From Alphaproteobacteria bacterium (lineage in GTDB: Bacteria; Pseudomonadota; Alphaproteobacteria; Micropepsales; Micropepsaceae): DNA of 36,791 nucleotides. Position numbers and translations under genes: made by a program. Every line of letters starts with the position of its first letter. Position 1 is the first letter of the stretch. The notes below the pieces were generated by a model. That model saw nothing but the letters and a program-made list of their open reading frames with translations. It had not been told where the DNA came from and did no database searches. The DNA lies in the NCBI GenBank assembly GCA_013140995.1, contig JABFRX010000036.1, positions 1 to 36,791 of the forward strand. Direction: 5' to 3'. This document shows, in pieces, positions 1 to 36,791 of this stretch.

Positions 1-768
1 AAGCGCATCGTACGCACGGTGCAAAAGGGCGAGCGCGAAGCACGCCAGGCTAAGAAGGAAATGGTCGAGGCGAACCTGCGCCTCGTGATCTCGATCGCGA
101 AGAAATATACGAACCGCGGCCTGCAGTTCCTGGACCTGATCCAGGAAGGCAATATCGGGTTGATGAAAGCGGTCGACAAGTTCGAGTACCGGCGCGGCTA
201 TAAGTTCTCGACCTATGCCACGTGGTGGATCCGCCAGGCGATCACGCGCTCGATCGCCGATCAGGCGCGCACGATCCGCATTCCGGTCCACATGATCGAG
301 ACGATTAACAAGCTGGTGCGCACGTCGCGCCAGATGCTGCACGAAATCGGCCGGGAACCGACGCCCGAAGAGCTCGCCGAAAAGCTCGCCATGCCGCTCG
401 AAAAGGTGCGCAAGGTTTTGAAGATCGCGAAGGAGCCGATCTCTCTCGAAACGCCGATCGGCGACGAGGAAGATTCGCATCTGGGCGACTTCATTCCGGA
501 TACGAACGCGGTGCTTCCGATCGATGCCGCGATCCAGTCGAACCTGCGCGAGACGACGACGCGCGTGCTCGCCTCGCTGACGCCGCGCGAGGAGCGCGTG
601 CTGCGCATGCGCTTCGGCATCGGCATGAACACCGACCACACGCTCGAAGAAGTGGGCCAGCAGTTCTCGGTTACCCGCGAACGCATCCGCCAAATCGAAG
701 CGAAGGCGTTGCGCAAGCTGAAGCACCCGAGCCGCAGCCGTAAGCTCAGGAGTTTCCTCGACAACTAA
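1..768 (+). CDS. rpoD: RNA polymerase primary sigma factor RpoD (sigma-70), C-terminal part
   Basis: The reading frame is open from base 1, so the 5' end lies outside the window; 255 residues are present. Sigma region 2 is seen in [19 protein letters not shown] and the -10 recognition stretch [13 protein letters not shown]. Region 3 follows ([16 protein letters not shown]). Region 4 with its helix-turn-helix is seen in [20 protein letters not shown], and the protein ends KLRSFLDN like other primary sigma factors. It directs core RNA polymerase to housekeeping promoters. The stop codon overlaps the stop of the convergent oxygenase gene by 4 bases, leaving no room for a separate terminator. The family is certain; the lack of an N-terminus is a window-edge effect. 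Confidence 0.98.
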
Positions 769-1376
769 GCGTAGTTGAAGCTCACGCTGATGCGGCTTTC
801 GCGGGCCGTGTTCGCCGGTACTTCGTGGCGGAGCCAGCTTTCGAAGAGGATCAGCGTGCCGGCTTTTGGCGTCATGGTGACGAACGGTTGGGCGTCGCGT
901 GGGGCGGTTTCTTTTTTGCGCGGCGCGGCCATCATCAGCCCCAAGCGCGGGTCTTCGAGTTTGAGCGCGCTGGCACCCTTTGGCACCGTCACATAGTAGG
1001 TGCCGCTGATCACGCTGGAGGGGTGGATGTGGCCGGAGTGCGCGCCGCCGGGTTTCAAGACGTTGATCCAAATACTGTCGAGCGCGAGCTTCTTGCCCAA
1101 ATCGAAGTATAGCGTTTTTGCGAAGCGCGCGACGTGTGGCGCCAAGCGGCGTTCGAGTTCGTCGAAGGCTGGCGCGCGCACTGTCAGGTCGTTCAGCGAG
1201 GCGTAGGACGTGTAGCCGGCATAGGCGTGCTCGCGGCACCAGGCCTGGCCGGCGCGGTCGTCGCGGGCGATCGAGAGGCAGGCCCTTTCGAGGTCGCGGT
1301 TGAGGCGCGCCGCATCTTTTCCGCCAAGCGGGGCTTGGTAGACGCGGGTCGCGAAAAGGGTCTCGATAGTGGCCAC
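765..1376 (-). CDS. putative 2OG-Fe(II) oxygenase (TIGR02466-type)
   Basis: A 203-residue protein with a jelly-roll dioxygenase pattern. The probable iron ligands are histidines in [12 protein letters not shown] (residues 111-121), followed by the strand SGTYYVTVP, and a distal histidine in WLRHEVPAN (about 184). Arg192 or Arg195 is a candidate for binding the 2-oxoglutarate carboxylate. The His-rich first motif fits the 2OG-FeII_Oxy_5 group better than classical HxD enzymes. The substrate is unknown; members are often annotated only as putative oxygenases. It runs convergent to rpoD with a 4-base stop overlap. The family call rests on motif recognition. Confidence 0.82.
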
Positions 1377-1513
1377 CCGTTTGGCTTAACTGAGCGTGCG
1401 GCCCCGGGTCAAAGGTAGGCTCCTTGTATGGTTTCGAGTGGCGCAACGTACGGGCGGTTGACCGGCATGGGCCGCCGATGTTCACTGCCCAAACCTCGAA
1501 CAAGGGCGTCGTC

Positions 1514-1777
1514 ATGCGCTTTGCTGCTGTCGTTCTCGCCATCCTTGCCCTCGGTCTCAACGGGTGCGCGGCGATTGCCGTTGTCGACACCGCGATAAGC
1601 GTGACATCGACGGTTGTCGGGACGACGGTCGATGTGGCGGCCGGCGCCGTCGATATGGTCGCGGGCTCCTCGGACGACGACGACATCGACTGCGACGACG
1701 AGGACAATGCCGACGAGGACGTCTGCAAGGAAAAGGCCAAGAAGAAGGCTGAGGCCAAGAAAGACCCCGACCAGTAG
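1514..1777 (+). CDS. small lipoprotein with acidic/basic tail
   Basis: An 87-residue protein whose N-terminus (MRFAAVVLAILALGLNGC) is a lipoprotein signal peptide with an L-N-G-C lipobox, predicting processing by LspA and membrane anchoring at Cys18. The open frame extends to 1424, but the upstream residues would bury the signal, so ATG 1514 is preferred. The mature part has a short hydrophobic Ala/Val/Thr stretch, then a strongly acidic segment (SSDDDDIDCDDEDNADED), and ends Lys-rich (KEKAKKKAEAKK). No family is recognised. It stands alone upstream of the carbonic anhydrase operon, on the same strand. Confidence 0.72.
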   Translation: MRFAAVVLAILALGLNGCAAIAVVDTAISVTSTVVGTTVDVAAGAVDMVAGSSDDDDIDCDDEDNADEDVCKEKAKKKAEAKKDPDQ

Positions 1778-1826
1778 TGCTTGGCAAGCGCCTCGACGCT
1801 CTTTAAGTCAGTCGATACACAATCGA

Positions 1827-2441
1827 TTGGCGGCGCTCTTGGATTTTCTTGTCGACGGTTACCTCCGGTTTCGTGCGCGCCATTGGCACGAGCGCGCCGC
1901 GCTCTATCGCACGCTGGATCAGGCGCAGCAGCCGCCCGTTTGCATCATCTCGTGCTGCGATAGCCGCGTCGATCCGGTGACGATTTTCGATGCAGAGCCG
2001 GGACAGTTGTTCGTCATCCGCAACGTCGCCAATTTGGTGCCGCCGTTCCGCGCCGGCGACGGGTTGCAGGGGACGAGCACGGCGGTCGAGTTCGCGGTGC
2101 GGAATTTGAGAGTTCGCCACATCATGGTTCTGGGGCACGCGAAATGCGGCGGTGTGGCCGCGGCGCTCGACGGGCGGCCTAGCGACGACGCGGTGTTTTT
2201 AGGCAATTGGATTTCGCTGCTCGATGCGGCGGCTGCGCGGACGAAGGGCAAGGCCGACCAGCAATCGGCCGTCGAACATGAATCGATCCGGGTCTCGCTG
2301 GAGCGGCTGGCCGCGTTTCCGTTCGTCGATGCCGCCGTGAAGGCCGGAACGCTCAGCCTTTCCGGCGCGTTGTTCAGCATCTTCGACGGGCGGTTGGACG
2401 TTCTGGACAGCGCTGTCGGCGAATTCAAAGTGGTGGGCTAA
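1827..2441 (+). CDS. beta-class carbonic anhydrase
   Basis: Catalyses reversible CO2 hydration. The beta-class zinc site is complete: the Cys of C-D-S-R in ISCCDSRVDP (about residue 44), with the Asp-Arg dyad, then HAKCGG supplying His104 and Cys107. The stretch LFVIRNVANLVPP is also diagnostic. The start is uncertain. The frame is open much further upstream and overlaps the lipoprotein gene, but homology begins around DFLVDGYLRFRA, so TTG 1827 (or TTG 1839) is chosen; no convincing ribosome binding site is seen. It is the first gene of a packed operon; the next ATG follows its stop codon directly. Confidence 0.9.
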   Translation: MAALLDFLVDGYLRFRARHWHERAALYRTLDQAQQPPVCIISCCDSRVDPVTIFDAEPGQLFVIRNVANLVPPFRAGDGLQGTSTAVEFAVRNLRVRHIMVLGHAKCGGVAAALDGRPSDDAVFLGNWISLLDAAAARTKGKADQQSAVEHESIRVSLERLAAFPFVDAAVKAGTLSLSGALFSIFDGRLDVLDSAVGEFKVVG

Positions 2442-2849
2442 ATGCGTGACCAAACTGAAACATTGATCCGCCGCTACTACGCGGCGTTCAACGGCCGCGA
2501 TTGGGCCGGTATGATCTCGTGCCTTTCCGACGACGTGATCCACGACGTTAATCAGGGTGGCCGGCATCGCGGCAAGGCGCACTTCTCCTCGTTTCTTGCG
2601 CACATGGAAAAATGCTACCGCGAAGAGCTGAAGCAGATCGTCGTTCTGTCGAGCGCTGATGGCGCGCATGCGGCTGCGGAGTTCGTCGTGCACGGCGCTT
2701 ATCTGGCGACCGACGAAGGCTTGCCGTCCGCGAACGGTCAGAAATATGTGCTTCCCGCCGGTGCGTTCTTCGATGTGAAAGGCGGCCTCATCGCGCGGGT
2801 GACCACCACCTACAATCTCAAGGATTGGATGGCGCAGGTCGGTGCATGA
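2442..2849 (+). CDS. ketosteroid isomerase-related, NTF2/SnoaL-like protein
   Basis: A 135-residue NTF2-fold protein. It begins with the usual helix (ETLIRRYYAAFNGRDWAGM), then a beta-rich cone with DDVIHDVNQGGRHRGKAHF, and ends with a strand and helix (ARVTTTYNLKDW). This matches the ketosteroid isomerase-related TIGR02096 group. The reaction is unknown; the fold makes a small hydrophobic pocket for isomerases, dehydratases or binding proteins. ATG 2442 abuts the carbonic anhydrase stop and its own stop overlaps the GNAT start, so the four genes are probably translationally coupled. Confidence 0.85.
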   Translation: MRDQTETLIRRYYAAFNGRDWAGMISCLSDDVIHDVNQGGRHRGKAHFSSFLAHMEKCYREELKQIVVLSSADGAHAAAEFVVHGAYLATDEGLPSANGQKYVLPAGAFFDVKGGLIARVTTTYNLKDWMAQVGA

Positions 2850-3436
2850 GCGTTCGCGTCGAAGCGCTGACCGGCGCGCTGCTGACCGCGCATCTGCCGG
2901 ATGTCGCGCGGCTTCGGATCGAGGTGTTTCGCGCCTACCCCTATCTCTACGATGGCGACCTTGCCTACGAGCGCGACTACATCGCGGCGTTCGCCGCCGC
3001 GCCGAACGCCGTCATTGTGGCTGCGTTCGACGGCGACGAAGTCGTCGGCGCGTCGACGGCCGCACCACTTCGTGCTCAGGTGGGCAAGGTGACCGCGCCA
3101 TTCCGGTCCCGCGGTGATGACCTGTCCGCCTATTTTTATTTCGGCGAGTCGGTGCTTAGGGCGAGCTACCGCGGCCACGGGATCGGCGTGCGCTTCTTCG
3201 AGGAACGCGAGGCACATGCGCGCGCGTGTGGTGCGCGATATGCGGCGTTTTGTTCTGTGGTTCGTCCAGCCGAGCATCCGGCGCGGCCCAAGGGGTACGA
3301 ACCGCTTGACGCCTTCTGGGGGAAGCGGGGCTATGCGCCCGAACCGGGCTTGATTTGCAACATGAGCTGGAAGGAAATCGGCGCCTTGGCAGAATCGGCG
3401 AAACCGATGCAGTTTTGGACGAAGAGGCTTTCATGA
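2846..3436 (+). CDS. GNAT-family N-acetyltransferase
   Basis: A 196-residue acetyltransferase. The acetyl-CoA binding region is in VLRASYRGHGIGVRFFEER (about residues 103-121), matching the R/Q-x-x-G-x-G/A pyrophosphate loop. The C-terminal YEPLDAFWGKRGYAPEP is the usual beta6/beta7 region. ATG 2846 overlaps the previous stop as ATGA, which decides the start; the open frame begins 21 bases earlier without support. The next gene also starts by ATGA overlap. GNAT and nitrilase domains occur fused in some bacteria, so the adjacency suggests a joint job, perhaps acetylation and amide hydrolysis of one small amine. The substrate is unknown. Confidence 0.87.
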   Translation: MSVRVEALTGALLTAHLPDVARLRIEVFRAYPYLYDGDLAYERDYIAAFAAAPNAVIVAAFDGDEVVGASTAAPLRAQVGKVTAPFRSRGDDLSAYFYFGESVLRASYRGHGIGVRFFEEREAHARACGARYAAFCSVVRPAEHPARPKGYEPLDAFWGKRGYAPEPGLICNMSWKEIGALAESAKPMQFWTKRLS

Positions 3437-4323
3437 AGGTGCGCGTCGCAGCGGCTCAGTATCCGATTGATCCGATCGCGTCTTGGGAAGCGTACGCCGA
3501 GAAGATTGCGCGCTGGGTCGGCGAGGCGGCCGGGAACCAAGCGCAGCTGCTGGTCTTTCCCGAATATGGCGCGATGGAGTTGGCGCGCAGCTTTTCGCCT
3601 GAAGTCTGGAGCGACTTGCAACAATCGATCGACTTCATCGGCGGCTTGCGCGGCAGCATCGACACGCTGCACGCCGAACTCGCCGAGCAGCATCAGGTCC
3701 ACATCGTCGCCGCAAGCCTGCCGGAGCGGACGGAAGACGGCGCCGCGTACAACGTGGCGCGCGCGATCTCGCCCAAGGGGCGCATCCGCGAGCAGCGCAA
3801 ACTGATCATGACGCGCTTCGAGCGCGAAGAATGGCGCGTGCAGGGCGGACGCGACGTCACCGTCTTCGACTCGCGCATCGGCATGTTCGGCATCGCGATT
3901 TGCTACGACGCGGAGTTTCCGCTGATCGCGCGCGCAATGAGTGAGGCCGGGACGGCGATGATCGTGGTGCCGAGTTGCACGGACTCGCTCGCCGGCTACT
4001 ACCGCGTGCGCGTGGCGGCCCAGGCGCGGGCGCTTGAGAATCAATGCTACGTCGTGCAGTCGCCGACGGTGGGCGAGGCACCTTGGTCGCCCGCGGTCGA
4101 TAACAATGTGGGGGCGGCCGGCGTGTTCGGTCCGCCCGATCTGGGCTTCCCCGACAACGGCGTCGTCGCGCTTGGGGCGATGAACGAGCCGATGTGGCTC
4201 TACGCCGATCTCGACCTGACATCGGTGACGCGCGTGCGTCTAGAAGGCCAGGTCCTGAACAACAAGCATTGGCGCGAACAGCCCGGGGCCGCCACGCTCC
4301 GCGCCAACGTCGTCGAACTTTAG
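3433..4323 (+). CDS. carbon-nitrogen hydrolase (nitrilase superfamily)
   Basis: A 296-residue amidase/nitrilase-fold enzyme. The Glu-Lys-Cys triad is visible: Glu44 in LLVFPEYGAME, Lys in QRKLIMTRFER (about 120) and Cys in IAICYDAEFP (about 157). The tail shows the usual ARALENQCYVVQSP. It hydrolyses or condenses a carboxamide; the substrate cannot be read from sequence. The start at ATG 3433 is set by the ATGA overlap with the GNAT gene and by MKVRVAAAQYP, the usual first strand. The stop overlaps that of the convergent M23 gene by 4 bases. Confidence 0.92.
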   Translation: MKVRVAAAQYPIDPIASWEAYAEKIARWVGEAAGNQAQLLVFPEYGAMELARSFSPEVWSDLQQSIDFIGGLRGSIDTLHAELAEQHQVHIVAASLPERTEDGAAYNVARAISPKGRIREQRKLIMTRFEREEWRVQGGRDVTVFDSRIGMFGIAICYDAEFPLIARAMSEAGTAMIVVPSCTDSLAGYYRVRVAAQARALENQCYVVQSPTVGEAPWSPAVDNNVGAAGVFGPPDLGFPDNGVVALGAMNEPMWLYADLDLTSVTRVRLEGQVLNNKHWREQPGAATLRANVVEL

Positions 4324-5204
4324 GGCGTTCCCGCCAACAGCCTCTTGTACGAATCGACGAGCGACGTGTACGGCGGCGCAAAGTGGATTTGCGCAGTGCC
4401 GTCGGGCAGCGCCACGGTCGTCTTGATCTCGAAGTGCAGGTGGATCGTCGTCGACGCACCGCCGAAGTCGTTCGACACAAGGCCGATGCGTTGACCGCGC
4501 GTCACCGTATTGCCGAGGGCTACAGCCAGCGCGTCCATCTTCAGATGCAGATAGCGATAGCGCATGCCGCTGTCGGCGGTCAGCGTGATCGTGTAGCTGC
4601 CGATGTTCGTGATCTGACCCGCTTCTGCGGCGACCGCCCAATGGACGCCCTTCTTGCAGGTGGCGGGGCGGATATCCTGGCCCTGGTGGCCCTTACCGCC
4701 GGGGCACAGCGGCGTGGACCAGCTGCGCTTCTCACAGAAGTTGTCGCGCCAAGGGTAGCTGTAGTTGATCGCGTCGCACTGACCGCCAGCCGGACCCAGA
4801 TAGCCGCCATTCATGTAGACCTGGCTGTTCGGGAACGACGGCGCGACTTCCGTCGGGTAACGCATGCCAGGGGCGTAGATCGTCTCCGTTTCGACACCGG
4901 AGCCGGAACCGGTCAGCAGTTTGCCCGCAGGCTCGAACAAGAACGTGTTGCCGTTCGGGTCTTTCGGCGGTTCCGTCGGCTCAGGCTCGGGGTCCGGTTG
5001 CGGCTGAGGATCCGGCTGAGGTTGCGGATCGGGTTGCGGCTGTGGATCGGGAACTGGGTCCGGCGTCGGATCGGGCGCGGGTTGCTCCGCCGGCGGAAAG
5101 ATTTGGTCCGTCGTGCAGGGTGTCTTGCCGCCGCATTGGACGAAGAACGCCCACGCCACGAAGGCGAGGATCAGAACGATCAAGAGTATGAGGAAGCCGC
5201 GCAT
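4320..5204 (-). CDS. M23 family metallopeptidase, membrane-anchored with Pro-rich spacer
   Basis: A 294-residue protein with one N-terminal membrane segment (GFLILLIVLILAFVAWAFFV), a spacer of about 45 residues built from repeated PQPQPD units, and a LytM-type domain at about residues 115-285. Zinc ligands are in KGHQGQD and HLHFE, the H-x-G-x-D and H-x-H pattern. It probably cleaves peptide crosslinks of peptidoglycan; the stiff Pro-rich spacer would hold the enzyme off the membrane. Several Cys (CDAINYSYPW, NFCEKR, PLCPGG, TCKKG) may form disulfides in the periplasm. ATG 5204 overlaps the stop of the preceding minus-strand gene as ATGA, so the two are co-translated. Confidence 0.88.
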   Translation of the reverse strand: MRGFLILLIVLILAFVAWAFFVQCGGKTPCTTDQIFPPAEQPAPDPTPDPVPDPQPQPDPQPQPDPQPQPDPEPEPTEPPKDPNGNTFLFEPAGKLLTGSGSGVETETIYAPGMRYPTEVAPSFPNSQVYMNGGYLGPAGGQCDAINYSYPWRDNFCEKRSWSTPLCPGGKGHQGQDIRPATCKKGVHWAVAAEAGQITNIGSYTITLTADSGMRYRYLHLKMDALAVALGNTVTRGQRIGLVSNDFGGASTTIHLHFEIKTTVALPDGTAQIHFAPPYTSLVDSYKRLLAGTP

Positions 5205-5800
5205 CAGGGCGAATCCGGTCCGGCCAGCGCCATGCGCTGAGCAAGTTTTTCTACGAACTCAGGTTTGGTGCAGCGTTCGTCGGTCTCCGGCTGGCGGCAC
5301 TCGATCGCGATGAGATACGCCGCACCGAAGCGGCTGAACGTGATGTCGAAGCCACCTTCGGTCTTATCGATCACAACAGGGACTTCGCGCCCGGCAACCA
5401 TGCTCTTCGACTTGCCCTGCGCGAGCTGCATCAGCGGATCGTCTTTCGCCAGAACGGCGGCGCGCCGATCACCGTGGACTTCGATGGTGATATCGCCCAT
5501 GCGCATCGATGCCGCGTAAGAGTCGGGACGCGGAAAGACGTTGATCGCCGCGGCCAGCATCGTGGGTTCAAGCGGCAACAGCATCGGCAGGGATGGCCGC
5601 GGTGCGTTCGCTGCAATCGTCACCTTCATCGTCCGCGTGCGCTGCAGACGCTGGTTCTTGACCGCGTCGCGCAGTTCTTCCCAGTCGATCGGCATCAACT
5701 GCCGTGCAGGTGTCTGTGTCGAAGGCGTAGGTTGAGCGATGGCGAAGAAGGCCGCCGCAGTTGCTGCGAGCGCGGCCGCGCCGATGAGTGCGAAGCGCAT
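5204..5800 (-). CDS. secreted protein of unknown function, M23 partner
   Basis: A 198-residue protein with an N-terminal signal peptide (MRFALIGAAALAATAAAFFA) and probable cleavage near FAIAQP. No catalytic motif or family is recognised. The mature part has a central segment (INVFPRPDSYAASMRMGDI) and two Cys near the end (IECRQPETDERC) that could pair in the periplasm. It sits immediately upstream of, and overlaps by 3 bases, the M23 peptidase gene on the minus strand, so a periplasmic cofactor or regulator role for the peptidase is a guess from context. Confidence 0.75.
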   Translation of the reverse strand: MRFALIGAAALAATAAAFFAIAQPTPSTQTPARQLMPIDWEELRDAVKNQRLQRTRTMKVTIAANAPRPSLPMLLPLEPTMLAAAINVFPRPDSYAASMRMGDITIEVHGDRRAAVLAKDDPLMQLAQGKSKSMVAGREVPVVIDKTEGGFDITFSRFGAAYLIAIECRQPETDERCTKPEFVEKLAQRMALAGPDSP

Positions 5801-5845
5801 ATGGGAAGTCTCCCCGTCTGGCTTTGGCCAGTATGCCCCAGGCCC

Positions 5846-7870
5846 TTAAGGGTGTGCGAGGGCTTCCTTCAAACCTGTGATGAACTGCCGCCCGGCGGGG
5901 ACGGCGACCGAAGAACCGGCGAAATCGGCGCCTATCGGCTCGGCCCGGCCGCTTAAGCATTGGGCCAGAAACGCCTCGGAAATGGCGAAGAACGACAAGC
6001 GGTTTTCGGGCCTGGCAAACCCGTGTCCCTCATCGGCGTAGAGGACATAGGTCACGGCTGCGCCCTTGCGCGCGGCGGCGCGGGCGATCTGATTCGATTC
6101 CGTCTGCTTGATGCGCGGGTCGTTGGCGCCGTGCGCGAGCAGCAGCGGACGTTCGATTTGGCTCGCGCGGAACAGCGGCGACCGGTTCTTGAGCAGCGCT
6201 TTGCCCGCCGCCGTCGAAGGGTCGCCGACGCGGCGCTTGAACGTGTCAAGCATCGAGGCCCAATACGGCGGCACGTTCGAGAGCATTGTTTGCAGGTTCG
6301 ACGGCCCGACAATGCTGACGCCGCAAGCAAACTTTTTCGGCGTGAAGGTTAGGCCGACAAGCGCTGCGTAGCCACCGTAAGAACCGCCATAGATCGCGAC
6401 CTTGTCTTTGTGCGCAATGCGTTCGCCGACCGCCCAATCGACCGCGTCGACCAGGTCGTCTTGCATTTTGCCGGCCCACTGTTTGTCGCCGGCGTTGACG
6501 AACGCTTTGCCGAAACCGGTCGAGCCGCGGAAGTTCACGGCCAGCACCGCATAACCTCGGTTCGCCAACCACGCATTCGTTGGATTGTAGGCGAAGCTAT
6601 CGCGCGACCACGGTCCGCCGTGGACATGCAGAACGAGCGGCAGCGGCTTGTCCGGAACGCCGTCGCCGTCGCCGTCGCTTCCCTTCGGCAGCGTGAGGTA
6701 GCTCACCAGCTCCAGCCCGTCGCGCGCCTCGATCACGTGCGGTTGTGTGCGCGGCAACGGCGCGCCTTCGAGACTGGGGCGGGCGGCGAACAACGTCTTG
6801 AGCGCGCGCTTGTCGCGGTCGAACAAGGCAAATCTGATCGGCTCGCCGGGGTTGTCGATCCACAGCGTCCAAAGCTCGCCGTCTTGGGACTGGCTCAGCA
6901 CCGCCCAATAGCCGCTCACCTGTTTGTCGAGAAACGCGATGTCGGCTTTGATTTCCGACTTCAGCGCCTTCCATTCCATCCGGTCGTATTCGGATGCGTA
7001 GGCCAGAATTTCGTGGGTCTCGGGGTGCTTGATGATATAGGCCACGTCGGCTTTGTCGGCAGCGCCAACGACGGTGCTCTTGCGCGTAGCCATGTCCACT
7101 TTGACGAGCGCGCTCTTGTCCCGGCCGCGGCTGTCGATCATGTAGATCGACTTGTTGCCGGTGTCGAAGAACAAGGGCTCTGTTGTCAATGCGTCGTCGC
7201 CCGGTACCGTCGCGAACGGCTTCCAAGCCGTGCCATCGAAGCGGAAGTATTCTTGGCCCCCGTCGGGCAGCGACTTCGATGCGAGACGCACTTCCAGATC
7301 GTTGTCGGCGATGATCGTCGTGAAGCCGTCGTTCTTGAGGACCAGCTTCGCCTCGCCGGTCACGACGTTTATCAGCCAAACGTCATGCCAACGCGCGTCG
7401 CGGTTGTTGAGCCCGATGAGCAGCTCGTCAGGCCGCTCGTAGGAGTCGGCGATAACCTCGGCGCGAACGTTTTTGTGCGGTGTGAGATCGCGCGTCGTGT
7501 TCGTGTCGAGATCGACGGCATAGAGGTGAAAGTTCTCGTTGCCGCCTTGATCCTGCAGATAGAGCAGATAGTCGCCGTTGCGCGCCCAGAAATACTTCAT
7601 GATCGGGCGGCGCTTTTCTTGCGTGACGGCCTTGGCGGCGGCCATATCGTCGACCGGCGCGACCCACAGGTTCATCACGCCGCCGACCGCCGCCGTGAAG
7701 GCGATTTTTTTGCCGTCGGGGCTGAGGTAGGGCGCCGTGCGCTCCGGGTTGCCGAACAATACTTTGCGCGGGATCAGGTCGTTCGGGCCGAATGCGGCTG
7801 TCGCGGACGCGATGATGGCGGCCGTCGCGGCCAGCGCCAAAGCCAAACCAAGTATCCACCGCAGGTTCAT
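5846..7870 (-). CDS. secreted S9 family (prolyl oligopeptidase) serine peptidase
   Basis: A 674-residue protein with a signal peptide (MNLRWILGLALALAATAA), a beta-propeller region up to about residue 400 (for example YLSPDGKKIAFTA, an LPxxDG/WSPDG-like repeat), and a C-terminal alpha/beta-hydrolase. The nucleophile is in YGGSYGGYAAL (Ser about 498), the acid in HGANDPRIK (Asp about 584) and the base in ADEGHGFARPEN (His about 614). It probably trims peptides in the periplasm or outside. It is monocistronic on the minus strand, with 45 bases between its stop and the start of the downstream secreted-protein gene. Confidence 0.93.
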   Translation of the reverse strand: MNLRWILGLALALAATAAIIASATAAFGPNDLIPRKVLFGNPERTAPYLSPDGKKIAFTAAVGGVMNLWVAPVDDMAAAKAVTQEKRRPIMKYFWARNGDYLLYLQDQGGNENFHLYAVDLDTNTTRDLTPHKNVRAEVIADSYERPDELLIGLNNRDARWHDVWLINVVTGEAKLVLKNDGFTTIIADNDLEVRLASKSLPDGGQEYFRFDGTAWKPFATVPGDDALTTEPLFFDTGNKSIYMIDSRGRDKSALVKVDMATRKSTVVGAADKADVAYIIKHPETHEILAYASEYDRMEWKALKSEIKADIAFLDKQVSGYWAVLSQSQDGELWTLWIDNPGEPIRFALFDRDKRALKTLFAARPSLEGAPLPRTQPHVIEARDGLELVSYLTLPKGSDGDGDGVPDKPLPLVLHVHGGPWSRDSFAYNPTNAWLANRGYAVLAVNFRGSTGFGKAFVNAGDKQWAGKMQDDLVDAVDWAVGERIAHKDKVAIYGGSYGGYAALVGLTFTPKKFACGVSIVGPSNLQTMLSNVPPYWASMLDTFKRRVGDPSTAAGKALLKNRSPLFRASQIERPLLLAHGANDPRIKQTESNQIARAAARKGAAVTYVLYADEGHGFARPENRLSFFAISEAFLAQCLSGRAEPIGADFAGSSVAVPAGRQFITGLKEALAHP

Positions 7871-7964
7871 TCAATGCGCTTCCCGGTCGAGCGACGGGCG
7901 GGACCATAGTCGGTCCCGCCCGGTTTGACGCTCACGATTGTGGCATGGCCAAGTGACCGCGGCC

Positions 7965-8696
7965 CTACTCGATTTCGTAGACTATCGAGACGTTGGCGCT
8001 GACCGTTTGCTGGCCGGCGGCGATCGGGACTGAGGCGTCGTTTGCTACGGTTTCCACAGCCATACGCATCATTGGCATCGGCGGGGTGATCGTGCTCGAC
8101 TCGGAAATTTGCACAACCCGGCCGAGCGAGACGCCCGCTGCTTCCGCATAGAGTTCGGCCTTCGCGCGCGCGTCGGCGACGGCTTTCTTGCGGGCTTCGT
8201 TCAATACTTTCTTCGGTTCGTCGATGCCGAACGAGATGCCGCCGATCTGGTTCGAACCGGATTGCACCAGCGTGTCGAGGATCGGCCCCAAGTTCTTCAG
8301 GGTCTTCACGTGCGCGGTGACGTTGTTCGAAACCGTGTACCCGATGATGCGTTGCGCTGCCGGATAGTTGGGATATTTCGGCGACACCGAGAAGCCCGAT
8401 GTTTGAATGTCGTCTTCGCTGATGCCTGCGTTCTTTAGCGCCGCGATCACGGCGGCCATCGCCACGTTGTTTTTGGCGAGCGCGTCTTTCGCCGACACCG
8501 CTTCGCTGGTCACGCCGGTCGAGATCGTCGCCATGTCCGGCGGCGTTTTGACTTCGCCGAGGCCGGAGATGCTGATGACGCGGGGCAGCGCGTTGTCGGA
8601 GGCGGACATGCTGGGGCGGGGTCCTATCAAGGCGGCGGCTGCCAAGGCGGCAACGATAACGAGGCCGGAGCCCAGCGCAATCGCACGAATGTTCAT
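7965..8696 (-). CDS. SIMPL domain-containing periplasmic protein (DUF541)
   Basis: A 243-residue secreted protein. The N-terminus (NIRAIALGSGLVIVAALAAA) is a signal peptide or anchor. The SIMPL/DUF541 hallmarks are ISISGLGEVKTPPDMATI, the repeated Ala-rich helix (ARKKAVADARAKAELYAEAA), and the C-terminal QTVSANVSIVYEIE. The family includes BP26 and E. coli YggE, linked to oxidative stress, but the biochemical role is unsettled. A Shine-Dalgarno-like GAAGGA sits upstream of ATG 8696, supporting the start. The 198 bases up to the tRNA show no gene. Confidence 0.9.
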   Translation of the reverse strand: MNIRAIALGSGLVIVAALAAAALIGPRPSMSASDNALPRVISISGLGEVKTPPDMATISTGVTSEAVSAKDALAKNNVAMAAVIAALKNAGISEDDIQTSGFSVSPKYPNYPAAQRIIGYTVSNNVTAHVKTLKNLGPILDTLVQSGSNQIGGISFGIDEPKKVLNEARKKAVADARAKAELYAEAAGVSLGRVVQISESSTITPPMPMMRMAVETVANDASVPIAAGQQTVSANVSIVYEIE

Positions 8697-8894
8697 GGGA
8701 GTTAGTCCTTCTCAAGTAAGCGACATCTTGCACGCGATCATATCTGGCCCGATCGGGGCGGAACAAAGGCTCCGCCCTGCGACAAACCAGGCAACGGCAT
8801 GGCTCACAGGTGAATGGCCCATCACAAAACTGAGGGCTTCGTGGTTCCGGGCGGGTTTGCTATAGCGGCGTCCCCTGGCAGCCGAAAAGGCCAA

Positions 8895-8971
8895 GGGCCT
8901 GTAGCTCAGTTGGTTAGAGCGGGCCGCTCATAACGGTCTGGTCGTAGGTTCAAGTCCTACCGGGCCCACCA
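8895..8971 (+). tRNA. tRNA with CAU anticodon, probably tRNA-Ile2
   Basis: A 77-base cloverleaf with encoded CCA. Acceptor GGGCCTG pairs with CGGGCCC (one T-G wobble), the D-arm is GCTC...GAGC, the anticodon stem is GGCCG/CGGTC around loop CTCATAA, and the T-stem is GTAGG/CCTAC. The anticodon is CAT at bases 34-36. C4-G69 and C5-G68 in the acceptor stem match known TilS determinants, so the C34 is probably made into lysidine and the tRNA reads AUA as isoleucine. Elongator Met is the alternative; initiator Met is excluded because 1-72 is a normal pair. Confidence 0.93.
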
Positions 8972-9048
8972 CCCTTCGCCTTCGGCTTCGGGTGGCTTAC
9001 GCCAGTAGGGCGGGCGTGATGCGAGCTACGGCTCCGCAAACCCAGCCG

Positions 9049-9528
9049 TTACTCCCCTTTGTGCTTCAGTTGTTCTCTTGCGGTTTGGATTTGGCGGCGC
9101 AGGTTCACGGGGTCTTTGAGCATCGGTACGCGGATTTCTCCGGCGCCTGTGCCGTGAACGAAGATCGTGCCGAAGCCGAAGATCCGGCCTAAGATCGATT
9201 CTTCCACGCTGACCTCTTCGATTTTGTCGAGGCTGACTTCTTCCGACTTGATCGAGACGAGGCCCGATTTCTTGACGAAGCGGTCGCTGGTGACCGCGAT
9301 CTCAAGCGCGATGCCGTGTACGAAGCGATAAGCGCCGTAGCAGAACGGAACGAACGCCAAGATCAACAGGAAAATATCGCGAGCTGGAAACAGCTCCACC
9401 GTGCCCAAGATCAACAGCGCCAAGAACGGCCCGGCCAGCAACGCGACGCCGACCCAATAGAGCCAATGATAGCCCGTCGAGAACAGAATGCTCTCGCTCT
9501 TGCCCAATGTGCGGCTGACGTAGCTCAT
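9049..9528 (-). CDS. PH domain-containing membrane protein (bPH2/DUF304 type)
   Basis: A 159-residue protein with two close transmembrane segments (YWVGVALLAGPFLALLILGTV and FLLILAFVPFCYGAYRF) followed by a bacterial PH domain. That domain shows VTSDRFVKKSGLVSIKSEEV, LDKIEEVSVEESILGRIFGFGTI and the strand GEIRVPMLKDP, the typical bPH_2 order. The function is unknown; members often act as membrane-bound scaffolds. It is separated by 44 bases from the start-distal end of the fnr-like gene on the same strand, so the two may be cotranscribed. Confidence 0.9.
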   Translation of the reverse strand: MSYVSRTLGKSESILFSTGYHWLYWVGVALLAGPFLALLILGTVELFPARDIFLLILAFVPFCYGAYRFVHGIALEIAVTSDRFVKKSGLVSIKSEEVSLDKIEEVSVEESILGRIFGFGTIFVHGTGAGEIRVPMLKDPVNLRRQIQTAREQLKHKGE

Positions 9529-9572
9529 CGCGTCCCCTCAAGGCGGCGTGTTCTTTTGGCTTATCAAAAAGG

Positions 9573-10394
9573 TCATAAGCCAGCCGCGCCCGCAAGGGCC
9601 TTCAGCTTTTGGACGTCCTTGATTTCGACCTCTTGCGGCGACGGCAGGCCGATCACGCCCAAACTCCTAACGCGGCTGAAGGCGCGGCTCACGGTTTCGA
9701 GCGTGAGCCCTAAGAAGTCCGCGATGTCGCCACGTGTCATCGGCAGCTTCAGTACGCCCGCCGATGTCTTGGGGCAGCTTGAGGCGTGAAGGTCGAGCAG
9801 GAACGCGGCGACGCGCTCCATCGCCGTGCTGCGGCCGAGCGCATAGGCATGATCGTAGGCAGTCTCGAGTTGGCGCGCGGCGCCGGTGCGATAGCCTTTG
9901 TCGACCGCCGGATACTTCGCCATCAGCTGCTCAAGCGTGCGGCGTTCGAAGCGGCAGACCTCGGCATCGGTCAACGCTTCGGCGTCGAAGTGATGGGCCT
10001 CGTCCGACGGGATGCCGATGAACTGTCCCGCGAACAGAAAGTCGAGGATTTGACGGCGTCCGTCGCCGCTTGTTTTCTGCGCGCGTAAGGTGCCGCGTGT
10101 AATCACGTAACTGTATCTGGCAGGGTCGCCGTCCCACACCAACGTCTCGCCCGCCTTCAGGTTGATACGATGGGACGCTGCCGCAAGGTCGCGGATCTCG
10201 CGGTTGTCGAGGCCGCCGCAGATGGCGCTCTTGCGGGCGGCGCAGGTCAGGCACGCCAACGACTCGAATAACGGATGCGGGCCGTCTTCTCCCCGAATGC
10301 CGATGCGGCCCAAGCCCGAGGCGGAGGGCAATACGGCGCTGCCTTTAGCCGGCGCATACATGGACGCGATTCCGTGGAGTGTCCGGTGCAGCAT
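9573..10394 (-). CDS. Crp/Fnr-family regulator with FNR-type iron-sulfur cysteines
   Basis: A 273-residue protein: N-terminal Cys cluster, cAMP-type beta-roll (about 65-155), dimer helix, and C-terminal helix-turn-helix (TRGDIADFLGLTLETVSRAFSR). Cysteines 48, 51 and 59 (C-x2-C-x7-C) and Cys147 are placed to bind a 4Fe-4S cluster as in FnrL, so it is probably an oxygen sensor that binds DNA when anaerobic. The E-x-x-S-R recognition helix is the FNR type, predicting TTGAT-N4-ATCAA targets; I found no clear one in this window. A later Met (residue 12) is also possible as start. Confidence 0.9.
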   Translation of the reverse strand: MLHRTLHGIASMYAPAKGSAVLPSASGLGRIGIRGEDGPHPLFESLACLTCAARKSAICGGLDNREIRDLAAASHRINLKAGETLVWDGDPARYSYVITRGTLRAQKTSGDGRRQILDFLFAGQFIGIPSDEAHHFDAEALTDAEVCRFERRTLEQLMAKYPAVDKGYRTGAARQLETAYDHAYALGRSTAMERVAAFLLDLHASSCPKTSAGVLKLPMTRGDIADFLGLTLETVSRAFSRVRSLGVIGLPSPQEVEIKDVQKLKALAGAAGL

Positions 10395-10525
10395 AGGTGT
10401 TGGCCAGCACGCCGTCCAACAAGCGGTGCGGGAACATTTGCCGCGGCTTGCCGGATGATGGTGGCTGCTTTAGAACGCCTCCAATTCCGGCACAAACTCT
10501 GGATTTTCGAGGGAACGGCACTCCC

Positions 10526-12184
10526 ATGGCCTCCTATCAGTACGTCTACGTGATGAAGCAGCTGGGTAAGATTTACCCGGGCGGCAAACAGGTCTTGAAG
10601 GACATTTGGCTGTCCTTTCTTCCCGGCGTGAAGATCGGTGTCATCGGTCTGAACGGCTCGGGCAAGTCGACGCTGCTCAAAATCATGGCGGGGCTCGAGA
10701 AAGAGTTCACGGGCGAGGCCTGGGCGGCCGAAGGGGCGCGGGTCGGCTTTCTGTCGCAAGAGCCGCAGCTCGATACGTCGAAGGACGTCATGGGCAACGT
10801 GATGATCGCGGTCGCGAAGAAGAAGGCGGTGCTGGATCGCTACAACGAGATCGCGGCGAACTACACGGACGAAACCGCCGACGAAATGGCCAAGCTTCAG
10901 GACCAGATCGAAGCGCAAGGCTTGTGGGACTTGGAGAGCCAGATCGAGCAAGCGATGGATGCGCTGCGTTGTCCGCCGGGGGATGCGGATGTGTCGAAGC
11001 TTTCAGGCGGCGAGAAGCGGCGCGTGGCGCTGTGCCGGTTACTGCTGGAAGCGCCGGACCTTTTACTGCTCGACGAACCGACGAACCATCTCGACGCGGA
11101 GTCGGTGGCGTGGCTCGAGCATCATCTGAAGGAATACAAAGGTACGGTCGTCCTGGTCACGCACGACCGCTACTTCCTCGACAACGTGACCGGTTGGATT
11201 CTGGAACTCGACCGGGGGCAGGGGATTCCCTACGAGGGCAACTACTCGCAGTGGCTTGAGCAAAAGGAAAAGCGTCTGGCTGTCGAAGCGAAGGGCGAAG
11301 AGGCCCGGCTCAAGACGCTGGTGCGCGAGCGCGAGTGGATTCAGGCCAGCCCGAAGGCGCGTCAGGCGAAGTCCAAGGCGCGTATTCAGGCTTACGAGGA
11401 TCTGTTGGCGCAAGCGGGCAACGCCAAGACCGGCGAGGCGCAGATCATCATTCCGCCCGGGCCGCGCCTTGGGTCGGCGGTGATCGAAGCCAAGGCTTTG
11501 AATAAGGCCTATGGCGACCGGCTTCTCATCGACGATTTGAACTTCACGTTGCCGCCGGGCGGCATCGTCGGCGTGATCGGACCGAACGGCGCGGGCAAGA
11601 CGACGCTGTTCCGCATGCTGACGGAGCAGGAAAAACCGGACTCAGGCGCGCTGAAAGTCGGCGATACGGTCGTCATGGGTTACGTCGATCAATCGCGCGA
11701 TACGCTCGATGCGAAAAAGACGGTTTGGGAGGAAATTTCCGGCGGTCTCGACATTCTGGAATTGGGCAAGCGGCAGATGCAGAGCCGGGCCTATGTTTCG
11801 GCCTTCAACTTCCGGGGGCTCGATCAGCAGAAGAAGGTTGGGCAACTGTCGGGCGGCGAGCGTAACCGGGTGCACTTGGCAAAGATGCTGAAGTCGCATT
11901 GCAATCTGCTGCTTCTCGACGAACCGACGAACGATTTGGACGTTGAAACACTGCGGGCGCTGGAAGACGCGCTGACGGAGTTTGCGGGCTGCGTGATGGT
12001 GATCAGCCACGATCGCTGGTTCTTGGACCGCATCGCGACCCATATGCTCGCCTTCGAAGGCGACAGCCACGTTGAATGGTTCGAGGGCAACTATCAGGAC
12101 TATGAGGCCGATCGGAAGCGACGGCTCGGCGACGACGCGATGGTGCCGCACCGGATCAAGTACAAGAAGCTGGTTCGCAGCTGA
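10526..12184 (+). CDS. ettA: energy-dependent translational throttle protein EttA (ABC-F ATPase)
   Basis: A 552-residue soluble ABC-F protein that gates the ribosomal E site according to the ATP/ADP ratio. There are two nucleotide-binding domains: Walker [10 protein letters not shown] (41-49) with [15 protein letters not shown] and DEPTNHLD, and second Walker [10 protein letters not shown] with [15 protein letters not shown] and DEPTNDLD. A charged inter-domain linker lies between them ([20 protein letters not shown]). The N-terminus [18 protein letters not shown] and the length match EttA. ATG 10526 is preferred; the frame is open to 10397 but the upstream residues do not fit the family. The small lipoprotein gene starts 11 bases after its stop. 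Confidence 0.95.
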
Positions 12185-12195
12185 ATGAGGGTCCG

Positions 12196-12564
12196 ATGAA
12201 ACGGCTTGCCACGATATTCATTGCTTTGTTGGTCCTTCAAGCCTGCGAAGCCGGGTCGATGGAAACCGGCGTGATCGAGGGATTGGTCAAGCTTGGGCCG
12301 ATCATGCCCGTGTGCCGCGAGGGCGTGCCCTGCGACGGGGTCTACAAGGGCGCGAAGGTGGTCTTGCGGACGCCGGGCGGGCAAGTGGTCAAGCGTGCGA
12401 CCGCCGACGACAAGGGCGGGTTCTGGATGGACGCCCCCACAGGACGCTTCGAAGTCGCGGTAGATGTCGAAGGACCTTTGCCAAGCTGCACGCCTGCGCA
12501 AATCTCCGTCGCCGCACGTCAGATCGTGCACGTCGAGATCGATTGCGATAGCGGCATCCGCTGA
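12196..12564 (+). CDS. small lipoprotein, carboxypeptidase-regulatory-like fold
   Basis: A 122-residue protein with a short lipoprotein signal (MKRLATIFIALLVLQAC; lipobox L-Q-A-C). The mature part has paired Cys (PVCREGVPCDGVYKG) and a beta-sandwich pattern (GAKVVLRTPGGQVVKRATAD, then DDKGGFWMDAPTGRFEVAV) like carboxypeptidase regulatory or transthyretin-like domains. It lies 11 bases after ettA and is followed by a strong terminator, so it is probably the last gene of an ettA transcript. The fold call is tentative and the role is unknown. Confidence 0.78.
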   Translation: MKRLATIFIALLVLQACEAGSMETGVIEGLVKLGPIMPVCREGVPCDGVYKGAKVVLRTPGGQVVKRATADDKGGFWMDAPTGRFEVAVDVEGPLPSCTPAQISVAARQIVHVEIDCDSGIR

Positions 12565-12568
12565 AGCG

Positions 12569-12597
12569 AAAAACCCCGCCTGACGGGCGGGGCTTTT
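12569..12597. terminator. bidirectional intrinsic terminator
   Basis: CCCCGCC (12574-12580) pairs perfectly with GGCGGGG (12586-12592) around a 5-base loop. It is flanked by AAAAA on the left and CTTTT on the right, so a T-run follows the hairpin in both directions. It lies between the convergent lipoprotein gene (+) and mlaC (-) and can end both transcripts. Confidence 0.88.
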
Positions 12598-12617
12598 ACA
12601 TTCAAGATCTTTGGCGC

Positions 12618-13247
12618 TTAGCGGCCCGAACTCGCCATGATCTGACGCGCTTGCGCGTTCAGGTGTGTGGTGAGCGAGGGAACGCTGCCGCCGTTCTTCG
12701 ACAGGTAGCCCGCGAACTGGTCGCGTTGTTCGACGGAGAGCCAAATGCCCGCGACCTGAATGTCGACGAAGCGGTAACTGCCGTTGGCCCCGAGCACGCG
12801 GAAGGCGACGCGCAGTTGGTCGCGCGCGCCGGGATCGACGACGACCATGTTCACTGTGATGTCTCCGGGCTTGTTGTCGATCGAGCCGGTCACTTTCAGC
12901 GTCTGACCTTTGTATTGGTCGAGGCGCGATTCATAGACGGCCGTCGCAAATTTTGTGAACGCCTGCACGAACGCTTCGACGTCGGCCTCGCTCGCGCCGC
13001 GGCGATAGTTGCCCAGCGTGAACATCGCCGTCTTGCGCGCGTCGGCGTAATTCAAGATGAAGTCGCTGAATTTTGCCCGGCGCTGCGGGTCGCCCGTATT
13101 GCGCAGGATGCCGACGCCACGGTCGATCAAGCCTTGCGCGAAGACTTCAGCGTCGCGGTCGGCGAGTGCGGGGCCGGCTGAGCCCAGCGCCACGAGGGCG
13201 ACGCAGGCGGACAAAAAGGCACGACGAGCTAATACAAAGAGACCCAT
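12618..13247 (-). CDS. mlaC: MlaC-type phospholipid-binding periplasmic protein
   Basis: A 209-residue periplasmic protein of the Ttg2D/MlaC family that ferries phospholipid between MlaA at the outer membrane and the inner-membrane Mla ABC transporter. A signal peptide (RRAFLSACVALVALGSAGPALA) is followed by the family pattern: RRAKFSDFILNYADARK, MFTLGNYRRGASEADVEAF, the Y-x-x-R-L strand, and RVLGANGSYRFVDIQVAGIWL. It is 57 bases downstream of mlaA on the same strand, a retrograde-transport pair. No mlaFEDB genes are in the window. Confidence 0.92.
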   Translation of the reverse strand: MGLFVLARRAFLSACVALVALGSAGPALADRDAEVFAQGLIDRGVGILRNTGDPQRRAKFSDFILNYADARKTAMFTLGNYRRGASEADVEAFVQAFTKFATAVYESRLDQYKGQTLKVTGSIDNKPGDITVNMVVVDPGARDQLRVAFRVLGANGSYRFVDIQVAGIWLSVEQRDQFAGYLSKNGGSVPSLTTHLNAQARQIMASSGR

Positions 13248-13304
13248 AATCCTCGAACCCTCGCGCGTTTGCGGCGCGGATGAAACTGGCTTTCGCGGCG
13301 GGTG

Positions 13305-14153
13305 CTACTTAGCGCTCGAATCTGGGCTAATTGTTGACGGCGCTGTGATGCCGCCGCCAGATTCGAAGTCCGGAAGCTCCTGCGACGGCGCCCCGTTGCG
13401 AATAGAGTCCGCTCGCGATTGGCGGTAAAGGCTACGGATCGAGGCGTAATAGTCAACCGACGAGCGCTCGATATCGTCCAGCGTTTCAATGTTGCGCGAA
13501 CGTAAATCGATCACATTCAAGACAGTACGAGCGATCGGAACATATTCCAGATCGTCGTCGCCCCAATTCACATAGGTGAGCGGGTCAAGTCCGCGGTCAA
13601 CCACGAAGCCGGTAAAATCGCGCGCTGTCGACGGTCCCATCAATGGGAAATAGAAATACGGACCCTCGCCGACGCCCCAAACCGCCAGGGTCTGACCGAA
13701 GTCTTCGTCGTGGTACGGGTGGCCGAGTTCCTTTGCGATGTCGAACAGACCGCCGATGCCGATCGTCGAATTGACGCCGAAGCGCAGCAGCGTTTCGCCT
13801 GCCCGGTCGCCTTCACCCTGGAACAAGTCGTTTGCGAAGATCACCGGCGAGTTCAAATTGTTCATGAAGTTGCGAACGCCGTCGCGCGCGAAGTCTGGCA
13901 CCACCGCGCGATAGCCGATCGCGACCGGACGCAGCAGTATGTCGTCGAGGACTTGGTTCACGTCGAAGAAGAAGCGGTTCGATCCTTCGAACGGATCGTT
14001 CGTGTCGTCTTCGGCAATTTGTTGTGTCGTGACCGTTTGCTGCTCCGGCTGTGCCGGCGGCGGCGTCTTTTGGTCTTCTGCCAATGCATCCGTGCCCGGG
14101 ATCGCAACCGCGCCCATCGCAACAGCCAACAATATGCTCCGCACCGCGCTCAT
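13305..14153 (-). CDS. mlaA: MlaA (VacJ) family outer-membrane phospholipid transport protein
   Basis: A 282-residue MlaA family protein that removes misplaced phospholipid from the outer leaflet. Diagnostic stretches are NDPFEGSNRFFFDVNQVLD, RDGVRNFMNNLNSPVIFAND, LLRFGVNSTIGIGGLFD and EDFGQTLAVWGVGEGPYFYF. The signal peptide (SILLAVAMGAVAIPGTDALA) ends in A-x-A and the protein has no cysteine at all. It therefore cannot be acylated like the E. coli lipoprotein. An in-frame TAG three codons upstream of ATG 14153 excludes a longer start. The C-terminal tail (about 240-282) is low-complexity. Confidence 0.93.
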   Translation of the reverse strand: MSAVRSILLAVAMGAVAIPGTDALAEDQKTPPPAQPEQQTVTTQQIAEDDTNDPFEGSNRFFFDVNQVLDDILLRPVAIGYRAVVPDFARDGVRNFMNNLNSPVIFANDLFQGEGDRAGETLLRFGVNSTIGIGGLFDIAKELGHPYHDEDFGQTLAVWGVGEGPYFYFPLMGPSTARDFTGFVVDRGLDPLTYVNWGDDDLEYVPIARTVLNVIDLRSRNIETLDDIERSSVDYYASIRSLYRQSRADSIRNGAPSQELPDFESGGGITAPSTISPDSSAK

Positions 14154-14330
14154 GCGCTGCTACCCTTTCACGCTTGCTCGACCTTGGTCCCCGCGCGCAT
14201 CGCCTCGCGCAATCTTCGACCCGATACGAACTGGACACCCTTGCGACCCACCCACCGGTAAGCCTGCAAGCGTCCGACCAATTCCTTATACGGTACATGA
14301 TGTTGCCAGCATAAGGTTACGATCCCGTAA

Positions 14331-14346
14331 GAGACTTGAATGTCTC
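14331..14346. promoter_or_regulatory. inverted repeat GAGAC-N6-GTCTC in the mlaA/arsR divergent region
   Basis: GAGAC (14331-14335) and GTCTC (14342-14346) form a perfect 5-bp inverted repeat with spacer TTGAAT, 178 bases upstream of mlaA and 104 bases upstream of the arsR-methyltransferase start. There is no T-run, so it does not look like a terminator; it may be a protein-binding site. With the palindrome at 14411 it is the only notable structure in this 296-base gap. Confidence 0.3.
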
Positions 14347-14410
14347 AAAGGTGTTGCTCTCTTGCCGAGAACGTCAGGTGCAATACATCTAGAAGTTGGC
14401 TCTACCACTG

Positions 14411-14432
14411 CATATAAACATATGTTTATATG
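14411..14432. promoter_or_regulatory. perfect 22-bp palindromic operator of the arsR-metF-metH operon
   Basis: The left half CATATAAACAT (14411-14421) is exactly mirrored by ATGTTTATATG (14422-14432) with no spacer. It is AT-rich in a GC-rich genome, contains TATAAA/TTTATA sequences that may double as a -10 element, and lies 18 bases upstream of the regulator's ATG. ArsR-family dimers bind such sites, so autoregulation of the whole operon by its first gene product is the straightforward inference. Confidence 0.75.
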
Positions 14433-14449
14433 CTCTGAGAGAGGGCGCG

Positions 14450-15427
14450 ATGGCGGATTTGGAAGGAATCTTGGGAGGTCTGAAGGCAGCCGCAGAAGCC
14501 ACGCGGTTGCGTCTGCTCGCGCTTTTCACCAAGGGCGAGTTAACTGTGACCGAAGTCACGCAAATACTACGTCAGAGCCAACCTCGCGTTAGCCGTCATT
14601 TGAAGTTGATGTCGGAGGCGGGGCTCATCGAACGCATCAAGGAAGGCAGCTGGGTCTTCTATCGCCTGGCGGAAGAGGGACCGGCCCGCGCAATCGCCCA
14701 GAAGCTGAGCGAACTCTTGCCGTGGGATGACGTTGTCCTGAAACGGGACGTGGAACGGCTTGATGCCGTGCGCAAACAGCGGCAGGACGATGCGCAAGAA
14801 TACTTTGCGTCGAACGCGGCCGAATGGGACCGATTGCGTGCGTTGCATATTCCCGAAGAGCAAGTGGAAGGCGCGCTACTCGATCTGATCGGGCCTTCAC
14901 AAGTTCCTTCGTACTTGGATTTGGGAACGGGGACCGGCCGTATCCTCGAGTTGGTTTCGTCGCGCGCGGCACGTGCCGTGGGCGTTGATTTGAACGGCGA
15001 GATGCTGGCGCTCGCGCGGGCGCGGATCGAGAAAGCGGCGCTCGCTCACGTGCAGGTGCGTCGCGGCGACTTGTTTCAGCTGCCCTACGGCGAGCGCAGC
15101 TTCGATCTGATCACGTTGCATCAGGTGTTGCACTATCTCGAAGATCCGTCGGCGGCGGTTGCCGAGGCGGCGCGGGTTTTGCGGCCGGGCGGCAAGCTTG
15201 TGATTGTCGACTTCGCGCCGCATGCGCTTGAGTTTTTGCGCGACGATCATCAGCACCGCCGCCTTGGCTTTGCCGACAAGGAAGTGGGGCAGTGGTGTAA
15301 GACGGCGGGCTTGTCGCTTTCGACGACACGCGCGTTTCCGCCGCGCGGGGCGTCGGGCTTGACGGTCGTCGTATGGCTGGCTGTGGCGCCTGCAATCCCC
15401 AAACGCAAAACGGCGGAGGCAGCCTGA
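14450..15427 (+). CDS. ArsR-family regulator fused to a SAM-dependent methyltransferase
   Basis: A 325-residue fusion. Residues 1-90 are an ArsR winged helix (ATRLRLLALFTKGELTVTEV, recognition helix RQSQPRVSRHLKLMSEAGLI, wing ERIKEGSWVFYRL). No CxCxx metal site is seen, so it is unlikely to sense metals. Residues from about 115 onward are a class I methyltransferase with motif I YLDLGTGTGR (155-164), VGVDLNGEML and LHQVLHYLEDPS. Sitting first in an operon with metF and metH, it probably senses SAM or S-adenosylhomocysteine in its methyltransferase-like domain. GAGAGAGG at 14437-14444 is the ribosome binding site and decides ATG 14450 over the longer frame from 14396. Confidence 0.9.
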   Translation: MADLEGILGGLKAAAEATRLRLLALFTKGELTVTEVTQILRQSQPRVSRHLKLMSEAGLIERIKEGSWVFYRLAEEGPARAIAQKLSELLPWDDVVLKRDVERLDAVRKQRQDDAQEYFASNAAEWDRLRALHIPEEQVEGALLDLIGPSQVPSYLDLGTGTGRILELVSSRAARAVGVDLNGEMLALARARIEKAALAHVQVRRGDLFQLPYGERSFDLITLHQVLHYLEDPSAAVAEAARVLRPGGKLVIVDFAPHALEFLRDDHQHRRLGFADKEVGQWCKTAGLSLSTTRAFPPRGASGLTVVVWLAVAPAIPKRKTAEAA

Positions 15428-16283
15428 TGTCGCTCGCCGTATCCTTCGAGTTCTTCCCGCCGCGCACGGATGACATGGACGCGCAGCTCTGGCGTTCGAT
15501 CGGGCGGCTTGCGCCGCTCAATCCGGCGTTCGTTTCGGTGACCTATGGTGCGGGCGGATCGACGCGCGAGCGTACGCACGCAACAATTAAGCGGATGCTC
15601 GCCGAAACGCAGCTGAAGCCCGCGGCGCATTTGACGTGCGTCGGTTCTTCGCGTGAGTCGATCGACGAGATCGTGCGCGACTATCTGCGGTCGGGCGTTC
15701 GCCATATCGTGGCGTTGCGGGGCGACATGCCGGAGCCGGGGCCTTATGCGCAGGTGTCGGACGGCTACGAGTCCACGCCCGATCTCATTCGCGGCATTCG
15801 CAAGATTTGGCCGTTCGAGATCAGCGTTTCGGCGTACCCGGAACGGCATCCGGATTCGCCGTCTGCCGAGCACGACTATGCGCTTCTGCGGGCGAAGATC
15901 GATGCAGGCGCGACGCGTGCGATCACGCAGTTCGTCTACGACACCGACGTCGTGCTGCGCTTTGCGGATCGTGCCTATCGCGAGGGCGTGCGGGTGCCGA
16001 TCGTGCCGGGGATTATGCCTGCGACGAACTTCAAGGGCGTCGTCAGAATGGCGAAGCGTTGTGGGGCGTCGATCCCGGACTCGCTAGCGCGCAAGTTCGA
16101 GGGGCTCGACAACGATCTTGAGACGCGCAAGCTGATTGCGGCAACGGTTGCGGCCGAGCAGGTCGAGAAGCTGCGCCGGCACGGCTTCGATTCGTTCCAC
16201 TTTTACACATTGAACCAGGCGGATCTGACGTTTGCGATCTGCCATCTATTGGGCGTCCGGGCGGAAGCTCCGGCGGCAGGGTC

Positions 16284-16287
<4 letters not shown>
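15427..16287 (+). CDS. metF: methylenetetrahydrofolate reductase
   Basis: A 286-residue FAD enzyme reducing 5,10-methylene-THF to 5-methyl-THF, the methyl donor used by the next gene product. Family features are [13 protein letters not shown] (catalytic Glu region), [40 protein letters not shown] (flavin site) and FITQFVYD-like [15 protein letters not shown]. The C-terminus [15 protein letters not shown] is typical. Start ATG 15427 overlaps the preceding stop (TGATG) and follows a GGAGG box about 8 bases upstream. The frame open to 15373 lies within the regulator gene and is not used. Confidence 0.96.
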
Positions 16288-20009
<3,722 letters not shown>

Positions 20010-20404
20010 GGCAGCGCGATCAGAGCGCCGGTGCCGAACTCGACGGCGATCGATGTAAGGTTGAAGCGCGTCATGGCGCTGTCGATGATGGCCGAGCAGA
20101 GGCGGCAGAAGCCTGCGAGCATCCAGCCCAAGGCCACGGTCAGGAACGCGTGCGGCTCGCCGGTGATCAGCGGGTAGAGCGAGACGCCTGTGAAGACGCC
20201 GCCGTAGGTGGCTCGGACCTCCGAGATCGAGTGGGCGAGGCCGGGGACGGTTTGCAGGCCGATCAGATCGAGCGCGCCTTGGGGCCTGATCAGCCCGAAC
20301 AGTCCAAGGCCCAGGCTGAACAGCGTGGCGGCATAGGAGAGGGTGGCGAGGGCCTCTGCGGGCATCGGGCAAGTCCTGCGGTTGCGTATACCTCTAGATA
20401 CGCA

Positions 20405-20437
20405 AGAAGGGCCGAGGTGATCACCGCCGGCCCTTCT
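20405..20437. terminator. hairpin between the 25-aa gene and the DUF4345 gene, possible terminator
   Basis: AGAAGGGCCG (20405-20414) pairs perfectly with CGGCCCTTCT (20428-20437). The 13-base loop itself contains the palindrome GGTGATCACC. It lies just after the stop of the minus-strand microprotein gene and before the DUF4345 gene. There is no good T-run on either strand, so Rho-independent termination is only probable. Confidence 0.45.
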
Positions 20438-20461
20438 GAATTTCCCCGTCTTTGTCGCGGT

Positions 20462-20539
20462 CTACAGGAGCCCGATTACTATGGCCCCGAGAAACGCGAA
20501 CACGACCCCGGTTGTGATAAGACTCAGCTGCTCAGCCAT
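20462..20539 (-). CDS. 25-residue single-pass membrane microprotein
   Basis: The protein is MAEQLSLITTG followed by the hydrophobic run VVFAFLGAIVIGLL, ending at TAG: a short polar N-terminus and one transmembrane helix. A strong ribosome binding site, AAAGGAGAG, lies 8 bases upstream of ATG 20539, better than most in this window. The gene is followed by a 10-bp hairpin and preceded by a 16-bp hairpin in the leader. No family is recognised; such proteins often bind larger membrane complexes. A longer in-frame extension upstream lacks a start of similar quality. Confidence 0.6.
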   Translation of the reverse strand: MAEQLSLITTGVVFAFLGAIVIGLL

Positions 20540-20582
20540 CGAGAGAGCTCTCCTTTCCTTCAGGGTGACCGTATTCTGCCAC

Positions 20583-20630
20583 GATTTGTCGCAGCGCCCA
20601 ACATGATTCGATACGGCGCTGCAACAAATC
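20583..20630 (-). promoter_or_regulatory. 16-bp leader hairpin upstream of the microprotein gene
   Basis: GATTTGTCGCAGCGCC (20583-20598) and GGCGCTGCAACAAATC (20615-20630) are inverted copies with a single mismatch (a G-U pair in one RNA orientation) around a 16-base loop. It lies 44-91 bases upstream of the 25-aa gene, inside the expected 5' leader. It could be an attenuator, an RNA stabiliser or part of a small RNA. The rest of the gap, 20631-20800, shows nothing convincing. Confidence 0.5.
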
Positions 20631-20800
20631 CACAGGGACCGCACCGTAACTCCATGTATTAACAGAGAAATTCCGACCCGTCGTGGTTAAGAAGGCCACG
20701 GTGTCCATGGTGGGTCTGTGTTCAACGACGAGGCCGCCTTGTCGGTTCTTGCGCGCGGTGTTGCGCGACGGCAACGGATGCGTTGGGCGGCTGCAACAGC

Positions 20801-21496
20801 TCAGTAGTGCAGCTTCATCGGCAACCGGCTTTCGCGGGCGATCCGGCACATTTCGTAGAACGTGGCGAAGCCGAATTGGGCCTGCGTGTCGAACGTGTCG
20901 GTCTCGTTCAAACCACGGGTGCGCCAGGCGGCGATCTCTTCGGGTTTGGCGCCCCAGTTCGTCTCGTTCAGGTATTCGAGGCCGCGCCAAAGGAGGTCGA
21001 TCGAACCGGCTTTGATCGGCTGGCCGGCGGGGTCCTTCATGCCGATACCGAATTGGAAGTTCACTGGGAACCAGACGCCGCAGTTGATGATTTCCCAGAG
21101 CGCGTCTTTCTTGTCTGTAGGCTTCATCGCCGCTTCGAAGGCCGGGTCGCGATCCCACGTTTTCATGTAGGTGATCGGCCGCGGCAGGTGCGCGTGGTTC
21201 GTGTAGGCCGCGAGCAGGATCGCTCCTCCGTAGCCGGCAACGCCCATCTCGCCCACGAAGTGCGGCGGCAGCATGCCTTCCTTCCAGGATAGCGGCTCCT
21301 TCAAATGTTCCTTGAGTTTGAAGGTCGCTTCTTCGAGCCAGCCCGCGATCACACCCTGAAGCTCGACCGGATCGGTCACCGACGTGCGGCTTTTCTTCGA
21401 GCCGAACGGCGACGATTCGCCGGCGCGCGTTCTGCCGTTTTGCCAATCGGCCGAGTAATAGCGCGTCAGCGTGCCGACGAAGAGATCGACGTTCAT
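20801..21496 (-). CDS. conserved-looking protein of unknown function, coupled to oxoprolinase
   Basis: A 231-residue, probably cytosolic protein, rich in Trp and aromatic residues, with no signal peptide. Recognisable stretches are [40 protein letters not shown] and IDLLWRGLEYLNETNWGAKP, but I cannot assign a family. ATG 21496 overlaps the stop of the oxoprolinase gene as ATGA, so the two are almost certainly co-translated; a GTG one codon earlier is less likely. A role with the hydantoinase/oxoprolinase is inferred from coupling only. Confidence 0.7.
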   Translation of the reverse strand: MNVDLFVGTLTRYYSADWQNGRTRAGESSPFGSKKSRTSVTDPVELQGVIAGWLEEATFKLKEHLKEPLSWKEGMLPPHFVGEMGVAGYGGAILLAAYTNHAHLPRPITYMKTWDRDPAFEAAMKPTDKKDALWEIINCGVWFPVNFQFGIGMKDPAGQPIKAGSIDLLWRGLEYLNETNWGAKPEEIAAWRTRGLNETDTFDTQAQFGFATFYEMCRIARESRLPMKLHY

Positions 21497-24400
21497 CACT
21501 TGCCTTGTTTCTTTCGCGTACTGCCGTACCCCCCTCCGCCCGGCGTTTCAATGACAAAAACATCGCCGGGTTCGACGGCCACCACGGCGCATCCCGGCAG
21601 TTCTTCGATCTTGCCGTTTTTGCGCTTGATCGCGTTGCGGCCGGGCTTTGCGTGTCCGCCGCCTTTGATACCGAATGGCGCGACGCGGCGGCGGGTCGAG
21701 AGAATGCCCGCTTCCATCGCTTCGCGGAACTCGATCTCGCGCACCGCGCCGTCGCCGCCGTTGTGTTCGCCTTTGCCACCGGAACCTTCGCGGATGGCGA
21801 AGCGGCGGACGAGGACGGGGTAGCGCCACTCCAACACTTCAGGGTCGGTGAGGCGCGAGTTCGTCATGTGCGTGTGAACGGCGCTGGCGCCGTCGAATGT
21901 GGGGCCGGCACCGGCACCGCCGCAGATCGTCTCATAGTACTGGTGGCGCGCGTTGCCGAACGTGAAGTTGTTCATGGTGCCTTGGCTTGCCGCCATGATG
22001 CCGAGGGCAGCGAACAGCGCGTCCGTCACGGCTTGGCTTGTCTCAACGTTGCCGGCCACGACCGCGGCCGGGTAGCTCGGGTTCAGCAGCGACTGTTCGG
22101 GCACGATGATGTTGAGCGGGCGTAAGCAGCCAGCGTTGAGCGGGATGTCGCTGTCGATCAGGCAGCGGAAGACGTAGAGTACAGCTGCCGTTGTCACCGA
22201 ACGGGGTGCGTTGAAGTTCGTCGGGCGTTGCGGGCTTGTGCCCGTGAAGTCGATCGTTGCGCTGCGGCTCTCGCGGTCGACAGTGACGTGCACTTTGATG
22301 ACGGCGCCGTCGTCCATCTCGTGTTCGAACGCGCCGTCGTCGAGCGCGCCGATGACGCGGCGGACCTGTTCTTCGGCATTGTCTTGCACGTGGCCCATGT
22401 AGGCGGCGACCATATCGCGGCCTTGGGTGGCGCAAAGGTTCTTCAGTTCGTCCGCGCCTTTCACACAGGCCGCGATCTGCGCCTTCAGGTCGGCTATGTT
22501 TTGCGTTGGGTTGCGTGCGGGGTAGGGGCCGGACGATAGGATCGTGTTCACGCGGCGGTCGTCGAATTTGGCGCCGCGCATGATGCGTTCGCCTTGGAAC
22601 AGCACGCCTTCTTCCTCGACCGATTTCGAGTTCGGCGGCATCGATCCCGGCGAGATGCCGCCGATGTCGGCGTGATGGCCGCGTGACGCGACGTAGAATG
22701 CGGGCAGGGTTTCGCCGTTCAAGAACACCGGCATCACAACCGTGATGTCGGGCAAATGCGTGCCGCCGGCGTAGGGTGCGTTCAGCGCGAACGCATCGCC
22801 GGGCGACATGCCGCCGGCGTGGCGGGTGAGCACGGCGCGCACGCTCTCGCCCATCGAGCCTAAGTGCACCGGCATGTGCGGCGCATTTGCGATCAGACTC
22901 GCCGCCGCATCGAAGATCGCGCAGGAGAAGTCGAGGCGCTCTTTGATGTTCACCGACGACGCGGTCTTTTCGAGGACGACGCCCATCTGCTCGGCGATCG
23001 ACATGAAGAGCGCGTTGAAGATTTCGAGTCGGACGGGGTCTACTTCCTGGAAGTGCCGGCTGGCCGCCTTCGCTGAAGCTTCGGCGCCCCTCGGGGACAA
23101 AACTTGCCCCCCGGAGCCTTGGCAAAGGGGGGAAGCCGACGGTCCCAGGAAGAGGATCAAATTTCCATCGTTGCGGTATTCCGCGCGCCAGTTGGGGTCG
23201 ATCACGATTGTCGAGTTTGGTTCGATGATGAGCGCGGGGCCTGCGATCTCATCGCCGGGATCGAGGTGTTCGCGCAGGTAAATCGGCGCGGTGTGGTTTT
23301 CGCCGTCAACGAAAAGCGTTGTTGTGGCGTGCGGTTGAAGCGGGCCGGTGCGCTTTCGCGTGACTTGCGGCAGCTTCGGCGGTGGGGCTTGGGCGGCGGC
23401 GTCGACCGCGACCGATTCCACAATCAGCTTGCGGTCCTGGTCCCAGAAGCCGAAGCGGGCGCGGTGGGCTTCCGCGAAATGCGCTTCGATCTCGGCGTAC
23501 GAGCCGAACGGGACGGCTAGCGCGGTGTCCGTTCCTTGGTAGCGCAGGTGGGTGGTTGCGGTTGTCGAGATCGCACTGTGTCCGAAGCCTTGCTTAGCGA
23601 CTTCGCCGATGGCGGCTGCGGCGAGTTTTGCGACCTCATCTTCCAGCGCTTTCATCGCTACTTGTTCGAGCGGCCGTTCAATCGCGCGTTCGCGTCTTGC
23701 TTGCGTTTGCGCGAAGCCCATGCCGAACGCGGAGAGGACGCCAGCCAGCGGGTGGATGATGATCGTCTTCATGGCGAGCGCGTCGGCAACGCGGCAGGCA
23801 AGCTGTGCGCCCGCACCGCCGAAGCACTGCAGCGCGTAGCCGGTGACGTCGGCGCCTTGCGCGATCGAGATGCGCTTGATCGCCTCGGCCATGTTCGCGA
23901 CCGCGATCTTCAGGAAGCCGTCGGCTGCTTCTTGCGGTGAAGTTTTGAGTTCGCGGGCGAGCGCGTGGAACTTGTCGGCGACGACGCCCGCGTCGATGGG
24001 CTCATCTGCATTCGGGCCGAAGACTTTTGGGAAGTTCGCGGCATGAATGCGGCCCGTCATCACGTTCGCGTCGGTGACGGTGAGCGGGCCGCCTTTGCGG
24101 TAGCAGGCGGGGCCCGGGTTTGCGCCGGCGCTTTCGGGGCCGACGCGCATACGGGCGTTTTCGTAGAACAGGATCGAGCCGCCGCCGGCCGCGACGGTGT
24201 GAACCGCGAGCATCGGTGCGCGCAAGCGGATGCCGTTCAGCTCGTTCTCGAAGATGCGCTCGTACGTACCGTCGAAGCGCGAGACATCCGTCGATGTGCC
24301 GCCCATATCGAAGCCGATGACTTTTGCGAAGCCTGCCGCCTTCGCGGTTTCGGCCATGCCGATCACGCCGCCTGCGGGACCTGAGAGTAGCGCGTCTTTG

Positions 24401-25170
24401 CCGGAGAAGTGGTTCGCGTCGGCGAGCGCGCCGCTCGAGCGCATGAACCGCAAGCGGCCGTCGCGCGCGGCAGCACCCAGCCGTGTCGCCACCTTGTCGA
24501 CGTAACGGCGCAGCACGGGCGACAGATAAGCGTCGGCGACGGTGGTGTGACCGCGGCTGACATATTTCATCAGCGGGCTCACCTTGTGGCTGACGGACAC
24601 CTGCGTAAAGCCGAGGCGCTTGCCCATGTCCGCGACATCACGTTCATGTGCGGTGTGGCGGTAGCCATGCAGGAACACGATGGCGCACGACTCGAAGCCT
24701 TGGTCGCGCGCGGCCTTCAGTTCGCGCTCTGCTTGCGCGTTGTCGAGCGGCGTCAACACCGTGCCGTCGGCTGCGACTCGTTCGTCGATTTCGATCACGT
24801 TTTCGTACAGCGGCGGTGCCAAATCGATGTGGCGGACGAAGAGTTTCGGGCGGTGCTGATAACCGATGCGCAGTTGGTCGCGCAGGCCCTTTGTCGTAAC
24901 GAGAACGGTGCGCGCGCCTTTGCGTTCGAGCAGCGCGTTTGTCGCGACCGTCGTTCCCATGTGGACTTCGGCGATTTCTGCTTGCGGCAGCGCCATGCCT
25001 TGCGCGAGGCCAAGCAAACGCCTTATTCCTTCGATTGCCGCGTCGTCGTAGTGTTCGGCGTTTTCGGAGAGAAGTTTTGTCGCGCGCAATTGGCCGTCGG
25101 GCCCCAACGCAACGAGATCGGTGAACGTGCCGCCACGGTCGATCCAAATGTGCCATCGGGCTTGCGTCAT
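21496..25170 (-). CDS. fused HyuA-HyuB hydantoinase / 5-oxoprolinase (ATP-hydrolysing)
   Basis: A 1224-residue fusion with the architecture of 5-oxoprolinase (OPLAH, about 1290). The HyuA-like half (about 1-670) has an actin-type ATP site: [52 protein letters not shown]. The HyuB-like half (about 710-1224) has [49 protein letters not shown] and [18 protein letters not shown], ending in the Gly-rich [14 protein letters not shown]. It opens cyclic amides such as 5-oxoproline using ATP; the exact substrate is not fixed by sequence. Residues about 672-706 come from an inserted palindromic element. The gene is divergent from the J-domain gene across a 69-base gap. Confidence 0.93.
23050..23155. 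repeat. palindrome-rich element inserted in frame in the HyuA-HyuB linker
   Basis: This stretch contains GAAGCTTC (23075-23082), CCCCTCGGGG (23087-23096) and an inverted pair TTGCC/GGCAA with C- and G-runs around it, all within about 100 bases. It encodes the low-complexity linker residues [16 protein letters not shown] and [10 protein letters not shown], unlike the flanking domains. The composition resembles palindromic repeats known to insert in frame into proteins (the Rickettsia RPE type). Boundaries are approximate and no second copy was seen in the window. Confidence 0.5.
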
Positions 25171-25239
25171 ACGTTCGCCTCAATTTCTTCGAAGGAAACG
25201 GGCGCGTCCGATGGCGTGCACGGGTAAAGTGGGTTGAGC

Positions 25240-26001
25240 ATGTCGATTTGGGGCAAGATTGGCGGCGTTGCGGCGGGACTCGCGATCGGCGGTCCCATTG
25301 GCGGGCTGCTGGGCGGATTGGCCGGACACATTCTGATCGACCGCGAAAGCAGGCGCCGGAACGGCGACGACAAGCGCGAAGAACGCGACGACCGTACGAT
25401 TCGCGAGCGCGACCAGGTGGCCTTCACGATCGGCGTCATTGCGTTGGCCGCGAAGCTCGCCAAGGCCGACGGCACGGTTACGCGTGACGAGGTCGAAATC
25501 TTCAAGCGGGTGTTTCCTGTGCCGCGCGAGGAAGAGGGCAATGTGGGGCATTTGTTCAATCTCGCCAAGCAGGACGTTGCGGGGTTCGATTCCTATGCGA
25601 AGCAGCTGGCCTCCCTGTTCCGGGCCAAGCCCGGCGTGTTGGAGGACTTGCTCGACAGCTTGTTCTTGATCGCCAAGGCCGACAACCGGCTGCATCCGGG
25701 CGAACTCGAATACCTCAAGCACGTCGCGCAGATCTTCGGCTTCACGTCGAACGCGTTCGAGCGTATTCGCGCGTCGCATTTCGGGCCGGATCGCGAGGAC
25801 CCTTACGTTATCCTCGGCGCCGACCGTTCGGCGTCGAATGACGACTTGAAGCATGCGTATCACCGGCTCGTTCGCGAAAATCATCCGGATAGCTTGATGG
25901 CGCGCGGCGTGCCGGAGGAATTCGTGCGGCTGGCGACGGAGAAGTTGGCTTCGATCAACGGCGCGTACGAGATGATCAAGAAAGAGCGCGGTATCGTCTG
26001 A
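25240..26001 (+). CDS. TerB plus J-domain co-chaperone (DjlA-like)
   Basis: A 253-residue protein with a Gly-rich hydrophobic N-terminus (IGGVAAGLAIGGPIGGLLGG) that probably anchors it to the membrane. A charged linker follows, then a TerB-like helical domain (about 55-170, with LAAKLAKADGTVTRDEVEIFK and FLIAKADNRLHPGELEYL), and a C-terminal J-domain with the HPD motif in RLVRENHPDSL. It stimulates DnaK ATPase. ATG 25240 is used rather than TTG two codons earlier. The thioesterase start overlaps its stop (TGATG), and the amidase follows. Confidence 0.92.
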   Translation: MSIWGKIGGVAAGLAIGGPIGGLLGGLAGHILIDRESRRRNGDDKREERDDRTIRERDQVAFTIGVIALAAKLAKADGTVTRDEVEIFKRVFPVPREEEGNVGHLFNLAKQDVAGFDSYAKQLASLFRAKPGVLEDLLDSLFLIAKADNRLHPGELEYLKHVAQIFGFTSNAFERIRASHFGPDREDPYVILGADRSASNDDLKHAYHRLVRENHPDSLMARGVPEEFVRLATEKLASINGAYEMIKKERGIV

Positions 26002-26384
26002 TGGAACCAAACTCGCCCGCTGTCGAAACGCTCGGCAAGACGACTTTGGCGGCCGATGCCGAGCGCGGGTATGTGAAGGCATCGTTCGTCGCCGGCGAGA
26101 ACTTCGTCAACCGTGGCGGGCGCATCTTCGGCGGGTTCTTAGCGGCTATGCTGGACTCGCTTTGCGGGCACGCGGTCCGGCTCACGCATCGCGAGCCGAA
26201 CACGCCGCAGGTGACGCTGGAGCTCAAGACCTCGTTCATCGGGCGGGCAGATGTGGGCACCTTGATCGGCGAGGGTTGGGTCAGGCATCGCGGCAAGTCG
26301 ATCGCGTTTGCGGAGGCTGAGTTGCGCAACGAAGCTGGCGAAGTCGTTGCGCGCGGGAGTGCGACGCTGAAGGTGGGCGTATGA
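26001..26384 (+). CDS. hotdog-fold thioesterase (PaaI-like)
   Basis: A 127-residue PaaI-type acyl-CoA thioesterase. The hotdog signature is FVNRGGRIFGGFLAAMLDSLCGHAV, in which the usual H-G-G becomes F-G-G with a nearby Asp on the central helix as the probable catalytic residue. It is followed by VTLELKTSFIGRADVG and IGEGWVRHRGKSIAFAEAEL. The acyl substrate is unknown. It is coupled by stop/start overlap to the genes on both sides. Confidence 0.9.
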   Translation: MEPNSPAVETLGKTTLAADAERGYVKASFVAGENFVNRGGRIFGGFLAAMLDSLCGHAVRLTHREPNTPQVTLELKTSFIGRADVGTLIGEGWVRHRGKSIAFAEAELRNEAGEVVARGSATLKVGV

Positions 26385-27115
26385 AGATCATCGAGCGACC
26401 GTCGCCGAACTTCAACGAGCGCGTCGGCGTGAGCGGGCCGGATATTTTGATCATGCATTATACCGGCATGCAGTCGTGCGAGGCGGCGGTGACGCGGTTG
26501 ACCGATCCGGCGTCGCGGGTGAGTTCGCATTACACGGTGGATGAGGATGGCACTGTGTATCGTCATGTCGACGAGGCGATGCGCGGTTGGCATGCGGGCG
26601 TGTCTCATTGGCGGGGCGCGAGCGATATCAATTCGCGCTCGCTCGGGATCGAGATCGTCAATCCGGGGCATGAGTTCGGCTATCGCGCGTTTCCCGATGT
26701 GCAGATCGCGGCCGTGTTGGCGTTGGGTCAGGCGATCGTCGCGCGTCATGCGATTCCGGCGCGCAACGTGATCGGGCATTCCGACATCGCGCCGGGGCGC
26801 AAGACGGATCCGGGCGAGTTGTTTCCGTGGAAGCATTTGGCGCTGGCGGGGCTTGGGCTTTGGGTCGAGGCGAAGGGGGCCCAAGACGCGTCGCTGATGC
26901 GTCCCGATACCGGTGCGCGGGTCGGTGAATTGCAGAGGTTGCTCGTGCGCTATGGTTATGGGCTTGAGGTCACCGGCGTTTACGACGAGCCGACCGAGAT
27001 CGTGGTTGGCGCGTTTCAGCGGCACTTCCGGCCCGCGCGGTTCGACGGTGTTGCCGATGCCGAGACGCTGGCCATTCTGCGTGCGCTGAACGCGACGCTT
27101 GACGCGGTCGCTTGA
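26381..27115 (+). CDS. N-acetylmuramoyl-L-alanine amidase (amidase_2) with peptidoglycan-binding domain
   Basis: A 244-residue AmpD/AmiD-type zinc amidase cleaving the MurNAc-L-Ala bond. Zinc and catalytic motifs are ILIMHYTGMQSC, WHAGVSHWRG, SLGIEIVNPGHEF and VIGHSDIAPGRKTDPG. A C-terminal PG_binding_1 domain lies at about 185-243 (VGELQRLLVRYGYGLEVTG, VVGAFQRHFRP). No signal peptide is seen, so it may act in the cytosol on recycled muropeptides. ATG 26381 overlaps the thioesterase stop. rnpB begins 16 bases after its stop. Confidence 0.94.
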   Translation: MKIIERPSPNFNERVGVSGPDILIMHYTGMQSCEAAVTRLTDPASRVSSHYTVDEDGTVYRHVDEAMRGWHAGVSHWRGASDINSRSLGIEIVNPGHEFGYRAFPDVQIAAVLALGQAIVARHAIPARNVIGHSDIAPGRKTDPGELFPWKHLALAGLGLWVEAKGAQDASLMRPDTGARVGELQRLLVRYGYGLEVTGVYDEPTEIVVGAFQRHFRPARFDGVADAETLAILRALNATLDAVA

Positions 27116-27131
27116 GTGGCCACTTATCCGC

Positions 27132-27497
<366 letters not shown>

Positions 27498-27569
27498 CTC
27501 TCATTCGGAAGGAAGTGTAGGAAATTGCTGCGATTCCAGCCGATGTCGGGCATTTGAAATCGCGCGGCT

Positions 27570-27694
27570 TGCAGCAAAACACATACAAAACTGCCGCTAC
27601 GCTGCTACATTGGCTGAGTTGCGCGAAAAACGGTGCTACGAAGATGCTACATCGCCGCTACTTGTAGCGGGATCAGTTGGTAGCGGGCCGCGCC
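27570..27694. repeat. pentamer-array repeat, copy 1 (GCTAC type)
   Basis: First of two related non-coding units. Five direct GCTAC sites start at 27596, 27604, 27635, 27646 and 27657, and one inverted GTAGC at 27664, giving the hairpin GCTAC-TT-GTAGC. The core between sites 2 and 3 (ATTGGCTGAGTTGCGCGAAA...) is nearly the same in copy 2. The 11-base steps place sites on one DNA face. It reads as a multi-site protein target rather than a gene. No long frame with coding character is present. Confidence 0.8.
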
Positions 27695-27751
27695 GGCCGT
27701 TCGACGCCTCATACCAGCCGCCTCAACATCTCACTCGAACATCCCCCATTT

Positions 27752-27782
27752 CGTTATGGCCGGGTCAAGCTCGGCCATGACG
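27752..27782. repeat. REP-like palindrome
   Basis: CGTTATGGCCG (27752-27762) and CGGCCATGACG (27772-27782) are inverted with one mismatch around a 9-base centre. CCCCA and TGGGG further out (27744 and 27790) extend the symmetry. The ATGGCCGGG...CGGCCAT pattern is familiar from intergenic repeats in alphaproteobacterial genomes. It lies between the two pentamer arrays. Confidence 0.55.
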
Positions 27783-27841
27783 ATTCTTTTGGGGCGTGAG
27801 AAATTTTGAGGCTTGCGATGACACGCCTCAGATCGCGTCGT

Positions 27842-27974
27842 TGTAGCAAAACACGTCGTAAACTGACGTTACGGCGTTACATTGGCTGAATTGCGCCAAA
27901 AATGCCGTTACTTGGACGTTACATCGGTGTTACTTGTAACGGCATCAGTCGATGCCGCGTAGCGGGTGCGCGCC
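27842..27974. repeat. pentamer-array repeat, copy 2 (GTTAC type)
   Basis: Second unit, offset 272 bases from copy 1. Five direct GTTAC sites start at 27868, 27876, 27907, 27918 and 27929, and one inverted GTAAC at 27936. Every spacing (8, 31, 11, 11, 7) equals copy 1, but all six pentamers carry the same C-to-T (or G-to-A) change. Flanks shared with copy 1 include AGCAAAACAC, ACATTGGCTGA and TAGCGGG. The hairpin is kept by the compensating change. Confidence 0.8.
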
Positions 27975-28109
27975 GCTGTTTTGCGCGCATGAGGGTTCGT
28001 GCGCATCGCGCGGGGGTTACAGGGCTCAACAGTTTCAAGTCGCAGCCGCGCACGGCGAGGGTGCGGGAAAGCACGGCCGACGGTCGAAATCGAGCCGCAC
28101 TGTAGGTGA

Positions 28110-28124
28110 GAACATTTGTAGAAC
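28110..28124. promoter_or_regulatory. possible LexA (SOS) box GAAC-N7-GAAC
   Basis: GAAC (28110-28113), seven bases ATTTGTA, and GAAC (28121-28124) form the direct repeat bound by alphaproteobacterial LexA (GTTC-N7-GTTC on the other strand). It is 100 bases upstream of the broken antitoxin-like gene. An 8-base pattern of this kind is expected about once by chance in a window this size, so confidence is low. The rest of 27975-28223 shows no gene. Confidence 0.3.
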
Positions 28125-28223
28125 ATTGCGGCGCGTTTGTCAACCGGATTTTGTGCGGCGGCTTGTGCGCGATACGGGTGGCGATCATGCTGCCTTAGGC
28201 TACGCGCACCGAAGCGAGACGAT

Positions 28224-28501
28224 ATGCGAAAGCGCAAGAGTAACTACGACGTGCCGGAGCTAACCGCGCGCGACTTCAAGCGCATGCGCCCGGCGCGTGA
28301 GGTGTATCCGGGGCTTGTTGAGGCGTATGAGCGAACACGCGGACGGCCGCGCAAGGCGGCGACGAAGGTCGCGGTGACGTTGCGGCTTGATCGCGAGGTT
28401 GTGGCGGCGCTGAGGGCATCAGGCGCGGGTGGCAGACGCGAACGAATGCGGTTCTGGCGAAGTGGGTTCGGAAGATGCCGACGAAGCGTTTGGGGGGTTG
28501 A
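28224..28501 (+). pseudogene. DUF4415/BrnA antitoxin-like gene, frameshifted copy
   Basis: A relative of the intact gene at 33402. It opens MRKRKSNYDVPELTARDFKR and keeps the ribbon-helix-helix part (KVAVTLRLDREVVAALRASG). At about 28426 a single base is missing compared with the other copy (GGCGCGGGT against GGCGCCGGGT). Restoring it recovers the C-terminus W-Q-T-R-T-N-A-V-L-A-K-W-V-R-K-M-P-T-K-R and a stop at 28501. As read, the frame runs on as arginine-rich nonsense. About 30 bases upstream of the ATG are also similar to the other copy. No BrnT-type toxin gene is adjacent. Confidence 0.82.
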
Positions 28502-28615
28502 GGGTTCGGTGTGGTGCGCGCCGCATGTGGTCGCGAAGACTTCCGAGATTGGTGCGTGTCCCCGGAATCCGTCACGCCGCACCGGCGCAGCGACGGCTCG
28601 TGCACGCAGCGTCGC

Positions 28616-29542
28616 TTACGCCGCAACTTCCACGGCCGCGCGAAACCGCTTGGCGGCGCGGCCACGGCGCAGCCCCGTGATGTCGAGGACAAGGCCGATC
28701 ACGATCAGCACGACGCCGATGCGCATGGACCACGCGGTGACCACCCAGCGTATCGCCTGATGCGGCCGGCCTTCCGCAATTCGCGGTGCCACCGTTCCGA
28801 CCAGTTGGCCGTGCGCCTGCGCATAATCCGCCATCACGCCGACAATGGTGCGCGACAGATCGTCGGCGGGCATCCACGTTCCGGTCAACGCACGCAGCTG
28901 CGCGGCGACCTTCTGCGGCTGCTCGTCATGGTAAGCTTGTTGCGCGAACAGAAAGTGAGCCTGATCGGCGTCCAGCGGCCGGAAGCGGCTTATGTCCAAT
29001 TTGGACCGGCGCTTGGGTGCCTCGTCCAGTACCGCCGACATCGACGGCGCATCGGGATCCAAGACCGGCATTTGCGATGATCGCTCGACCGTCCGTGCCC
29101 AAGGGCTCCCGGCCTTAAGCGTCGAAACGGGCGTCACGTTGCTGGTCAGCGCTGCGGTGATCCAAAAAACGAAGGGCCAACAGAAAAACAAAACCAAGCC
29201 GCGCCAGAACCACGATCTAATGAGGAACGACGTTCCTGCCCAAAAAAACCAAAGCGTGACCGGCAACAGGCCAAACTGAACGCGGATCGTCTGGTCCATC
29301 GGCTCCATCACCTCATAGGACCGGGCCTGGAGATGTCCGCTACCGGTGATGTGGCGGGTCAGTTCGTCGGGAACAAGAAGGCTCGCCGGGTCCAGAACGC
29401 CGGGTGTTCCGGGCTCCGGCCAGACGACGACGACGGCAAAGACTGTGAGCGCGATGCCAAGCCGGCATAGAGGCCCGCTAAACATGCGCAGCCGCCGCGC
29501 TCGCCCGGCGAGCGCATCGATGCGGGCGGGAAGGCTATTCAC
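28616..29542 (-). CDS. four-helix membrane protein of the TelA operon (remote relative of the tandem pair)
   Basis: A 308-residue protein with predicted membrane helices at about 24-41, 91-109, 113-132 and 264-289, an Arg-rich N-terminus, and a soluble domain of about 130 residues between helices 3 and 4. In that domain AHFLFAQQAYHDEQPQKVAA aligns with AYVRAQIAFVRGDRAAAVKI of the upstream pair, so the three look like one family. The Cys pair of the other two is absent. The start is GTG 29542, overlapping the TelA stop by 8 bases. It is the last gene of the operon. The function is unknown. Confidence 0.78.
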   Translation of the reverse strand: MNSLPARIDALAGRARRLRMFSGPLCRLGIALTVFAVVVVWPEPGTPGVLDPASLLVPDELTRHITGSGHLQARSYEVMEPMDQTIRVQFGLLPVTLWFFWAGTSFLIRSWFWRGLVLFFCWPFVFWITAALTSNVTPVSTLKAGSPWARTVERSSQMPVLDPDAPSMSAVLDEAPKRRSKLDISRFRPLDADQAHFLFAQQAYHDEQPQKVAAQLRALTGTWMPADDLSRTIVGVMADYAQAHGQLVGTVAPRIAEGRPHQAIRWVVTAWSMRIGVVLIVIGLVLDITGLRRGRAAKRFRAAVEVAA

Positions 29543-30641
29543 CCGTGTGTTTTTCGAGGAGAGGTTGCTTGGTCCCGCAAAGGCCCGCCGCCATGTCGTC
29601 CCGAAGTTTGGCGAGCTCCGCTAAAGCGCTGTTGCGCTTCTCGGCACCATCGCTATAGGCCGATTGGACGTCGGCAAGCGTCTTGATGACGTTTTCGTGC
29701 ACCGCGCGCAACGTCTCGATGTCGATCACTTGGCGCTGGCTCGCGCGCGCGGTGGCGACCGCGTTCTCGTGCAGGATCTCCGAGTTGCGCTTCATGAAAT
29801 AATTCGTGGCGTCGTCGATATCGTCGGCGAGCTTTACGGCGTCGCGCTGTTCGTTTAGCGCCAAAGCCATCACGAATGTCCGCTTCCAGGCGGGAAGGGT
29901 CAGCCGTTCGATCGTCTGGAATTTCTCGAGCAGCACAACGTTGTTGGCTTGCATCAGCCGGATCATCGGCAGCGTTTGCAAGGCGCTGTGCTGAAGAACC
30001 GAAAGATCGCCGATGCGCTTCGAGAGCGCCTGGCGGCTCATCTCGAGCCGGTTGATCGATTCCGATGTGGCTAAGCTCGGCGGTTGCTGCCGCAACGCCT
30101 CGATTTCTTGATCGAGATCGGCCATGCGCAGCTCGCCCGCGCGGACGTGCGTGGCAAGAACGCCGTGTTCTTCTGTGACACCCGCATACATCGCCTCGAA
30201 CATTTCGGCGCGGTTGGTCAGGCGGTCCAGGGCGCCGTCGATATTGCCGACGATCTTCCCGATCTGCGTTTCGACGCTCTTGAAGCGCGTCATCGCCTTC
30301 TCTTTCGAGAGCGAGAAATACCGTGCCACCGGGCCGAGCACGGGGACGCGATGCCAGCCGTTGTCGAGCGACGTCAGGTCGAAGGATTGAGCCGCGATCA
30401 TGACTTCGCTCAGCTTGCTCCCGACCTCGTCCAAGTCGTCGGCGCGCGCTTGCGCCAGCAGTGTGTCCGCGTAACCGGCGGTCGTAATGCCGATGTGTTG
30501 GCCGAATTGCGCGACGGACAACGGCGATTGCACGTCGATCGTCGCCGCCAATGCGCGGGCCGCGTCTTCGTCTACGCTGGGCGCGAGCGCTTGCGGGGTG
30601 AGTTGCACGGGTGCGGCCGTGATGTTTGCGCGAGAGGTCAT
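29535..30641 (-). CDS. TelA-family (toxic anion resistance) protein
   Basis: A 368-residue, soluble, mostly helical protein of the TelA family (PF05816). Family stretches: ALQTLPMIRLMQANNVVLLE (220-239), IERLTLPAWKRTFVMALAL (244-262), DDATNYFMKRNSEILHENA and VIDIETLRAVHENVIKTLAD. TelA proteins are named for tellurite resistance and occur with Ter-type stress genes; the biochemical role is not established. ATG 30641 overlaps the upstream gene's stop (ATGA) and the next gene overlaps its stop, so it sits in the middle of a coupled operon. The N-terminal 60 residues are variable and Ala-rich. Confidence 0.88.
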   Translation of the reverse strand: MTSRANITAAPVQLTPQALAPSVDEDAARALAATIDVQSPLSVAQFGQHIGITTAGYADTLLAQARADDLDEVGSKLSEVMIAAQSFDLTSLDNGWHRVPVLGPVARYFSLSKEKAMTRFKSVETQIGKIVGNIDGALDRLTNRAEMFEAMYAGVTEEHGVLATHVRAGELRMADLDQEIEALRQQPPSLATSESINRLEMSRQALSKRIGDLSVLQHSALQTLPMIRLMQANNVVLLEKFQTIERLTLPAWKRTFVMALALNEQRDAVKLADDIDDATNYFMKRNSEILHENAVATARASQRQVIDIETLRAVHENVIKTLADVQSAYSDGAEKRNSALAELAKLRDDMAAGLCGTKQPLLEKHTGE

Positions 30642-31366
30642 GACGCTTTCTTCTCCGAGGTTTCGCCGGTCGTGGCCAGGCGCTTGCGGATGGTTCGAAT
30701 TTGCTCAAGGGAATCGTCGGCGTTGCCTACGCTCTGCGCGACCGCAAGCGCGTGGTGCCGCCAAACGGGAAACAAGCGTTTCTCGATGTCGTTGTAGCGA
30801 TCGAGCAAACCGGACAGACAGTCGGTCGCGATCGCCATCTGCGCCGAGGCGAGCCGGTTCGAGGCGATCACCGTTTCGAGGTTCGCCGCACGCCTCTGCA
30901 GTCTTGCGACGTTCGGCACTTGGGCGTTTGCACCGCGCAGAAACCGGATGGTTTGTTCCGCCAGCGCTTCGTGGGCCGGCGCGATGGCGGCGAGGCGCTC
31001 GATGTCGCCTTTCATGCCGTTGAGCGCCCGGCGGCCGTCGGCGGCCGCTTGCGCCAGTCGCGCCATGTCCGCGTCGAATCTGTGGGCGGCGACTTCCAGT
31101 TCCAGCCGCACCTCGAGGTCCGCACCGGTGAAGCGGTGCCACCATCCGTTGCGGCGGGCGACCCGGTCGATATCCAGATGCGTCATGGCAACCACGAGCG
31201 CGTCCATGGACTCGCTCAACGAACGCGCCGGCGTTCCGGTGAGCAGCGACTGATCGGGATCGAACGGCTGAAAGGCGCGATCGAATGCGGCAATCGCGGC
31301 CTCGCCCTCGGGGGTAAGGCCGTCATACGGGTTCGCGATCGCGGTGGGCGCGGCTGCATCGGCCAT
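30638..31366 (-). CDS. divergent TelA-like helical protein
   Basis: A 242-residue soluble helical protein not recognisable as a standard family at first sight. Its IEKRLFPVWRHHALAVAQS (194-212) matches IERLTLPAWKRTFVMALAL of the adjacent TelA protein, and RRNGWWHRFTG (71-81) matches SLDNGWHRVPVLG. The order and spacing of helices also agree, so it is probably a shortened, diverged TelA paralogue. Its stop overlaps the TelA start, suggesting an equimolar pair or heteromer. It lies 24 bases after the tandem membrane genes. Confidence 0.75.
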   Translation of the reverse strand: MADAAAPTAIANPYDGLTPEGEAAIAAFDRAFQPFDPDQSLLTGTPARSLSESMDALVVAMTHLDIDRVARRNGWWHRFTGADLEVRLELEVAAHRFDADMARLAQAAADGRRALNGMKGDIERLAAIAPAHEALAEQTIRFLRGANAQVPNVARLQRRAANLETVIASNRLASAQMAIATDCLSGLLDRYNDIEKRLFPVWRHHALAVAQSVGNADDSLEQIRTIRKRLATTGETSEKKAS

Positions 31367-31390
31367 AACCTATTAGGTAACAGACCGCGC

Positions 31391-32320
31391 TTAACCCGCC
31401 GTTGCCGCAGCGCTTCGAGCGTAGCGCGATGTTTGTATTTCGCCGGCGTGCGCCGCCAATTGTTCAACGCGCGTTAACTGCCGGGTCAAGAAAAAGCACA
31501 ACGTCCACGCTGCGATAGCGCAGAGCGCCGGAATAGTCGCGAACCAAGCGAACGCCGCAAATCGCCATTGGCGTTGCTCTTCGTTTATGCAGCCCAGCCT
31601 CGTGAAGCAAACCGTTGTAACACCCCGGTAACGATTCTGAAGAAATTGCAGCCGGTAGGGCGCTTCGACCCGCGATCCCAAATTTTCCGGATCGATGTTT
31701 TCGCTGATCTTGACTGCTGCCGCGCGATCGCCGCGCACAAACGCGATCTGCGCGCGAACGTAAGCCCTCGTAGGCCCCGCGAGTTCAGGCGCAAGCCGGA
31801 AGAGGCTGCCCCCGTTCAGCTGGTCGATCCGGATCGGACCTTGGATTGGCTTCACCGCCAGCAGCTTTTCAGCGGTCCCGATGCTTACGGTCTTGGCGGC
31901 ACCGGCACCGGCGACGGAACCGGGGACAACGATCTTCGGAAGCGGGGAAAGCACGTCGCCGGCCAAGAAAATGATCGCGGCCGGTGTGATGAATTGCTTT
32001 TGCTTTTTCCCCAACGCCCAAACCAGAAGGCCCAACCCGGACAGCTGGATCGCGGCAATGCTCACCAGCAAGATCCATTGCACGGCTTTACGATGGCCCG
32101 TGCCGGCATTGTAAGGCTCACCATAGGAAAAGTACTGCGGACCAAACCCCGCAAGCCAATTTTCCGGTACGTGAACGTCCGTGATCTGCGGCGAGCTGGT
32201 CTCGAAATGCGCAAGCGCACCGAGGATCGCAAAGCAGGCGAGCCCCAATGCGCAAACGGTGGCGTTGAACGCGCGAGCGTGACGGGCGCGTAGCGCCTCA
32301 AGTTTCAGTTGGTTTGTCAT
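31391..32320 (-). CDS. four-helix membrane protein, tandem copy A
   Basis: A 309-residue protein: basic N-terminus, helices at about 18-38, 81-103, 111-124 and 253-279, and a domain of about 125 residues between helices 3 and 4, probably periplasmic. That domain ends in VCFTRLGC, two Cys five residues apart next to the last helix. The tail (TRQLTRVEQLAAHAGEIQ) is helical. ATG 32320 is chosen because MTNQLKL is also the start of copy B; a GTG two codons earlier exists. 51 of the first 60 residues equal copy B. No family is recognised. Confidence 0.8.
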   Translation of the reverse strand: MTNQLKLEALRARHARAFNATVCALGLACFAILGALAHFETSSPQITDVHVPENWLAGFGPQYFSYGEPYNAGTGHRKAVQWILLVSIAAIQLSGLGLLVWALGKKQKQFITPAAIIFLAGDVLSPLPKIVVPGSVAGAGAAKTVSIGTAEKLLAVKPIQGPIRIDQLNGGSLFRLAPELAGPTRAYVRAQIAFVRGDRAAAVKISENIDPENLGSRVEAPYRLQFLQNRYRGVTTVCFTRLGCINEEQRQWRFAAFAWFATIPALCAIAAWTLCFFLTRQLTRVEQLAAHAGEIQTSRYARSAAATAG

Positions 32321-32345
32321 ACTCACGAAAGGTAACGGCGATCGG

Positions 32346-33242
32346 TCAAGCGTTGGTTGCGTAGCGCGATGCTTGGATCTGCCCGGCTTGCGCCGCCAGT
32401 TGTTCGACGCGCGTCAACTGCCGGGTCAAAAAAAAGCACAGCGTCCACGCGGCGATGCCACCTAGCGCGAGAGCGGTCGCGAGCCAAACGAATGCTGCAA
32501 AATTCCATTGGCGTTGCTGCTCGTTCACGCAGCCCAGCCTCGTGAAGCAGACCGTTGTAAGTCCGTTGTAACGGTCCTTAAGAAACTGCAACCTATAGGG
32601 CGCTTCGATCGGCGAACTCAAAGTCTTTGGATCGATGTACGCGCTGATCCTGCGTGCAGCTTTGCGGTCGCCGCGCGCGAACGCGATCTGTGCGCGAACG
32701 TATGCTTTCGCCGGGCCGGCAAATTGAGGCGCGAGCTGGAAGGGGCTTCGTCCGTTCAGCTTGTCGAGCCGTACGGGCCCAGGGATCGATTTCATCGCCA
32801 GCAGTCTTTCCGCGGTTTCCACACTCACAGCTTTGCTGGTGCCGGCTACAATGAGCTTCGGAACCGGGCACAGCACGTCGCCGGCCAAGAAGATGATTAT
32901 TGCCGGCAGGATGAATTGCTTTCGCTTCTTCCTGAGCGCCCAGACCAGAAGGCCCAATCCGAAAATTTGGATCGCGGCAAAGCTCACCAGCAGGATCCAC
33001 TGAACAACCTTGCGAGGGCCGGTGCCGACCTCATAGGGCTCGCCAGAAGCAAAGTGTTGCGGACCAAACCCCATAAGCCAGTCTGCCGGGATGTGAATGT
33101 CCGTAATCTGCGGCGAGCCCGTTTCGAAATGCGCAAGCGCACCGAGGATCGCAAAGCACGCGAGGCCCAACGCGGCGACGGTTGCGTTGAATGCGTGAGC
33201 GTGACGGGCGCGTAGCGCCTGGAGCTTCAGCTGGTTTGTCAT
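32346..33242 (-). CDS. four-helix membrane protein, tandem copy B, first gene of the TelA operon
   Basis: A 298-residue paralogue of copy A with the same four helices, VCFTRLGC motif and helical tail. The main difference is a shorter segment after helix 3 (IVAGTSKAVSVETAERL against a Gly/Ala-rich insertion in copy A). It is 25 bases upstream of copy A and is the promoter-proximal gene; the 159-base gap to the divergent antitoxin-like gene should hold the promoters for both directions, but I could not define them. Confidence 0.8.
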   Translation of the reverse strand: MTNQLKLQALRARHAHAFNATVAALGLACFAILGALAHFETGSPQITDIHIPADWLMGFGPQHFASGEPYEVGTGPRKVVQWILLVSFAAIQIFGLGLLVWALRKKRKQFILPAIIIFLAGDVLCPVPKLIVAGTSKAVSVETAERLLAMKSIPGPVRLDKLNGRSPFQLAPQFAGPAKAYVRAQIAFARGDRKAARRISAYIDPKTLSSPIEAPYRLQFLKDRYNGLTTVCFTRLGCVNEQQRQWNFAAFVWLATALALGGIAAWTLCFFLTRQLTRVEQLAAQAGQIQASRYATNA

Positions 33243-33401
33243 ACCCCTAAGAGTAGCGGCAATTGGTCAAGCCTTGGTTGAGGCTCTGCAGGGCGGCGCT
33301 AGGCGGCGCGCGCCCCGTATGGTGGATAAAATGTTACGGGACAAATTTGATTGCAGCCCGGGGGAACAAGGCCTCAGCGACGCGCACGGAGGCGAAACGA
33401 C

Positions 33402-33683
33402 ATGCGAAAGCGCAAAGGTGAAGACTACGATGTGCCGGAGCTGACCGCGCGCGACTTCAAGCGCATGCGTCCGGCGCGGGAGGTTCATCCGCGTCTCGTC
33501 GAAAGTTATGAGCGCGCACGGGGACGGCCGCGCAAGGCGGCGCCGAAGGTCGCAGTAACGTTGCGCCTTGATCCCGAAATCGTGGCGGCGCTCAGGGCCT
33601 CCGGCGCCGGGTGGCAGACGCGAACGAATGCAGTTCTCGCGAAGTGGGTGAGGAAGATGCCGACGAAACGGCCACGGGTTTGA
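33402..33683 (+). CDS. DUF4415/BrnA antitoxin-like ribbon-helix-helix protein, intact copy
   Basis: A 93-residue protein: basic N-terminus (MRKRKGEDYDVPELTARDFK), a middle R-G-R-P-R-K-A-A segment, and a C-terminal DNA-binding part VAVTLRLDPEIVAALRASG followed by W-Q-T-R-T-N-A-V-L. This is the BrnA antitoxin pattern (DUF4415). BrnA normally neutralises the RNase-like BrnT encoded just upstream; no such gene is present here, so this is an orphan or a solo repressor. It is divergent from the membrane-protein operon, which it could regulate. ATG 33402 matches the other copy; the frame extends upstream to 33351. Confidence 0.83.
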   Translation: MRKRKGEDYDVPELTARDFKRMRPAREVHPRLVESYERARGRPRKAAPKVAVTLRLDPEIVAALRASGAGWQTRTNAVLAKWVRKMPTKRPRV

Positions 33684-33713
33684 CGTTCTGGCGTTTTGAG
33701 TCCACTGGGAAAA

Positions 33714-34044
33714 TCACAACGAAAGAGCAGTTTTGTGCACGAATTTTCGCTTGGTGGCGTCGAAGTGGACGTCGTTCACTTTCACGGAGCCAACATGGAA
33801 TTCGGCGCTCAAGAACTTGGCTCCACTGACGCGCGTTCGCTGCGTCCTCGGTGCGTGCACCAACGATCCGGTAGATTCCGTAACTCTCTTCGTAATCGTC
33901 CAGATCGTTGTTGAATGTGCAGTCTAGGAAATAAACTGCGTCGTTCGTCTTCACGCGTATCCGCCTCGGCAGATCGTAGAAGTCGTCATAGTCGAAGGGC
34001 AGCCACTCCGGCCAGTCCGGGTGTTTTTCCGTTTGCGTAATCAC
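33714..34044 (-). pseudogene. unknown small protein gene with a probable 1-base frameshift
   Basis: The first part reads well as protein (HPDWPEWLPFDYDDFYDLP, then VYFLDCTFNNDLDDYEESYG). After about 33825 the frame turns into Arg-rich nonsense that runs under the opposite gene, while the +1 frame gives AKFLSAEFHVGSVKVNDVHF and ends at TGA 33714. The joined gene would be about 110 residues and would end cleanly 30 bases from the convergent antitoxin-like gene. The length, 331 bases, implies one extra base (or two lost). The alternative is an intact 150-residue gene ending at 33592. The family is unknown. Confidence 0.55.
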
Positions 34045-34059
34045 CTGCCTCGATCCGAC

Positions 34060-34413
34060 CTATCCGTGTCGCGTTTTGTTGAACGTGCGCTCTAACCACC
34101 GCGCTACACCGCCGGCGCCGGTCGCCGTCAGGGTCGCCAGCATCAGCGCGGCGGCGCCGATCGATGCGGTCATTGCGATGATCTCGGCGCTTGGTACGCC
34201 GGTTTCGGGTGGTGTCAGCAGCTGTGCGGCGAAGCCGGTGCCGATGCCGGCTGCGATCCAGATGGCGGTACGCTGCAGAATCGCGCGGCGCCGTGCGCGC
34301 TCGCAGATGCGTTGCATGACGCGGACGCGAAACGCAGGGTCGAACGCCGGTACGGCGCTCTCCAATGCTGCGCGCAGTTCGGCGTCACGCATCGTGGTCT
34401 TGTCCGTTGTCAT
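34060..34413 (-). CDS. small membrane protein, probable anti-sigma partner of the ECF factor
   Basis: A 117-residue protein. The N-terminus is soluble (RDAELRAALESAVPAFDPAFRVRVMQRICERARRR), followed by two hydrophobic segments (TAIWIAAGIGTGFAAQLL and IIAMTASIGAAALMLATLTA). The layout, together with a start that overlaps the ECF sigma gene by 29 bases, suggests a membrane anti-sigma factor. No zinc-binding HxxxCxxC motif is present, so this is inferred from position and topology. Confidence 0.65.
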   Translation of the reverse strand: MTTDKTTMRDAELRAALESAVPAFDPAFRVRVMQRICERARRRAILQRTAIWIAAGIGTGFAAQLLTPPETGVPSAEIIAMTASIGAAALMLATLTATGAGGVARWLERTFNKTRHG

Positions 34414-34930
34414 CGTCTCCCAACACCTGCCGCAGGCGCGCGCGGCCGCGCGCCACGTGCGACTTTACTGTACCGACGGGCATCTGTAACGCGGTTGCCG
34501 CCTCTTCGTGGGTGAAGTCCGCGCCGAGGCACAAAGCAACTGCCGCGCGCTGCGTTTCCGGCAGCGACTCCATCGCTTGGCGCAGCGCGAGCTTCAGGTC
34601 CGTATCGATGCCGTCGGTTGATGCCGTGTCCGAATAGGCCTGATCGCGTGCGCGTGCGCGGAACCACGCCCGGCTCTGGTCGCGCCAAACGCGATAGGCG
34701 ATGCCGCAAACATAGGTGCGAAACCGTGCGCGTCCGTCGAAGCGCGCGAGTGTCTCGAAGGCGCGGACGAATGCTTCTTGCGCGATGTCTTCGGCGTCGC
34801 CCGTACTGCGCAGCAGGCGCGATAGGAAACTTCTCACCGCAACTTGGTGCGCATCGACAAGCCGCCCGAAGGCACGTATGTCGCCGGATCGAGCACGTGC
34901 GATCAGCTGCGCCTCCTCGTCGTCGGTCAC
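34385..34930 (-). CDS. ECF-type RNA polymerase sigma factor
   Basis: A 181-residue sigma-70 family factor with only regions 2 and 4. Region 2: LVDAHQVAVRSFLSRLLRS, DAEDIAQEAFVRAFETLARF, FRTYVCGIAYRVWRDQ. Region 4: AMESLPETQRAAVALCLGADF with helix-turn-helix THEEAATALQMPVGTVKSHVARGRARL. It begins with GTG 34930, overlapping the upstream stop (GTGA), and overlaps the next gene, so the three are one coupled unit. Target promoters are not evident in the window. Confidence 0.93.
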   Translation of the reverse strand: MTDDEEAQLIARARSGDIRAFGRLVDAHQVAVRSFLSRLLRSTGDAEDIAQEAFVRAFETLARFDGRARFRTYVCGIAYRVWRDQSRAWFRARARDQAYSDTASTDGIDTDLKLALRQAMESLPETQRAAVALCLGADFTHEEAATALQMPVGTVKSHVARGRARLRQVLGDDDNGQDHDA

Positions 34931-35331
34931 TTCGGCCTAGGACCGAACATCGCGATGAAAAAGAACCCAAGCGCTATCACGCCGAACACCGCTGCTAGCA
35001 CGAAGAACACTTCTTGGGTGTTCGAGTTGTTGGCGAAGCGCGAGGCGAGCCCGAAGCCAACGGCAAGCGCCGTGTTGACGACAACGGCGGCGGCCGGCGT
35101 CTGCGCGCGATCCCAGCCGGATGAATTGTCCGAACGGTCGCCAGCTGCGATGTCGAGAAGCTCAACCGGCGGGTCCTTGCCTTGCTCGACCAAGGACTTG
35201 ATGACGTCCATCGCTTGTTTGCTGCGCCGTCCGCTCTGCGTCAATTCGACGAACGCCCAAATCATGCCGAATAGCGGGAAGATCAACCACCAAAAGCGCA
35301 CGAACAAATCGTCAAAGCTCATCTCGACCAA
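34927..35331 (-). CDS. two-helix membrane protein of the ECF sigma cassette
   Basis: A 134-residue protein: N-terminal helix (FWWLIFPLFGMIWAFVEL), a cytosolic stretch with AMDVIKSLVEQGKDPPVELL, and a second hydrophobic region (VVVNTALAVGFGLASRFA and VFFVLAAVFGVIALGFFFIAMF). The V-E-Q-G-K-x-P-P segment recalls DUF6249-type proteins found beside ECF sigma genes, a weak similarity. The start is ambiguous: TTG 35331 has GGAG 6 bases upstream, and ATG 35322 lies three codons later. It is the first gene of the cassette and may carry the stress signal. Confidence 0.75.
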   Translation of the reverse strand: MVEMSFDDLFVRFWWLIFPLFGMIWAFVELTQSGRRSKQAMDVIKSLVEQGKDPPVELLDIAAGDRSDNSSGWDRAQTPAAAVVVNTALAVGFGLASRFANNSNTQEVFFVLAAVFGVIALGFFFIAMFGPRPK

Positions 35332-35420
35332 GGTCGTCTCCGTTTAATTGGTTCGAACTTAGTAGCCGCCGCATGGAGTGTTGGATGCGGACGTGTGTTA
35401 ACAACATATTGACGCCGCTT

Positions 35421-35433
35421 GGTCCTGGACCAC
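35421..35433. promoter_or_regulatory. palindrome TGGTCC-T-GGACCA
   Basis: A perfect 6-bp inverted repeat with a single central base, in the 314-base gap between the ECF cassette and mraZ. A TTGACG hexamer at 35410 could be a -35 element for a rightward promoter that overlaps it. It may be an operator, but nothing identifies the regulator. Confidence 0.3.
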
Positions 35434-35500
35434 GAGATATGGAGGGCATGTCTCCAGAGTTTCTTCTAATTCATTGAAATCGCTTGGGTTCGTAGTTGCG

Positions 35501-35525
35501 TCCCAAGCTGTCCCATGCTATCCCA
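35501..35525 (-). promoter_or_regulatory. three MraZ-type boxes in 10-bp register
   Basis: TCCCA starts at 35501, 35511 and 35521, which is TGGGA on the minus strand repeated exactly every 10 bases. MraZ of E. coli binds TGGGN repeats separated by 5 bases, the same geometry. The array lies 121 bases upstream of mraZ. Two further TGGGT sequences occur at 35587 and 35596 with a 9-base step. This supports autoregulation of the division cluster by MraZ. Confidence 0.65.
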
Positions 35526-35645
35526 TGAGCAACCGGGCGCGGGGTCATGCGCCCATTTTCATTTCGGGTAACGCCGGTGTCGGCGGTGGGTTTTTTGGGT
35601 CGTGGCGATCTGTCGGCATTGCATTGAGCGGTTTGGAGGGCGGTC

Positions 35646-36122
35646 GTGACCATCGCCCGGCCTTTCCTTTCGACGTTCGTGAACCGGGTCGATGCCAAGG
35701 GTCGCATTTCGGTGCCTGCGCGCTATCGCGAGGTTTTGGACGGTCAAGGGTCGCGTACGATCTTTGCCCGCACCTCGACGAGCGAGCCTGCAATCGTCGC
35801 GGGCGGGGCGGAGTGGATGGCCGGCATTCAGGCGATGATCGACGCGCATGATCCGTCGAGCCCGCTTTACGACGACTTCGCCTATTCCTGGCTTGGCGAT
35901 ACGGTGGAACTCAGCCTCGACAGCGAGGGCCGGGTGACGTTTCCGGCGGAGTTGATGCGCCATGCGGGCTTGGACGAATCCGCGGCGTTCGTGGGCAAGG
36001 GTCAGTGCTTCGAGGTTTGGGAACCGCGGGCGCTCGAAATCAGAAAGCTGCAGGCGCGGCGGTCTGCAACGGAGAACCGGGGCATGCTTCGGGTGAAGAA
36101 CGGTGGGGGCGCAACCCAATGA
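35646..36122 (+). CDS. mraZ: division/cell-wall cluster regulator MraZ
   Basis: A 158-residue protein with two AbrB-like repeats. Signatures are FVNRVDAKGRISVPARYREVL (first) and VELSLDSEGRVTFPAELMRHAGL (second), ending FEVWEP and a basic tail. It represses the dcw cluster, including its own gene. Start GTG 35646 has GGAGGG about 6 bases upstream, supporting this unusual start codon. Its stop overlaps the rsmH ATG (ATGA). Confidence 0.96.
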   Translation: MTIARPFLSTFVNRVDAKGRISVPARYREVLDGQGSRTIFARTSTSEPAIVAGGAEWMAGIQAMIDAHDPSSPLYDDFAYSWLGDTVELSLDSEGRVTFPAELMRHAGLDESAAFVGKGQCFEVWEPRALEIRKLQARRSATENRGMLRVKNGGGATQ

Positions 36123-36791
36123 ACGATACGGTCCATATTCCGGTTCTGCTCGCCGAGGTCGTGGACGCGCTGCAGCCGTTCGACGGCCAGGTCATCGTCG
36201 ACGGCACGTTTGGCGGCGGCGGGTACTCGCGCGCGCTGCTGCGCCGGGCGCGCTGCTCGGTGTATGGCATCGACCGCGATCCGGATGCGATCGAGCGCGG
36301 TAAAGAATTCGTTAGGGAATTCCCGGGCAGGCTGACGCTGCTCAACGGAACTTTCGGCTCCATGCAAGATTTGCTCGCCGCCCACGACGTGGACGCCGTC
36401 GATGCCATTGTGCTCGATCTCGGCGTTTCGTCGTTTCAATTGGAGGTGCCTGAGCGCGGGTTCTCGTTCCAAAACGACGGGCCGCTCGACATGCGCATGG
36501 GTGCGAGCGGGATTTCAGCAGAAGGGATTGTGAACACGTTCAGTGAGCAGGCGCTTGCCGGCATTTTCTACGCTTACGGCGAAGAAGATCGCGCGAACGC
36601 GGTTGCGCGCGCGATTGTTGCGGCGCGGGCGAAGGGGCCGATCACGCGCACGCTGGAGCTTGCGAGCATCTGCGCAAAAGCGATCGGGCGTTATGCGAAC
36701 GGTATTCATCCGGCCACGCGGACGTTTCAAGCGTTGCGCCTCTACGTGAACGACGAGGTGGGTGAGTTGACACGGGCGTTGGCTTCGGCGG
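36119..36791 (+). CDS. rsmH: 16S rRNA (cytosine-1402-N4)-methyltransferase RsmH, 5' part
   Basis: 224 codons are present; the gene runs off the window. The enzyme N4-methylates C1402 of 16S rRNA. The SAM site is VDGTFGGGGYSRALL, with VYGIDRDPDA next. The family marks IVLDLGVSSFQLEVPERGFSF and GPLDMRMGAS follow, then HPATRTFQALRLYVNDE. ATG 36119 overlaps the mraZ stop. This is the normal second gene of the division and cell-wall cluster. Confidence 0.96.
   Translation, partial: MNDTVHIPVLLAEVVDALQPFDGQVIVDGTFGGGGYSRALLRRARCSVYGIDRDPDAIERGKEFVREFPGRLTLLNGTFGSMQDLLAAHDVDAVDAIVLDLGVSSFQLEVPERGFSFQNDGPLDMRMGASGISAEGIVNTFSEQALAGIFYAYGEEDRANAVARAIVAARAKGPITRTLELASICAKAIGRYANGIHPATRTFQALRLYVNDEVGELTRALASA

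Follow-up and report, generated by a model that had tools for sequence, protein, structure and literature searches.

Two non-coding units downstream of rnpB in this alphaproteobacterial genome share one layout of short sites and differ by the same base at site after site, which raises the question of what they are and why their sites should change together. Within the window, as we call the whole stretch of 36,791 nt that was analyzed, a repeat search delimits the units as a 124-nt two-copy repeat at 27569-27692 and 27841-27964 (73% identity; start-to-start distance, 272). The original prediction had described two units 272 bp apart, each with five direct pentamers and one inverted pentamer; this was borne out, and the site spacings of 8, 31, 11, 11, and 7 are identical in both (Table 1). 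The spacers between sites 3 to 5 differ between the units, as had also been claimed, and in array 1 a central GGC-N8-GC element separates sites 2 and 3.

Table 1. Arrays and associated features of the window
Feature	Position	Strand	Description
rnpB (RNase P RNA, class A)	27138..27494	+	Left neighbor of the arrays; context
Array 1 (GCTAC family)	27569..27686	+	A-rich block; five direct GCTAC sites starting at 27596, 27604, 27635, 27646, and 27657; two inverted GTAGC sites, at 27664 and (extra) 27680
Array 2 (GTTAC family)	27841..27961	+	Five direct GTTAC sites starting at 27868, 27876, 27907, 27918, and 27929; one inverted GTAAC site at 27936
12-mer GCTGCGACTTGA	28035..28046	-	Between the LexA promoter and the arrays
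LexA/SOS box GTTC-N7-GTTC	28110..28124	-	Overlaps promoter-like sequence directed towards the arrays
-35-like hexamer TTGACA	28138..28143	-	17 nt before a -10-like hexamer within the LexA box; putative promoter element

The two units are members of a dispersed intergenic family with about 36 arrays in this genome. A whole-genome DNA search returned many more copies, and a sequence-only model was trained on 28 of them, 22 from this genome (G000) and 6 from G002; G001 to G010 denote the other genomes of the genus, and L numbers denote loci. With this model, 28 matches were found in G000 at E < 1e-6, of which 22 were the training copies. A third family, of the GTTAG type, added 8 matches in G000 (E < 2e-4) and was matched 16 times in G005 (E < 2e-7) and 5 times in G006 (E < 3e-5). 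The arrays are spread over many contigs; in G002, 18 were found. In a family-level search, 10 of the 11 genus genomes contained array matches, versus 1 of 85 others; this sole match outside the genus, in G052, falls within a predicted gene, and we did not accept it as real, although it is counted among the 111 array rows used for the neighbor-gene and LexA-box tallies. Array length can vary, because at L184 (G005) a GTTAG-type array is lengthened by additional 11-bp repeats, CCGTTAGATAT and near copies of it.

The arrays are nearly always intergenic: three of the 111 rows fall inside a gene predicted by our home-made gene caller. Among the 93 arrays with both neighbors, the flanking genes are tandem in 49 cases, divergent in 24, and convergent in 20, compared with 46, 37, and 11 for array-free gaps of the same loci. 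These 93 copies show no preference for promoters, and the idea that they are operators of neighboring genes was dropped. Array strand shows no bias relative to GC skew in G002 (10 of 18).

The pentamers differ among copies and among species. GCTAC, GTTAC, and GTAAC occur in G000, together with the GTTAG family, and G002 has mainly GTAAC, with GCTAC at site 4. Beyond these two genomes, where pentamers were read for part of the copies (e.g., 7 of 19 matching copies in G001 and 13 of 25 in G009), we found GCTAC in G001, GTTAC/GTTGC in G003, GTTAG in G005, GTAAC/GTCAC in G007, GTCAC/ATCAC in G009, and GTAAC with GCAAC at site 3 in G010. For scoring, we kept the 76 of 111 rows with at least three recognizable GNNAC sites; the 35 rows left out comprise 21 of the GTTAG type, the remainder being diverged or decayed.

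Within a copy, the sites tend to agree. Across 25 copies in G000, the two central letters of the pentamers had a pairwise agreement of 0.895, and none of 2,000 shuffles among copies reached this value (mean, 0.424; maximum, 0.542). The claim that a change at every site exceeds random drift is thus upheld in G000. Agreement in 16 copies of G002 was 0.389 versus 0.310 after shuffling, again reached by 0 of 2,000 shuffles. Every scored copy agrees in G001 and G009, which makes the shuffle uninformative there, and within-copy agreement was not significant in G007 and G010 (the observed value was reached by 240 and 2,000 of 2,000 shuffles, respectively). The six-of-six switch proposed for the window holds for the window pair; it does not extend to all copies, some of which have exceptions at one or two sites (e.g., L043, L052, and L130), nor to G002 and G010, in which an odd pentamer is fixed at one site. 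The original prediction had also named a common dispersed repeat with independently varying pentamers as the outcome that would speak against it: the repeat is dispersed, and the G000 shuffles show that its pentamers do not vary independently.

When 14 GCTAC copies are placed in register, the pentamer columns are 0.92 identical versus 0.55 for all other columns, which points to selection on the sites. Among 14 pairs of orthologous loci between species (not all independent; four pairs of DUF3631 paralogs were excluded), side and orientation of the array are kept in 11, several of them with different pentamers, and this suggests that arrays at orthologous loci descended in place. Such descent is not proven, because the spacers of these arrays resemble each other no more than those of unrelated copies do (0.651 versus 0.646).

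To find what the arrays might work with, we compared neighbor genes between loci, and DUF3631 emerged as one recurrent family. Its genes, with PF12307 domain scores above the curated cutoff, occur in 9 of the 11 genus genomes and in 4 of 85 others of the family; G008 has neither arrays nor DUF3631, and G004 has arrays and no DUF3631 match. At 11 of the 14 genus loci, an array on the opposite strand either overlaps the 3' end of the DUF3631 gene or comes after it; of the other three, L156 ends at a contig edge and L165 and L166 lack a clear array. The pentamers of these DUF3631-linked arrays differ among the genus loci. G000 has two DUF3631 genes, both outside the window, and their 3' arrays are GCTAC and GTTAC, the two types of the window, where the arrays stand alone with no initiator-family gene directly beside them. 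This correspondence supports the earlier proposal that the arrays may have diverged in specificity together with their proteins.

In the eight genomes where both could be read (G000, G001, G002, G005, G006, G007, G009, and G010), the commonest scattered pentamer among the copies read is that of a DUF3631-linked array in seven, as judged by reading, G010 being the exception. No matching DUF3631 gene was found in these incomplete assemblies for the GTTAG arrays of G000 or the main GTAAC family of G010. The protein seems to be fast-evolving, because the syntenic DUF3631 proteins of G000 and G002 share 57% identity, versus 88% for a neighboring protein. An intact Walker A motif is usual for this ATPase class. 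It is degenerate in nine of 13 aligned DUF3631 proteins of the genus, which are thus unlikely to be ordinary helicases, and intact in the other four, as it is in outgroup proteins, e.g., those of L206 to L208. The structure predicted for the G002 protein (mean pLDDT, 74.7; pTM, 0.60) has a C-terminal winged-helix-like arrangement. Its best PDB matches are MCM helicases, followed by PriRep1, AAV Rep40, and NrS-1, all weak (TM about 0.3), so that the predicted fold bears a weak resemblance to replicative helicases and initiators.

Arrays behind DUF3631 genes are also found outside the genus. Among 33 DUF3631 tails from the genus and outgroups, 13 have at least four CGNNACA/TGTNNCG sites within 260 bp, and 10 of these 13 lie outside the genus; 0.12% of 1,679 control windows from the same loci reach at least four CGNNACA sites, a degenerate motif that was chosen after the tails had been seen. 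Fewer than four sites occur in 20 of the 33 tails, and six have none. The motif misses arrays written in other letters, such as the GTTAG type in L255, L257, and L258 and four copies of GGTAACGG in L248; L273 has just two sites. A scan of 16 outgroup tails for exact doublets was abandoned, as the central letters vary there and only two (L275 and L249) pass. Strictly mirrored order, with at least two sites on each side, occurs in 7 of the 33 tails, all outside the genus, and facing repeats are present in four plasmid or phage records as well, whereas the genus arrays are more one-sided. Two Streptomyces plasmids that carry DUF3631, prim-pol, and integrase genes have 13 CCGCTAC matches each in the 460-bp stretch that was read, and similar arrays lie behind DUF3631 in a Nonomuraea record and a Pseudomonas phage. 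Similar layouts are present behind DUF3631 genes of other phyla. An A-rich block and an A/T tract are visible in the array alignment.

A second recurrent companion is the LexA box, given as GTTC-N7-GTTC for alphaproteobacteria in the accessible text of PMC3323433. A box lies within 700 bp on the 3' side of 54 of the 111 arrays, versus 3 of 111 on the other side. For 52 of these 54 arrays, the box is directed into the array, and a -35-like hexamer often precedes it. These 52 arrays correspond to 50 distinct boxes, paired arrays having one box in common; the array loci contain 78 LexA boxes in total in 579,545 bases. Strict boxes directed into an array no more than 350 bp away number 7 of 13 in G000, 9 of 32 in G002, and 11 of 15 in G009, and the distance from a strict box to the downstream array ranges from 7 to 235 bp. 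For half of the arrays, no LexA box was present within 700 bp; all seven arrays read in G001 belong to this group. The DUF3631 genes share this feature, with a LexA box upstream of the matched part in 10 of 13, including all nine with a degenerate Walker A.

The 12-mer GCTGCGACTTGA, compared by position, adjoins arrays in all eight of its occurrences in G009 and in 8 of 10 in G000 (one of these arrays is weak). As a control, the reversed pattern was counted; it occurs six times in G000, and the excess over it is clear only in G007 (22 versus 0), G009 (8 versus 1), and G005 (11 versus 4). A hairpin-like stretch followed by GCTGCGACTTGA is seen between the LexA box and the array in the window (28035-28082, minus strand) and at L119, L192, and L193. 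The stems before GCTGCGACTTGA look unlike between copies; hairpin and 12-mer are possibly an SOS-induced RNA leader.

On comparative grounds, we consider it probable that the window units are iteron-like arrays bound by initiator-like DUF3631 proteins, in a module of the rep-ori type. Iterons were one of the options in the original prediction, and the initiator-like character of the recurrent partner lends them support. A DUF3631 protein would use its C-terminal winged helix to bind the pentamers; DNA damage would raise the level of this protein and at the same time lift transcription into the arrays; and the nucleoprotein array would then open or mark DNA in rep-ori fashion, making the arrays SOS-inducible, origin-like elements. 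Neighboring GCTAC and GTTAC arrays would be the sites of two paralogous proteins of one genome. The lack of a strand bias with GC skew and the loss of Walker A in most genus proteins speak against a DUF3631-driven origin, as does the prediction, in the accessible part of PMC3218068, that RepAM is a rolling-circle initiator, which implies a different mechanism.

The closest known arrangement to the DUF3631-array module is the PICI replicon. As described in the available sections of PMC6092414, its origin lies immediately 3' of the initiator gene and has two iteron sets around an AT-rich region. SaPI/PICI rep-ori and the DUF3631 module thus share an initiator gene with the origin, or its candidate, directly 3'. 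Unlike in SaPI/PICI, the initiator here is DUF3631, most genus DUF3631 proteins lack a normal Walker A, and the genus has many gene-less chromosomal arrays with LexA promoters. RepAM, a DUF3631 (PF12307) protein of actinobacterial AICEs such as pMEA300 for which the rolling-circle role is predicted (PMC3218068), has the same Pfam domain as the arrays' partner, and the Streptomyces DUF3631 plasmids carry their CCGCTAC arrays at the gene's 3' end. In contrast to the genus arrays, the RepAM account, in the part of PMC3218068 available, includes neither dispersed arrays nor a LexA link, and the word "iteron" is absent from the text of that paper. The alphaproteobacterial SOS regulon, in the accessible text of PMC3323433, has the same box and a -35-like element at promoter spacing, whereas the putative promoter here leads into a non-coding array and not a repair gene. 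The dispersal of the arrays and the LexA/SOS promoters reading into them look new: a literature search, with preprints and most subscription journals outside its scope, returned no description of dispersed DUF3631 arrays with LexA promoters.

A serious rival is a selfish repeat family that follows its protein. The arrays and LexA promoters would then be non-autonomous miniature mobile elements, multiplied within each species from one master copy next to a DUF3631 gene or moved by, e.g., a Y1 (RAYT-like) transposase, and shared pentamers would reflect recent common descent more than function; we place this somewhat below an even chance. Positions common to species are indeed few (14 orthologous-locus pairs among the loci read, DUF3631 paralogs excluded), yet side and orientation are kept in 11 of them. 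Copying alone does not give sites far better conserved than spacers. The odd pentamer that G002 and G010 each have fixed at one site looks like the mark of a master copy. The absence of arrays after rnpB in six relatives and the lack of promoter preference among the 93 copies also fit mobile elements. Y1 transposase genes are present in 10 of 11 genus genomes (25 matches, 20 loci read), and 3 of the 20 loci have a LexA box 47 to 70 bp upstream; an array, weak in one case, sits no more than about 2.1 kb away from 4 of the 20, but most Y1 loci read have no array. A RAYT as the cognate enzyme was rejected for that reason. End repeats and target duplications of the arrays were inspected by eye. 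The Y1 loci with an upstream LexA box or a nearby array are L306, L308, L310, L318, L320, and L321.

The accessible parts of PMC3733652 and PMC3116915 describe REP/REPIN sequences as dispersed intergenic repeats whose types are species-specific and go with a partner gene; the arrays are alike in all three respects. In these sources, REPs are 20- to 40-bp palindromes with a GTAG or CGTC tag and are RAYT linked; unlike them, the arrays are about 110 bp long, have no conserved hairpin, and are linked to DUF3631. Separately, a palindromic repeat in the window, TGGCCGGGTCAAGCTCGGCCATGACG at 27757-27783, is common in the genome and the family and fits the CGTC-tagged REPs of PMC3733652, as far as its available text describes them.

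It is less likely, and in our judgment improbable, that the arrays serve a second SOS regulator, with a LexA-controlled DUF3631 protein binding arrays past LexA promoters and blocking or ending transcripts. The arrays do lie a short way (7 to 235 bp) downstream of strict LexA boxes directed into them, and a degenerate Walker A need not stop a protein from binding DNA. However, among the 52 arrays with an inward-reading box, the gene past the array points in the same direction in 29 and in the opposite direction in 22, a LexA box is missing from about half of the arrays, and the array of the DUF3631 gene itself sits at the 3' end of that gene.

An arm-type recombinase, attachment, or partition site at the edge of an accessory region is very unlikely. 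In this genome, rnpB and a mraZ-like gene are about 8 kb apart (27495-35645), with the arrays at the rnpB edge; in six relatives, the mraZ-like gene lies within about 365 bp of rnpB (five by script, G003 by reading), and the sequence-only model finds no array after rnpB in those six. The attachment, mobilization, or partition role that had been tied to the place after rnpB is therefore not borne out, given arrays on many contigs. About 36 arrays in one genome also argue against such a site, as does a recurrent partner that is initiator-like and neither a recombinase nor ParB; a Pfam scan of ten neighbors and paralogs found no recombinase or integrase. A LexA-type box, GTTCTTTATTTGTTC, is seen 57 bp past rnpB in L213 (G002) and L216 (G006), with no array there.

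That the pentamer switch reflects covariation in a structured or coding RNA can hardly be right: inverted pentamers are able to pair with direct ones, and one C-G pair of the consensus fold is U-A in 6 of 28 sequences, but the same pair is broken in 7, fold z-scores of six single copies range from -0.03 to -1.66, the consensus fold has only 8 pairs with a covariation term of -0.12 (one weak hairpin/stem), and no frame is consistently open (at best 37 of 109 on the strand read from the LexA promoter and 70 of 109 on the other). Folding of single copies and of the consensus thus explains no switch, and the RNA covariation named in the original prediction as a way to overturn it was not found. 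L138 and L142 (G002) looked open through the array by eye, yet no frame stays open over the set. The idea of a stop-codon cassette (GTAGC, GTAAC, and GTGAC give a stop on one strand) was discarded, since in an unscripted reading most G002, G004, G007, and G010 pentamers lack one.

If the arrays are initiator-binding sites, they and their proteins form a natural series with many switches of specificity and a layout that stays recognizable, and the protein-DNA recognition code of the family could be read by comparison. The array signature could be used to locate candidate origins of DUF3631 plasmids, islands, and phages. Were the scattered copies active, these bacteria would have SOS-controlled initiator sites chromosome-wide, which would matter for the long-standing problem of DnaA-independent replication induced by damage. 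The full form of this idea is speculative, and we hold it to be rather unlikely: a DNA-damage-inducible set of dozens of origin-like chromosomal sites, in which a domesticated initiator-derived protein and its scattered arrays, each controlled by LexA, would switch their recognition letters jointly across the genome, as coevolving partners, and would initiate or reshape replication after damage.

Two other features of the window were noted. An ORF at 28224-28500 (plus strand), which we take to resemble a BrnA-type antitoxin, has a reading that seems to break off. The adjacent membrane-protein-like ORFs at 31391-32326 and 32346-33242 (minus strand) are 73% identical over 304 aligned positions and represent a tandem duplication.
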